NCBI GenBank assembly: GCA_947165785.1
Contig: CAMVBS010000010.1
Coordinates: forward strand, 1-48,458
Reading direction: 5' to 3'
Source of the DNA: an uncultured Clostridia bacterium
Lineage (GTDB): Bacteria; Bacillota; Clostridia; Saccharofermentanales; Saccharofermentanaceae
Length of the DNA stretch: 48,458 nt
Of this stretch, positions 1-48,458 are shown in pieces. The position numbers and the translations under genes were made by a program. Under the pieces are notes generated by a model, which saw nothing but the letters and a program-made list of their open reading frames with translations, was not told where the DNA came from and did not search any database. Positions within the stretch are counted from its first letter, which is position 1; each line of letters opens with the position of its first letter.

Positions 1-325
1 TGCTCTTGGCGTAAAGGGTCTTGTTGCCTGACAACTGAAGAAGCTTGTTGGTCTCTTCGAGGTTCATTGACATGCATAACGCGATCGCAATGATCTTGTC
101 GAATTTCGGGTTTTTATCGCCGTCGAAGATCTCGTAGCAGTATTTTTGATTAAAACCGCATCCTTTCACGACATCGGTGATGGTTATATTCTTTGCGATC
201 AGCATATCATTAAGGTATGTTCGAAGCCGGGTGTCTTTTCCCTCGATGCTCTCGAGATGCTTTTCAAGTTCACTTTCTTTGGAGACGCTATTAAGCCTTG
301 ATAAAAGATCAGTTGTTTCCTTCAT
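1..325 (-). CDS. Small helix-turn-helix regulator, C-terminus outside window
   Basis: This is a reading frame cut by the window edge, with 108 codons visible. The start is ATG at 325-323 behind a GGGGGTG ribosome binding site. The protein reads as an N-terminal helical segment, then a lambda-repressor/XRE-like helix-turn-helix around residues 40-80 (VVKGCGFNQKYCYEIFDG, DKIIAIALCMSM), then the start of a C-terminal tail ending LYAKS. It is clearly paralogous to the complete protein at 1889-2314: both have a YCY(E/Q)IF(D/N)G core, a DK(I/L)(I/L)AIAL helix and an EET..LL segment, and both enter the tail with LYA(K/R)S. I infer a DNA-binding regulator. Target and ligand are unknown. The unrelated hairpin at 376-398 separates it from the upstream operon, so it probably has its own promoter. 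Confidence 0.8.
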   Translation of the reverse strand, partial: MKETTDLLSRLNSVSKESELEKHLESIEGKDTRLRTYLNDMLIAKNITITDVVKGCGFNQKYCYEIFDGDKNPKFDKIIAIALCMSMNLEETNKLLQLSGNKTLYAKS

Positions 326-375
326 GATGACACCCCCTAACTATGATTCAATTATATCATTCCATCAATATGAAA

Positions 376-398
376 GGACGCGGAATAGCTCCGCGTCC
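376..398 (-). terminator. Terminator hairpin of the 3421-431 operon
   Basis: GGACGCGGA (376-384) and TCCGCGTCC (390-398) form a perfect 9-bp stem with a 5-nt loop. Read on the minus strand it lies about 30 bp after the stop codon of the gene ending at 431 and is followed by TTTCATATT. The T-run is weak, so termination may be partial. Confidence 0.6.
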
Positions 399-430
399 CT
401 GAAGAGTATATATAGGAAGTATTATGATGA

Positions 431-1432
431 TCATTTAACCGTGATGATTGCCTTTTCGCTTGACAACCAATCCGGAGAGAATTCCAGTTCTATGGAATTA
501 GCACTGGAAGGTACCCTATAAGCAAAATATATTTCTGCAGATCTTCCTGATGATACAGTTGCCGATGACTCAACCCCGTCTGCCAATATGTAGTATGAAT
601 CACAGAGTTTGTTATCAGCGTAGCACTGGAAATTAAGATCACTGATGAAATAGTCGCTGCTGTCATTATTATTGCAGATTACTTGGACAACAACGTATTC
701 ATATCCGCTTACTGCATCATAGTATGGAATCGAATCTCTAAGTTCTGCGTTAATGCCGAATTCATATACGGTGTTGTACGACATAGCACAAGGAACTTCG
801 AACTTATTACTTGAGGAAGCGGCAGCGGTAGTTGCTGATGTTTGCGTCGGCGGTTTGGTTGGAAGAGGTGTTGCCGTAGCAGTAGGAGCAGGCTTCTTTG
901 TCGGAGTCGGAGTTGCCGTTATCTCGTTAAGAGGATCTGTACCTCGATTTTCTTCGATAAGTTTTTCACATTCATTAGGCGTATAGATCTTAGTATCATC
1001 TGATATCCTGTAGTATTTCTCATCATCCCATCTGAGATTATCGAGACCATCTTCAGCTATAAGATAGAATTCTTCAACTCCTTCTGTCAGTTCTGCCTTA
1101 ACACTATAACTTCCAAAGATTGCTGTAGTCTTCATGTTCACGATCAGCATGTTCTCATCTTCGTCATATTCCCAAGTGTTGTTATGGGTAACTTCGCTTT
1201 GACCTGAATAGAAATAATCGGCGTTTTCTTTCTCGAAGAGCACCAGTATACTTCCGTTAACACCATAGTATGTTCCTACCAGATCGGACTTCATGGACTC
1301 TGCTGCTTCTTCTTTTTCTTTTTCTTTTTTGTTCGAACTTGTGGATGTTCCTGATTCGCTTGCAATGCTCATAAAAGTAAATGCACATATCACAAGGATG
1401 ATCAAAAAGTAAACACTGCGTTTTTTAGCCAT
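431..1432 (-). CDS. Secreted or membrane-anchored protein with Pro/Thr linker, DUF4352-like C-terminus
   Basis: The 333-residue product has a basic N-terminus and a hydrophobic segment (about residues 6-24) that fits an uncleaved signal anchor or signal peptide. No lipobox Cys is present. A charged Lys/Glu stretch follows (about 35-45), then a first globular part to about 165, a low-complexity Pro/Thr linker (about 170-200, TPTPTKKPAPTATATP) and a C-terminal beta-rich domain. That last domain resembles the DUF4352-type extracellular immunoglobulin-like family, by pattern only. The start codon overlaps the stop of the upstream membrane-protein gene by 8 bp, implying translational coupling. The function is unknown; its place next to HTH regulators and membrane proteins suggests an envelope-associated accessory role. 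Confidence 0.75.
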   Translation of the reverse strand: MAKKRSVYFLIILVICAFTFMSIASESGTSTSSNKKEKEKEEAAESMKSDLVGTYYGVNGSILVLFEKENADYFYSGQSEVTHNNTWEYDEDENMLIVNMKTTAIFGSYSVKAELTEGVEEFYLIAEDGLDNLRWDDEKYYRISDDTKIYTPNECEKLIEENRGTDPLNEITATPTPTKKPAPTATATPLPTKPPTQTSATTAAASSSNKFEVPCAMSYNTVYEFGINAELRDSIPYYDAVSGYEYVVVQVICNNNDSSDYFISDLNFQCYADNKLCDSYYILADGVESSATVSSGRSAEIYFAYRVPSSANSIELEFSPDWLSSEKAIITVK

Positions 1433-1844
1433 AATTCTTTTCCCCCTTTCTGAAAACCAGATATATAAAACTGTTAGCTAATATGATTGCTGCTATTTCA
1501 ACCAAACAATCTTTGGGATCGAATGTTGAATGGGAAAATGGTAACAATTGTGAGAACTCAAGGGCCAAACACACTGTAATTTCAAGCATTACTATCTTAA
1601 TCTGAATCCGAGATCTTAATCCGGTTACAAGATGCATTGAAAAGACCAATGCATATGCCCAAAGGAAATCACATCCGAAATTCCTGATGAACTTTGGAAT
1701 GAGGATTTCATTTTGTATCTCCTGCATTCCGATACTTGTCATAAATCGGTATATGTATGTTTCTCTTGAAATGATATATATACACGCTCCTATGATAAGT
1801 GGTACTAGAATATTGACAATTGCGAATATGGTTTTCCTGATCAT
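1425..1844 (-). CDS. Small polytopic membrane protein, VanZ/DUF2809-like
   Basis: This product of about 139 residues has four predicted membrane segments. The pattern GCDFLWAYAL in the middle and LEFSQLL...FDPKDCLVEIAA towards the end recalls the small VanZ-like/DUF2809 membrane proteins, but the match is by eye and the family call is tentative. An upstream in-frame ATG at 1874 would add ten residues. I prefer ATG at 1844 because AAAAGG lies 9 nt before it, while nothing like a ribosome binding site precedes 1874. The gene is third in a minus-strand operon and overlaps the start of the next gene by 8 bp. No catalytic residues are recognisable. Confidence 0.65.
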   Translation of the reverse strand: MIRKTIFAIVNILVPLIIGACIYIISRETYIYRFMTSIGMQEIQNEILIPKFIRNFGCDFLWAYALVFSMHLVTGLRSRIQIKIVMLEITVCLALEFSQLLPFSHSTFDPKDCLVEIAAIILANSFIYLVFRKGEKNYG

Positions 1845-1888
1845 ATTTCTATTGCCTTTTTCTTTTTTGATCATCAGTTTGTGAGAGT

Positions 1889-2314
1889 TTACCTTAACTC
1901 CAATTCGCTATATTGGTTCAAGAGGAAATTAGTATCAAGGACTGACATCTTATGATTAAGTGAGTATATAAGAATACTGTCACGTTTGCTCCTCGCATAT
2001 AGTACGCCTTCATTTGCTATTTCTAAGAGACGCTGTGTTTCTTCAAAGGAAAGGTTCAGTGCCAGAGCTATTGCAAGTAATTTATCACGTCCGGGCTTTT
2101 TTCTTCCGTTAAAGATCTGATAACAGTATGTTCTTTCTATACGACTCTTCTTTATGACATCCGCCATACTGAGTTGTCTCTCTTTTAAGATCGACTTCAG
2201 GTATTCACTTATAGAATCCGGGTATTCAGTTTCGATCGTACTGAGGTAAGACGACAGTGACTCCAGATCCTGTGAATTTTTCAGTTGATTCAAAAGATTG
2301 TCAGTATCCTTCAT
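1889..2314 (-). CDS. Small helix-turn-helix regulator, complete paralogue of 1-325
   Basis: This 141-residue protein has a helical N-terminus, an XRE-like helix-turn-helix around residues 45-85 (MADVIKKSRIERTYCYQIFNG, DKLLAIALAL) and a C-terminal extension of about 35 residues (LYARSKRDSILIYSLNH). The TYCYQIFNGRKKPGRDK block matches the partial paralogue at the window start. The gene begins 6 nt after the stop of the upstream membrane-protein gene, so the two are cotranscribed. The divergent kinase-like gene at 3554 makes a phosphorylation-regulated repressor conceivable, but that is inference from proximity only. Confidence 0.8.
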   Translation of the reverse strand: MKDTDNLLNQLKNSQDLESLSSYLSTIETEYPDSISEYLKSILKERQLSMADVIKKSRIERTYCYQIFNGRKKPGRDKLLAIALALNLSFEETQRLLEIANEGVLYARSKRDSILIYSLNHKMSVLDTNFLLNQYSELELR

Positions 2315-2320
2315 TTCCTA

Positions 2321-3421
2321 TTAATCCTTGTAATCGATCTCGATGATCTTAAATTCTTTTCCTTCTTTACGGAGCTTAAAAGTGAACTCTGTATCCATGT
2401 AAGTTGCGTTTGCAATGGAGTTGTTCATTATATCCATAAAAGTCGGGACATTATTGCGAATAAGGCTCATGGCCTGTTCCGGTGTTTTAGGATTGAATTT
2501 CTCAGCCATTTCACGGCCAACCTGTTCAGCCTCATCGTAAGTATCAGCAAGTTCGATGATCTGACAATTTGCCTTAACCACATAGATATCGTCGCCTTCA
2601 GTCTTTACGCCTGTTATCTTGAAACCGTGAAGGTAACTCTGAGAATAATAGGTTTCGGTGGCATCAACTGCTTGCTTCGCCGCTGAGTCAAGTTCGGAAT
2701 AATCAACTCCCAATGTCGAGAGATAAGATGAACCTATGATGCCTTTTGTATATGCTTCCATTAAGCCGTTCTTATCATTGCAGTCTTCTGAGAGGTAGGT
2801 CACCATCTTGTCATGATCAGCAGCCAGGGCAGCTGACAGGAATTCGGTAGTAACTTTCTCTGCTTCTTTTCTCGTACCGCTCTTGGAATAGATCGAAACA
2901 GACGTTCCGATGATACTTAAGACAAGTAAACCTGCCATAACAGGAACTGCTTTTTTGATCTCTGCTTTGATCGACGCAGTATCTTCACTGACGGAAGCTT
3001 TCTTGAGGACATTGTTGGCAGCCATGTTAAAGCATCCGGAGATGATCACCAAAGCTGCACCCATTATCAATAACGGGATCGATGATCCTATATGAAGTGA
3101 CAGATCACTTGACTGTCCTTTGTTGACGATGTCATGGAAACTGAAGATTCCGAATCCAAGTATAAGGACACCTGATGCGATCTGAACTTTATCGAGTCTC
3201 AATACTGTTAAGCACAACATTATCAGTCCTAATCCGATAACGATGTATTTGAGATCCGAGAAATAACTTACACCGCTTGCTACTTTTGAAGCGCTACCAA
3301 CTGTTGTTGATATTTCATACGCCTCTGTGATGAGTGATGAAAGGATAAGTAATCCTCCCAGAAGACCGATCAAAAGACCGGTAAAGCGAAAACGTTTGAT
3401 ATCATTGATTGTGTATTCCAT
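2321..3421 (-). CDS. Membrane protein with large C-terminal extracytoplasmic domain
   Basis: The 366-residue protein has about four hydrophobic segments in the first 130 residues (for example FTGLLIGLLGGLLILSSLI and IPLLIMGAALVIISG). A further transmembrane helix lies at about 155-175, followed by a soluble domain of roughly 190 residues. That soluble part contains a helix-rich stretch (EKVTTEFLSAALAADHDKMVTYL) and ends in beta strands (EFTFKLRKEGKEFKIIEI). The arrangement recalls NTF2-like or DUF5105-like extracellular domains, though I cannot assign one. It is the first gene of the minus-strand operon, divergent from the kinase-like gene, with about 130 bp of shared upstream DNA. The function is unknown. 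Confidence 0.75.
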   Translation of the reverse strand: MEYTINDIKRFRFTGLLIGLLGGLLILSSLITEAYEISTTVGSASKVASGVSYFSDLKYIVIGLGLIMLCLTVLRLDKVQIASGVLILGFGIFSFHDIVNKGQSSDLSLHIGSSIPLLIMGAALVIISGCFNMAANNVLKKASVSEDTASIKAEIKKAVPVMAGLLVLSIIGTSVSIYSKSGTRKEAEKVTTEFLSAALAADHDKMVTYLSEDCNDKNGLMEAYTKGIIGSSYLSTLGVDYSELDSAAKQAVDATETYYSQSYLHGFKITGVKTEGDDIYVVKANCQIIELADTYDEAEQVGREMAEKFNPKTPEQAMSLIRNNVPTFMDIMNNSIANATYMDTEFTFKLRKEGKEFKIIEIDYKD

Positions 3422-3553
3422 GACTTCACCTCCCCAAATTTGCCTTTTGTAGATAAGAAAATTTTAGGAAAAACGAAATCTCAATTGGTGTGCTGAGAGC
3501 ACACAATTTTAATTGTTCAAGGTTTGTTAACATCAAAGATGTATAATTCTAAT

Positions 3554-4561
3554 ATGGGTATTATCGAACGCTATAGGATCATGGAGAAATTCTCCGACGA
3601 GCATTACCTCACGAGAGATGAGGTAACGGGTAACGTGTGCTACCTTAAGATACTCAGTAACTATGAGATACCTGTTTTCGAGTACTTAAGAAGGAACAGC
3701 AATCCGCATGTCGTAAGGATCTGCGATTACGAGGAACGTGACGGCAAGCTCTATGCATATGAGGAATATGTTACGGGAGAAACACTTGAGGATCTGATAT
3801 CAGCGGGATCTTTATCGGAAGATAAGAAGAAGGATATCATCCTTCAGATCTGTGACGGTCTTAAGTTCCTGCACTCGGCGTATAGACCGATAATCCACAG
3901 AGACCTTAAACCTGCAAATATCATCATCACTAATGACGGCATCGCGAAGATCATCGATTACGATATCGCGAAGACATATAAATACGGAATGAACCGCGAT
4001 ACGACTTTGCTCGGAACATTTGAATATGCTGCACCTGAGCAGTACGGATTCTCGCAATCGGATCCCAGGACAGATATCTTCGCGCTAGGTAAGATCATAG
4101 AGGAGATCTGTAAGGATAGAAGGATGCTCGAGGTTGCCAAGAAAGCCACGCAGATCGATCCGAAGAACCGCTATAAGAAGATATCCGATATGAAGTATGA
4201 TATCGAGCATCAGGGCAAGCTCTGGCCGCCTCCGGGTTTCAGGAGAAAAAAGGTCTGGCATATGCTTATCGCGTTAGCTTACTGGGCCCTGGCGATCTAT
4301 GTCATAGTTGCTTTCAGCAGCCGATTTGATGACTGGCCTTTGAAGAAACACATCTTCTACAGGATCGAACTTATACTTTACTTCACGATCAATGTTGATA
4401 TCTTCTTCAGTTGGACCGGAATATTTGACAGATTTCCGTTTCCTTTCCGCAAGAAGAATAAAGCGATATATATCCTTCTGGGGATCGTACTTGCCATAGC
4501 TTTGGTAGTGACCGTAAATATCATCAACCATATAGCCCAGGCAGTTTGGCTGGACTTGTAG
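3554..4561 (+). CDS. Membrane-anchored Ser/Thr protein kinase-like protein, atypical nucleotide-binding motifs
   Basis: From ATG at 3554 the product is 335 residues. A Hanks-type kinase domain fills about residues 1-220: a beta-3 lysine in VCYLKIL, the catalytic loop IIHRDLKPANIII, a DYD in place of DFG, and an AAPEQYG activation-loop end. Two to three C-terminal transmembrane helices follow. Two features are unusual. The glycine-rich loop before the Lys is missing (EKFSDEHYLTRDEVTG), and Phe-Gly of DFG is replaced by Tyr-Asp. The HRD aspartate, the Asn and the metal-binding Asp remain, so activity is possible but unproven. Alternative starts are TTG 3524 and ATG 3539; none has a good ribosome binding site. 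TATAAT at 3542-3547 ends 6 nt before ATG 3554, which would suit leaderless translation. Confidence 0.8.
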   Translation: MGIIERYRIMEKFSDEHYLTRDEVTGNVCYLKILSNYEIPVFEYLRRNSNPHVVRICDYEERDGKLYAYEEYVTGETLEDLISAGSLSEDKKKDIILQICDGLKFLHSAYRPIIHRDLKPANIIITNDGIAKIIDYDIAKTYKYGMNRDTTLLGTFEYAAPEQYGFSQSDPRTDIFALGKIIEEICKDRRMLEVAKKATQIDPKNRYKKISDMKYDIEHQGKLWPPPGFRRKKVWHMLIALAYWALAIYVIVAFSSRFDDWPLKKHIFYRIELILYFTINVDIFFSWTGIFDRFPFPFRKKNKAIYILLGIVLAIALVVTVNIINHIAQAVWLDL

Positions 4562-4567
4562 ATTACA

Positions 4568-4595
4568 AAAGCTCCGTCATATAAGGCGGAGCTTT
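4568..4595. terminator. Bidirectional intrinsic terminator
   Basis: AAAGCTCCG (4568-4576) pairs with CGGAGCTTT (4587-4595), a 9-bp stem with a 10-nt loop. It sits between the end of the kinase-like gene on the plus strand and the small gene ending at 4644 on the minus strand, with A/T tracts on both sides. Confidence 0.75.
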
Positions 4596-4643
4596 GTGTA
4601 GTTAAAAGAGGGGGTTATATGAAAAAGGTTTGTGGGTTTGTCT

Positions 4644-4853
4644 TTATGCTTCGATGGACTTCTTATTCTTGTTGTAGCAGATGACTCCGCCTGCGATTGC
4701 CCAAGCAACACCTGATACGATGCATCCTACTGCGATGCTTCTTGCAGGGAGCTTATTAAAGATCGCATTGAGCATGAGAAGTTCAGCTGCTGCACCGCTT
4801 ACAAGTCCTACCATTGTTCCATAGATCGTATTGATGATTGTTGTGTTTTTCAT
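4644..4853 (-). CDS. Small two-helix membrane protein
   Basis: The 69-residue protein has two Gly/Ala-rich hydrophobic segments (about 10-32 and 40-60) separated by a short Pro-Ala-Arg turn, and a basic C-terminus (CYNKNKKSIEA). A strong GGAGG lies 8 nt before the ATG, supporting a real gene despite its size. It stands alone, with a terminator at 4568-4595 downstream. The family is not recognised; the Gly-rich helices suggest tight packing or oligomerisation in the membrane. Confidence 0.7.
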   Translation of the reverse strand: MKNTTIINTIYGTMVGLVSGAAAELLMLNAIFNKLPARSIAVGCIVSGVAWAIAGGVICYNKNKKSIEA

Positions 4854-4988
4854 TTTCTTATCCTCCGTTTTGTTTGTGTTTTGCGTTTGTTGTTTTGTTT
4901 TATGGTTACATCATACCTGGGGAGTATAAAAACAACGCTAACAGGAGGTTAAGAATTTGCCGGAAGTGTTAAAGAAAGTATAAAGTGC

Positions 4989-5369
4989 TTATTCGACTAC
5001 TTTGATCTCGATCACGTCGGAGGAACGGCCTTCGGAATGATCGCCTACGGCACATATCTGAACGTGCACGGTCTCTTCTTCATCTCCGACAAATAAAGAA
5101 GCCTTATCATCAGAAAGATCGAAGCTGCCTGATCCCGGATCAACGATCACAAAGTATGACTTATACCCGCCGTTGCACTCTATGTCTGCCAGATCCTCCG
5201 GCGTTATGGTACTTTCCTTACGGATCTCGAAAACCTGATTTTTGGGCGTAATCTTCGGAACATTACTTACATATCTGTATACGCCTGCCAAACAGAAGAT
5301 GCCGATCACCAGGATTACGGCTGCAGGTATCGCTATTGCAAGTATTATCTTTTTCTTTTTGGAAGTCAT
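4989..5369 (-). CDS. Membrane-anchored small extracytoplasmic protein
   Basis: The 126-residue product begins MTSKKKK, followed by one hydrophobic helix (about residues 8-32, IILAIAIPAAVILVIGIFCLAGVY). An acidic soluble domain of about 90 residues follows, with alternating beta-strand character and an FDLSDDKASLFVGDEE stretch. A GGAG/AGG sequence precedes the ATG. The positively charged N-terminus predicts the soluble part outside the cell. No family was recognised. It lies between the 69-residue membrane protein and gpmI, both also on the minus strand, but spacing and the gpmI terminator indicate a separate transcript. Confidence 0.7.
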   Translation of the reverse strand: MTSKKKKIILAIAIPAAVILVIGIFCLAGVYRYVSNVPKITPKNQVFEIRKESTITPEDLADIECNGGYKSYFVIVDPGSGSFDLSDDKASLFVGDEEETVHVQICAVGDHSEGRSSDVIEIKVVE

Positions 5370-5439
5370 GGTCCTATCTCCTATCCGAACTTATTCTACA
5401 TAATATATTTTCATAATAGAAGGATAGGTTTATTTTTCT

Positions 5440-5476
5440 CGAAAAAAAACAGCCCCGACAAAAGTCAGAGCTGTTT
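5440..5476 (-). terminator. gpmI terminator
   Basis: Positions 5464-5476 and 5447-5459 pair on the minus strand as a 13-bp stem with two G-U wobbles and a four-base loop. Eight T residues follow on the transcript strand. It lies 20 bp after the gpmI stop codon. Confidence 0.85.
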
Positions 5477-5496
5477 CATGTTCAAAGTTTAACAGA

Positions 5497-7089
5497 TCAC
5501 TTCTTAACGAGAAGGGACTTACCTGTCATCTCCTGTGGCTGTGGGAGACCCATGATCTCGAGGAGTGTAGGTGCGATATCGCAAAGTCTTCCGCCCTCGG
5601 CAAGAGTATAAGCAGGATCATAGTTAACGAGGATGAAAGGAACCGGATTAGTTGTGTGAGCTGTGTGAGGTGCCTTTGTCTCGTAGTTGATCATCTGCTC
5701 TGCGTTACCGTGGTCAGCACAGATGAACATAACACCGTTCATCTTTTTAACTGCCTCAACAGCAGCGCCTACGCACTGGTCGATCCTCTCAACTGCCTTG
5801 ACTGCAGCCTCGATAACACCTGTGTGACCAACCATGTCAGGGTTAGCGAAGTTGATGATGATAACGTCGTAATCACCTGATGTGATCGCAGCGTCGAGCT
5901 TCTCGGAAACTTCAGGAGCGCTCATCTCAGGCTTAAGGTCATATGTAGCAACCTTAGGTGAGTTAACGAGAGTACGATCCTCGTTCTTGTTCGGCTCTTC
6001 GATACCGCCGTTGAAGAAGAATGTTACGTGAGCATACTTCTCAGTCTCAGCAAGACGGAGCTGCTTAAGGCCGTTTTTGGCAAGGTACTCACCGAGAGTA
6101 TTTGTGATCTCTTCCTTCTTGAAAGCTACGAACTTGTTAGGGATTGTCTCGTCATAGTCCTTGAAGCAGACGTATGTCAAAGGCATGAAGCCGTTAGCTC
6201 TCTTAAGGAACTTAACGCACTTAGGATCGGATGCGTCACCATCCTGAGCTGCGATATCCTCATCGGAGAAGCAGAATGCCTTAGTGATCTCGCGGGCACG
6301 GTCCGGACGGAAGTTGAAGAAGATAACGGAGTCGTTAGGCTTAACAACTGAAAGAGGCTTGCCGCTCTCATCAGTGATTACAGTAGGGAGAACGAACTCA
6401 TCTGTTACGCCGTTGTCGTAAGACTTCTGCATAGCAGCGATGCAATCTGTATCCTTAACGCCCTCGCCGAGGACGAGTGCATCGTAAGCCTTCTGGATAC
6501 GATCCCAGTTATTGTCACGATCCATTGCATAGTAACGGCCGGACATGGAAGCTACCTTACCGCAGCCGATCTCGTTCATCTTGTCAACGAGAGCCTGGAG
6601 GTAATCTTTTCCGGATGCCGGAGGTGTGTCACGTCCGTCGAAGAACGGGTGAACATAAACGTTCTGAAGGCCGTTCTTCTTACACATCTCGATGATAGCG
6701 TAAAGGTGTGTGTTGTGGCTGTGAACGCCGCCGTCAGAGAGGAGACCCCAGATGTGGAGATCTGAATTGTTCTTCTTGCAGTTGTCGATGGCACGGAGGA
6801 GTTCCTCGTTCTTGAAGAAAACGCCGTCCTCGATGTACTTGGTGATGAGTGTAAGATCCTGATAGATGATACGTCCTGAACCGATGTTCATGTGACCAAC
6901 CTCAGAGTTACCCATCTGTCCGTCAGGAAGTCCTACGGAAAGACCTGAAGCGTAACCGAGCTGGTATGGACACTCAGCCATGAGCTTGTCCATTACAGGA
7001 GTATTTGCCATCTTGATCGCATTGCCCTCTTCCTGCTCGGTGATACCGTAACCGTCGAGGACCATTAAAACTACTGGTTTCTGACTCAT
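5497..7089 (-). CDS. gpmI: 2,3-bisphosphoglycerate-independent phosphoglycerate mutase
   Basis: GpmI interconverts 3- and 2-phosphoglycerate in lower glycolysis and gluconeogenesis using two Mn ions and a phosphoserine intermediate. The 530-residue length is close to family size (about 510). The N-terminus VVLMVLDGYGI supplies a metal ligand Asp, and MGNSEVGHMNIG carries the nucleophilic Ser. Further family blocks are FDGRDTPPASG, DRDNNWDR, FFNFRPDRAREIT, HVTFFFNGG, NFANPDMVGHTG and ADHGNAEQM. GGAG precedes the ATG at 7089. The gene is monocistronic, bounded by its own terminator downstream and the DUF4250 terminator upstream. Confidence 0.97.
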   Translation of the reverse strand: MSQKPVVLMVLDGYGITEQEEGNAIKMANTPVMDKLMAECPYQLGYASGLSVGLPDGQMGNSEVGHMNIGSGRIIYQDLTLITKYIEDGVFFKNEELLRAIDNCKKNNSDLHIWGLLSDGGVHSHNTHLYAIIEMCKKNGLQNVYVHPFFDGRDTPPASGKDYLQALVDKMNEIGCGKVASMSGRYYAMDRDNNWDRIQKAYDALVLGEGVKDTDCIAAMQKSYDNGVTDEFVLPTVITDESGKPLSVVKPNDSVIFFNFRPDRAREITKAFCFSDEDIAAQDGDASDPKCVKFLKRANGFMPLTYVCFKDYDETIPNKFVAFKKEEITNTLGEYLAKNGLKQLRLAETEKYAHVTFFFNGGIEEPNKNEDRTLVNSPKVATYDLKPEMSAPEVSEKLDAAITSGDYDVIIINFANPDMVGHTGVIEAAVKAVERIDQCVGAAVEAVKKMNGVMFICADHGNAEQMINYETKAPHTAHTTNPVPFILVNYDPAYTLAEGGRLCDIAPTLLEIMGLPQPQEMTGKSLLVKK

Positions 7090-7184
7090 AATATATGGTC
7101 TCCTTATATATAAAAATTTATAAACATTTTAAATGCCACAATGATTTTAAAGGATAAGCACCCCAAGTTCAACAAGATTTGCCC

Positions 7185-7217
7185 ACAAAAAAACAACCGC
7201 CTCAGGCGAAGCGATTG
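7185..7217 (-). terminator. Terminator overlapping the end of the DUF4250 gene
   Basis: On the minus strand CAATCGC near the stop codon pairs with GCGGTTG (one wobble) and is followed directly by a run of seven T. The 5' arm is part of the coding sequence. Confidence 0.75.
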
Positions 7218-7378
7218 TTTTCTTTGTCATATGTATAGTCGATAGCATTGAGCTTTTCCTCGATCTCTTCAGCGGATACTCCGTAGGCTGAAGCTAGCTC
7301 ATCGAGGGAAGGGTAGTTATCGCGAAGCTGCGTATTTACAAAGCTCAAGAGCATAACCGGGTCTTTTGGAAGATTCAT
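7202..7378 (-). CDS. DUF4250 family small protein
   Basis: A 58-residue ORF starts MNLPKDPVMLLSFVNTQLRD and contains YPSLDELASAYGVSAEEIEEKL, ending DKENNRF. This matches the DUF4250 family pattern (LPKDP-hydrophobic-LLS-x-N-x-x-LRD-x-Y-x-S-L-D-x-L, closing with a Tyr and N-x-F), which is common in Clostridia. A GGAGGT ribosome binding site precedes the ATG. The middle looks like a short helix-turn-helix-type fold, but the biochemical function of the family is unknown. It is divergent from the two-component system at 7515 and ends in its own terminator. Confidence 0.85.
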   Translation of the reverse strand: MNLPKDPVMLLSFVNTQLRDNYPSLDELASAYGVSAEEIEEKLNAIDYTYDKENNRFA

Positions 7379-7455
7379 AGTCCATACCTCCGTATTCTTT
7401 TCGAAAATATAATACTCCTCGAAAAAGATTTTCGGAATATGCGATAATTAACTTT

Positions 7456-7491
7456 AAAGGACACACAAAGGATACACGGCTCTTTTATCAT
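7456..7491 (+). promoter_or_regulatory. Tandem 11-bp repeat and -10 element before the response-regulator gene
   Basis: AAAGGACACAC (7456-7466) is followed without gap by AAAGGATACAC (7467-7477), a 10 of 11 match. Direct repeats on an 11-bp pitch are typical of OmpR-family dimer sites. A TATCAT -10 candidate lies at 7486-7491; with a 17-bp spacer its -35 region (7463-7468) would fall inside the repeats. This suggests autoregulation by the 7515 regulator (inference). Confidence 0.5.
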
Positions 7492-7514
7492 TCAGACCAT
7501 GGAGGTTATATCAA

Positions 7515-8186
7515 ATGGCTAGGCTGCTGATCGTCGAGGATTCTTTTCAGATAAGAGAAGCTGTTGTGGACTTTTTCGAGCAGAAGGGAGAGGGCATCAT
7601 TACCATCGACTCGGCCGGGGATGGAGATGCCGGAATGAGAGCGGTTACAGAGAATTCCTATGATCTGGTGATCCTCGACATCATGCTTCCCGGGCCATCG
7701 GGTTTTATGATCTGCAAGAAGATACGCGAGAAGAGTGATTGTCCGATCATCTTTCTTACGGCACTCGGGACTGAGGACAACATCCTTAAAGGCTACGAGA
7801 TGGGAGCGGATGAATATATCGTGAAGCCTTTCTCTCTCAAGGTCCTTTACGCCAAATGCCTGGTGCTTCTCGAGAGGAGCGGTAAGCGTTCAAAGGAACG
7901 TGTCCTTGAGGTCGGCGACATCAGGCTCTATCCTTCAAGGATGCTCGTGAAGGTGAACGGTGAAACGACAGATCTTGCACCAAAGGAATATTTCCTCCTT
8001 AAAGTCTTGATGGAGAACAAAGGTTATGTTCTCGGAAGACAGAAACTACTGGATCTTGTGTGGGGCATGGGTTTTGACGGAAGTGACAGGGTTGTGGATA
8101 ACCATATCAAGAAGCTTCGTCAACATCTCGGGACTTCAGGCGGATCCATAAAGACAGTGATCGGCGGAGGTTATAAGATCACGTAA
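7515..8186 (+). CDS. OmpR/PhoB-type response regulator
   Basis: This 223-residue regulator has an N-terminal receiver domain (about 1-115) with acidic pair E8-D9, phosphorylation site D55 in VILDIMLPG, a conserved Thr in FLTALG and Lys in IVKPF. A winged-helix DNA-binding domain follows (about 128-223: LAPKEYFLLKVLMENKGYVLGRQKLLDLVWG, VDNHIKKLRQHL, VIGGGYKI). GGAGG precedes the ATG. The kinase gene at 8201 follows after 14 bp, so they form one operon. A tandem 11-bp repeat upstream of the promoter is a likely self-binding site. The signal sensed is unknown. Confidence 0.93.
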   Translation: MARLLIVEDSFQIREAVVDFFEQKGEGIITIDSAGDGDAGMRAVTENSYDLVILDIMLPGPSGFMICKKIREKSDCPIIFLTALGTEDNILKGYEMGADEYIVKPFSLKVLYAKCLVLLERSGKRSKERVLEVGDIRLYPSRMLVKVNGETTDLAPKEYFLLKVLMENKGYVLGRQKLLDLVWGMGFDGSDRVVDNHIKKLRQHLGTSGGSIKTVIGGGYKIT

Positions 8187-8200
8187 AGGAGGATCAAGAA

Positions 8201-10042
8201 ATGAGAAAGAACAAGACCATCAATAAGCCGAGCTTCATAAAGATCTTTTGTCTTTGTCTCGCAGTATTATGGGTGATAACGGCAGTGGTAAGCGGAATAA
8301 CGTATATGAAGACAGATGCCACGATGCAAATATACGAACAGGATAAGATGTATTCATGCCTCTCGTCAGTATCGTCATTATGTGAAGACTATTACATAGC
8401 CTGTTCAAATTATGAGCTGTTCAGGTATGACCCGGATCAGAGAGAAGAAGATCTGCTGCTTGCGTGCAAGAAAAAGTATGAGAAATTGATCTATTCCATG
8501 GATCTTGCAGCTGCCGAAGGGTTCTACACAGAACTTCATGTCAAAGGATATGATTTCGACAGGAACCCTTCCGGGGGAGAAGATGTTGATATCGTCAAGC
8601 CGACATTTACGAACGGGGTAGCTGCTCATTATATCTGGGATGTGGGAATGGTGATCCCTGACGAGAGAGAAGTCTACGGATGTGCTGTCGATCCTACGAC
8701 ATTGTCTTTTGAAAACAATGGGGAAAAGATAACGTTCGACAGATCTGACCGCCTCTCCGTCGAAGATACCGCCCTTGGGAAAGTGGAATCAAACATTATT
8801 CAGTACGATAACGATGTCGGGTTTCCCGCATGGTTTTTTCCGGGATTTTTATTACCTGAAACTTCAACCGGATACATAGCAAAGATGGTAAGTATCAACG
8901 ATTGTTATCTCGACAGGGAAAACATGAAGTTTTTTCCTCAAACTATAGTTACGTATTACGAAGGTCCGGAGCGGATCTGGACCAATGAGAACAGCTACGA
9001 TACGGATGATTGGTTCCTGTCATCTGTAGACATATTGAAAGATTCTCATGATGTCAGGACGAGCACTCTCGTCGTTCTTTATGAACCTCAGGATCTTCCT
9101 TCTTCTGACGACATTACGATTGCATATGACGGTCATACTTATCATTACTTGAATGATAAACCGCAGACTATATCTATCGGGATATCGAACGGTGCCAGTA
9201 TCGATGCGGAACTGGCAGACGAATTGGATGACTCCGGATGGGTCTTGTATATTGCAGCACCTGAATACGTAAGCTTTTTTGACAGGGCTCCTTCGGTAGT
9301 GATATTAAACTTTGCACTAAGGCTGTTTATTTCACTGATCATAGCATTGGTGATCTCATACATAGTCTTCATCAAGAGAAGATCCGTTTATCAGATCGTT
9401 GAATACAGAAAGAAAGTTACGGAGAACATGGCTCATGATCTCAAGACTCCGCTTGCCTCTATATCGGCTTATGCCGAGAATCTCGAGGAGAATATCAACA
9501 GTGACAAACGCGGTTACTATACCGAGAAGATCAGAGAGAATGTTAACGCGATGAATTCGATGATAGAAGGCGTACTTGATTTCTCCAGGAGTGATAATGT
9601 TTCGATCAGGGCGCAGCTTAAGGAACATTCGGTAAAGGAGATGCTGAACGCCGAATATGAGGCAGTCAGGGAACTGTTTGATAAGAAGGACATCTCCGTT
9701 GTGATCGAAGGCAAGAACGTCATTATCAAGACTGACGATAAGCTTTTCAGACAGGCGCTGAAGAATCTTATGAGCAATGCGGTCAAGTTCACCCGCAAAG
9801 GTACGACGGTCAGGATCGATATCGATGAAAGTAAGCTCACGATGGTCAATAAGACTGATGAGAAGATCGATAATATCGGTGATCTTAAAAAGCCGTTCGT
9901 CAAAGGATCCGGATCACGAAGTGAAGGAGTCGGAACGGGACTCGGATTATCCATTGCAGAAAGCTGCCTTGAGGCGTGCGGTCATAAACTCGATGTTACT
10001 GTCGAAGGTGATGAGTTTAAGGCTGTGACAGTCTACAGATGA
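8201..10042 (+). CDS. Two-component sensor histidine kinase
   Basis: The 613-residue partner of the 7515 regulator has a first membrane helix at about 12-35. A large extracytoplasmic sensor of about 330 residues follows, then a second helix at about 366-392 (LRLFISLIIALVISYIVF). The HisKA domain carries the phosphoacceptor H412 in ENMAHDLKTPLASISAYAENL. The ATPase domain shows an N box (FRQALKNLMSNAVKF) and a G2 box (GVGTGLGLSIAE). The usual DxGxG block is degenerate (TMVNKTDEKIDNIGDLKKPFVKG), as in several Firmicutes kinases of this layout. No HAMP is evident between helix 2 and HisKA. The large sensor domain was not recognised. GGAGG is well placed before the ATG. Confidence 0.92.
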   Translation: MRKNKTINKPSFIKIFCLCLAVLWVITAVVSGITYMKTDATMQIYEQDKMYSCLSSVSSLCEDYYIACSNYELFRYDPDQREEDLLLACKKKYEKLIYSMDLAAAEGFYTELHVKGYDFDRNPSGGEDVDIVKPTFTNGVAAHYIWDVGMVIPDEREVYGCAVDPTTLSFENNGEKITFDRSDRLSVEDTALGKVESNIIQYDNDVGFPAWFFPGFLLPETSTGYIAKMVSINDCYLDRENMKFFPQTIVTYYEGPERIWTNENSYDTDDWFLSSVDILKDSHDVRTSTLVVLYEPQDLPSSDDITIAYDGHTYHYLNDKPQTISIGISNGASIDAELADELDDSGWVLYIAAPEYVSFFDRAPSVVILNFALRLFISLIIALVISYIVFIKRRSVYQIVEYRKKVTENMAHDLKTPLASISAYAENLEENINSDKRGYYTEKIRENVNAMNSMIEGVLDFSRSDNVSIRAQLKEHSVKEMLNAEYEAVRELFDKKDISVVIEGKNVIIKTDDKLFRQALKNLMSNAVKFTRKGTTVRIDIDESKLTMVNKTDEKIDNIGDLKKPFVKGSGSRSEGVGTGLGLSIAESCLEACGHKLDVTVEGDEFKAVTVYR

Positions 10043-10069
10043 ATGCCTGATAAAACCTGATAACAAAGG

Positions 10070-10091
10070 GTCGGGAGGGAAACCTTCCGAC
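10070..10091 (+). terminator. Hairpin after the histidine-kinase gene
   Basis: GTCGGGAGG (10070-10078) pairs with CCTTCCGAC (10083-10091) around a GAAA loop, with one G-U pair. The immediate 3' flank is not T-rich; a seven-T run comes only at 10117-10123. It may be a terminator or a processing or stability hairpin. Confidence 0.5.
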
Positions 10092-10123
10092 TTCGCTCGG
10101 ATCCAGTCGCTGTTGGTTTTTTT

Positions 10124-10285
10124 CGAGAAGACAGAGCAACGGTAAAGGTCTATCCTGCGTATACGGATTCTTATGTGGCCTTGATCGGGAAGGCCGAGAA
10201 CGCCGAAGAGATGGAGAAGATCGACGACAAGCCTGAACTCGATCTTCCGGATGAGTACCGGAAGATAATAGATTCGCTTGGCTGA
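10124..10285 (+). pseudogene. C-terminal remnant of an unidentified protein gene
   Basis: A 53-codon open stretch without a plausible start ends in TGA at 10285. It reads REDRATVKVYPAYTDSYVAL and continues through IGKAENAEEMEKIDDKPELD to LPDEYRKIIDSLG. Amphipathic, charged composition and codon use (GAG, AAG, ATC, CTT) match the real genes around it. The preceding stop is only 20 codons upstream of position 10124, and the intervening codons run through a hairpin and a T-tract. I read this as the tail of a gene whose 5' part was lost by a deletion or rearrangement at about 10117-10124. The family is unidentified. It could also be chance. Confidence 0.45.
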
Positions 10286-10300
10286 TGGGCGAAAAAATTG

Positions 10301-10329
10301 TTGACATCCATAATCAATCGTGGTGTAAT
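10301..10329 (+). promoter_or_regulatory. aro operon promoter
   Basis: A consensus TTGACA (10301-10306), a 17-bp spacer and TGTAAT (10324-10329) lie 31 bp before the leader-peptide start. The predicted transcription start is about 10336. Confidence 0.85.
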
Positions 10330-10359
10330 ACTTCCGTAGATTTTTGGAGACGTAGGAAT

Positions 10360-10425
10360 ATGAATAAGAATTTTTACTTTGGCACATATTATTTCTTTTA
10401 CTACTTTGCTAACGACAAGGTATGA
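10360..10425 (+). CDS. Phe/Tyr-rich leader peptide of the aromatic operon
   Basis: ATG at 10360 follows GGAGACGTAGG in the 5' leader of the aro operon. The 21-residue peptide has the core FYFGTYYFFYYF at residues 5-16, followed by ANDKV and TGA. Five Phe and five Tyr make 10 of 21 residues, far above chance and just what a ribosome-stalling sensor for Phe and Tyr needs. E. coli PheL is the functional analogue, with no claim of sequence homology. The stop is followed after 45 nt by an intrinsic terminator (10471-10501) and then by aroF at 10558. Scarcity of charged tRNA-Phe or tRNA-Tyr should stall the ribosome at the core and favour readthrough into the operon. Confidence 0.85.
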   Translation: MNKNFYFGTYYFFYYFANDKV

Positions 10426-10426
10426 A

Positions 10427-10501
10427 GTGGTTTGTGCAAAAAAAGTTCGATGTCATTGATTGATAATAAGAACCGCACGGATCACTTCCGGGCGGTTTTT
10501 T
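10427..10501 (+). promoter_or_regulatory. Transcription attenuator of the aro operon
   Basis: The terminator stem is AACCGC-A-CGG (10471-10480) with CCG-G-GCGGTT (10488-10497), a 7-nt loop and a T-run to 10501. GTGGTT at 10427-10432, just after the leader stop codon, can pair with the 5' arm AACCGC (10471-10476; one G-U) and would then prevent the terminator: a candidate antiterminator. A ribosome that finishes the leader peptide would cover 10427-10432 and restore termination. The pairing assignment is mine and is only 6 bp. The terminator and leader peptide are seen directly. Confidence 0.75.
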
Positions 10502-10557
10502 GTTAGCAGGGACGTCCTCTGAATAGTAGTATTTGTAGCAGAAAAGAGGTAACTTTT

Positions 10558-11556
10558 ATGATCGCTGTAATTAAACCGGGTGTAACCGAAGAACAGCTCA
10601 ACAATCTTGTAGATTGGTTCAAATCACAGGGCCTGCGCGTCCATGTCTCAGAAGGAGAATTCAGGACGGTCCTCGGCCTTATCGGTGATACGACCAAAGT
10701 AGACATCGATCTTTTGAGCGGACTTGACATCATCGAGTCCGTAACGAGGATCAGTGAACCATTTAAGAATGCAAACAGGAAGTTCCATCCGGACGATTCC
10801 GTCATTGACGTTGGCGGTGTAAAGATCGGCGGCGGGAACTTTGCTTTTATAGCAGGCCCTTGCTCAGTTGAGAGCGAGAGCCAGATAGTCGAAGTAGCTA
10901 AGGCAGTCAAGGCTTCAGGCGCTTCACTTCTTCGAGGCGGTGCATTTAAGCCGAGGACATCTCCTTACGATTTCCAGGGATTGAAGGCTGACGGTATCGA
11001 CCTTCTCCTTAAGGCTAAGAAAGCTACGGGAATGCCTATCGTAACTGAGATCATGAGTACCGAGCATCTCCCGTTGTTCGAGAACGTTGACCTTATCCAG
11101 GTCGGCGCGAGAAACATGCAGAACTTTGAGCTCTTGAAGGCGCTCGGTAAGATCGATAAGCCGATCCTTCTTAAGAGAGGTCTTGCAAATACGATGAAGG
11201 AGTTCCTCATGAGTGCCGAGTACATCATGGCAGGCGGCAATGAGAACATCATCCTTTGCGAGCGCGGAATAAGAACATATGAAACATATACGAGAAATAC
11301 CCTTGATCTGTCGGCAGTTCCGATGCTCAAGGAACTTTCTCACCTTCCTGTCATCGTCGATCCTTCACATGCAACAGGCATCGCGAGAATGGTCAAGCCA
11401 ATGGCCATGGCTGCTGCGGCATGCGGCGCCGACGGTCTCATGATCGAAGTACATAACGATCCTAAGCATGCACTTTGTGATGGTGCACAGTCGCTCACAC
11501 CTGAGCAGTTCGATGATGTTGCCAAGCGCGTAATGAAGATTCGTGAGGTGATCTGA
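10558..11556 (+). CDS. aroF: 3-deoxy-7-phosphoheptulonate (DAHP) synthase
   Basis: This enzyme condenses phosphoenolpyruvate and erythrose 4-phosphate, the first committed step to chorismate. The 332-residue protein is of the type I-beta family: an N-terminal ferredoxin-like regulatory domain (about 1-70, MIAVIKPGVTEEQLNNLVDW) precedes the catalytic barrel. Signature blocks are IAGPCSVES, LRGGAFKPRTSPYDFQG, QVGARNMQNF, LLKRG, ERGIRTYE and VDPSHATG. AAAAGAGG precedes the ATG. It is first in the eight-gene operon, directly behind the attenuator. In related enzymes the N-terminal domain mediates feedback by Tyr or Phe, so control here is probably both allosteric and by attenuation. Confidence 0.96.
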   Translation: MIAVIKPGVTEEQLNNLVDWFKSQGLRVHVSEGEFRTVLGLIGDTTKVDIDLLSGLDIIESVTRISEPFKNANRKFHPDDSVIDVGGVKIGGGNFAFIAGPCSVESESQIVEVAKAVKASGASLLRGGAFKPRTSPYDFQGLKADGIDLLLKAKKATGMPIVTEIMSTEHLPLFENVDLIQVGARNMQNFELLKALGKIDKPILLKRGLANTMKEFLMSAEYIMAGGNENIILCERGIRTYETYTRNTLDLSAVPMLKELSHLPVIVDPSHATGIARMVKPMAMAAAACGADGLMIEVHNDPKHALCDGAQSLTPEQFDDVAKRVMKIREVI

Positions 11557-11558
11557 AA

Positions 11559-12395
11559 GTGAAGATAGGAATAGTTGGTCTCGGTCTTATAGGTGCATCT
11601 TTTGCAAAGGCATACAAAGAAGCGGGCCATAATGTCCTTGCTTACGACATTGATGAATCAGCGATCCTCATGGGCAAGCTCCAGGGTTTTGTAGACGGTA
11701 ACCTTACGAGGGAAGATCTTAAGGATTGCGATCTCGTTATCATATGCCTCTACCCTGAAGCAACGGTCAAGTATATCGAGGAGAATGCTTCCGCGTTTAA
11801 TAAGAACGGTATCGTAATGGATGCATGCGGTAATAAGAGAGTAGTATGCGACAGTGCGTTCAAGATCGCGGAGCAGAACGGCTTCACGTTTGTCGGAGCT
11901 CACCCTATGGCAGGTAACAAGTATTCGGGCCTCAAGCACTCGCGGGCAACGCTCTTTAACGGTGCTCCGATGGTTCTTGTCCCGCCTGTTTTCGATGATA
12001 TGAATTTCCTTGACAGGATAAAGGATCTTCTCGAGCCTTGTCAGTTCGGATCTTTCTGCCTTTCACATGCGGATAAGCATGACAAGATGATAGCATTTAC
12101 TTCGCAGATGGCGCACCTTGTATCGAATGCATACGTGAAGAGCCCTTCTGCGGCAGATCACCACGGATTCTCGGCAGGCAGCTACAAGGACATGACAAGA
12201 GTTGCGTGGCTCAACCCGACGATGTGGTCTGAGCTCTTTCTCGAGAACAAGGACAACCTTATAAATGAAATAGATCATCTTACCGAGGAACTCAATAAAT
12301 ATAAGAAAGCACTCGTTGAAGATGATCGTGAGACGCTTTGCAGCCTTCTCGAAGAGGGAAGGAAAAGAAAGGAAGAGCTGGACGGCTCTAAGTGA
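11559..12395 (+). CDS. tyrA: Prephenate dehydrogenase
   Basis: TyrA oxidatively decarboxylates prephenate to 4-hydroxyphenylpyruvate for tyrosine. The 278-residue protein has an NAD-binding Rossmann motif GLGLIGASFAKA and an acidic strand end at LAYDID. The TyrA catalytic block is FVGAHPMAGNKYSGLKHS, and the C-terminal helical dimerisation domain carries KHDKMIAFTSQMAHLVSNA and SAGSYKDMTRVAWLNPTMW. No ACT domain follows, unlike longer Gram-positive TyrA, so feedback must come from elsewhere. The start is GTG, 2 nt after the aroF stop, with GAGGTG 8 nt before it inside aroF. Confidence 0.93.
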   Translation: MKIGIVGLGLIGASFAKAYKEAGHNVLAYDIDESAILMGKLQGFVDGNLTREDLKDCDLVIICLYPEATVKYIEENASAFNKNGIVMDACGNKRVVCDSAFKIAEQNGFTFVGAHPMAGNKYSGLKHSRATLFNGAPMVLVPPVFDDMNFLDRIKDLLEPCQFGSFCLSHADKHDKMIAFTSQMAHLVSNAYVKSPSAADHHGFSAGSYKDMTRVAWLNPTMWSELFLENKDNLINEIDHLTEELNKYKKALVEDDRETLCSLLEEGRKRKEELDGSK

Positions 12396-12400
12396 TTAAT

Positions 12401-13426
12401 ATGAGAAGGATCAAAGTAAGAGTTAGGCACGGTTACGAGGTTATGGTCGGCAAAAACCTTTTGAAGGACTGCGGTAAGTACATAAACCTTACCGACACCA
12501 GGATCTCAAGGATATTCCTCGTAAGTGAGACGAACGTCGCTCCTTTGTTTCTCGATAAGACGGTAGACAGCCTTAAGAGGGCCGGCTATGAAGTCGTGAC
12601 CTATATCTTCGAGGCAGGCGAGCAGAGCAAGAACCTCGATGAGGTGGCAAAGATGCTCGGTATCCTTGCCGAGAACAGATTTACGAGAACTGATGCCGTA
12701 GTCGCACTGGGCGGCGGAGTAACGACGGATATGGCAGGTTTTGTAGCTTCGATCTTCCTTCGCGGCATCAAGGTCTTTCAGATCCCTACGACACTTCTTG
12801 CACAGGTCGACGCATCCGTCGGAGGCAAGACGGGAGTCGATCTTAAGGAAGGAAAGAACCTCGTCGGCGCTTTCCATCAGCCGTCACTCGTCATCTGCGA
12901 TTGCGACCTGCTGTCCACGCTGAACGATACCGTTTTCTCGGAGGGCATGGGTGAAGTCATCAAATATGCATTCATCAGTGACAGGAAACTATACGAGAAA
13001 CTCAAGACACGTCTTACAAAGACTTCCGACAAGCTCGAGGACATCGTTGCAAGATGTGTAGAGCTCAAGGCTGACGTTGTCGAGAAGGATGAACTTGATA
13101 ACGGACTTCGCCAGACGCTTAATTTCGGTCACACGATCGGCCACGTTATCGAGTGCAAGAGTAACTACACTGTTCCGCACGGTTTTGCGGTAGCAAAGGG
13201 CATGGCGCTCATCTCGCGTAAGAGCCCTGTATATAGCGATCTTGTGGAGATGCTCAAGCTCTATGAGCTCCCATATGAGGACGACATCACGGCAGACGAG
13301 ATCTTAGACGGCATACTGAACGACAAGAAAAAGCGCGGCAGCAAGATCACTGTGGCGATCGTTAACGAGATCGGCAAATGTGATCTCGAGACCATTGAAG
13401 CAACAGAACTTACGAGGTATCTATGA
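12401..13426 (+). CDS. aroB: 3-dehydroquinate synthase
   Basis: AroB cyclises DAHP to 3-dehydroquinate using NAD and a divalent metal. The product is 341 residues from ATG 12401. A GTG at 12392 overlapping the tyrA stop would add three residues, and neither start has a clear ribosome binding site, so translation is probably coupled. Family blocks are GEQSKNLDEV, VALGGGVTTDMAGFVASIFLRGI, PTTLLAQVDASVGGKTGVD and LKEGKNLVGAFHQP, plus metal ligands within ELKADVVEKDE, LNFGHTIGHVIE and PHGFAVAKGM. It overlaps aroA by 4 bp (ATGA). Confidence 0.95.
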   Translation: MRRIKVRVRHGYEVMVGKNLLKDCGKYINLTDTRISRIFLVSETNVAPLFLDKTVDSLKRAGYEVVTYIFEAGEQSKNLDEVAKMLGILAENRFTRTDAVVALGGGVTTDMAGFVASIFLRGIKVFQIPTTLLAQVDASVGGKTGVDLKEGKNLVGAFHQPSLVICDCDLLSTLNDTVFSEGMGEVIKYAFISDRKLYEKLKTRLTKTSDKLEDIVARCVELKADVVEKDELDNGLRQTLNFGHTIGHVIECKSNYTVPHGFAVAKGMALISRKSPVYSDLVEMLKLYELPYEDDITADEILDGILNDKKKRGSKITVAIVNEIGKCDLETIEATELTRYL

Positions 13427-14694
13427 ATCGCAAAGTGAGCATAAAGAACCTTAATCTGGACTTTAAGGTACCGGCATCCAAATCGGTGCTGCACAGGGAA
13501 CTTATCATAAGTTTTCTTCTTCTCGCGCTCGAAAACACTGACAACTCAGAACTTACAGATAAACTTACGACCCCTCTTGAGACTGACAACAAGGATATCA
13601 TCGCCACCAAGGGCTGCATCAGGGCCCTCGTAAACGCCAAAGGCGGCGATATCCTGATGCCATGCAATGAGAGCGGTTCGACCCTGCGTTTCATGATAAG
13701 CGTGGGAATGGCATATCTTTACCATAAAGGATTGGATGCAAGGCTTATATTCCTTCCGAAGGGCAAGCTCATCGACAGACCGATCGAACAGCTCGAGGCG
13801 TGTCTTGGCAAGCACGGCGTAAGCATCGTCAAAGACAGGGAAAACGGACAGATCATCGTATCGGGCAAACTTCAGGAAGGCAGGTTCGATATCGAAGGGA
13901 ACATCTCCTCACAGTACATCTCCGGACTTCTCATGGCGCTGATACTCCTTCCTCAAAGCGATGTAAGACTCGTGGGTGATCTCGAGTCGAGAGGATATGT
14001 GGATCTCACGGTCGGAGCACTTTGCAAGAAGGGCGTGGAAGTCGATGAGACGGATAACCTTTATTCGATAAGCATACCGTCAGACCTTAAGGTGGATGTC
14101 GATCTCGACGTTGAGGGCGACTGGTCAACGGCAGCGTTCCTTCTGAGCCTCGGAGCTCTCTGCAAGAACGGTCATATGACGCTTAGAGGTCTCAATCCCA
14201 AGTCCTATCAGAAGGACAAGTTCATCCTTTATATCCTCGCGGAGATGGGCATCTCACTGGAACATGAAGGTGACGCGGTAACCATCAAGGACAGGCAAAG
14301 ATCGGCCGGAAGGCTGGTACTCGATGCAGGCGATTATCCTGACATCGTTCCGTACGTTTCCGTCCTTGCCGCAGCATTTAAGGAAAGCACACAGATAATG
14401 AACGTCGATCGACTGAAATACAAGGAGTGCGACAGGGTACAGGCCACCATGGAAGCGCTCCGCGGTGTCGGCGTCTCATGCGAATACAAGAACGGCAGCC
14501 TCTTCGTAGAAGGCGGAATCAAGGAAAAGAAGAACGAAGACTTCAAGACATACGGCGATCACAGGATGGCACAGACAGCGTGTCTTCTTGCCGCATGGAC
14601 GGGTCTTACCATAAACATTGACGATCAGGAATGTGTCAGCAAGTCATTCCCGGGACTTTGGGAACTTCTCGACAAGGCGGAGGAAAAAAGATGA
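13423..14694 (+). CDS. aroA: 5-enolpyruvylshikimate-3-phosphate synthase
   Basis: AroA transfers enolpyruvyl from PEP to shikimate 3-phosphate. The 423-residue protein shows the family blocks in order: VPASKSVLHRELI (Lys and Ser of the substrate site), CNESGSTLRFMISV, SSQYISGLLMAL, SRGYVDLTV, VEGDWSTAAFLLSLGAL, DYPDIVPYVSVLAA, LKYKECDRVQATMEALRG, TYGDHRMAQTACLLA and CVSKSFPGLWELL. The PEP-loop reads NESGSTLRF where classical enzymes have N-x-G-T, so it is not a typical class I loop. The ATG overlaps the aroB stop (ATGA). Its end overlaps the aroC start by 4 bp. Confidence 0.95.
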   Translation: MNRKVSIKNLNLDFKVPASKSVLHRELIISFLLLALENTDNSELTDKLTTPLETDNKDIIATKGCIRALVNAKGGDILMPCNESGSTLRFMISVGMAYLYHKGLDARLIFLPKGKLIDRPIEQLEACLGKHGVSIVKDRENGQIIVSGKLQEGRFDIEGNISSQYISGLLMALILLPQSDVRLVGDLESRGYVDLTVGALCKKGVEVDETDNLYSISIPSDLKVDVDLDVEGDWSTAAFLLSLGALCKNGHMTLRGLNPKSYQKDKFILYILAEMGISLEHEGDAVTIKDRQRSAGRLVLDAGDYPDIVPYVSVLAAAFKESTQIMNVDRLKYKECDRVQATMEALRGVGVSCEYKNGSLFVEGGIKEKKNEDFKTYGDHRMAQTACLLAAWTGLTINIDDQECVSKSFPGLWELLDKAEEKR

Positions 14695-15752
14695 ACTCAT
14701 CCGAATACAATTGGTTCAAAGGAGACAGGATAAGCGTAGGTATCTATGGTGAATCCCATAGTCAGAGCATCGGCGTCAAACTTACCGGACTCGACTTCAA
14801 AGACCTCGATGAAGAAGCTCTCCGCGCATTCATGAAAAGACGTGCGCCGGGTCAGAATGCCTGGTCCACTCCGCGTAAGGAAGCTGATGAAGTCATCATC
14901 GACAAGCTCGAAAAAGGTGACTTCGAAGCACACATCCTCAACACGAACATAAGACCTCAGGACTACTCGAATCTTTTAAGGACTCCGAGGCCATCTCATG
15001 CCGATTTTACGGCAGGACTTAAGTACGGACCGTCCTTTAATTCATCGGGCGGCGGATCATTCTCCGGAAGGCTCACGGCACCTATGTGCATCGCAGGCTT
15101 TCTGGCGCTTTCCTACCTTAAGACAAAAGGCATAACGATATCTTCACACATCAAGTCCATCGCAGGCGTCGAGGATATCCCGTGTGAAGACTTAAGCCTT
15201 CTTCACGAAGTAAGGAACAAGGAATTCCCTGTGCTCGACGATACAAGAGGCGAACTCATGAAGCAGAAGATCGAGGAAGCAAGACAGGATGAGGATTCCG
15301 TAGGCGGCATTATCGAGACGGTGATCGAAGGAATGCCCGGTGGTATCGGCGGACCGCTGTTCGAAGGAATAGAAGGAAAGATAGCACAGATCTGTTTTGC
15401 GATCCCGGCATGCAAAGGCATCGAATTCGGCAACGGTTTTACGGCCGCTTCACTTCGCGGTTCACAGAATAACGACAGTCTCTTTTTCGAGGATGATAAG
15501 CTTAAACTTAAGACCAACAGATGCGGCGGCATCCTGGGAGGGATAAGTGTCGGAGGAGACGTTGCACCGATCGTATTCGATGCAGCGATAAAGCCGACAC
15601 CTACGATAGGAAAAGAGCAGATGACGGTCGATCTCGACAAGCGCGAGAACGTGACACTGAAGGCTCACGGAAGGCACGATCCGTGCATAGTCCCAAGGGC
15701 TGTGCCGGTATTCGAAGCAGCGGCGGCACTCGCGATCGCAGACTTGATCTAA
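14691..15752 (+). CDS. aroC: Chorismate synthase
   Basis: AroC performs the FMN-dependent elimination that makes chorismate. The product is 353 residues from ATG 14691, which overlaps the aroA stop and follows GGAGG; the open frame extends upstream but those residues have no family support. Family blocks are YGESHSQSIGVKLTG (usually GESHG, so Gly is Ser here), RRAPGQNAWSTPRKEAD, RPSHADFTAGLKYG, GGGSFSGRLTA, DSVGGIIETVIEGMPGGIGGP, EFGNGF and HDPCIVPRAVPVFEAAAALA. RPSHADFTAGLKYG replaces the longer RPGHAD..G..KY loop. It is fifth in the operon. Confidence 0.94.
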   Translation: MNSSEYNWFKGDRISVGIYGESHSQSIGVKLTGLDFKDLDEEALRAFMKRRAPGQNAWSTPRKEADEVIIDKLEKGDFEAHILNTNIRPQDYSNLLRTPRPSHADFTAGLKYGPSFNSSGGGSFSGRLTAPMCIAGFLALSYLKTKGITISSHIKSIAGVEDIPCEDLSLLHEVRNKEFPVLDDTRGELMKQKIEEARQDEDSVGGIIETVIEGMPGGIGGPLFEGIEGKIAQICFAIPACKGIEFGNGFTAASLRGSQNNDSLFFEDDKLKLKTNRCGGILGGISVGGDVAPIVFDAAIKPTPTIGKEQMTVDLDKRENVTLKAHGRHDPCIVPRAVPVFEAAAALAIADLI

Positions 15753-15763
15753 GGAGAATGAAG

Positions 15764-16915
15764 ATGGCAGATCTTAATGAATTAAGGATAAAGATGGATG
15801 AGGCGGACAGAGATCTTATCGATGCGCTTCAAAGGAGAATGGAGATCGCAGAGCAGATCGGTTACTTCAAGAAGGGAAGCGGCAAGGCGATCTATGATGC
15901 CAAGAGGGAAAGAGAAAAACTCGCCGCTATCTACGATTCGGCTGACGACAGAACAAAGCCTTATGTCTCACCTGTCTATTCTCTCCTTTTCGAGATATCG
16001 AGAGGACTTCAGAGCAGGATCAACAAGATCGAGAGCGATGAGGTAAGGATAATAGACGATGCGGTAAGCGAGATGGATTCCAAGCCTTTCCCGGAAAGAG
16101 CAGTCGTTGCCTGTCAGGGTGTCGAGGGTGCTTTTTCCCAGGTTGCCTGCGAGAAGGTCTTCAAGATCCCGAGCATCATGTTCATGAGAAATTTCTCACA
16201 GGTGTTCTCGGCGATCGAAGCAGGACTATGCAAGTACGGTGTGCTTCCGGTCGAGAACTCCAATGCGGGAACAGTCTCCGCGGTCTATGACCTCATGATC
16301 GCCAACAGTTTCAAGATCGTCAGATCCGTTAGGGTAAAGGTCGACCACTGCTGTCTCATGAACAAGGGCAGCAAACTGTCCGATATCAAGGAAGTCATTT
16401 CCCACGAGCAGGCAATAAACCAGTGCAGGGGATTTATCAAGTCACTCGGACCTGACGTAAAGGTTACTTATTATCAGAATACCGCCGAGGCAGCGAAGTT
16501 CGTTTCCGAGTCGGGAAGAAAGGATATCTGCTGTCTGTCTTCGATCAAATGCGCCGAGCTTTACGGTCTCGACGTCATAAAAGAAGCAGTTCAGGATTCC
16601 GGAAATAACTACACGAGGTTCATCGTCATCTCCAAGGCGCTCGAGATCTATCCCGGTGCCAACAGGACTTCGATGATGATGATCCTTAAGCATGAACCGG
16701 GTGCTCTTTACAAAGTCCTCGCGTTCTTCTACTCACGCGGTATCAACCTCGTTAAGCTCGAGAGTAGGCCGCTTCCGGGACGCGACTTTGAATTCATGTT
16801 CTACTTTGATCTGGAGACTTCGATATATACTGACGGCTTCGCGCAGATGATCGCGGAACTGGATTCCATGAGCATGGAATATCGATATCTCGGATCTTAT
16901 ACAGAGGTGATCTGA
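15764..16915 (+). CDS. pheA: Bifunctional chorismate mutase / prephenate dehydratase
   Basis: The fusion converts chorismate to prephenate and then phenylpyruvate for phenylalanine. I take ATG 15764 (383 residues) because AAGGAG lies 7 nt before it; ATG 15758 is too close to that site. Residues 1-90 are an AroQ-type chorismate mutase (LNELRIKMDEADRDLIDALQRR, IYDAKREREKL). About 105-285 is the dehydratase domain (GVEGAFSQVACEK, LPVENSNAGTVSAVYDLM, NNYTRFIVI with the catalytic Thr). The C-terminal ACT domain has EPGALYKVLAFF and KLESRPLPGRDFEFMFYFD, the motifs that bind Phe in feedback inhibition. Thus the Phe branch keeps an allosteric site while TyrA does not. Confidence 0.95.
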   Translation: MADLNELRIKMDEADRDLIDALQRRMEIAEQIGYFKKGSGKAIYDAKREREKLAAIYDSADDRTKPYVSPVYSLLFEISRGLQSRINKIESDEVRIIDDAVSEMDSKPFPERAVVACQGVEGAFSQVACEKVFKIPSIMFMRNFSQVFSAIEAGLCKYGVLPVENSNAGTVSAVYDLMIANSFKIVRSVRVKVDHCCLMNKGSKLSDIKEVISHEQAINQCRGFIKSLGPDVKVTYYQNTAEAAKFVSESGRKDICCLSSIKCAELYGLDVIKEAVQDSGNNYTRFIVISKALEIYPGANRTSMMMILKHEPGALYKVLAFFYSRGINLVKLESRPLPGRDFEFMFYFDLETSIYTDGFAQMIAELDSMSMEYRYLGSYTEVI

Positions 16916-16916
16916 T

Positions 16917-18161
16917 ATGGGTTACGGAGTGCTTGGACGATCATTACCGCATACTTATTCGCCGAGGATACATAATGCTTTCGCGGACTATGAATATAAC
17001 GTTCTCGAGAGGAGCGAGGAGGGCGTAAAGGGGATATTCGAAGGTAAGGAAGATCTGGACGGTTTTAACGTTACGATCCCTTACAAAAAACTCGCACTTT
17101 CTCTGTGCGACGAGGTCTCCGAAGAAGCATCGGAAGTCGGTGCGGTAAATACCGTAAAGAGGAACGGTGACGGAACGTTTACGGGTTATAACACTGACGT
17201 TTACGGCTTCATGTATATGCTCAAAAGAGAAGAGATAAACGTTGCGTCCAAGTCCTGTCTGGTCCTCGGAACAGGCGGTGCGAGTGCGGCGGTAACCTAT
17301 GCTCTCCGTAAGCTCGGAGCCTCAGTCAATCTCTGCTCCAGAACAGGCGAGATCAATTACTACAACGTTTACGATATCCTTCCGAATACCCAGGTGATCA
17401 TCAACACGACACCTGTCGGAATGTATCCGGATGTCGCGCTGTCGCCTATCGATCTTACGAAGTTTACTGACCTTTATGCGGTTGCAGATATAATCTACAA
17501 TCCTTCGACAACGAGACTTCTTTATGACGCGAAGCAGCTCGGACTTAAGACCGCTGGCGGACTTAGCATGCTGGTCGCTCAGGCGTATAAAGCAAGTCAG
17601 ATATTTACGGGAGGTCCTTCGGATAAAGAGGATGACGAACTCATTGAGAAAGTCATTAAAAAACTCGAATCCGAGATGAAGAATATCACTTTGATAGGAA
17701 TGCCGGGATCAGGCAAGACCACTTTGGGCAAGATGATCGCCGACAGGCTCGGAAGAGAATTCGTTGATCTCGATCTTCTCTACGCTCAGGAGTATGAAGA
17801 GACTCCTTCACATGCGATCTCCACCAAAGGTGAGGACTCGTTCCGCTTCCTGGAGTCGACTCTGTGCCGCAAGGTGCTTCCTTCATCGAAGCTCGTCATC
17901 TCCACGGGCGGCGGCATCGTGACCCGCGAAGAAAACCATTTCTATCTCAAGTGCAATTCCAATGTCATCTACATCAAGCGGCCGCTCAAGTCGCTCATGA
18001 AACAGGATCTCAAAAACAGACCGATAAGCAGGGATAATTCCATCGAAGATCTTCTTAACAAGCGTGCTCCTATGTACGAGAAAGTATGCGATGTTACCTG
18101 GGATCTTCCTGACTTTGATCAGCCGGACGTTATCACGGACAGATTAATCGAGGAGCTTTGA
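16917..18161 (+). CDS. aroE: Fused shikimate dehydrogenase / shikimate kinase (AroE-AroK)
   Basis: One 414-residue chain carries two consecutive steps of the pathway. Residues 1 to about 250 are AroE: substrate motif LPHTYSPRIHNAF, catalytic Lys in FNVTIPYKK, Asp in GYNTDVYGF, the NADP loop LGTGGASAAV, and NTTPVGMYPD near its end. Residues about 255-414 are shikimate kinase: P-loop GMPGSGKTTLGKMIA, DLDLLYAQ, GEDSFRFLEST (substrate Arg), STGGGIV and lid Arg in KNRPIS. The hinge is about ESEMKNITLIG. Linking these activities in this order without AroB/AroA/AroD is much rarer than the fungal pentafunctional arrangement. The start is 1 nt after the pheA stop. Confidence 0.94.
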   Translation: MGYGVLGRSLPHTYSPRIHNAFADYEYNVLERSEEGVKGIFEGKEDLDGFNVTIPYKKLALSLCDEVSEEASEVGAVNTVKRNGDGTFTGYNTDVYGFMYMLKREEINVASKSCLVLGTGGASAAVTYALRKLGASVNLCSRTGEINYYNVYDILPNTQVIINTTPVGMYPDVALSPIDLTKFTDLYAVADIIYNPSTTRLLYDAKQLGLKTAGGLSMLVAQAYKASQIFTGGPSDKEDDELIEKVIKKLESEMKNITLIGMPGSGKTTLGKMIADRLGREFVDLDLLYAQEYEETPSHAISTKGEDSFRFLESTLCRKVLPSSKLVISTGGGIVTREENHFYLKCNSNVIYIKRPLKSLMKQDLKNRPISRDNSIEDLLNKRAPMYEKVCDVTWDLPDFDQPDVITDRLIEEL

Positions 18162-18163
18162 AT

Positions 18164-18595
18164 ATGAAGATATTAGTTCTTAACGGACCGAACCTTAACA
18201 TGCTCGGCATCAGAGAGCCGCAGATCTACGGCAACAAGACATACGAAGACCTTAAAAGACTTATCAAGGAGCACTGCGACCAAAAGGGTGTAGAAGTCCT
18301 TTTCTACCAGAGCAATTCCGAAGGCGCCCTGATCGACATGATCCAGCAGGCTTACTTCGACAAGGTGGACGGTATCGTCTTTAACCCGGGAGGATATACG
18401 CATACGTCAGTTGCGATCCTCGACGCGCTTAAGGCAGTCAACATCCCGACGGTCGAAGTCCATATCTCGGAGGTTTCCGAGCGAGAACCGTTCAGGCAGA
18501 TCTCATACATATCGTATTTTGCCTGCAAGACCATTACCGGCAAAGGCTTTGACGGCTATATCGAAGGCGTCGATCATCTCCTGAGCCTTCAGTGA
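18164..18595 (+). CDS. aroQ: Type II 3-dehydroquinate dehydratase
   Basis: AroQ dehydrates 3-dehydroquinate to 3-dehydroshikimate. The 143-residue length and motifs are those of the type II dodecameric enzyme: LNGPNLNMLGIREPQIYG (catalytic Arg and Tyr), YQSNSEGALIDMIQ, FNPGGYTHTSVAILDAL and VEVHISEVSEREPFR. ATG 18164 is 7 nt behind GAGGAG. A TTG at 18158 overlapping the aroEK stop is less likely. It is the last gene of the operon, closed by the terminator at 18610-18636. With it, every step from DAHP to phenylpyruvate and hydroxyphenylpyruvate is encoded in one transcript. Confidence 0.95.
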   Translation: MKILVLNGPNLNMLGIREPQIYGNKTYEDLKRLIKEHCDQKGVEVLFYQSNSEGALIDMIQQAYFDKVDGIVFNPGGYTHTSVAILDALKAVNIPTVEVHISEVSEREPFRQISYISYFACKTITGKGFDGYIEGVDHLLSLQ

Positions 18596-18609
18596 TCAGT
18601 AAGTATCCG

Positions 18610-18636
18610 CCTCCCTTTTGTGAAGGGAGGTTTTTT
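18610..18636 (+). terminator. aro operon terminator
   Basis: CCTCCCTT (18610-18617) and AAGGGAGG (18623-18630) form a perfect 8-bp stem with a 5-nt loop, followed by six T residues. It lies 14 bp after the aroQ stop. Confidence 0.93.
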
Positions 18637-18652
18637 AATTGTAAATTTTCTG

Positions 18653-18810
18653 CTCGAAAAAGTTATCTCATCGACAGCTGTATATATTGAAATTTGTCTA
18701 TGTTTCAAGACAGGTAGCGGCTCGGTGCCTATGAACACGCCACGGCGATGCGGGAGCAGTGCGCGACGTCAACTGTTGGGACGCTTTGAACTGCAGGGCA
18801 CTTTTTCGAG
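18653..18810. repeat. GC-rich island bounded by an 11-bp inverted repeat
   Basis: CTCGAAAAAGT (18653-18663) and ACTTTTTCGAG (18800-18810) are perfect inverted copies. The central part (about 18705-18800) is visibly more GC-rich than other intergenic DNA, contains possible local pairings such as GTGCC with GGCAC close to the right end, and has no convincing ORF. It could encode a structured RNA ending in the T-tract at 18802-18806, or be a small mobile or remnant element. No known RNA family was recognised. Confidence 0.4.
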
Positions 18811-18862
18811 AAGAGTATATATAGAAATCGGTGAATATATCAGCAAAAAGGCGTTTTTTCTT

Positions 18863-18891
18863 TTGACTTCGCGTATCGGGCTAATTAGAAT
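18863..18891 (+). promoter_or_regulatory. Promoter of the Na/Pi cotransporter gene
   Basis: TTGACT (18863-18868), a 17-bp spacer and TAGAAT (18886-18891) lie 29 bp before the ATG at 18920. Confidence 0.75.
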
Positions 18892-18919
18892 ATAGCCGAT
18901 AAAGAGGTGAAGAAACAGT

Positions 18920-20578
18920 ATGGAAATAGTTACGTGTATGGTAACGATGATAGGAGGACTTGCGATCTTCCTTTACAGTATGAAGATGCTCAGCGGTGGA
19001 CTCGAGGCGGCAGCGGGCAGTAAGCTTCAATCGATCCTCGAGAAACTTACTTCAAACAGATTTCTCGGACTTTTGGTAGGTGTGGTCATCGCGGGACTTG
19101 TGCAGTCCTCGTCGACAACGACGGTCATGGTCGTCGGATTCGTTAATGCGAGCCTTCTTAATCTTACTCAGGCACTCTGGGTAATAATGGGTGCCAATAT
19201 CGGTACGAATATAACTTCCCAGCTCGTTGCGTTTAAGTTCAGCCAGATCGCTCCGATCATAGCCATCGTAGGTGTCCTTATCCTTCTTTTCACGCACAAG
19301 AAAAAATATGCTGCGATCGGTCAGATAGTTACGGGTCTCGGTTTCATATTTATAAGTACTTCGATAATGAGCGGCGCCATGGAGCCTGTTAAAGATAATC
19401 CGGCTTTCACGGAATTCCTGACGAGCATGGATAACCCGCTTCTGGGTATACTCGTGGGACTTTTGTTCGTTGCTCTGATCCAAAGCTCGGCAGCAGGTGT
19501 TGCAGTACTTCAGACTCTCGCTGCTTCAGGTGTCATAGGACTTGATCAGGCGGTATTCATCCTTTACGGTATGCACGTCGGTACCTGTGTTACGGCCATC
19601 CTGTCTTCAGTAGGATCCAACAGGAATGCGCTGCGTACCGCGCTGATGCATCTTACTTTTAACGTTATCGGTGTGGGAATAATGACGGGACTTACGATCG
19701 CTTTCCCGATCACGGATCTCATGCGAAAGATGTCGGATTCACCGATGAGACAGATCGCTAATGCGCATCTTCTTTTTGCACTTGTTACTACGATAGTACT
19801 CCTGCCGTTCGGTAAGCTCATAGTCAAGTTCGTTACTACCGTGATCCCGAACGAGAAGGATAACGCGGTCGAGAAACATAAGCTCATGTATCTTACTCCG
19901 TCCATGTTAAGGACTGAGACAAATTCGGCTGTACTTATCGCTTCCGTACGTAATGAAGTATCGCGTATGTACGATATGGCGAGCAAGAATGTAACTCGAA
20001 GCCTTAATGCGGTCCTTAATAACACGGAGTCGGTTCAAAGTGATATCAATGATGCTGAAGAATACATCGATTATCTTAATAAAGAGATCTCGTTTTATGT
20101 ATCCCACAGCCTTGCGAAGGTCACGTCCGAGAGTGATGCCGTCATGTTAAGTGCGTTGTTCAAGATAACGGGAAATATCGAGCGTATGGGAGATCATGCG
20201 ACCAACATCGCAGGCTATGCAAATCTTCTTCAGGATAAGGGCTATAAACTTTCCGATAAGGCATGCTTTGAAGTACAGCAGATGATACAGGTATTAAGTG
20301 ATACTACATTCCTTTTCTATGATGATAAGGAGATCAAGAACCTTCATGTGCGTGTTGCAAAAGCCGAGCAGAAGATCGATGACATGACAACGCTTTTCCG
20401 CAAGAATCAGATACAGCGAATGACTACGGGAGAGTGTTCCGGTGAAGCATGCGTTATCTACTCGGAGATGCTCACTGATTTTGAGCGCCTGGGCGATCAT
20501 CTCCTTAACATCGCCGAAGCAACGACGGAGAATTACATTACGTCACTTCACGTAACAACTGCAGGAGGTATTGCCTGA
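18920..20578 (+). CDS. Na/phosphate cotransporter family protein with PhoU-like domain
   Basis: The 552-residue membrane protein belongs to the NptA/YjbB (SLC34-like) family. Two inverted-repeat signatures are seen, GLVQSSSTTTVMVVG (about 58-73) and ALIQSSAAGVAVLQ (about 177-190), each with the QSS motif that forms the substrate and Na site. Some eight hydrophobic segments fill residues 1-325. The C-terminal 220 residues are helical and PhoU-like (NEVSRMYDMASKNV, MLSALFKITGNIERMGDHATNIA, FERLGDHLLNIAEA). PhoU-like tails suggest regulation by phosphate status. GAGGTG precedes the ATG. trmL overlaps its stop by one base. Confidence 0.93.
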   Translation: MEIVTCMVTMIGGLAIFLYSMKMLSGGLEAAAGSKLQSILEKLTSNRFLGLLVGVVIAGLVQSSSTTTVMVVGFVNASLLNLTQALWVIMGANIGTNITSQLVAFKFSQIAPIIAIVGVLILLFTHKKKYAAIGQIVTGLGFIFISTSIMSGAMEPVKDNPAFTEFLTSMDNPLLGILVGLLFVALIQSSAAGVAVLQTLAASGVIGLDQAVFILYGMHVGTCVTAILSSVGSNRNALRTALMHLTFNVIGVGIMTGLTIAFPITDLMRKMSDSPMRQIANAHLLFALVTTIVLLPFGKLIVKFVTTVIPNEKDNAVEKHKLMYLTPSMLRTETNSAVLIASVRNEVSRMYDMASKNVTRSLNAVLNNTESVQSDINDAEEYIDYLNKEISFYVSHSLAKVTSESDAVMLSALFKITGNIERMGDHATNIAGYANLLQDKGYKLSDKACFEVQQMIQVLSDTTFLFYDDKEIKNLHVRVAKAEQKIDDMTTLFRKNQIQRMTTGECSGEACVIYSEMLTDFERLGDHLLNIAEATTENYITSLHVTTAGGIA

Positions 20579-21132
20579 TGGGAAGAGTAAACGTAGTCCT
20601 GTTCGAACCTGAGATCCCTCAAAACACGGGAAACATCATGAGGACATGTGTTGCCACAGGCTGCAGTCTTCATCTTATCGGCCCGCTGGGTTTTGACATC
20701 AATAACAAGAAGTTCAAGCGTGCGACCACAAATCATATTACATGGGCTGAATATGAATACTATGAGAGTTTCAGCGAGTTTGAGCAGAAGAACAAGGGCG
20801 CATATTTCTTTATGACGCGATACGGCAAAAAGCCTCATTCGTCTATCGACTTTGCAGCTGTTCCTTCCGATACCGATATCTATCTGATCTTTGGAAAGGA
20901 AAGTACCGGAGTTCCTTATGACATTCTTAAGGCACATCTTGATAACTGTTTCAGGATCCCGATGCATAAGGACTGCAGGAGCCTTAATCTTTCCAATGCC
21001 GCAGCCATCGCGATCTATGAATGCATGCGTCAGCTGGACTATCCGGATCTGTCTCTTACCGAAGTACAAAAAGGTGAGGATTTTCTGGAAAGTTATGATG
21101 AAGCCCTGAAGGCTTCCGAAGGCTCAAGATAA
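20578..21132 (+). CDS. trmL: tRNA (cytidine/uridine-2'-O-)methyltransferase TrmL
   Basis: This 184-residue SPOUT-family enzyme methylates the wobble ribose at position 34 of tRNA-Leu isoacceptors using S-adenosylmethionine. Motif 1 is LFEPEIPQNTGNIMRTCVATG, motif 2 FGKESTGVP, and motif 3 IPMHKDCRSLNLSNAAAIAIYE, the trefoil-knot cofactor site. A short acidic C-terminal extension (about 160-184) goes beyond minimal YibK length. Its ATG shares one base with the preceding stop (TGATG), so it is translationally coupled to the phosphate transporter gene, a pairing that looks fortuitous in function. Confidence 0.93.
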   Translation: MGRVNVVLFEPEIPQNTGNIMRTCVATGCSLHLIGPLGFDINNKKFKRATTNHITWAEYEYYESFSEFEQKNKGAYFFMTRYGKKPHSSIDFAAVPSDTDIYLIFGKESTGVPYDILKAHLDNCFRIPMHKDCRSLNLSNAAAIAIYECMRQLDYPDLSLTEVQKGEDFLESYDEALKASEGSR

Positions 21133-21242
21133 CATCAAATTTATTTCGGGATCGATTTATCAGATTGTGTTTGATAACTGTTGTGCTAATATCGAATCAT
21201 AGGCTCTTTGCTGCCTAAGATTTACTGGGAGGACGGTTATAT

Positions 21243-22742
21243 ATGAGCACAACAGACAACGGAATCTATGATGCCCGTAAACTCGGCTATCCTAAGATGG
21301 CGGTTCTCGGTGCACAGCACATGTTTGCCATGTTCGGCGCAACGGTATTGGTGCCTGCTCTTACAGGCTTAAGCGTATCGTCTACGCTCCTTTTCGCAGG
21401 ACTTGGAACACTTCTTTTTCACTTGATCACCAAGCGTAAAGTTCCTGCTTTCCTTGGATCTTCATTCGCATTCCTTGCAGGTTACGGAGCGATCGCTCCT
21501 AACGGTGAGAAGGAACTACTTCCTTATGCCTGCCTTGGTGTTGCCTGCGCAGGTCTCTTGTATCTCTTGCTCGCTGCTCTTATCAAAGCATTCGGCACAG
21601 AGAGAGTAATGAAGTTTTTCCCGCCCATCGTAACAGGTCCTATCATCATCGCGATCGGTCTTACACTTGCGGGAACTGCAGTTTCCAGTTGCTCCACAAA
21701 CTGGCCTATAGCGGTATTCGCGATAGCGGTCGTTGTCTTATGTAACGTATGCGGTAAGGGAATGATAAAGATCGTCCCTATCATCCTCGGTGTTCTGAGT
21801 GCATGCCTTCTGGCAGTCGTACTTGCACTTACGGCCTCAAGTCAGGTCAATATAGGAACTGAGGAAATGCCTAATCTCGTATATGCGATCAGCGGAAGTC
21901 CTTCACTTCAACTTTTCGATGTAGCTAAGGTAGAAGCCATCAAGAATGCGGCATGGATCGGTCTTCCGATCAAGGGAAGCGAGACGGTCTTCTCGATCTT
22001 CTCGAGCCCTGACAAGGCTTTGATCGTATCATCGATCGCAACGATCGTTCCTATCGCTCTTGCAACTATCGTAGAACATGTTGGCGATATCTCTGCCATC
22101 TCTTCGACGACTAACGTAAATTACGTCCGTGATCCCGGATTACACAGGACTTTGACAGGTGACGGCCTTGCAACTATCGTTGCTTCCTTATTCGGTGCTC
22201 CGGCAAATACCACATACGGCGAGAATACGGGTGTTCTCTCACTTACCAAAGTCTACGATCCGAGAGTAATAAGACTTGCTGCTTTCTTCGCGATCGCATT
22301 CTCTTTCTCTCCTAAGCTTGCTGCCTGCATCACTGCGATCCCGACTCCTGTAATGGGCGGTATCTCACTTGTCCTTTACGGCATGATCTCAGCCGTAGGT
22401 GTAAGAAACGTAGTTGAGAGCCGTATCGATTTTTCCAAGGTAAGAAATGTCATCATCGCTGCTTTGATCCTCGGTCTTTCAGTAGGTATCAAGTACTACG
22501 ATCCTTCAGGAAGCATCATACTTCCGATCCGTCCGATAGATCTTCCTTTTACAGATCTGGCGATCGGCTTTAAAGCAGACATTCCTCTTACAGGTCTTGC
22601 AGTAGGAGCTTTCATAGGTATCGTTCTTAATGCGATACTTCCGTATGATAAGGAACAGGAAGCTGCTACCATCAAAAAGAACATCGATAACAGCTCAGTT
22701 ACCACTGGCAAACCAAAGGCCAAAAACGGCAAGAAAAAGTAA
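21243..22742 (+). CDS. Nucleobase:cation symporter-2 (uracil/xanthine permease type)
   Basis: The 499-residue polytopic protein has about 12-14 hydrophobic segments. NCS2 family signatures are AVLGAQHMFAMFGATVLVPAL in TM1 (the QH motif), FLGSSFAFLAGYGAI in TM3, the transport-core Glu in ATIVEHVGDIS, and the NAT motif region APANTTYGENTGVLSLTKV. The GENTG sequence is characteristic of the uracil-permease side of the family rather than xanthine/urate transporters, so uracil is the best substrate guess. The C-terminus is basic (KPKAKNGKKK). GGGAGG precedes the ATG. It is monocistronic, with a terminator-like hairpin at 22765-22806. Confidence 0.92.
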   Translation: MSTTDNGIYDARKLGYPKMAVLGAQHMFAMFGATVLVPALTGLSVSSTLLFAGLGTLLFHLITKRKVPAFLGSSFAFLAGYGAIAPNGEKELLPYACLGVACAGLLYLLLAALIKAFGTERVMKFFPPIVTGPIIIAIGLTLAGTAVSSCSTNWPIAVFAIAVVVLCNVCGKGMIKIVPIILGVLSACLLAVVLALTASSQVNIGTEEMPNLVYAISGSPSLQLFDVAKVEAIKNAAWIGLPIKGSETVFSIFSSPDKALIVSSIATIVPIALATIVEHVGDISAISSTTNVNYVRDPGLHRTLTGDGLATIVASLFGAPANTTYGENTGVLSLTKVYDPRVIRLAAFFAIAFSFSPKLAACITAIPTPVMGGISLVLYGMISAVGVRNVVESRIDFSKVRNVIIAALILGLSVGIKYYDPSGSIILPIRPIDLPFTDLAIGFKADIPLTGLAVGAFIGIVLNAILPYDKEQEAATIKKNIDNSSVTTGKPKAKNGKKK

Positions 22743-22764
22743 GAAAACAAACTGATATTTCAGG

Positions 22765-22806
22765 AGGGGGTATCTCGAAAAGGGGATATCCCCTATTTAT
22801 TTTTCG
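22765..22806 (+). terminator. Probable terminator after the nucleobase permease
   Basis: AGGGGGTATC (22765-22774) pairs with GATATCCCCT (22785-22794) with one mismatch, enclosing a TCGAAAAGGG loop and followed by a T-rich tract (ATTTATTTTTC). Confidence 0.6.
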
Positions 22807-22846
22807 AAAATGACAAAAAAGTCCTATGGATTGGGAGAAAAAGCAT

Positions 22847-22875
22847 TTGATATAAACATCCAATAACTATAAAAT
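22847..22875 (+). promoter_or_regulatory. Promoter of the saccharopine-dehydrogenase-like gene
   Basis: TTGATA (22847-22852), a 17-bp spacer and TAAAAT (22870-22875) lie 34 bp upstream of the ATG at 22909. Confidence 0.65.
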
Positions 22876-22908
22876 ATTTACATTGAGCAAATTATTAAAG
22901 GTGATTAT

Positions 22909-24102
22909 ATGAGCAAGATCCTTATTATCGGGTGTAACGACATAACACGTGTGATCGTTCCACTTCTCGTTACCAAAAAGGGGCTGGTCGACGAGATATG
23001 CATTGCTTCAAAGAATAAGGAAGAATGCGATGAACTTAAGCGTAAATACAAAGATTCCCCTGTAAGGATCGTAACGGCAGGCGTAGATGTTACGATCGAA
23101 GAGAAGGCTCTCCTCATGATGAGGATCTTCGGACCGAGCCTTATCATCAATCTCGCACCGACTTATCTTAACAAGCACATTATGGGCATAGCTTTGAAGA
23201 TCGGAGCTTCATATATCGATATGAAGTTCTATACCGATGAATCGGGAAGAGAATGCCTCATAGATGAGCAGTTTGCATGTGCGGAAGATTTCTACAATAA
23301 GAACAAGACCTGTGTAACGGGTTGTTCGTTTAATACTGCAGCGTTTATCTGTCTTACCAGACTCGCTCTTTCCGACGGTACCTTTGATTCCGTGAGCAAT
23401 ATCGACATCATCGATATTACCGAGAGTAACGGAGAGAAGATGAGCGTTCCTTCCATCGAAGATTTTGAAAGATTATCTGCACCATCCAAGTACATCGAGG
23501 ACGGTGAGGTAAAGCAGGCTCCGGCAATGAGCATCAGCACTGAGTTTTCGTATGATGGCAAGGAACCTACCAAGATATATCAGTTTGCAAGTCCGGTCAT
23601 AGAATCATATGAGCGCGGCATGCCTGAGATAAAGAACGTAAGATATTTTGCCTGCCTTGATCAGAACACGGCTTATATTGCCGAGGTCCTTTCTTCAGTC
23701 GGAATGCTTTCCACTGAACCTGTAAAGGTCAGAGGCGTAGAGATCGCTCCGATCGATTTCCTTGCAAGTGTGCTTCCTTCAGGTGCATCTGCAGGTGATC
23801 CGTCAGACAAGAAGATCAAAGGCGTTATAATCACCGGAACCAAGAACGGTGAAGAAAAGAGCGTCTTTATGTATTTTGAATGCAATGATTCGGAGGAACC
23901 TGCAAAGTTCGGCGTAAGTACTGCTTCGTATCTTTCCGCGATCACTTTGCTGTCAGGTTCCATGTTAATGGGTACACAGGGCTGGGATATTCCAGGAGTC
24001 TTTACTCCCGGTGATTTCGACCCTAAGCTCCTACTTGATAAAATGAAGGAATTTGGTGTACATTATTCGGTAGTGAAAGAAGTAAGAAGGTTAGTATTCT
24101 AG
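22909..24102 (+). CDS. Saccharopine dehydrogenase family protein (carboxynorspermidine synthase-like)
   Basis: The 397-residue protein follows the LYS9/carboxynorspermidine synthase layout: an N-terminal Rossmann domain, a central catalytic/dimerisation domain and a return to the Rossmann fold. Support comes from the N-terminal strand KILIIGC, the LIINLAPTYLNKHIMGIALKIGASYIDMKFYTDE block, TCVTGCSFNTAAF and the C-terminal GWDIPGVFTPGDFDPKLLLDKM. The usual GxGxxG nucleotide loop is replaced by GCNDIT, so cofactor binding is uncertain. It could be a polyamine-pathway enzyme or a diverged homologue. It sits 19 bp upstream of a response-regulator gene and is probably cotranscribed with it, an unusual pairing. 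Confidence 0.75.
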   Translation: MSKILIIGCNDITRVIVPLLVTKKGLVDEICIASKNKEECDELKRKYKDSPVRIVTAGVDVTIEEKALLMMRIFGPSLIINLAPTYLNKHIMGIALKIGASYIDMKFYTDESGRECLIDEQFACAEDFYNKNKTCVTGCSFNTAAFICLTRLALSDGTFDSVSNIDIIDITESNGEKMSVPSIEDFERLSAPSKYIEDGEVKQAPAMSISTEFSYDGKEPTKIYQFASPVIESYERGMPEIKNVRYFACLDQNTAYIAEVLSSVGMLSTEPVKVRGVEIAPIDFLASVLPSGASAGDPSDKKIKGVIITGTKNGEEKSVFMYFECNDSEEPAKFGVSTASYLSAITLLSGSMLMGTQGWDIPGVFTPGDFDPKLLLDKMKEFGVHYSVVKEVRRLVF

Positions 24103-24121
24103 TGTAAGGAAGGTATCACCT

Positions 24122-24817
24122 ATGGGAAAAGCAAAGATCCTCATTGTTGAGGATGATGCAAACATCAACAACATGGTCTGTGAGGCACTTACCAAGAACG
24201 GTTATGAGTGCACACAATCATTTTCTGGAACAGAAGGACTTCTGAACTTTAATGCAGGTTCGTTCGATCTGGCCATACTCGATCTTATGATGCCGGGTAT
24301 GACAGGCGAAGAGCTTACGGCAAAGATCAGAGAGACATCCAAGATCCCGATCATCATCACATCAGCCAAGAGCGAACTCGATTCCAGAGTAAATCTCCTT
24401 TCGACAGGCGCAGACGATTATCTCGTTAAGCCTTTTGATGTAAAGGAGCTTATCGTAAGAGTTGAGGTTCAGCTCAGACATGTTAACGAAGGTGCCGGAG
24501 CTTCAGCAGGCGGAGACGAGAAACTGACATTCAAGGATATGGAACTTGATAAGTCCACATTCGAAGTCAAGGTAAAAGGTCAGGAGATTCAGCTCACAAG
24601 GCAGGAGTACAAGATCTTAGAGCTCTTTATGCTTCATCCGACAAAGGTGTTCTCCAAGCAGGACATTTTCGAGTATGCCTGGGATGAGTATTATATCGGA
24701 GAGGACAAGACGATCAATGTTCATATCTCCAATATAAGGACTAAGATAAAGAAGATAACGGACGATGAATATATCGATACCGTTTGGGGCATAGGCTTCA
24801 GACTTGCAAAACAGTAA
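24122..24817 (+). CDS. OmpR-type response regulator (NisR/SpaR-like)
   Basis: The 231-residue protein has a receiver domain with E10-D11-D12, phospho-acceptor D54 (AILDLMMPG), and Thr/Lys in IITSA and LVKPF. A short Gly/Ala linker is followed by a winged helix (LTRQEYKILELFMLHPTKVFSKQDIFEYAWDEYYIGEDKTINVHISNIRTKI). The layout resembles regulators of lantibiotic-immunity and bacitracin-sensing clusters. Its likely partner kinase is encoded at 27747-28673, after three ABC transporter genes. A terminator follows at 24824-24855 and then a TCT-N8-TCT repeat, so this gene is transcribed separately from its presumed targets. Confidence 0.92.
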   Translation: MGKAKILIVEDDANINNMVCEALTKNGYECTQSFSGTEGLLNFNAGSFDLAILDLMMPGMTGEELTAKIRETSKIPIIITSAKSELDSRVNLLSTGADDYLVKPFDVKELIVRVEVQLRHVNEGAGASAGGDEKLTFKDMELDKSTFEVKVKGQEIQLTRQEYKILELFMLHPTKVFSKQDIFEYAWDEYYIGEDKTINVHISNIRTKIKKITDDEYIDTVWGIGFRLAKQ

Positions 24818-24823
24818 GTATTC

Positions 24824-24855
24824 GGACGCTTCGCTTATGGCGGGGCGTCCTTTCT
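24824..24855 (+). terminator. Terminator after the response-regulator gene
   Basis: GGACGC-T-TCGC pairs with GCGG-G-GCGTCC around a TTATG loop and is followed by TTTCTTT. Confidence 0.8.
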
Positions 24856-24908
24856 TTAACATTTCTTAAACATTTATTAGCGATTACTTTTATTTCCGAT
24901 GACATAAT
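24852..24908 (+). promoter_or_regulatory. NisR-like box and promoter of the ABC transporter operon
   Basis: TTCTTTAACAT (24852-24862) is followed by TTCTTAAACAT (24863-24873), a tandem 11-bp repeat with one mismatch that also gives TCT-N8-TCT, the spacing described for NisR sites. A CATAAT -10 candidate is at 24903-24908. The box ends about 6 bp upstream of the corresponding -35 position (24880-24885), the usual place for activation. Confidence 0.6.
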
Positions 24909-24938
24909 CACCTGTAGATATAACGAGAGGAGTTATTT

Positions 24939-25859
24939 ATGAGCGATATAATCCTTAAGACGGACAACATTACTAAGAAATTCGGTTCAAAAGTGGCAGT
25001 TGACCACGTGAATATATCCATCGAGAGAGGCGCTATCTACGGCCTCATCGGAATGAACGGTGCAGGTAAGACCACGATCATGAAAATGCTTTCAGGTATG
25101 ATCAAGCCTACGGAAGGAACATTTAACTATGATGGTCTCGGTTCTTCGCTTACCGATGCATATAAAAGGATCGGAGCCCTCATCGAAGCACCTGCGATCT
25201 ATCCTAACCTTACTGCTAAGGATAATCTCAAGGTTAAGGCGCTTGCATATGGTATCAATGATGATGCTTACCTTGAAGAGAAACTCAAGCTCGTCGGCCT
25301 TGCTGATGTAGGTAAGAAAAAAGCCGGTAAGTTCTCACTTGGTATGAAGCAGCGTCTCGGTATTGCACTTGCGCTTGTAGGAGATCCTGACTTCCTTCTT
25401 TTGGATGAGCCGATCAACGGTCTTGATCCTCAGGGTATCGTTGAAGTGCGTGAGATGCTCATCGAACTTCATAAGAGCAAGGGAGTAACGATCCTTATTT
25501 CAAGTCACATTCTCGAGGAACTTTCCAAGATCGCAACAGATTACGGCATTATCAGTAACGGTAAGCTTATCGAGCAGATCACTCGTGACGAGCTTATGAG
25601 CAAGTGCCGTGACAAGATCAAGATCAAGGCAAAGAATGCTTCCGCTATCGTAACAATACTCGACAGTAACGGTTTCAATGACTATAGCGTAGTCGATGCA
25701 GAGACCATTTATGTATATGACCGTGTAAATGACATTGCTACTCTCAATATGGAGATTGCTAAGGCAGGCATCCTCATTGACTCCATCGGTGTGGATTCCG
25801 CAGATCTTGAGGAGTATTTTCTTAAGACAGCAGTTACTGACGGTTCTGAGATCAAGTAA
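24939..25859 (+). CDS. ABC transporter ATPase, BcrA/LanF type
   Basis: The 306-residue ATPase shows Walker A GMNGAGKTTIMK, Q-loop region ALIEAPAIYPNLTAKDNL, signature FSLGMKQRLGIALAL, Walker B FLLLDEPINGLDPQG and switch His in LISSHILEEL. The C-terminal 90 residues form the accessory domain common in bacitracin and lantibiotic self-protection ATPases. GAGAGGAG precedes the ATG. Two permease genes and a histidine kinase follow. By family knowledge such LanFEG/BcrAB systems expel or shed peptide antibiotics that act at the membrane or on lipid II. No precursor peptide or modification enzyme is present here, so it is likely a resistance or sensing module. Confidence 0.93.
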   Translation: MSDIILKTDNITKKFGSKVAVDHVNISIERGAIYGLIGMNGAGKTTIMKMLSGMIKPTEGTFNYDGLGSSLTDAYKRIGALIEAPAIYPNLTAKDNLKVKALAYGINDDAYLEEKLKLVGLADVGKKKAGKFSLGMKQRLGIALALVGDPDFLLLDEPINGLDPQGIVEVREMLIELHKSKGVTILISSHILEELSKIATDYGIISNGKLIEQITRDELMSKCRDKIKIKAKNASAIVTILDSNGFNDYSVVDAETIYVYDRVNDIATLNMEIAKAGILIDSIGVDSADLEEYFLKTAVTDGSEIK

Positions 25860-25874
25860 AGGAGAAGTAAGATA

Positions 25875-26840
25875 ATGTTGGATTTTTTCAGAAGTGATCT
25901 TTTCTTAATGAGAAAGATGAAGGCTACATATATCTTACCTGTCATCTTTTTGCTCTCGACATTACTCTTGGGTGTCATCTTCGTCAGATTTAATCCTGTG
26001 GGACTTCTTCAGGCTACAGGTGTTGACTATTCATCTTATGTGGATCCCAATGTAAACGAAGGCCAGTCATTCGGTGAACAGTATGCAAATTCCTTGAGCG
26101 GATCTTTTGATGTCAGCTATGATGTCGGCTACGATATCGGTGATGGTGAAGACGGTCAGGCAGAAGTGCCGGAAAAGGAGAAGGTCGGTATTTTCTCAGG
26201 CGGAGCTTTTTATGATGCGTCTGTTTGCGACTTCTTTGTTCTTTGCACATCTTCTACTGAGCTTTTGATCCTCACAGGACTTTTTTCTGCTTTTCTTTTT
26301 GCAATAGATATCCGTGGAGGATTCAGAAAGAATATCATCAAGAACAACCCGAACAGATTTATTCCATTCTGTTCCAAGATAATGACAGTCCTTGTTTATA
26401 ATATCTTGTTTATCGTATTTGCATTTGTATGTTCTTTCCTCGTTATGGCTTTGATGGGCAAATCCATTACGATGGGATTCTCAGCCGGATTCTTCGGTGT
26501 GGTAGCTTTAAGAGTGCTCCTGACATTTGCATTCTCCATGCTCATAGCACTTATCACGATCTTTACTAAGAGTACTGCTATCGGAATGATCGCTGATATC
26601 ATCTTCGGTATGGGTGCATTGAATCTTGCTTTCTATCTTCTTGATATCCTTATTGCTTTTATCGCTAAGAAGCAGTTTGATTTCAGTTTGAGTGATTATA
26701 CGATCACAGGTGTATCTGCAATGGTAAATACTGATATGAGCAGCAAGATCATAATCCGAGCTCTTGTAGTAAGCTTGTGCTTTATCGTGGTATCTGTTGC
26801 CGGATCGGCATATTTTAACCAAAAACGTGATATCCATTAA
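25875..26840 (+). CDS. ABC-2 type permease, first subunit (LanE/LanG-like)
   Basis: The 321-residue membrane protein starts 15 bp after the ATPase gene. It begins MLDFFRSDLFLMRKMKATYILPVIFLLSTLL (first half cytoplasmic, then a membrane helix). An acidic extracytoplasmic segment of about 80 residues follows (SYDVGYDIGDGEDGQAEVPEKEK), then five further hydrophobic helices. The order of a long first loop and a helix bundle is typical of ABC-2 permeases of BcrB/LanE type. The extra acidic loop is larger than usual and could contact a cationic peptide. A perfect terminator palindrome at 26863-26886 separates it from the second permease, so subunit ratios may be set by partial readthrough. Confidence 0.82.
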   Translation: MLDFFRSDLFLMRKMKATYILPVIFLLSTLLLGVIFVRFNPVGLLQATGVDYSSYVDPNVNEGQSFGEQYANSLSGSFDVSYDVGYDIGDGEDGQAEVPEKEKVGIFSGGAFYDASVCDFFVLCTSSTELLILTGLFSAFLFAIDIRGGFRKNIIKNNPNRFIPFCSKIMTVLVYNILFIVFAFVCSFLVMALMGKSITMGFSAGFFGVVALRVLLTFAFSMLIALITIFTKSTAIGMIADIIFGMGALNLAFYLLDILIAFIAKKQFDFSLSDYTITGVSAMVNTDMSSKIIIRALVVSLCFIVVSVAGSAYFNQKRDIH

Positions 26841-26862
26841 TGGAATGAGGTTAATATAAATG

Positions 26863-26890
26863 ACAAGTCGCCATATGGCGACTTGTTTTT
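26863..26890 (+). terminator. Internal terminator between the two permease genes
   Basis: Positions 26863-26886 are a perfect 24-bp palindrome (ACAAGTCGCCAT and its complement) followed by TTTTT. It lies inside the presumed operon and should reduce or separate expression of the downstream permease and kinase. Confidence 0.85.
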
Positions 26891-26943
26891 GTTTTAGTTG
26901 GAATATATACTTTCTTAGAGTCAAAAAGAAATGAGGAAGATCT

Positions 26944-27750
26944 GTGTTTATAAACTATCTCAGACTTAATTTTTTACGATATTTTAAGGGCAGAGGGGCT
27001 TGGACAACTCTCATCTTTGAGGTCTTGTTCTCCTTCGCGACCTTAATACCGATATTATTGATGATAGGTCTTGAAGGTGCTGACGGTTTTCATATCACCA
27101 CTGGAGAAAATACAGAAGTCAATGTTGTTGAGTCATATTATTTTATAATGCAGATCATGTTCTTATTTCCTATCATGATCGGACTTATGGGCAGCAGGTT
27201 TGTGTGTTCATATTATGCATACAGAAGTTACAATAACCTTGAGATCGGAATGAAACACAGAGGACTATTTTGTCTGGCCGAACTGTTTACCATGTACATT
27301 ATGAGTTTGATCATATTGGGTATCTTTTACATGATATGCATATTCTTTGACCTGATCCTTCCTGATCTTGGCAGTTCAATGCTCGTCGGCAGTCCTTTAT
27401 ATACAATATCTATGATCATTTCTATGATCGCTGTTTTATTTAACCAGACTAATGATATATTCTTTTTCTCCAAACTGATAAGAACCAGAGGGTTGAGTTT
27501 CCTGGTATTCATCATATTTGAAATGTTTACGTCGGCTATAAATCTGCTTATACCTAACAAATATGAAATTGTAAGGGTAGCGCTCTGTCCGACTTTCTTT
27601 ACCTGGTTTGATGGAGATACTCCGTTGTTTTTCAATGAAAAAAAGATTCTGATAGCTGTGGCGGTGATAGGCTATCTTGTGAAAAACATAGCTCAATTTA
27701 TATTCTCGGTGATGGCATTTAACAGAAAGCAGGAGGAAAGACACAGATGA
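26944..27750 (+). CDS. ABC-2 type permease, second subunit
   Basis: The 268-residue protein has six hydrophobic segments and the N-terminal pattern MFINYLRLNFLRYFKGRG typical of LanE/LanG/BcrB permeases. The start is GTG, with AGGA 7 nt upstream. It overlaps the kinase gene by 4 bp (ATGA). Together with the 25875 gene it would form the membrane part of the ABC transporter. Sequence similarity to the first permease is not obvious, which fits a heterodimeric LanE-LanG pair. Confidence 0.8.
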   Translation: MFINYLRLNFLRYFKGRGAWTTLIFEVLFSFATLIPILLMIGLEGADGFHITTGENTEVNVVESYYFIMQIMFLFPIMIGLMGSRFVCSYYAYRSYNNLEIGMKHRGLFCLAELFTMYIMSLIILGIFYMICIFFDLILPDLGSSMLVGSPLYTISMIISMIAVLFNQTNDIFFFSKLIRTRGLSFLVFIIFEMFTSAINLLIPNKYEIVRVALCPTFFTWFDGDTPLFFNEKKILIAVAVIGYLVKNIAQFIFSVMAFNRKQEERHR

Positions 27751-28673
27751 ACCCTTTGATCATAATTCTGATCATATGCATCCTGATCATATTGGTGTTG
27801 GTATTTTTTATCGTGTCGATTATTTCATCGATCAGGGAACTTAATAAGCAGCTTGATTTTATCGGTGAAAATAAGACCAATATGACCATATCGATAGGCG
27901 CATCTACCAGATCTATCAGAAAACTGACAGATAGGATCAATAAGGTTCTTGTGGCTTGTAGGAATAGGGAGATCGAGACTGCGCGTAAAGATGATGAGAT
28001 CAAGGAGACAATCACAAGCATGTCTCATGATATCAGAACTCCGCTCACGTCGCTTAAAGGATATTTTGATCTTATGTGCGAGTCAGACAGTGAAGAAGAC
28101 AAAGACAGATATAAGGGCATAATAGCTGAGAGGATCGATTCTTTGGGAGAGATGCTCGAGCAGATGTTTATCTATACCAAGATCAATAATTCGAGTTATA
28201 AACTTGAGAAAGAAAGAGTTAACGTATCACAGACTTTGATATCTACTCTCCTTTCTTACTTTGAAGATTTTGAAAGAAGGGGCATGACACCTGATATCGA
28301 TATTGATGAAGATGTCTTTACTGTGGGTGATGAACCGGCTCTCAAGCGTGTATTTCAAAATCTAATTAAGAACAGTCTGAACCATGGTGCTGATTCAGTA
28401 ACTGTAAGACTTAAGAAGGCTGAAGGAAAGAAACTCAAGATATCGGTCGGAAATGGTATCAAAGATGGTCAGATACCTGATGTCACCAGAGTATTTGACA
28501 GATTCTATAAGGGAGATAAATCAAGACACGTTAATTCCTCGGGTATCGGCCTGTCGGTAACTCAAAAACTGATCATCCTCATGGGAGGCAGTATTGAAGC
28601 CGTGATAAGTGATAATATGTTCTTCATTAATATCTATTTGGAAGAACTTGCCAATGTATCCAAAGAAGCTTGA
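27747..28673 (+). CDS. Sensor histidine kinase, short-sensor type
   Basis: The 308-residue kinase has two adjacent N-terminal membrane segments (about 3-30) and almost no external sensor. A coiled linker is followed by HisKA with H94 in ETITSMSHDIRTPLTSLKGYFDLM. The ATPase domain has N box LKRVFQNLIKNSLNHGA, G1 region VGNGIKDGQIPD, F box FDRFYKG and G2 region GIGLSVTQKL. This intramembrane-sensing design is typical of kinases that receive their signal through a neighbouring ABC transporter. GGAGG precedes the ATG. The presumed partner is the regulator at 24122. Confidence 0.9.
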   Translation: MNPLIIILIICILIILVLVFFIVSIISSIRELNKQLDFIGENKTNMTISIGASTRSIRKLTDRINKVLVACRNREIETARKDDEIKETITSMSHDIRTPLTSLKGYFDLMCESDSEEDKDRYKGIIAERIDSLGEMLEQMFIYTKINNSSYKLEKERVNVSQTLISTLLSYFEDFERRGMTPDIDIDEDVFTVGDEPALKRVFQNLIKNSLNHGADSVTVRLKKAEGKKLKISVGNGIKDGQIPDVTRVFDRFYKGDKSRHVNSSGIGLSVTQKLIILMGGSIEAVISDNMFFINIYLEELANVSKEA

Positions 28674-28680
28674 ACAATAA

Positions 28681-28716
28681 GGGATGCCTTCGACTTAAAG
28701 AAGACATCCCCCTTTT
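28681..28716 (+). terminator. Terminator after the histidine-kinase gene
   Basis: GGGATG-C-CTTC pairs with GAAG-A-CATCCC around GACTTAAA and is followed by CCTTTT. Confidence 0.75.
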
Positions 28717-28801
28717 ATGTTAGATAACCTGCGACATGTGCACGAGATGACCTTCAGGTGGTGGTGGAAAAACAGGAGTCGGCCATTGTGCACGGCGCAG
28801 A

Positions 28802-29047
28802 TCAGGCAACATCCCTTTTGGGGATCTTGTGACAGACGCGGGAAGGATTTCTTCTGATAGGGATAGTCCTTACTGTCTTCATTGTTCTTTGAGTAGCATA
28901 GACAGAAGCCGGGATGTTTCTTGAGGATGCCTTCCTTACTGCATATTTAACAGGTTTAGTATCAGACATGTGCTTTTCAAAGTCGACAGCGATCTTGATA
29001 AGAGTAACAGAGAAGAAGAATAACAATGAGATATCCAGCAGTGACAT
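28802..29047 (-). CDS. Small basic protein with one N-terminal membrane helix
   Basis: The 81-residue ORF starts MSLLDISLLFFFSVTLIKIA, one membrane helix, followed by an Arg/Lys-rich tail with many Thr and Ser (YAVRKASSRNIPASVYAT, RRNPSRVCHKIPKRD). AAGGAG lies 9 nt before the ATG, and an extended -10 (TGTTATACT) is seen upstream on the minus strand, so expression is plausible. The family is unknown. Its isolated position and high charge make a small regulatory or toxic membrane peptide possible, without direct evidence. Overlapping plus-strand frames have no ribosome binding site. Confidence 0.5.
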   Translation of the reverse strand: MSLLDISLLFFFSVTLIKIAVDFEKHMSDTKPVKYAVRKASSRNIPASVYATQRTMKTVRTIPIRRNPSRVCHKIPKRDVA

Positions 29048-29327
29048 ATTAATAATCTCCTTACGATCATATGTTCTATATTTGTTCTGTGATGGGAGTA
29101 TAACACATTAATTGTGCCAATAATAGTACAATTAGAGAAAAAAGAACAAAATTTTCGGTTTTCTGCAGACGGAGGGTGTGATAAGAGCCTTGAAACTGAC
29201 TTTAATAACTGTAATATGGTAAAATACTTATCGTGGGGGAGGATCCCACAGAGGGCTTTATGGCCTTCGATCATCTTGATGATAACCTGATGCCGGAAGG
29301 CATCATGAATATAGTTAGGAATAGAAG

Positions 29328-30272
29328 ATGCCAGTATATAAACTTAAACCAGCATGTAAAGACTATATCTGGGGAGGAACAAGGCTCCGCGAGGAATTCG
29401 GTATAGATGATCCGGGTGAACGCGTGGCAGAAGCGTGGGTATTGTCCTGCCATCAGGACGGACCTTCGGTCATCGCATCCGGTAAATACGCGGGCGAGAC
29501 ACTGATGGATTACATCAATCTTCACGGCAAGAGGGTCCTCGGAAGTAACTGTGAGAAGTTCGACGAGTTTCCGATCCTTACCAAGCTCATTGATGCCAAG
29601 CGTGATCTCTCGATCCAGGTACATCCCAATAACACTTTTGCGATAACTAACGAAGGCCAGTTCGGTAAGACCGAGATGTGGTATGTCGTAGATGCTGAAG
29701 AGGGATCATATATCTACTATGGCGTATCCAGATCAGTTGAAGAAGATGAACTCAGGAGAAGGATCGAGGATAACACCCTTACTGATGTCCTTATGGCTGT
29801 TCCTGCAAGAAAAGGCGATGTTTTCTATATTCCTGCGGGAACGCTCCATGCGATATGCAAGGGAGTTATCATAGCTGAAGTTCAGCAGAATTCCAATGTA
29901 ACCTATCGTGTATATGATTACGACAGGATAGACGAGACTACCGGAAGAAAGAGGGAACTTCACGTGGATAAGGCCCTTAAGGTCATACGTAAGTATCCAA
30001 ACTATACCAACTATGATTTCGGTAATCATCTTGTCAGCTGCAAGCATTTCGTTGTCGACCTTATCGAAGGCGATACTCTGGATTTTGCTTCAGAGAGAAG
30101 CTTCGTATCACTTGTAGTACTTGACGGTACCGGAAGGATAGAGTTCAAGAACGATGAAGGTGCGAACGATTACCTGACTTTGTCCAAGGGTGAGAGTTTC
30201 TTCATTCCTGCAAGCTCGGGAAGGTTTAACATCAAGGGCGAAAACTTAAGGATCTTGAGGACTCAGATATGA
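29328..30272 (+). CDS. manA: Mannose-6-phosphate isomerase, class I
   Basis: ManA interconverts mannose 6-phosphate and fructose 6-phosphate with one zinc ion. The 314-residue length fits the short Firmicutes form. Motifs are KDYIWGGTRLREEFG, ERVAEAWVLSCHQDGPS, LTKLIDAKRDLSIQVHPNN (Gln and His zinc ligands), GKTEMWYVVDAEEGS (Glu ligand), YIPAGTLHAICKGVIIAEVQQNSNVTYRVYDYDR (His ligand, catalytic Arg) and a C-terminal cupin strand set ending KGESFFIPASSG. AGGA lies 7 nt before the ATG. It overlaps the following CBS-protein gene by 4 bp. Confidence 0.95.
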   Translation: MPVYKLKPACKDYIWGGTRLREEFGIDDPGERVAEAWVLSCHQDGPSVIASGKYAGETLMDYINLHGKRVLGSNCEKFDEFPILTKLIDAKRDLSIQVHPNNTFAITNEGQFGKTEMWYVVDAEEGSYIYYGVSRSVEEDELRRRIEDNTLTDVLMAVPARKGDVFYIPAGTLHAICKGVIIAEVQQNSNVTYRVYDYDRIDETTGRKRELHVDKALKVIRKYPNYTNYDFGNHLVSCKHFVVDLIEGDTLDFASERSFVSLVVLDGTGRIEFKNDEGANDYLTLSKGESFFIPASSGRFNIKGENLRILRTQI

Positions 30273-30706
30273 ACGTTGCTTTTTTTATGCAGCCGAAGTC
30301 GTCGGTTGCTTTTCTCTATAATGATTTTACCGTGCGTCAGGCTCTCGAGAAGATGCATCACCACGGTTATACTGCCATACCTGTCATCGACCGCGAGGGC
30401 CGCTATGTAGGTACGGTAAGCGAGGGTGATTTTCTGTGGTTCATCGTCAAGGGTGAAGGTAACGAAGCACACACGACTAACATAGAAAGCCTTGAGGAAT
30501 TTAAGCTTAGTGAGCTTGATATCGATCCGTCAAAGAACCCGTCTGTACTTATCACAGCCTCTATAGACGAGCTCTTGATGCGCGCAATGAACCAGAACTT
30601 TATTCCCGTCGTAGATGACAGGGATCTTTTCATAGGAATAGTGACCCGTAAGGACGTGATCAAGCATTTCTACGCTACGAACTTCATAGATTACGACGCT
30701 ACGTGA
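30269..30706 (+). CDS. Stand-alone CBS-domain pair protein
   Basis: The 145-residue protein is a single Bateman module. The first CBS repeat covers about 8-65 (NDFTVRQALEKMHHHGYTAIPVIDREGRYVGTVSEGDFL) and the second about 88-140 (SVLITASIDELLMRAMNQNFIPVVDDRDLFIGIVTRKDVIKHF). Such modules bind adenine nucleotides such as AMP, ATP or c-di-AMP and report energy or second-messenger status. The start overlaps the manA stop (ATGA), so translation is coupled to manA. No effector domain is present, so it may act on a partner protein. Confidence 0.9.
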   Translation: MNVAFFMQPKSSVAFLYNDFTVRQALEKMHHHGYTAIPVIDREGRYVGTVSEGDFLWFIVKGEGNEAHTTNIESLEEFKLSELDIDPSKNPSVLITASIDELLMRAMNQNFIPVVDDRDLFIGIVTRKDVIKHFYATNFIDYDAT

Positions 30707-30779
30707 GATCTTAGGCTTGCAACATATCGTTTATTTTTGTCGTCAATATGGCATAGCAATACCATAGGAGGGATAGATT

Positions 30780-32051
30780 ATGGTAAAAAAGATCGGTGCG
30801 GCTGCCATGACCGCTTTGTTATTCATGGGTGTAATTTCAGGTTGTTCGGGTAAAGATAAATATTCTGACATCAAGACAACAAAGAATGATTCCGATGCTC
30901 CGAGGCTGTTTATAACCGCCAAGGACGTATCTTATGATGAAGAGTCGATGTCGGACAAGTATCTGGAGTTTGTTTTCGGTGCCGGAAAAGAGTTCTGCAG
31001 CGGCAGTGACGAGAATCTGATGATCTCTCCGGCTTCTGTCTTTTTCGCGATGGAGCTGGCTGCAAGCGGTGCACAGGGCGATACGCTTGACGAGATGAGT
31101 GCCGTGTTCGTACCGGGTGCGACGAACGAGGAGGCCCTGAACTATGCGTCAGACTATTATAGACAGCTACAGGATTCGGGGGTCATTAAAGTCGCGAATG
31201 CCGAGTATTTCTCGGAAGATTTCAGAGAAAGCATCTATGAGGATTATCTCGAGTATGTAAGGGAGAATTTCGATGCGGAGATCATGACGGGCATCGATGC
31301 CGACAAGATAAACGCCTGGGTCGACGAAAAGACGGATGGCATGATCCCCGAGATCATAGACGGATCCGATATCACCCCTGAAACGGTTGCGATCCTTCTT
31401 AACGCGATCGCTTTCGATGCGAAGTGGGAGGAAGAATTCGATAAGGACAGGATCGACGAAGATTCGATCTTTACAAATGCTTCCGGAGATGAAGAGAAAG
31501 TTACGCTCATGGGCTCGGACGAGGATATCTACTTCGAGACGGATCTTGCAACAGGCTTCATGAAATACTACGACGGTGACGATTATGCTTTCGTTGCGAT
31601 CCTTCCTAAGGACGAGACGGTAAGTGCCAATGATTTTCTCACGGGATTTACCGCAGACGACTATAGAGAGTTCATCGACAGCATGAGTTCCGAGGATGTT
31701 AAGGCTACTACTCCCGAATTCGAGTACGATTACGAGAACAGGGATGTCATCGATATCCTTGAGGCTATGGGCATCGAGACTGCTTTCGGAGACGGTGCGG
31801 ATTTCAGCAATATGGCTTCTACGGATGCATTTATTTCCAAGATCATCCACAAGACACACATCAGCCTTGACCGCAAGGGTACAAAGGCAGCAGCCTCTAC
31901 GGCTGTTATCATGACAAAGAATGCCGTGGTGGAGCCGTATGAGTCATCTCAGAAGATAGTCTGCCTTGACAGGCCTTTTGCTTACATGATCGTTGAGACC
32001 GACAATATGACTCCTGTCTTTATGGGAACGGTAAACAGCATAAACGGCTGA
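30780..32051 (+). CDS. Serpin-family lipoprotein (secreted serine protease inhibitor)
   Basis: The 423-residue protein has a signal peptide ending in lipobox VISGC (lipidated C22), a short acidic linker and a complete serpin domain. Serpin hallmarks are NLMISPASVFFAMELAASGAQGDT near the start, VAILLNAIAFDAKWEEEF, HISLDRKGTKAAASTAVIM (reactive-loop hinge rich in Ala with Gly at P15, favouring inhibitory loop insertion) and CLDRPFAYMIVETDNMTPVFMGTV (serpin signature). Counting from the hinge Gly, P1 is near Asn in MTKNAVVEP, with Lys at P2. Bacterial serpins are sporadic and usually exported by gut or rumen anaerobes to block host or competitor proteases. GGAGGG precedes the ATG. Confidence 0.93.
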   Translation: MVKKIGAAAMTALLFMGVISGCSGKDKYSDIKTTKNDSDAPRLFITAKDVSYDEESMSDKYLEFVFGAGKEFCSGSDENLMISPASVFFAMELAASGAQGDTLDEMSAVFVPGATNEEALNYASDYYRQLQDSGVIKVANAEYFSEDFRESIYEDYLEYVRENFDAEIMTGIDADKINAWVDEKTDGMIPEIIDGSDITPETVAILLNAIAFDAKWEEEFDKDRIDEDSIFTNASGDEEKVTLMGSDEDIYFETDLATGFMKYYDGDDYAFVAILPKDETVSANDFLTGFTADDYREFIDSMSSEDVKATTPEFEYDYENRDVIDILEAMGIETAFGDGADFSNMASTDAFISKIIHKTHISLDRKGTKAAASTAVIMTKNAVVEPYESSQKIVCLDRPFAYMIVETDNMTPVFMGTVNSING

Positions 32052-32059
32052 CAGATAAA

Positions 32060-32087
32060 AAGGAACGCCTCATCTGAGACGTTCCTT
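32060..32087. terminator. Bidirectional terminator between serpin and tRNA-Thr genes
   Basis: AAGGAACG-C-CTCA pairs with TGAG-A-CGTTCCTT, a 12-bp interrupted stem with a 2-nt loop. T-rich flanks lie on both strands, and the two transcripts converge here. Confidence 0.8.
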
Positions 32088-32092
32088 CTATT

Positions 32093-32168
32093 TGGAGCCT
32101 TTAACCAGGATCGAACTGGTGACCTCATCCTTACCATGGATGCGCTCTACCTACTGAGCTATAAAGGC
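32093..32168 (-). tRNA. tRNA-Thr (anticodon GGT)
   Basis: The minus strand folds as a complete cloverleaf of 76 nt: acceptor GCCTTTA/TAAAGGC, D arm GCTCAGTAGGTAGAGC, anticodon stem CATCC/GGATG with loop ATGGTAA (anticodon GGT), T arm with GTTCGATCC, and encoded CCA. Confidence 0.96.
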
Positions 32169-32248
32169 GTTCGAATTACCTTGTAAAGTGTAGCATAAAG
32201 GGTGGGCGATTTGAAGTATTATTTTTCTTCTCGAAAAAGTGCATAAAG

Positions 32249-32273
32249 AAAAGCCACAGTGACTGTGGCTTTT
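32249..32273. terminator. Perfect hairpin in the tRNA-Thr/azlD intergenic region
   Basis: AAAAGCCACAG (32249-32259) and CTGTGGCTTTT (32263-32273) form an 11-bp stem with a TGA loop. The A and T ends give terminator character on both strands. Confidence 0.6.
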
Positions 32274-32293
32274 ACAAAAGGAAGATATATGAA

Positions 32294-32422
32294 ATGAGAA
32301 AACTGAACACTAGGTTCATATTTAATATAATGCCCTTTGCCATTTTGGTCAAGGTCTTTTTGACCAATTTACAAGTAATTAAGACTCAGTTTACAAATAA
32401 TTCAAAAAACGTTTTGCGCTAA
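32294..32422 (+). CDS. Candidate 42-residue small hydrophobic peptide
   Basis: A short ORF begins MRKLNTRFIFNIMPFAILVK, with a central hydrophobic stretch and polar Asn/Gln/Lys-rich end. AGGAAG lies upstream of the ATG. It contains an 8-bp inverted repeat (TTGGTCAA 32345-32352 / TTGACCAA 32360-32367) inside the coding frame. No homologue is recognised. A basic start followed by a single helix is what small membrane toxins or leader-type peptides look like, but a chance ORF in AT-rich DNA is equally possible. Confidence 0.3.
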   Translation: MRKLNTRFIFNIMPFAILVKVFLTNLQVIKTQFTNNSKNVLR

Positions 32423-32455
32423 ACAGACAGGGCGGTTCACAGGACCTGAAAATCC

Positions 32456-32782
32456 TCAGCCCAAAGGCAGGAACATAAGTCCTGCTTCTACGGCTAATGT
32501 GCCGAGGCAGGCCCCGATGGCAACGACCAGAAGACTCCTGTTACGGAAGGCTAATATAAGCGCTACAAGGCATCCTGCGGCAGCTGACCAGATGGAACCC
32601 GTAGAATAAAGAACGGACGGGAAAGTCATTGCTGACAGGACCGTGTATGGGATATAGTCGAAGAACGCCTTTACCCTCTTGTTTTCGATCTTGTGATCAA
32701 ATATGACAAAAGGGATCATCCTTATAAGATATGTGGTGATCGCCATGACGGCAAGGTAGATAAAGAATGTCTTAATCGGCAT
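32456..32782 (-). CDS. azlD: Branched-chain amino acid exporter small subunit AzlD
   Basis: The 108-residue protein has four hydrophobic segments with the AzlD pattern (AVMAITTYLIRMIPFVIF, FFDYIPYTVLSAMTFPSVLYSTGS, LAFRNRSLLVVAIGACLGTLAVE). I choose ATG 32782, which follows AAGGAGG and overlaps the azlC end by 11 bp; the open frame upstream gives no family sequence. AzlD works with AzlC in efflux of branched-chain amino acids or analogues. Confidence 0.88.
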   Translation of the reverse strand: MPIKTFFIYLAVMAITTYLIRMIPFVIFDHKIENKRVKAFFDYIPYTVLSAMTFPSVLYSTGSIWSAAAGCLVALILAFRNRSLLVVAIGACLGTLAVEAGLMFLPLG

Positions 32783-33506
32783 GAGCGGCCTCCTTATCAT
32801 CAACAGGGAGGAGCAGGGCACCGATCAAAGCAGCAACGACTGCGCTTATTATTGTTGCAAAACCGCCCGAGAGGACTTTGAATACAGGCACATAATAGAA
32901 GACCAGAGACAGGATAACTGCGACCGCAGCCGTTATCGCAACGCCTTTCTTCTTACGTGCAACAGGAAGAACGATAGCGATGAACATACCGTAGATACCG
33001 ATGGACAGGGAGTCTATGAGTATCTGCGGGAGCACGCTTCCGATGATGGCGCCAAGGAATGTCCCGAGGAACCATCCGAGAAGAGGAAGGACCATAAGTC
33101 CCAGAAAATATCTTTTGCTGAAACTCTTGCCCGAGCCTGAAGCAACGCCGAATATCTCATCGGTTATGCCGTATGCCATAAGTACCCTGGATAATTTGGT
33201 TACTGAATCATCGGCCTTCTGCGACAGCGAGATCGCCATGAGACTGTAACGGATATTAATGACAAGCTGTGAGATCGCCATTTCCACAAGGCTTCCGCCT
33301 GCAGCCATGATGCCGACTCCCGCGACCTGACCTGCCGATGTTACATTGGCAATGGATACGAGCAGCGCCTGCCACCAGGAAAGCCCCAGGCTTACCGCTA
33401 GAACTCCAAAAGAAAAAGACACGGACAAGTAGCCCATGCCGATCGGTAGTCCGTGCATAACACCGGATTTAAATCCGAGTCTTGGAGAATCAGTTTGTCG
33501 TTCCAT
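32772..33506 (-). CDS. azlC: Branched-chain amino acid exporter large subunit AzlC
   Basis: The 244-residue membrane protein carries the AzlC family sequence GFKSGVMHGLPIGMGYLSVSFSFGVLA near its start, NVTSAGQVAGVG, INIRYSLMAISLSQK and ITDEIFGVASG. About eight hydrophobic segments are present. AAGGAA precedes the ATG. Its beginning overlaps the end of the upstream lipoprotein gene by 17 bp and its end overlaps azlD by 11 bp, so the three genes form one tightly packed operon. Confidence 0.92.
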   Translation of the reverse strand: MERQTDSPRLGFKSGVMHGLPIGMGYLSVSFSFGVLAVSLGLSWWQALLVSIANVTSAGQVAGVGIMAAGGSLVEMAISQLVINIRYSLMAISLSQKADDSVTKLSRVLMAYGITDEIFGVASGSGKSFSKRYFLGLMVLPLLGWFLGTFLGAIIGSVLPQILIDSLSIGIYGMFIAIVLPVARKKKGVAITAAVAVILSLVFYYVPVFKVLSGGFATIISAVVAALIGALLLPVDDKEAAHAD

Positions 33507-34053
33507 AGAGTTCCTTTATCTCGGCAAACGACAGATATAAGTCAAGAGTATCAGCCTTCTCGACCTGAGTCAGCGTGGCTTCTTTCTCATTGATCTCATA
33601 AAGAGTATTGTCCAGAACAACATATTTGAAGACTTCGCCGAATGTTCCGTCTCCCGGATTTGTTGTTCTTACTATGAACAGTGTCTGATTATCTACTGCA
33701 AAATATTCGTCAACGACCATGCTTCCGTCATCATGAGTGATCTCGAGTGTACAGGATCTGACAGTATCAGCTTTGTTCTTGCCTTCGATATTGGTGACAT
33801 ATGTGTATACGCAGGAATTTCCAAGAGGCGTATAACCTTCGCCGCTGGAACCTTTAAGTTCTTCCTGATTGTGATATACGTAATTTCCGTAGACTTCATC
33901 GAAAAGATCGATCTTCTTCTTTACATCCTCATAGGAAGGTGTATTATCGGTCAGCATCGGAATGGCAGCCTCTTCAGCGGAACATGACACGATGCCGAAG
34001 ATCACTGTGAATGCCATCAGGATAGTAAGGATGCTCTTGATCGATTTTCTCAT
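33490..34053 (-). CDS. Lipoprotein of unknown function
   Basis: The 187-residue product has a signal peptide with lipobox GIVSC (mature N-terminal Cys at about residue 24). The mature part starts with a short helix (YEDVKKKIDLFDEVYGNYVYHNQEEL) and continues as an antiparallel beta-rich fold with repeated short strands (CTLEITHDDGSMVVDEYFAVDNQTLFIVRTT, KYVVLDNTLYEINEK). Similar small beta lipoproteins occur widely in Clostridia without known role. GGAG precedes the ATG. The 17-bp overlap with azlC places it first in the azlCD operon. Confidence 0.8.
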   Translation of the reverse strand: MRKSIKSILTILMAFTVIFGIVSCSAEEAAIPMLTDNTPSYEDVKKKIDLFDEVYGNYVYHNQEELKGSSGEGYTPLGNSCVYTYVTNIEGKNKADTVRSCTLEITHDDGSMVVDEYFAVDNQTLFIVRTTNPGDGTFGEVFKYVVLDNTLYEINEKEATLTQVEKADTLDLYLSFAEIKELYGTTN

Positions 34054-34112
34054 TGGAGATCTCCCTTGCTCGGATTATTCGTGAAAGATTATAACATATA
34101 TAAAATAATAAG

Positions 34113-34141
34113 TTGACATTTTTCTTGAAAGCAAGTAAAAT
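34113..34141 (+). promoter_or_regulatory. tRNA-Ser promoter
   Basis: TTGACA (34113-34118), a 17-bp spacer and TAAAAT (34136-34141) lie 37 bp upstream of the mature tRNA 5' end. Confidence 0.85.
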
Positions 34142-34178
34142 CTTTTGGCAAGTTCAAATTGCACGTCAATAGACAAAT

Positions 34179-34271
34179 GGAGAAGTCGCCTAGCCTGGTC
34201 GAGGGCGCACGACTGGAAATCGTGTAAACCGCAAAACGGTTTCGAGAGTTCGAATCTCTCCTTCTCCGCCA
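34179..34271 (+). tRNA. tRNA-Ser (anticodon GGA)
   Basis: A 93-nt type II tRNA: acceptor GGAGAAG/CTTCTCC, D arm with GCCTGGTCGAGGGC, anticodon stem CACGA/TCGTG with loop CTGGAAA (anticodon GGA), a long variable arm around AAACCG/CGGTTT, T loop TTCGAATC and encoded CCA. Confidence 0.97.
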
Positions 34272-34283
34272 TAGTTTATGAAG

Positions 34284-34320
34284 TTACCCCCGTAAGTCTT
34301 TCAAAGGCTTACGGGGGTAA
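34284..34320. terminator. 13-bp hairpin between tRNA-Ser and the convergent sulfatase-family gene
   Basis: TTACCCCCGTAAG (34284-34296) and CTTACGGGGGTAA (34308-34320) are perfectly complementary. Neither side has a long T-run, but the position between converging transcripts suggests a shared terminator or 3' stability structure. Confidence 0.6.
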
Positions 34321-34324
34321 TTGA

Positions 34325-36421
34325 TTATCCGAAGCATTCCTTCATAGGTATTATCTCGATACTATCATCCTCGAACGGGTTGATGCCTTCTATGTCGGAT
34401 ACTCTTCCCGTTATGACATATTTGGCAAAGGCGTTATATTTCAGCCTGTAGGATAAATGGCCCTTAGAATAGACTATCGGAAGGGATTCGTCATACAAAC
34501 GCTCGTATACGATCCTCTCTCTTTGATCTCCTTCACTGAAATCATATACCGAACTTCCATACTGTTCAGGATCATTCAATCCGGCATTTACAGCAACCGT
34601 TCCGATGAAATCGCTTAAATAGACCGGCGAATCGTTCAAAGTAATGGAATCTTTGGAAATACCAGGCTCTTTAATGATAAAGATCGGTGAGGAACCGGCG
34701 GATTCAGATCCGTCTCTATGAGAGCCGTGGTCGGACATGAATATTATCGTACTGTTATCATATATTCCCATCTCTTGGAATTGAGCGATCAGATTGTACA
34801 TGATCTGAAAACAGTTTTCCTGCTCAGGTACATAATCACATGGGGCATGAACACCGGACAGATGGTTAAACATAAAGACATTATCATCGATCGTCTCGTA
34901 TTTCTGGTTGGCAAGATACGCGCTGTTGTTATAGATACTTGTATCGTTGAGCGAATATGAGACATAGAAATGGAATGCATTTCTGTCCAGCGTAAGCGAG
35001 ACCAGGTTTTTTACAAGATAAGGCATGGAACGATAAAGCGATAATTTCTGGAAATCTTCATAAAACTTATTCAGATCGAAAACTTCGACTTTACGTTCGA
35101 TCGGCTTATCGTACTTAACAAGATTATCAAATTTGCCGTCTGCAAATTCGAGCATGGAAATCTCAAAGTTGTATGCATTGCACTTGTATCCAGCTTTATG
35201 CATGGAATCATAGAAATCGATCGTCCTGTCACTGTTCCAACCGCTGCCGAGCCATTCCTCGAGATCATAGTCGGGATCGTAGTCGCAACCTCCGCAGAAC
35301 TGGTTAACGGAAGTTACTGTTGAATCGAACATGCTTGCGGTATTCGTATACATTGTAAAGTCTTTCAACTGATCGAACTTATGCTGATCGGTATTGGCCA
35401 GATTAACCATGTCCTTATTATCATAAGCATCGAAAACTATGACTATGACATTGTTGTTGGAAGAAACAGTGTACTGTTGCGATGAGTCAAAATAATACTG
35501 GACCTTGGAAGTAAATACCGAACTCGGAGCCAGAACGAACATGAGTATCAAAGAAACCACATGATAGCTGAATATGATGACAGAAACAGCGTTGCCCGTT
35601 TTTTCAAACTTGTCTTTCAGTAACTTAGGAGCCAGGAATACGGCAACGAATATCACGATCCAGACCAATGTATTGATCATAAGGACAGGAACGTCCCATA
35701 CCATCAGCTTATTTGTAAGGCCGAGGTAAGGGAGGTGTTTATTCAAGAACATATATTGGACAAAAGAACCTATCACGATCGCCAACAACGCTTTGTAAAG
35801 TATCGGATATCTTTTATCCTTCACTCTTACGAGAACAAGTGTCATAACAACTGCAAGACTTAAGAAGAAAAGAACATAGTAGAAGATGAAATTGACACAG
35901 GTAAATTCAAAGTTCTCGATATTGGCAATATAAGAATCCAACGGAAGATAGATGACGGTAATAAACGTAAGAGCAGCGATGACCGCTCCCATACCGAATA
36001 ATCTCTTTTTGAATTTACCGTAAAGAGAAAATGAAAGGACAAGACCGATCCAATATGCAAGGATAAGATCCGCTGCCATTGCACAAATGAATATTGCTGT
36101 CTGAAGTGGTCCGAAGACTTTGTTAACGAATAAAGTAACAGGATCTTTGATACCGGTTATGTAAAAGAAGAAAATGAATAAAAGCGGAACTGAAAGTATC
36201 AAAGCTGTGATCTTATGTTCTTTCTTGATCTCTTTATTAAAGACTTCAGCCGGAAAGTTCGTGATCAAAGCCAATACTGCGATCATCAACGGAAAGATCA
36301 TTCGGTGAGCACAATAATCAAAATAAAGGAGATTTTGTGTTGTCAGGAAGAAGATCAGGATATAAAAACAGAGCTTTGCCAATAGAGGTTTTTTCTTAAA
36401 TTTTGAAAACAACAGATCCAT
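34325..36421 (-). CDS. Membrane sulfatase/phosphoethanolamine-transferase-like protein
   Basis: The 698-residue protein has about nine hydrophobic segments in the first 315 residues, then a large extracytoplasmic domain of the alkaline-phosphatase/sulfatase superfamily. Supporting motifs are NVIVIVFDAYDN (first metal Asp at the end of strand 1), a Thr/Ser-rich nucleophile region MFDSTVTSVNQFCGG, MFNHLSGVHAPCDY (substrate-side His) and TIIFMSDHGSH (metal Asp-His). The layout resembles lipoteichoic acid synthases or phosphoglycerol/phosphoethanolamine transferases acting on surface polymers. The nucleophile assignment is tentative, and the protein may act on another envelope glycan. It is a single gene converging on tRNA-Ser. 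Confidence 0.82.
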   Translation of the reverse strand: MDLLFSKFKKKPLLAKLCFYILIFFLTTQNLLYFDYCAHRMIFPLMIAVLALITNFPAEVFNKEIKKEHKITALILSVPLLFIFFFYITGIKDPVTLFVNKVFGPLQTAIFICAMAADLILAYWIGLVLSFSLYGKFKKRLFGMGAVIAALTFITVIYLPLDSYIANIENFEFTCVNFIFYYVLFFLSLAVVMTLVLVRVKDKRYPILYKALLAIVIGSFVQYMFLNKHLPYLGLTNKLMVWDVPVLMINTLVWIVIFVAVFLAPKLLKDKFEKTGNAVSVIIFSYHVVSLILMFVLAPSSVFTSKVQYYFDSSQQYTVSSNNNVIVIVFDAYDNKDMVNLANTDQHKFDQLKDFTMYTNTASMFDSTVTSVNQFCGGCDYDPDYDLEEWLGSGWNSDRTIDFYDSMHKAGYKCNAYNFEISMLEFADGKFDNLVKYDKPIERKVEVFDLNKFYEDFQKLSLYRSMPYLVKNLVSLTLDRNAFHFYVSYSLNDTSIYNNSAYLANQKYETIDDNVFMFNHLSGVHAPCDYVPEQENCFQIMYNLIAQFQEMGIYDNSTIIFMSDHGSHRDGSESAGSSPIFIIKEPGISKDSITLNDSPVYLSDFIGTVAVNAGLNDPEQYGSSVYDFSEGDQRERIVYERLYDESLPIVYSKGHLSYRLKYNAFAKYVITGRVSDIEGINPFEDDSIEIIPMKECFG

Positions 36422-36603
36422 AAGTACCTTCTGAAATTCATATTTATTCGATTTTAATAAAACTATATATTATCAACGATAAAATCTCCATATCTTTTCT
36501 GCGGCTGACACACTGCCTGATAATAAACAAAATGAATAATTACCGCAATTTCATATGCCGAATACGATATAATCCAAGCATCATTTTAGGAGAGGAAAAG
36601 CCT

Positions 36604-37413
36604 ATGAAAAAAAGACTATTGATCGGTGCATCATTGACTGCAGTATCGATCTTACTGTGTTCCTGCAGCGACACCAAGGAAACATCCGCAACTACGGCTG
36701 AGATACCCAAGGAAGAGACTATTGCCGCTTCGGAGGAGATCAGCGAAAGCGAGACCGAAGAAACTGAAGATACGGAAGAAACAGAGGCTTCTGAGGAGAC
36801 GGTTGCCAAGGACCCTGAGATGTATAGAGCATACTATGATTTTGTTTCGGATCCGGGTTCATATGAGTGGGACGGAACGACTATCTATTTTGACGATTAT
36901 AACTGGGACAGTTTTATCCTGGAAGATATCGACGGTGACGGTTCCGAGGAACTGATCGCAACCAATCTGGATCCCGACAGATTCGAATCATCGATGCAGT
37001 ATTATCTTGTAGTCGGCTATTATGACGGCAGTCTCAGGATAAGCGAGCTTCGTGACGGAGTAGCTTCTGCGGGCGGGTACAGAGGAACGGTCTCGTATCT
37101 TCCGGGTGAGGGAGTGATCTACGATGACTGGATATCTGCGCCTTACGGCAATCCGGGATTTACGTACTATAAGCTGGAGAACGGCGAAGTCTTAAATGAA
37201 GGCGGCGGCTACCTTGAACCGGATCAGGATTACGAATATCCCGAGAGCTTTGAGAACGGCACCTGGACATGGGGCGCCCTGGTCGTTACCGAAGAGGAAT
37301 TTAACGACTACGTAAATGAGATCACAAAAGATGATTCGGGGATCCCGTTAAGCAGTATCGGATATATTAGTCAGGCGCAGATGCTTGACGAACTTCAGAA
37401 GAAGATCGGCTGA
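36604..37413 (+). CDS. Acidic lipoprotein with EF-hand-like loop
   Basis: From ATG 36604, preceded by AGGAGAGG, the product is 269 residues. The open frame continues upstream but that part lacks a signal sequence. The signal peptide ends in LLCSC (two possible lipid Cys). A low-complexity Glu/Thr stretch of about 50 residues acts as a spacer. The globular domain contains FILEDIDGDGSEELIA, a DxDxDG calcium-binding loop as found in VCBS/FG-GAP-like surface proteins, followed by beta strands (QYYLVVGYYDGSLRISEL). The function is unknown. TATAAT at about 36568 likely drives it, and it ends in the terminator at 37424-37459. Confidence 0.8.
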   Translation: MKKRLLIGASLTAVSILLCSCSDTKETSATTAEIPKEETIAASEEISESETEETEDTEETEASEETVAKDPEMYRAYYDFVSDPGSYEWDGTTIYFDDYNWDSFILEDIDGDGSEELIATNLDPDRFESSMQYYLVVGYYDGSLRISELRDGVASAGGYRGTVSYLPGEGVIYDDWISAPYGNPGFTYYKLENGEVLNEGGGYLEPDQDYEYPESFENGTWTWGALVVTEEEFNDYVNEITKDDSGIPLSSIGYISQAQMLDELQKKIG

Positions 37414-37423
37414 TATCTTATTT

Positions 37424-37459
37424 GATCCTCTGTACCTTGACGGTGCGGAGGATCTTTTT
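37424..37459 (+). terminator. Terminator after the acidic lipoprotein gene
   Basis: GATCCTC (37424-37430) pairs with GAGGATC (37448-37454), followed by five T residues; inner ACC/GGT pairing extends the stem. Confidence 0.8.
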
Positions 37460-37539
37460 GCAGATCGGATATTTCTTTGACAGAATGACAGAGTAGTCCT
37501 TAATATATAAAAAATCAGATGTGAAAGAGTGGAATGACC

Positions 37540-38685
37540 ATGGACAAACAGACTAATGATATTGCGGCGCTGGTTTCTGAGAGAGAAAAGATCATAGTAA
37601 GAACGAGCATTATCGGTATCGTGACCAATGTGCTCCTTGTAATATTCAAGGCCTTTGTCGGGGTGGTATCTCACTCTATAGCGGTAATACTCGATGCGGT
37701 AAATAACCTTACGGATGCGCTGTCGTCTGTAGTTACGATCATCGGAGCCAAGCTCGGCGCGAAAAAGCCTGACAGAAAACATCCTCTCGGATACGGAAGG
37801 ATCGAGTACTTAAGTTCAATGATCGTGGCGGCACTCGTTATCTACGCAGGTATCACATCGCTTGTCGAATCCGTGAAAAAGATAATCTCACCGGAGGCAG
37901 CCGATTACTCGATCGTCTCGATAGTGATCATCTCGGTCGCGATCGTTGTTAAGCTCATCCTCGGTCTGTATGTCAGGAAGAAAGGCAAGGACGTTAATTC
38001 GGGAGCGCTTTCCGCTTCGGGATCCGATGCTCTGTTTGATGCGATCATATCCGCATCAGTTCTTGCTTCCGCGATCATCTATCTTATCTGGGGTGTATCA
38101 CTTGAAGCATACGTGGGCGTTTTGATCTCAGGCTTCATCATCAAGGCCGGTGTCGAGATGATGATCGAGACGCTGAACGATATCATCGGTAAACGTGAGG
38201 ATGCCGAGACCATAAGCGAACTTAAAAAGATCATCTGTGAGGAAGAAGCAGTACTCGGTGCATATGATGTCACGCTCTTTAATTACGGACCGAACAAGAA
38301 TTACGGCTCTGTCCATGTGGAACTTCCCGATACTTTGACGGTCGATGATGTTGACAGGATAACCAGAAAGATACAGCTTAATGTCTATAACAAGACCGGC
38401 ATTATCCTTACGGGCGTAGGAGTTTATTCTTTCAATACTTCTGACGACGAATCCGCTCAGATGAGGAATGCCATACAAAAGACCGTCATGTCACATGAGT
38501 GGGCTTTGCAGATGCACGGTTTTTATGCGGATATGGAAAAGAAGACCATCAGATTCGACGTCGTCTTGAGTTTTGACATTGAGCAAAAGACTGCCATAGA
38601 AGAGCTGTACCGCGAAGTAAAGCCTCTTTATCCTGATTATTTTATCCTTATCGTTCCTGATGTGGATGTGGCCGATCTTAAGTAA
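37540..38685 (+). CDS. Cation diffusion facilitator transporter
   Basis: The 381-residue protein has six membrane segments in residues about 20-215, then a cytoplasmic ferredoxin-like domain and an extra C-terminal region. CDF hallmarks are SHSIAVILDAVNNLTDALSSV in TM2 (Asp plus NxxxD metal residues), GYGRIEYLSSMIVA in TM3 and SGSDALFDAIISASVL in TM5 (DxxxD). NNLTD with a downstream DALFD is seen in Firmicutes CDFs of the MntE-like branch, so Mn, Zn or Fe efflux is possible; the metal cannot be told from sequence alone. ATG 37540 sits 7 nt behind GAGTGG; ATG 37534 is too close. The terminator overlaps the stop region. Confidence 0.9.
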   Translation: MDKQTNDIAALVSEREKIIVRTSIIGIVTNVLLVIFKAFVGVVSHSIAVILDAVNNLTDALSSVVTIIGAKLGAKKPDRKHPLGYGRIEYLSSMIVAALVIYAGITSLVESVKKIISPEAADYSIVSIVIISVAIVVKLILGLYVRKKGKDVNSGALSASGSDALFDAIISASVLASAIIYLIWGVSLEAYVGVLISGFIIKAGVEMMIETLNDIIGKREDAETISELKKIICEEEAVLGAYDVTLFNYGPNKNYGSVHVELPDTLTVDDVDRITRKIQLNVYNKTGIILTGVGVYSFNTSDDESAQMRNAIQKTVMSHEWALQMHGFYADMEKKTIRFDVVLSFDIEQKTAIEELYREVKPLYPDYFILIVPDVDVADLK

Positions 38686-38706
38686 GTTCATTGGCCGGCG
38701 TTTTTT
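38670..38706 (+). terminator. Terminator overlapping the CDF stop codon
   Basis: GGCCGAT (38670-38676, inside the last codons) pairs with ATTGGCC (38690-38696, one G-U); six T residues follow at 38701-38706. Confidence 0.55.
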
Positions 38707-38843
38707 CGAAAAGGATGAAAAATGAAATGGTTTGAATAAAGGATTAACTTTAGGTTATGACGGTTTCTGATACTCCAAAAACACACCCGAATATGCTAAA
38801 ATCTTATCAAATGTTTTAGAGAAATCGGAGGGGTGGGGTAATA

Positions 38844-40250
38844 ATGGATTTAAAGAATTTCGTTAATATGATCGATCCGATGACATGTATCATCTCGGTA
38901 GAGACTAACGAAGACGGATCCTATGGAGATATAAGGATAGTTACCGGAAACGATGCATATATCGCTTCCATAGAAAATGTTGATGATTCTGCCCCTAAGC
39001 TCATGATGGACAAGTTCATTCCGAACAGTCTCTATCAGAACTATTTCCCGAAGGATCTCAACTTCGAGGATTTCTGCTACAGAGCGGCTGTACTTAAGAA
39101 ACCGATGCACACATATGTACATCCTGACAGATACGATTTCTGGTTCAACCTTTTCATGATCCCGCTCGGCAGTGAAGGGAATATCCACTATTGCACATAT
39201 ACCCAGATCATTACTCAGAAGGCTGATGTTGAGGAGATGACAAATATCTCCAACGATACTGCTACCAGGGTCCTGAATACCTGTATCAAGCTCAGAGGAG
39301 CCAGGGATTTCCATGCGGTAATGGGGGAAGTCATCGAAGACTTAAGAGAGATGTGCGGAGCTTCGTACTGTGCGATCCTTCTTACCGACGATATACAGTG
39401 CAAGTGTGAAATCTTAGGCGAGGCATGGAGCGAAGATTCCCAGCTCGGCAGTATGCTCGAGTTTATCGATGACAGTTTCTATCAGCTCACGACAACATGG
39501 CCTGACACCATCGGAGGCAGTAACTGCCTGATCGCCAAGAATCCTACGGATATGCTCTTCATCAAGGATAAGAATCCGCAGTGGTACGAATCTCTCATTG
39601 ACAAGAAAGTCGAGAGCATCGTTTTATTCCCGCTCAAGCAGAATGATGAGCTCTTGGGTTATATCTGGACAACGAATTTCCATAACGAGGATGTCGTAAA
39701 GATCAAGGAGACATTGGAACTTACGACTTTCTTCCTCGCATCCGAGATAGCTAACTATAAGCTCCTCGTTAAGCTCAAGATCTTAAGTACGATCGACATG
39801 CTCACCGGTGTCTATAACCGTAACGAGATGAATAACAGGATCGATGCATTGAGATCAACGGATAAGTCGGAGCTTGATAATTTCGGTATCGTTTTCGCAG
39901 ATCTTAACGGACTTAAGCGAATGAATGATAACGAGGGCCACGGCGCAGGAGACCTGCTCCTTAAGAACGGTGCGATAGTACTTCAGAATTCATTTGTGGG
40001 TGACGATGTCTACAGAGCAGGCGGTGACGAGTTCATGGTATTTGTTGAGAATACTTCCGAAGAGGAACTTGCCGCTAAGTGTAAGCTCGTTAAGGAGAAT
40101 TCCGAGAAGTTCCCGAATGTTTCCTTTGCTATCGGTTACTGCTTTGCAAAAGATTCCACGAATATCGTCGAGACCTTGAAGACGGCGGATGAGCGCATGT
40201 ACATCGATAAGGAAGAGTACTATTCCAAGCATCCCGAGTTTAAGAGATAA
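38844..40250 (+). CDS. GAF-GGDEF diguanylate cyclase
   Basis: The 468-residue soluble protein makes cyclic di-GMP from GTP. Residues 1-130 look PAS-like (FVNMIDPMTCIISVETNEDG; a typical Clostridia N-terminus). About 150-305 resembles a GAF domain (HAVMGEVIEDLREMCGASYCAILLTDD, VESIVLFPLKQNDELLGYIW). About 315-468 is the GGDEF domain: DMLTGVYNRNEMNNR, FGIVFADLNGLKRMNDNEGHGAGD and the active site YRAGGDEFMVF. An RxxD inhibitory site five residues before GGDEF is not present. There is no membrane segment, so the sensed ligand is intracellular. GGAGG precedes the ATG. Confidence 0.93.
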   Translation: MDLKNFVNMIDPMTCIISVETNEDGSYGDIRIVTGNDAYIASIENVDDSAPKLMMDKFIPNSLYQNYFPKDLNFEDFCYRAAVLKKPMHTYVHPDRYDFWFNLFMIPLGSEGNIHYCTYTQIITQKADVEEMTNISNDTATRVLNTCIKLRGARDFHAVMGEVIEDLREMCGASYCAILLTDDIQCKCEILGEAWSEDSQLGSMLEFIDDSFYQLTTTWPDTIGGSNCLIAKNPTDMLFIKDKNPQWYESLIDKKVESIVLFPLKQNDELLGYIWTTNFHNEDVVKIKETLELTTFFLASEIANYKLLVKLKILSTIDMLTGVYNRNEMNNRIDALRSTDKSELDNFGIVFADLNGLKRMNDNEGHGAGDLLLKNGAIVLQNSFVGDDVYRAGGDEFMVFVENTSEEELAAKCKLVKENSEKFPNVSFAIGYCFAKDSTNIVETLKTADERMYIDKEEYYSKHPEFKR

Positions 40251-40282
40251 GGCGTCATACACGTGAAGAAGACTTTAACGGG

Positions 40283-40312
40283 AACGGGCAACGTGAGTTG
40301 TCCGTTCTTTCA
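40283..40312 (+). terminator. Terminator after the diguanylate cyclase gene
   Basis: AACGGGCAAC (40283-40292) and GTTGTCCGTT (40297-40306) form a 10-bp stem (one G-U) with a GTGA loop, followed by a T-rich tract. Confidence 0.8.
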
Positions 40313-40314
40313 TT

Positions 40315-40343
40315 TTGGCAGATGAAGATATATCAGCTATAAT
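40315..40343 (+). promoter_or_regulatory. Leaderless promoter of the Nudix gene
   Basis: TTGGCA (40315-40320), a 17-bp spacer and TATAAT (40338-40343) lie so that the A of ATG at 40351 is 8 nt after the -10 hexamer, the expected transcription start. There is no room for a ribosome binding site. Confidence 0.8.
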
Positions 40344-40350
40344 CTCAGTT

Positions 40351-40755
40351 ATGAAAACGATAAAAGTTGTTGCAGCGATAATCAGGGACAATGGAAGGAT
40401 CTTCGCGACCCAGAGAGGTTACGGAGACCAGAAGGACGGCTGGGAGTTCCCGGGCGGCAAGGTGGAGCCGGGGGAGACTTCAAAGCAGGCTCTGGTCCGT
40501 GAGATCAGGGAGGAACTTACCGCCGATATCGAGGTTGAGGACCTGCTCATGACCGTTGAACATGACTACGAGAACTTCCACCTTTCCATGGACTGTTTTG
40601 GGGCTCACCTTAAGAAGGGAAGCAATATAAGGCTACTCGAACATGAAGCAGCCAGGTGGCTCGGTCCCGATGAACTTGATTCCGTGGACTGGCTTCCTGC
40701 AGACATAAAAGTCGTGGAGAAGATAAGGTCGTCGGATAGTGAACGTCTCATATGA
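40351..40755 (+). CDS. Nudix hydrolase, MutT-like
   Basis: The 134-residue protein begins MKTIKVVAAIIRDNGRIFATQRGYGDQKDGWEFPGGK and contains the Nudix box GGKVEPGETSKQALVREIREEL (about 34-55), with the catalytic REIREEL helix intact. The N-terminal VVAAII-RDNG and WEFPGGK spacing is that of 8-oxo-dGTP/CTP pyrophosphohydrolases, so a nucleotide-pool sanitising role is likely. The open frame extends upstream but the promoter lies inside that extension, which fixes the start at 40351. The mRNA appears leaderless. A separate promoter for cysE follows. Confidence 0.92.
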   Translation: MKTIKVVAAIIRDNGRIFATQRGYGDQKDGWEFPGGKVEPGETSKQALVREIREELTADIEVEDLLMTVEHDYENFHLSMDCFGAHLKKGSNIRLLEHEAARWLGPDELDSVDWLPADIKVVEKIRSSDSERLI

Positions 40756-40765
40756 AACGTACCCT

Positions 40766-40795
40766 TTGACACGCTGTGATATAATTACCTATCAT
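40766..40795 (+). promoter_or_regulatory. Probable cysE promoter
   Basis: TTGACA (40766-40771), an 18-bp spacer and TATCAT (40790-40795) would start transcription near 40802, about 30 nt before the cysE ATG. The nearer TATAAT (40780-40785) is only 8 bp from the TTGACA and would need another -35. Confidence 0.55.
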
Positions 40796-40832
40796 GGTAA
40801 TATGTTTTCGAGAGAAAGCAGGAGGAGCGGTT

Positions 40833-41753
40833 ATGGGACAAGTATCGGATCCGGAGATAAATGAATTGGTAGACCTGATCCTTGACGATTACGAGGATGA
40901 CAGGACCATTAATAAGATCGATATCCACAATCAGCCGGACAAGCAGGCTGTTACGGATGTTATCGATAAGCTCATGAAGATACTATTCCCGGGTTACTAC
41001 AGTGACAAGGTCTATAAGATCTACAGTCTCAAGAACAACATGTCCGCTGCGATCGAAGACGTTGTATTTCATCTGAAAAAGCAGATCTCCATAGTCCTTA
41101 AGTACACGGACAAGAACGAAGAAGGCCCTTCCGACGAACTTGACGAGAAGGCCAAGGAGATCACGCTCGAATTCATGCGCAAGATCCCCGAGATCAGAGC
41201 CGTCCTCGAGACTGATATCGACGCGGCCTTCGAGGGAGACCCGGCAGCGTACAGCAAGGACGAGATCATCCTTTCTTATCCGGGATTTTATGCCATAGCA
41301 GTCAATCGTATCGCTCATGAACTCTTTCTTCTCGGGGTGCCGATCATTCCGCGTATGATGACGGAGCACGCACACAGCATCACGGGAATCGACATCCACC
41401 CTGGTGCAACCATCGGAAGGTACTTTTTTATCGACCACGGTACGGGTATCGTTATCGGTGAGACCACGACTATCGGCGAGCACGTTAAGATCTACCAGGG
41501 CGTTACTCTCGGCGGCCTTTCCACGCGAGGCGGCCAGAAGCTCCACGGCAAGAAACGTCACCCTACCATCGGAAATAACGTTACGATCTATTCCGGTGCA
41601 TCGATCCTCGGAGGCGAGACAGTCATCGGTGATGACGTTGTGGTCGGCGGTAATACGTTTATCGTTAATTCAGTCGAGAAGGGTACCAGGGTCAGCGCCC
41701 GCAAGCAGGAGCTCAAGTTCAAGAGCAACAGCACCAGATCCAAGGAGAAATAA
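40833..41753 (+). CDS. cysE: Serine O-acetyltransferase, EpsC type
   Basis: CysE acetylates serine to O-acetylserine, the carbon precursor of cysteine. The 306-residue product begins at ATG 40833 behind AGGAGG; the in-frame ATG at 40794 has no such site. The N-terminal 150 residues are the helical domain found in EpsC-type enzymes. The left-handed beta-helix carries HPGATIGRYFFIDHGTGIVIGETT (active-site His and Asp), KIYQGVTLGGLSTRGGQKLHGKKRHPTI (acceptor-site loop) and GNNVTIYSGASILGG, GDDVVVGGNTFIVNSV hexapeptide repeats. The C-terminal Lys-rich tail is where cysteine synthase and Cys feedback act in relatives. Confidence 0.94.
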   Translation: MGQVSDPEINELVDLILDDYEDDRTINKIDIHNQPDKQAVTDVIDKLMKILFPGYYSDKVYKIYSLKNNMSAAIEDVVFHLKKQISIVLKYTDKNEEGPSDELDEKAKEITLEFMRKIPEIRAVLETDIDAAFEGDPAAYSKDEIILSYPGFYAIAVNRIAHELFLLGVPIIPRMMTEHAHSITGIDIHPGATIGRYFFIDHGTGIVIGETTTIGEHVKIYQGVTLGGLSTRGGQKLHGKKRHPTIGNNVTIYSGASILGGETVIGDDVVVGGNTFIVNSVEKGTRVSARKQELKFKSNSTRSKEK

Positions 41754-41840
41754 CAGTCCTATCTTGTAATTTTGTTACTCGATATATTTCCCGGATAAAA
41801 GTATAATCTCTCCAGTTATTCAGTTGAGGAGATGAATTTT

Positions 41841-42440
41841 GTGGTTCAGAAAAAGTCAGGTTTTTTCCATGCATCGGTCTTACAGGTCGCAGTACTGTTC
41901 GTGACCCTGATAGTCGTAGTATTGATCGGCATCGGTCTTGACGATCAGTTCGGTAATGTCATAGATGACAGGTTCGTTCAGGCAGCGAAGGTCCAGGGAA
42001 CAGTCAACTTCATAAAGCACGGCGTTGCCTGGATGTTCGGACTTTCCTTACTCTCGGCTTCCATCACTTTTTCGATAACACAGGAAGAAAAACACCTCGG
42101 ACGCAAACTCCTTTATGTGATCCTGCTCGTCATCGGACTTACGATCTTCGGAATGGACGCCGGAAAAGCGATCTCGATCGCGGGCAAGGAGCCGACCGTA
42201 TCCAAGCAGAAGGTCGTGTCGACTGAACTCAGTTCCATCTTCATATCAGGCAGAAGAACAGGATTCGGTAGAAGGCGTGATTCCGTCAAGTACAAGCTGA
42301 CATTCGAGAACGGGGCGAAGTTCCAGGTCAGGACCCAGGGTCTTATGAATGATCCGCTCGGTTGGGATTATTACGTCATCCAGTGCGGAGATACCGTAGT
42401 TCAGATATGCGATACCAAATACTACAAGCTTAAAGCATGA
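41841..42440 (+). CDS. Membrane protein of unknown function
   Basis: The product is 199 residues with GTG 41841 as start (9 nt behind GAGGAG). An upstream in-frame ATG at 41832 is too close to that site. Three hydrophobic segments (about 10-30, 55-75 and 85-105) are followed by a soluble C-terminal domain. This contains SGRRTGFGRRRDSVKYKLTFENGAKFQVRTQ, a beta-rich fold of about 75 residues, ending VVQICDTKYYKL. No family was recognised. A weak TATAAT promoter is seen at about 41801. It ends in the terminator at 42447-42473. Confidence 0.7.
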   Translation: MVQKKSGFFHASVLQVAVLFVTLIVVVLIGIGLDDQFGNVIDDRFVQAAKVQGTVNFIKHGVAWMFGLSLLSASITFSITQEEKHLGRKLLYVILLVIGLTIFGMDAGKAISIAGKEPTVSKQKVVSTELSSIFISGRRTGFGRRRDSVKYKLTFENGAKFQVRTQGLMNDPLGWDYYVIQCGDTVVQICDTKYYKLKA

Positions 42441-42446
42441 TCTCAT

Positions 42447-42473
42447 ATCCCGTCTTATCCGGCGGGATTTTTT
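42447..42473 (+). terminator. Terminator after the 41841 gene
   Basis: ATCCCG (42447-42452) pairs with CGGGAT (42463-42468), followed by TTTTTT. A copy of the CTCGAAAAAG motif begins immediately after the T-run. Confidence 0.75.
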
Positions 42474-42506
42474 CTGCTCGAAAAAGTTATCCGACGAATT
42501 TTCTAT

Positions 42507-42542
42507 TTACCTATTGACACGGTAGGTAAGTGGTAGTATAGT
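42507..42542 (+). promoter_or_regulatory. Promoter with palindromic operator, alcohol dehydrogenase operon
   Basis: TTGACA (42514-42519), a 17-bp spacer and TATAGT (42537-42542) form a good promoter. TTACCTA (42507-42513) and TAGGTAA (42523-42529) are perfect inverted repeats that flank the -35 with a 9-bp centre, an ideal repressor site. Confidence 0.75.
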
Positions 42543-42575
42543 CAACACCATAAAGAAACGAAAGGAGACGCGAAG

Positions 42576-42698
42576 ATGACTTACGGTTACACAAGAACGG
42601 ATACTATGATGTGTTGTCGAATGTTTAACTCCCGGGCAGTAAAGATGGCTCGTGCGCAGGAAACATCAGCCTCGCGTCTCGTAACCCAAAGATGTTAA
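42576..42698 (+). CDS. Met/Cys-rich leader ORF of the alcohol dehydrogenase operon
   Basis: ATG 42576 follows AAAGGAG in the 5' leader between the promoter and the alcohol dehydrogenase gene. The 40-residue product has DTMMCCRMFN at residues 9-18, five sulfur amino acids within six positions, and ends QRC-stop. The rest is Arg/Ser/Ala-rich, with no resemblance to a folded protein. Its codons overlap one arm (42629-42638) of a long-range pairing with the terminator region (42725-42734). This suggests a stalling peptide that senses charged tRNA-Cys and/or tRNA-Met. It could also be a genuine small Cys protein. Confidence 0.65.
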   Translation: MTYGYTRTDTMMCCRMFNSRAVKMARAQETSASRLVTQRC

Positions 42699-42760
42699 AG
42701 CAGTAAGACATCATTTGTGCCATTTGCCCGGGAGCTAAATCAAAAGCCCCGGCTTTTTTT
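42629..42760 (+). promoter_or_regulatory. Candidate Cys/Met-responsive attenuator
   Basis: The terminator is CCGGG-A-GCT (42728-42736) with AGCCCCGG (42745-42752), an 8-nt loop and CTTTTTTT to 42760. CTCCCGGGCA (42629-42638, inside the leader ORF) is perfectly complementary to TGCCCGGGAG (42725-42734), which contains the terminator 5' arm. The two structures exclude each other, so the first pairing is an antiterminator. A ribosome stalled at the Cys-Cys codons (42612-42617) would end just before 42629 and leave that arm free. Flowing ribosomes would cover it. A further short hairpin (42778-42796) lies near the ribosome binding site of the next gene. Confidence 0.6.
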
Positions 42761-42812
42761 CGGGAAAAATAATTCGTGCGGCAAGAAGTGCCGCGACAAA
42801 GGAGTAACACAG

Positions 42813-43973
42813 ATGATCGGATTTGAATACTATAACCCTGCAAAGATCGTTTTCGGTGAGGGTAGTGAGAACAGCTTAGTAAGCCTTCTTAAAGATCAAA
42901 AAGTAAAGTCTTTGCTGCTTGTCTACAGCGGAGCATTTGTTAATGAACTAGGAATATATGATGTGATCACAAAAGCGGTCGAGGAGCTTGGGATCAAGTT
43001 CAGCGAGAGCGATAAGGTTGTACCGAATCCGAGCATCGAACTCGTAAGGGAACTTGTCGAGCAGGGCAAGAAGGACGAAGTGGATTTCGTACTTGCAGTC
43101 GGAGGCGGAAGTTCGATCGACACGGCTAAGGCAGTAGCGATCGGTATCCCGTATGACGGAGATGTCTGGGACTTCTTCTCCAAGGGCGTATCGCCTGAGA
43201 CGGTCCTCAGCATCGGAGTTATCGCAACAACGGCATCCAGCGGATCGGAGACATCCAATTGCGCGATCCTTTCAAGCGGTGAGTGGAAGCTCGGTTTTGA
43301 AGATGACAGGATCATTCCGAAGTTCGCGATCATGAATCCCAGATACACGATCAACCTTCCGCCTTATCAGACATTCGTAGGTATCGCTGACGTACTGTCA
43401 CATCTTCTCGAGAGATACTTCTCAGACGAGAAGAATTCGGATACGACGGACTACCTCATCGAAGGCGCGATCAAGGCCCTTACGATAAATGCGAGAAGGC
43501 TCCTCGAAGATCCTAAGGATATAAATGCAAGAGCAGAGATCCAGTGGCTCGCGAGCGTGGCTCACAACAACTTCCTCGATGCGGGAAGAAGAGCGGACTG
43601 GGGCTCGCATAGGATCGAGCACGAGCTTTCGGCGCAATATAACATCACCCACGGTGAGGGAATGGCGATCGTTTTTGTCGCATGGACGAAGTACATCGCC
43701 AAGATCAAACCATGGAGACTCGCACTTTTGGCGAGCAGAGTATACGGAGCAGATCCGTATGACCTGAGTGAAGAGCAAAGAGCACTTTTCCTTTCCGAGG
43801 AGCTGGAAGGATTTTTCAGGAAACTCGGCGTCAAGACAAAGCTTTCCGAGCTGAGCATCGACGATAAGGACTTCAAGGTCATGGCAGATCGAGCTACCAA
43901 GAACGGTAAAGTTGGTCATTACGTACCGATAGATTCGCAGGACATACAGGAAATCTTAAGATTAGCACTTTAA
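42813..43973 (+). CDS. Iron-containing alcohol dehydrogenase, YqhD/BdhA type
   Basis: The 386-residue NAD(P)H-dependent enzyme starts at ATG 42813 behind AAAGGAG. It begins FEYYNPAKIVFGEG, typical of butanol-dehydrogenase/YqhD proteins. The cofactor loop is AVGGGSSIDTAKAVA; metal-site ligands lie in FVGIADVLSHLLERYF (Asp, His) and DWGSHRIEHELSAQYNITHGEGMAIV (two His). YqhD-type enzymes reduce a broad range of toxic aldehydes to alcohols using NADPH. The partner gene (AhpD-like, 33 bp downstream), the repressor-type operator and the Cys/Met-rich leader suggest a response to aldehyde or thiol-depleting stress (inference). Confidence 0.93.
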   Translation: MIGFEYYNPAKIVFGEGSENSLVSLLKDQKVKSLLLVYSGAFVNELGIYDVITKAVEELGIKFSESDKVVPNPSIELVRELVEQGKKDEVDFVLAVGGGSSIDTAKAVAIGIPYDGDVWDFFSKGVSPETVLSIGVIATTASSGSETSNCAILSSGEWKLGFEDDRIIPKFAIMNPRYTINLPPYQTFVGIADVLSHLLERYFSDEKNSDTTDYLIEGAIKALTINARRLLEDPKDINARAEIQWLASVAHNNFLDAGRRADWGSHRIEHELSAQYNITHGEGMAIVFVAWTKYIAKIKPWRLALLASRVYGADPYDLSEEQRALFLSEELEGFFRKLGVKTKLSELSIDDKDFKVMADRATKNGKVGHYVPIDSQDIQEILRLAL

Positions 43974-44006
43974 AGATCAATACAGTTAAAAAAGGAGACT
44001 ACAAAA

Positions 44007-44561
44007 ATGGCAAGGATCAAATTATTGGAACAGAACGAAGTAACAGGCGCAGAGAAGGAGCGCTATGATGAGCTCGCAGGCAGAAATGCCGTAACTAACA
44101 TGAAGAGAGGCCTTTTGAACGACGCAGCAACATACGATGCATTCATGGCATGGTACACATCATGGAACCGTCTCGTAGAAGTTATCGGCGAGAAGGATGC
44201 GGTATTGTATGCACACGCTATCTCTACAACCAACTCATGCCAGCTCTGCTCGCTCTTCTTCATCAGCGACGTTAAGGGTCTGGGTCTTGACCCGCACAAC
44301 CTTCAGTATGACAAGAAGGAGCAGGTCCTCGCAGATCTTGCACAGTCCATCGTTAAGGATCCTACAAACGTATCCGACGAGATCTTCGTAAGACTTCGCG
44401 AGTTCTTCAACGACAGAGAGATAGTAGTTATCGTCGGCTTCGCAGGCCAGATGATCGCAACCAACAACTTCAACTCTGTTCTTCAGATCAACGTTGACCA
44501 GAGACTTTTGCCTATCATCAACGAGTTCAAGCCTGCAACTTGGAGAAAAGACATTAAATGA
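44007..44561 (+). CDS. AhpD-like / carboxymuconolactone decarboxylase-family protein
   Basis: The 184-residue all-helical protein contains the CxxC pair C78-Q-L-C81 in HAISTTNSCQLCSLFF, the position of the AhpD active site. The canonical ExxCxxCxxxH proton-relay Glu and His are not present (Asn and Phe stand there), so it is not a standard AhpD. It may be a thiol-disulfide reductase or a redox sensor paired with the alcohol dehydrogenase. AAAGGAG precedes the ATG. It is the second and last gene of the operon and ends in a strong bidirectional terminator. Confidence 0.85.
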   Translation: MARIKLLEQNEVTGAEKERYDELAGRNAVTNMKRGLLNDAATYDAFMAWYTSWNRLVEVIGEKDAVLYAHAISTTNSCQLCSLFFISDVKGLGLDPHNLQYDKKEQVLADLAQSIVKDPTNVSDEIFVRLREFFNDREIVVIVGFAGQMIATNNFNSVLQINVDQRLLPIINEFKPATWRKDIK

Positions 44562-44579
44562 TCATCTGATACTATAAAG

Positions 44580-44615
44580 ATGCCGTCTCACGATTCGTGT
44601 GAGGCGGCATTTTTC
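44580..44615. terminator. Bidirectional terminator, AhpD-like gene / MATE gene
   Basis: ATGCCGTCTCAC (44580-44591) pairs with GTGAGGCGGCAT (44599-44610, one G-U); T-rich tail at 44611-44615. The two operons converge here. Confidence 0.88.
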
Positions 44616-44620
44616 ATTTT

Positions 44621-45970
44621 TCATCGATCCTGCTTCGGAAGCTTCCTGAAGTAGTTCAAGACGAACAGGAAAGTAGGGATTATCGACAGCACGAAAGCAA
44701 GCGGCTGCGCCTCCTGTATGCCCTTCATCTTCCTGAAGTATGCCAGTAGCACGAGAGCCGGAATGAATATTATTCCGCTTCGAAGTGCTGAGATCATAGT
44801 CGCGCCGAACTTCTTTCCCGTGCTTTGGAAGAGCATCTCGGTCGCCATGCAAAACGGCATCGCGATACCGCACAGGCACTGAAGCTTCAGTGCTCTTTCT
44901 CCGAATGCAACAACACTCAGGTCATTTCTGAAAAAGAAGATGATCCTTCCCGTATTGAAATATACGATGACCGCGAGGATCGCGAGAACCCCCGTAGCAA
45001 GGACGACCGTGAACCTGTACGCCCTTTTTACTCTGCTGTATTTGCCCGCACCGTAATTAAATCCGCTTACCGGCTGGAATCCCTGACCGATACCGAGTGC
45101 GATGGCAAAGATGAAGAAATATACTCTCGATACGATGCTCATTGCCGCAACAGCCGCGTCTCCGTACGAGCCCGACAGCTTATTAAGAAGGATCGTCGCA
45201 ACGCTGTTAAGGCCCTGCCTTAAAAGGCTCGGGAAACCCGTAGCACAGATGTCCCACAGATGCGGGAGCGACAGGTCGATATTCTTGACCGAGAGCTTGC
45301 ATGAAGTCCTGTTAGTAATGAACGGTATGAGAAGGATCACAAAACTTACGACCTGCGAGATCGCCGTCGACAGTCCCGCGCCCCTGATGCCCATATCGAA
45401 CACGAACATGAAAAGCGCGTCGCCGCCGATATTCAGTATCGAACCCGCAAGAAGTCCGATCATTCCGAAAACAGCTTTTCCCTCATACCTCAGGATATTA
45501 TTCAGCGTAAAAGTCGCGACGACCATCGGCGCCGTCAACAGGATAAAGAAGATGTATTCTTGCGCATAAGGCGCGATCGTCTCGGTACTTCCGAGGAAAT
45601 AGACCAGCGGATCCAGAAATATAAAGCATACGATCGACATGATAAGACCGAACGAGAACGACAGCAAAAGGCCCGTAGAGGCCGTTTTCGATGCGCCCTC
45701 GACATTGCCTTTTCCGAGCTTTCTGGAAAGTATGCTTCCCGAGCCCTGGCCGAACAGGAATCCGCCCGCCTGTATGATCGTCATGAATCCGAAAACGATC
45801 CCGACAGCACCGCTCGCGCTGTTACCGAGCATGCTCACAAAAGCCGTATCCACCATATTGTAGATATTCGTTATCAGCATGCTGATGATAGTCGGGATGC
45901 AGTAAAACAGTATCAGCAGCTCGACCGGCTTCGTAGTCATCTTCTTAAATTGTTCATCTTTTCTGTCCAT
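44621..45970 (-). CDS. MATE-family multidrug/Na antiporter
   Basis: From ATG 45970 the product is 449 residues with twelve hydrophobic segments. MATE signatures are YNMVDTAFVSMLGNSASGAVGI in the first half, GQGSGSILSRKLGKGN, GGDALFMFVFDMGIRGAGLSTAISQ and, in the second half, GIGQGFQPVSGFNYGAGKYSRVKRA (the Asn/Gln-Pro-x-x-G-x-N-x-G-A block). The family exports cationic drugs by Na or proton antiport. The open frame extends 18 residues upstream, but TATAAT at 45983-45978 ends 7 nt before ATG 45970, which shows the start and implies a leaderless mRNA. It is divergent from the ABC-F resistance gene. Confidence 0.93.
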   Translation of the reverse strand: MDRKDEQFKKMTTKPVELLILFYCIPTIISMLITNIYNMVDTAFVSMLGNSASGAVGIVFGFMTIIQAGGFLFGQGSGSILSRKLGKGNVEGASKTASTGLLLSFSFGLIMSIVCFIFLDPLVYFLGSTETIAPYAQEYIFFILLTAPMVVATFTLNNILRYEGKAVFGMIGLLAGSILNIGGDALFMFVFDMGIRGAGLSTAISQVVSFVILLIPFITNRTSCKLSVKNIDLSLPHLWDICATGFPSLLRQGLNSVATILLNKLSGSYGDAAVAAMSIVSRVYFFIFAIALGIGQGFQPVSGFNYGAGKYSRVKRAYRFTVVLATGVLAILAVIVYFNTGRIIFFFRNDLSVVAFGERALKLQCLCGIAMPFCMATEMLFQSTGKKFGATMISALRSGIIFIPALVLLAYFRKMKGIQEAQPLAFVLSIIPTFLFVLNYFRKLPKQDR

Positions 45971-45977
45971 GCCCAAG

Positions 45978-46006
45978 ATTATATTCCCTTTTCTCGAAAA
46001 CACCAA
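45978..46006 (-). promoter_or_regulatory. Leaderless promoter of the MATE gene
   Basis: On the minus strand TTGGTG (46006-46001), a 17-bp spacer and TATAAT (45983-45978) place the transcription start at or within 1 nt of ATG 45970. The spacer contains TTTTCGAGAAAA, a form of the recurrent motif. Confidence 0.75.
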
Positions 46007-46016
46007 ACAACGGCAC

Positions 46017-46045
46017 TTGACCATTTCCCCAAATTCCTATATCAT
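46017..46045 (+). promoter_or_regulatory. Promoter of the ABC-F leader
   Basis: TTGACC (46017-46022), a 17-bp spacer and TATCAT (46040-46045). The -35 lies only 10 bp from the divergent MATE -35. Confidence 0.7.
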
Positions 46046-46076
46046 CATCTCATAGTACGAACAAGGAGGAACACCA

Positions 46077-46097
46077 ATGAGGAAGACGATCTGCTGA
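46077..46097 (+). CDS. uORF (six codons) in the ABC-F gene leader
   Basis: ATG 46077 stands 6 nt behind a perfect AAGGAGG and encodes MRKTIC followed by TGA. The strong ribosome binding site and the position between promoter and terminator indicate a regulatory peptide rather than a protein. Short uORFs followed by terminators control several ABC-F resistance genes: a drug-arrested ribosome on the uORF prevents terminator formation. An overlapping frame from GTG 46109 ends inside the terminator (CRGINRGF) and could be an alternative leader peptide. Confidence 0.65.
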   Translation: MRKTIC

Positions 46098-46110
46098 AGT
46101 TAATACTTGT

Positions 46111-46181
46111 GCGGGAAGTCTTTTTAGTGTGTTCATTTTTATATATAAGAACTTTCTGCCGCGGCATCAACCGCGGTTTTT
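46111..46181 (+). promoter_or_regulatory. Attenuator of the ABC-F resistance gene
   Basis: CCGCGG (46159-46164), loop CATCAA, CCGCGG (46171-46176) and five T residues form an intrinsic terminator 34 bp before the ABC-F start. GGAAGT (46114-46119) can pair with ACTTTC (46151-46156) directly before the terminator arm, and GCGG (46111-46114) with its CCGC, giving a possible competing structure. The antiterminator is my suggestion; the terminator is clear. Confidence 0.65.
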
Positions 46182-46214
46182 GATTTTCCGCTACAATTTC
46201 AAGGAGGAAAATCC

Positions 46215-47675
46215 ATGACACAGATAAATATCAAGAACCTGACCTTCGGTTATGACGGTTCATCCTACAAGCTTTTCGATAACATCACCATGACCCTCGA
46301 CTCCGACTGGAAGCTCGCCCTCGCAGGCCGCAACGGCCGTGGCAAGACGACTTTCCTTCGCCTTTTGCGAGGCGAACTCCCATACGAAGGCACCATCACC
46401 GGCGTCCCTTCTGCGTCTTTATTTCCAAACGACGGCGACACCCTTGCACCTGACTGGCGCGTCCGAAAGGAACTTAATCTCATGCAGGCCGACCCCGACA
46501 TCATGTACCGTCCCTTCGACACCTTATCAGGCGGCGAGCGCACCAAGCTTATGCTTGCAAGGCTCTTCTCCGAAGACGGCATCTACCCGATGATCGACGA
46601 GCCTACAAATCACCTCGACCGCGTCGGCCGCGAAGCCGTTGCCAAATACCTGGCTTCCAAGGACGGTTTTATCCTGATCTCTCACGACAGGAACTTCCTC
46701 GATCTTTGTACCGACCATACGCTCATGATCACAAAGACGGGCTTCGAACTTACTTCCACCGTTTTTTCCACCTGGTGGGAAAACAACGAGACCCGCATGG
46801 AGAGCGAGCGTGCCAAGAACGACCAGCTTAAAAAAGAGATGAGCGCCATCGATGAAGCCATGAAAAAGAACGCCCGCTGGTCATCCAAGGCCGAGTCCTA
46901 CAAAAACAGGGGCAAGGCTCCCGGCAAAGTCGCCGAGGATCACTTCCGCCGTGCCTATGAAGCCGAGAAAGCCCGTAAGCTCATGTCGGCTGCCAAGAAC
47001 CTCGAGCGCCGTAACGAGCGCAAACTCGAAGAAAAGCAAAGCCTTCTTAAAGATCTCGAGCGTTCCGAGAAACTCAAGATCACAGGCACCGAGCATCACA
47101 GCAAGACCCCCATAATCTTCAAGGATCTGACGCTGATGCGTGGCAGCAACGTTGTCATCTCAGGCTTCGATCTTGAAGCCTGCAGAGGCGAGAAGATCTC
47201 CTTCCAGGGTCCTAACGGCTGCGGCAAGAGCACTCTTCTTAAGTTCATCCTGGGTCAGGGTGTCGAAGAGGGAGTAGACTTCTTTGGCGACATCTACTTT
47301 GCCCAGGGTCTTAAGATCTCATACGTAAGTCAGGAGACCTCCTGGCTTTCGGGAACCCTCCTGGATATAGCGATGCTCCGTGGTGCAGATAAGACACAGT
47401 TTTCGACAATACTCATAAAGATGGGCTTTGATCCGGAGATGCTCAAAAGAGATGCCTCGACACTCTCCCTCGGACAGAAAAAGTGCGTCATGATAGCGCT
47501 AAGCCTATGCGAGCAGGCAGACCTTTATATCTGGGATGAGCCTTTGAACTACATCGACATCTATATGCGCAAAGAGATCGAAAGGCTCGTAAGGGACAGT
47601 GATATTACCCTGCTTTTTGTCGAGCACGACAAAGCCTTCTGCGAAGCAGTCGCCGACAGGGAAATAGTGTTATAA
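46215..47675 (+). CDS. ABC-F ribosome protection protein, Lsa-like
   Basis: The 486-residue soluble protein has two ATPase domains and no membrane segment. Domain 1: Walker A AGRNGRGKTTFLR, signature TLSGGERTK, Walker B MIDEPTNHLD, ISHDRNFLD. The interdomain linker (about 180-290) is long, Lys/Arg/Glu-rich and coiled, as in antibiotic-resistance ABC-F proteins that reach into the peptidyl-transferase centre. Domain 2: GPNGCGKSTLLK, TLSLGQKKCVMIALSL, IWDEPLNYIDIYMR, FVEHDKAF; the LNYID form is typical of the Lsa group. Lsa proteins protect from lincosamides, streptogramin A and pleuromutilins; the exact spectrum here cannot be predicted. AAGGAGG precedes the ATG. Confidence 0.9.
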   Translation: MTQINIKNLTFGYDGSSYKLFDNITMTLDSDWKLALAGRNGRGKTTFLRLLRGELPYEGTITGVPSASLFPNDGDTLAPDWRVRKELNLMQADPDIMYRPFDTLSGGERTKLMLARLFSEDGIYPMIDEPTNHLDRVGREAVAKYLASKDGFILISHDRNFLDLCTDHTLMITKTGFELTSTVFSTWWENNETRMESERAKNDQLKKEMSAIDEAMKKNARWSSKAESYKNRGKAPGKVAEDHFRRAYEAEKARKLMSAAKNLERRNERKLEEKQSLLKDLERSEKLKITGTEHHSKTPIIFKDLTLMRGSNVVISGFDLEACRGEKISFQGPNGCGKSTLLKFILGQGVEEGVDFFGDIYFAQGLKISYVSQETSWLSGTLLDIAMLRGADKTQFSTILIKMGFDPEMLKRDASTLSLGQKKCVMIALSLCEQADLYIWDEPLNYIDIYMRKEIERLVRDSDITLLFVEHDKAFCEAVADREIVL

Positions 47676-47697
47676 TCCAAAGAAAACGGAGGTGCTT

Positions 47698-48327
47698 ATG
47701 GACAGCAACATCAGCAAAAGGAACGAGCTTTTGGCAGCCAAGGTCATAGAAGGTCTTAAGTCTCGTAATATGGAAGGCTTCTACGCCCGCTCCAAGGAAG
47801 AGGCTTTGGATCTTGCATTATCTTTGATACCTGAAGGAAGTTCCGTATCAATGGGCGGCTCCATGAGCGTTCACGCCATCGGTCTTTCCGCTAAGCTCAA
47901 GGAAGGCAATTACGATTTTATAGACCGCGATGCCTACGAAGACAAGCGCCAGGCCATGCTTCTTGCATACGACGCTGATTTCTTCCTCTCAAGTGCTAAC
48001 GCGATCACAAACGACGGCGTTCTCGTAAACATCGACGGAAACTCCAACAGAGTATCCGCGATCGCTCAGGGTCCTAAGCATGTTCTTTTCATCGTCGGCA
48101 TGAATAAAGTCTGCGATGATGTCGACGGTGCCATGAAGCGCGCCCGTAACGTCGCTGCTCCGATCAACGCTCAGCGCTTCGGCCTGGATACCCCTTGCTC
48201 CAAGAAGGGTGCCTGCTTTAATTGCAAGTCTCCGGATACGATCTGCTGCCAGTTCCTGATCACCCGCTTTTCCAGACATGCAGGAAGGATAAAAGTAATC
48301 CTCGTAAACGACGATCTCGGATATTGA
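47698..48327 (+). CDS. LUD-domain protein (LutC/YkgG-like, DUF162) with Cys cluster
   Basis: The 209-residue product starts at ATG 47698 behind GGAGG; GTG 47692 lies within that site. The LUD domain shows VSMGGSMSVHAIGLSAKL, DRDAYEDKRQAMLLAYDADFFLSSANAITNDGVLVNIDGNSNRVSAI and the GPKHVLFIVGMNKV strand. The C-terminus has a CSKKGACFNCKSPDTICC cluster, the five- to six-Cys pattern of the clostridial DUF162 subgroup, which may bind a metal or Fe-S cluster. Relatives of LutC work in lactate oxidation, but this stand-alone subgroup has no established substrate. TATAAT at 47670-47675, at the very end of the ABC-F gene, may be its own promoter. Confidence 0.85.
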   Translation: MDSNISKRNELLAAKVIEGLKSRNMEGFYARSKEEALDLALSLIPEGSSVSMGGSMSVHAIGLSAKLKEGNYDFIDRDAYEDKRQAMLLAYDADFFLSSANAITNDGVLVNIDGNSNRVSAIAQGPKHVLFIVGMNKVCDDVDGAMKRARNVAAPINAQRFGLDTPCSKKGACFNCKSPDTICCQFLITRFSRHAGRIKVILVNDDLGY

Positions 48328-48344
48328 TACGTTGAATCTCATAG

Positions 48345-48377
48345 CCCTGTCGGTTCAAGCCGGCAGGGTTATTTTTT
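48345..48377 (+). terminator. Terminator after the LUD-domain gene
   Basis: CCCTGTCGG (48345-48353) pairs with CCGGCAGGG (48360-48368, one G-U), followed by TTATTTTTT. The putative group IIC intron starts directly after it. Confidence 0.9.
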
Positions 48378-48378
48378 G

Positions 48379-48458
48379 GTATGACGGGCATGTCCCGAAC
48401 CTCGGGTGAAAGTCCTGAGGGGCGTAGTTGCCGACGAACCTTAAAGCGACTTGCAAGG
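48379..48458 (+). mobile_element. 5' end of a group II intron, class C, truncated by the window
   Basis: The last 80 bases begin GTATGACGGGCATGTCCCG and contain CTCGGGTGAAAGTCCTGAGG, a stem-loop with the GGTGAAAGTCC pattern common in domain I of bacterial group II introns. GTATG...GGGCATG resembles the GUGUG...CGGCAUG start of the Oceanobacillus class C intron. Class C introns insert just after the T-run of intrinsic terminators, exactly the situation here (terminator 48345-48377). The maturase gene would lie beyond the window. The call rests on a short stretch and remembered consensus. Confidence 0.7.

Follow-up and report, generated by a model that had tools for sequence, protein, structure and literature searches.

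A conserved leader family before sulfur amino-acid genes of Clostridia: a probable cysteine-sensing transcription attenuator

Why should a short reading frame rich in methionine and cysteine codons stand, together with an intrinsic terminator, before an operon for an alcohol dehydrogenase and a small CxxC protein? This arrangement is found in a 48,458-nucleotide stretch of DNA (hereafter the window) from an uncultured Clostridia bacterium of the family Saccharofermentanaceae, and all window features discussed below lie on its forward (+) strand. The leader ORF (42576-42698) is preceded by the Shine-Dalgarno sequence GGAG (42564-42567), has 40 codons, encodes MTYGYTRTDTMMCCRMFNSRAVKMARAQETSASRLVTQRC and ends in a Cys codon, TGT, followed by TAA. 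Its codons 11-16, ATG ATG TGT TGT CGA ATG (42606-42623), specify Met-Met-Cys-Cys-Arg-Met, with the two Cys codons at 42612-42617. After a gap of 11 nt comes a segment, CTCCCGGGCA (42629-42638; arm B), of which TGCCCGGGAG (42725-42734; arm D) is the exact 10-nt reverse complement, and arm D runs into the 5' arm of the terminator. The Met/Cys-rich leader, the 11-nt gap and the perfect complementarity had all been claimed in a sequence-only reading of this locus and are borne out here; its coordinates and numbers are right throughout, and we add the 40-codon length of the ORF and its course through arm B.

The terminator (42728-42760) has a stem of CCGGGAGCT (42728-42736) and AGCCCCGG (42745-42752), followed by seven T residues (42754-42760), with a folding energy of -13.1 kcal/mol. 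As D overlaps its 5' arm, the B:D antiterminator and the D:E terminator are mutually exclusive. Inside B:D lies a second antiterminator helix, in which ATGGC (42645-42649) pairs with GCCAT (42719-42723). A further pairing joins the Shine-Dalgarno region of the leader, AAAGGAGACGCGA (42561-42573; arm A), to the late part of the ORF, CCTCGCGTCTC (42670-42680; arm C), and takes the form of GGAGACGCGA with CCTCGCGTCTC in the window; in relatives arm C can alternatively fold into a local hairpin inside the antiterminator. Since A:C encloses B, it crosses B:D. The ORF itself reads through B, with its stop codon 57 nt beyond that arm. The segment 42618-42740 folds with a z-score of -4.5 (none of 200 shuffles as good), and the value for the full leader, -1.3, is uninformative.

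Searching the window genome with this region recovered a second copy (33 bp, 97% identical, E = 1e-8), whose leader encodes MYKTVSMMCCRMLNSRANMWPERCCALDL and whose B, D, terminator and promoter operator are the same as those of the window copy. The gene after it is an O-acetylhomoserine sulfhydrylase (TIGR01326, 1e-185), which argues that the locus is a sulfur amino-acid leader rather than a curiosity. With a peptide-level pattern, 24 copies were recovered from 188 genomes of the order, spread over 19 of them, and none with the pattern reversed as a control; these leaders share MCCRM-NSRA, B, D and the terminator, and are followed by Cys/Met PLP enzymes and binding lipoproteins. A covariance model (R1) built from 18 pattern copies, the window copy among them, matched 81 of the 115 genomes of the family and 16 of the 391 of the class. 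Eight of the class matches fall outside the genus: five have recognisable leaders (families f32, f61, f62 twice and f29) and three are chance. In a sample of the phylum, three further genomes outside the class matched, each before O-acetylhomoserine sulfhydrylase-like genes, with the core peptides ACCCRM, LCCCCRM and VCRM. Three weak model matches (L113, L114 and L115) were rejected for want of a leader. Matches on the opposite strand are artefacts of the palindromic CCCGGG arms.

To look more widely, the pattern ATGTGYTGYCGAATG-N9-CGGG was scanned over 85,000 species genomes, giving at least 119 stretches, of which 80 loci are listed; the records among these 80 include Saccharofermentans, Lachnospiraceae, Butyrivibrio, Ruminococcaceae, Mageeibacillus and Christensenellaceae. 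Two matches (L185 and L200) are chance, having neither an attenuator nor a sulfur amino-acid gene after them, and one locus (L149) contains a run of N. At L201 (2852-2879) and L143 (3569-3596), on contigs binned as Succinivibrionaceae or Aeromonadales, the attenuator and operator stand before O-acetylhomoserine sulfhydrylase-like genes, a placement attributable to either horizontal transfer or misbinning.

The genes behind the element are telling, because the pattern is blind to them and their association with it is thus independent evidence. The 76 genes that follow the listed pattern matches comprise, by Pfam, 44 Cys_Met_Meta_PP, 18 NlpA, 4 SBP_bac_3 and one PALP protein, so that at least 67 of the 76 are sulfur amino-acid enzymes or transporters. 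None of the Pfam-annotated genes following the listed relatives was recognised as cysS. Often more than one copy of the element is present per genome, standing before biosynthesis, uptake and regulator genes. At L096 (3366-3484) and L125 (3944-4062) it is a LysR-type regulator-like gene that follows the attenuator, so that a transcription factor may be among its targets too. Two diverged Cys/Met-rich leaders, MYMCMFRM at L111 (4347-4472) and EICCCMCMCES at L112 (3925-4048), occur in a single genome of another family; of the genes behind them one encodes a MetN-like ABC ATPase and the other is S-adenosylmethionine synthetase-like.

Comparison across relatives indicates that the leader reading frame is conserved. 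An in-frame start with a Shine-Dalgarno sequence is found in 68 of 70 relatives, against 2 and 7 in the control frames. Core codons and arm C are separated by a whole number of codons in 37 of 43 relatives; the spacing from the core to the non-coding arm D shows no preferred phase (23/24/23). As the core Cys codons of the 80-locus set were imposed by the search pattern, enrichment was counted from later codons only: downstream of the core, 9.2% (119/1291) are Cys codons versus 1.45% in long window ORFs, an approximately six-fold excess, and 41 of the 70 relatives have a Cys within the last three leader codons. The codon CGA, rare in this genome, precedes 37 of these 119 later Cys codons. All 70 leader stops lie beyond B, by 24-69 nt; hence a ribosome that does not stall must cross B.

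The core codons are further constrained at the nucleotide level. The Arg codon (42618-42620 in the window) is always CGA (24/24 and 14/14 pattern matches), though the pattern allowed every Arg codon and CGA makes up 0.26% of window codons. At the two core Cys positions TGT is favoured over TGC by 60:10 and 64:6. Three loci (L098, L099 and L100) keep the CGA and have lost the second Cys. One way to explain such wobble-level constraint would be slow decoding of CGA, acting as a timer for the ribosome.

The pairings were assessed in a set of 71 diverse relatives, in which the three antiterminator helices were counted. In the B:D helix 95.5% of cells are paired, and 5 of its 10 pairs show double changes; all 5 pairs of the second helix show them, as do all 7 of the hairpin within this inner helix. 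Over the whole antiterminator 87% of cells are paired, versus 31-52% in control versions slid along the sequence, and 17 of the 22 pairs have double changes. Doubly changed cells number 67, against 18.7 after shuffling (none of 500 shuffles as high). Conservation, with compensatory changes, thus extends to the long complementarity; it is also seen for the Cys codons, as the sequence-only reading would lead one to expect. For A:C, arms were exchanged between loci: the cognate pairing averaged -17.1 versus -12.3 kcal/mol for non-cognate arms in the first data set, and -16.0 versus -13.5 kcal/mol over 66 loci (none of 10000 permutations as good in either), although the pairing is weak at some individual loci. 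The same exchange for B:D gave -23.1 for cognate and -22.3 for non-cognate arms (8/10000); it is low in power as the arms are almost invariant, so that the pair counts were used instead. A hairpin with a T-run is found at the terminator position in 63 of 70 relatives and in nearly as many of the shuffled controls (55/70), a comparison weakened by the self-complementarity of D.

Upstream of the leader lies a sigma-70-like promoter, TTGACA-17 nt-TATAGT (42514-42542), with 11 of 12 consensus matches and the end of its -10 box 34 nt before the leader start codon. Around the -35 box is an inverted repeat, TACCTA-N9-TAGGTA (42508-42528), a probable repressor operator with the sequence ACCTATTGACANNGTAGG. 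In the window genome the exact ACCTATTGACANNGTAGG occurs only upstream of the two leaders (in the second case at L003 2631-2648). Allowing three mismatches, the operator is found within 200 nt upstream in 64 of the 75 listed database relatives, the other 11 being at background (at least six mismatches). As it is present before 64 of these 75, initiation and attenuation are probably coupled in most members. The attenuator is kept without the operator in the remaining 11, and also at L107-L109 and L111. Close to the second leader is a gene for an Rrf2-family regulator (L003 1475-1873, minus strand), a candidate for the operator-binding protein.

The ORF, its codons and frame, the pairings with their covariation and the gene association directly support an attenuator, and the sulfur-amino-acid attenuator proposed in the sequence-only reading is upheld by the conserved leader, codons and pairings and by the Cys/Met genes found behind the element elsewhere. 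We consider it very likely that the element is a ribosome-mediated transcription attenuator sensing charged tRNA-Cys, with sensing of Met in addition a possibility. We infer stalling, read-through and the direction of the response as follows. The ribosome would trail RNA polymerase along the 40 codons of the leader. If cysteine is plentiful, it would pass the Cys codons and cover B, so that B:D does not form, the D:E terminator does, and transcription ends near 42760. Under a shortage of cysteine it would stall at TGT-TGT, its leading edge just ahead of B; the free B would then pair with D, the two inner helices would form, and the operon would be transcribed because the terminator is blocked. 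A:C, by engaging the Shine-Dalgarno sequence with the late ORF, might act as an anti-antiterminator and block re-initiation where the leader is untranslated or finished. The operator over the -35 box would add a second layer of control, at initiation.

Masked folding, an equilibrium calculation that says nothing on timing, agrees with this scheme in the window. With a ribosome masked at the second Cys codon, B:D has a probability of 0.59 and D:E of 0.20; with one masked on B the values are 0 for B:D, 0.59 for D:E and 0.61 for A:C; and the RNA without a ribosome favours D:E (0.50) over B:D (0.12). Over 61 loci the stalled and on-B states go in the same direction as in the window, less sharply: B:D exceeds D:E in 38 of the 61 when stalled, and in 35 of the 61 without a ribosome, a state with no clear preference. 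Once the ribosome is placed at the stop, the window copy folds B:D again. Since a stop beyond B leaves B free once more, the model needs either A:C or tight coupling of ribosome and polymerase, by which D and E would be synthesised before B is uncovered, and we favour both being at work. A fuller version of the mechanism can be offered only tentatively, and is on balance doubtful: the invariant UGU-UGU-CGA pause codons, with a slow CGA next to Cys, would set the timing of ribosome and polymerase, the Shine-Dalgarno sequence would be recaptured by the 3' coding part such that no transcript is read twice and those left untranslated terminate as well, and the operator would be a second cysteine-linked layer.

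Several other explanations need to be weighed against a tRNA-Cys attenuator. The nucleotide-level conservation of the motif, with its invariant CGA (24/24 and 14/14, for a codon at 0.26% in the window) and its preference for TGT (60:10 and 64:6), might be expected of an arrest peptide or codon-specific pause, in which M-C-C-R-M or UGU-CGA stalls the ribosome on a small molecule such as free cysteine, SAM or an antibiotic rather than on uncharged tRNA-Cys. Arrest peptides, however, usually conserve the peptide and not the wobble bases; Cys codons are enriched along whole leaders, including the last three codons (41/70); the runs of CCC or CCCC in other classes fit tRNA sensing; and L098, L099 and L100 keep the CGA without the second Cys. 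We therefore judge this explanation unlikely. A scheme of control at initiation only, with a repressor on ACCTATTGACANNGTAGG over the -35 box and the hairpins serving as a constitutive partial terminator, appears less likely still. It would account for an operator that precedes both leaders of the window genome, is exact nowhere else there and recurs in 64 of 75 listed relatives, as well as for the nearby Rrf2-family gene, but leaves unexplained an antiterminator kept by compensatory change over many families and the loci that have the attenuator without the operator (11/75 listed relatives, L107-L109 and L111). The operator and attenuator layers may of course both act.

That the leader is instead a metabolite riboswitch or another protein-binding leader, with an incidental ORF, strikes us as highly improbable. 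Such a view could point to the several conserved helices, the z-score of the B-D segment (-4.5) and the abundance of SAM riboswitches and T-boxes in these genomes; it is opposed by the lack of any match to Rfam, also with the threshold relaxed, and by the in-frame Shine-Dalgarno-led start (68/70), the codon-phased spacing and the strong Cys codon enrichment. We give equally little credence to the window copy being a decaying, non-working remnant left by loss of an NlpA gene. NlpA (PF03180) is indeed absent from the genome and lies between leader and dehydrogenase in the nearest relatives; however, the window copy scores 120 bits, among the highest for the model (of which it is one of the 18 training sequences), its B:D, terminator and Shine-Dalgarno:C pairings are perfect, and a leader stands directly before the dehydrogenase in five genomes of another genus. 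We hence return to the cysteine attenuator as the preferred reading: the element is real and conserved and, by all available sequence evidence, a cysteine-sensing attenuator, one family of which appears to control genes for making and importing Cys/Met across Clostridia.

What, then, does the window copy control? The first gene behind it encodes an iron-containing alcohol dehydrogenase of 386 aa (42813-43973; Pfam PF00465, 4e-40, and PF25137, 2e-30) and the second an AhpD-like protein of 184 aa with a CxxC motif (44007-44561), after which a predicted terminator (44576-44614) ends the operon. The AhpD-like protein has no match in a Pfam search and weak NCBIfam matches below cut-off, YciW-related and peroxidase-related, the former being a weak lead. 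Two genes upstream of the leader is a serine O-acetyltransferase-like gene of the cysE family (40794-41753; NCBIfam TIGR01172, 3e-48, below its cut-off). Orthologues of the dehydrogenase are present in 77 of 113 family genomes, and their leaders are conserved: 66 of the 77 have a same-strand model match upstream, 55 at 900-1500 nt and 6, the window included, within 250 nt. In the near relative L253 the intervening space holds an NlpA lipoprotein gene (655-1488), giving the order attenuator-NlpA-ADH-AhpD, which would normally be that of the operon. No gene of the NlpA family (PF03180) is found anywhere in the window genome, the gap 42753-42812 included; its loss there would explain why the leader adjoins the dehydrogenase. 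The window operon thus looks like part of the sulfur amino-acid regulon, its own tie to Cys/Met genes running only through the NlpA-linked relatives. On their account, a long-standing place in a sulfur amino-acid operon is more probable for it than a role in stress. The earlier suggestion that control of the dehydrogenase and CxxC protein by Cys/Met links electrophile stress to gene expression is not supported, as the neighbours of the element are sulfur amino-acid genes.

Amino-acid genes of Firmicutes are thought to be regulated mainly by T-boxes and riboswitches. In placing Cys/Met genes under terminator control, the leader resembles those Firmicutes leaders of sulfur genes that contain a T-box or SAM riboswitch, but neither T-box (RF00230) nor SAM riboswitch (RF00162) matches were found by cmscan in the window or leader region, and no Rfam 15 family matched the element at gathering or permissive thresholds. 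SAM riboswitches (36/38) and T-boxes (38/38) persist in the carrier genomes, so that the attenuator is an addition to them and not a general substitute. Like the classical trp, his, leu and ilv attenuators, it combines a leader having codons for the regulated amino acid, a mutually exclusive antiterminator and U-tailed terminator, and genes of the same pathway. It differs from them in sensing, as predicted, cysteine, in its occurrence in Clostridia, in the invariant CGA and in the use of one leader family over many unlinked operons. The conserved pairing of the Shine-Dalgarno sequence with the late ORF also sets it apart from classical attenuators as a group; similar shielding is known in E. 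coli trpL. A ribosome at the stop codon does not cover the antiterminator arm (stop 24-69 nt past B), unlike in the trp sub-type, this coverage not being a trait of all attenuators.

Leader peptides in the usual role of T-boxes have precedents in Firmicutes, namely the reported attenuators of hisS/hisZ and lysQ (PMC2965389, PMC4833913); these concern histidine or lysine and few genes, whereas here cysteine, many genes and a far wider spread in Clostridia are involved. One of the two closest parallels is uORFC-8-2 before cysS in Rhodobacterales, a uORF with Cys codons and a terminator for which Cys-tRNA attenuation was predicted (PMC8632094). Both have tandem Cys codons in a uORF followed by a terminator; however, compared by description, uORFC-8-2 belongs to Alphaproteobacteria and a cysteinyl-tRNA synthetase gene, with mostly UGC Cys codons inside the first stem, and the present family to Clostridia and biosynthesis and uptake genes, with UGU codons and some 90 nt between B and D. 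In Actinobacteria, leaders with Cys codons precede cys operons and have no terminators (PMC1262725), and the poly-cysteine uORF of M. smegmatis was called translation attenuation (Canestrari 2020, as cited in PMC13236596). The mycobacterial uORFs, the other close parallel, are likewise short Cys-rich ORFs before cysteine genes, but are leaderless and lack a conserved terminator (PMC1262725, PMC13236596), whereas here a Shine-Dalgarno-led ORF and an intrinsic terminator precede the gene. A literature search, largely of papers outside subscription journals, returned neither a leader of this kind for cysteine from Clostridia (Lachnospiraceae included) nor MCCRM; together with the Rfam search, likewise non-exhaustive, this agrees with the sequence-only reading, which knew of no described system of this form in Clostridia. 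Ribosome-mediated attenuation itself being already known, what appears to be new is a cysteine-sensing transcription attenuator family in Clostridia.

The probable cysteine attenuator recurs over several Clostridia families, mostly in rumen and gut species, with culturable carriers among Butyrivibrio and Lachnospiraceae. Its sequence tag, ATGTGTTGTCGAATG...CCCGGG, may serve to locate genes under the control of cysteine, including the dehydrogenase/AhpD pair of as yet unassigned role.
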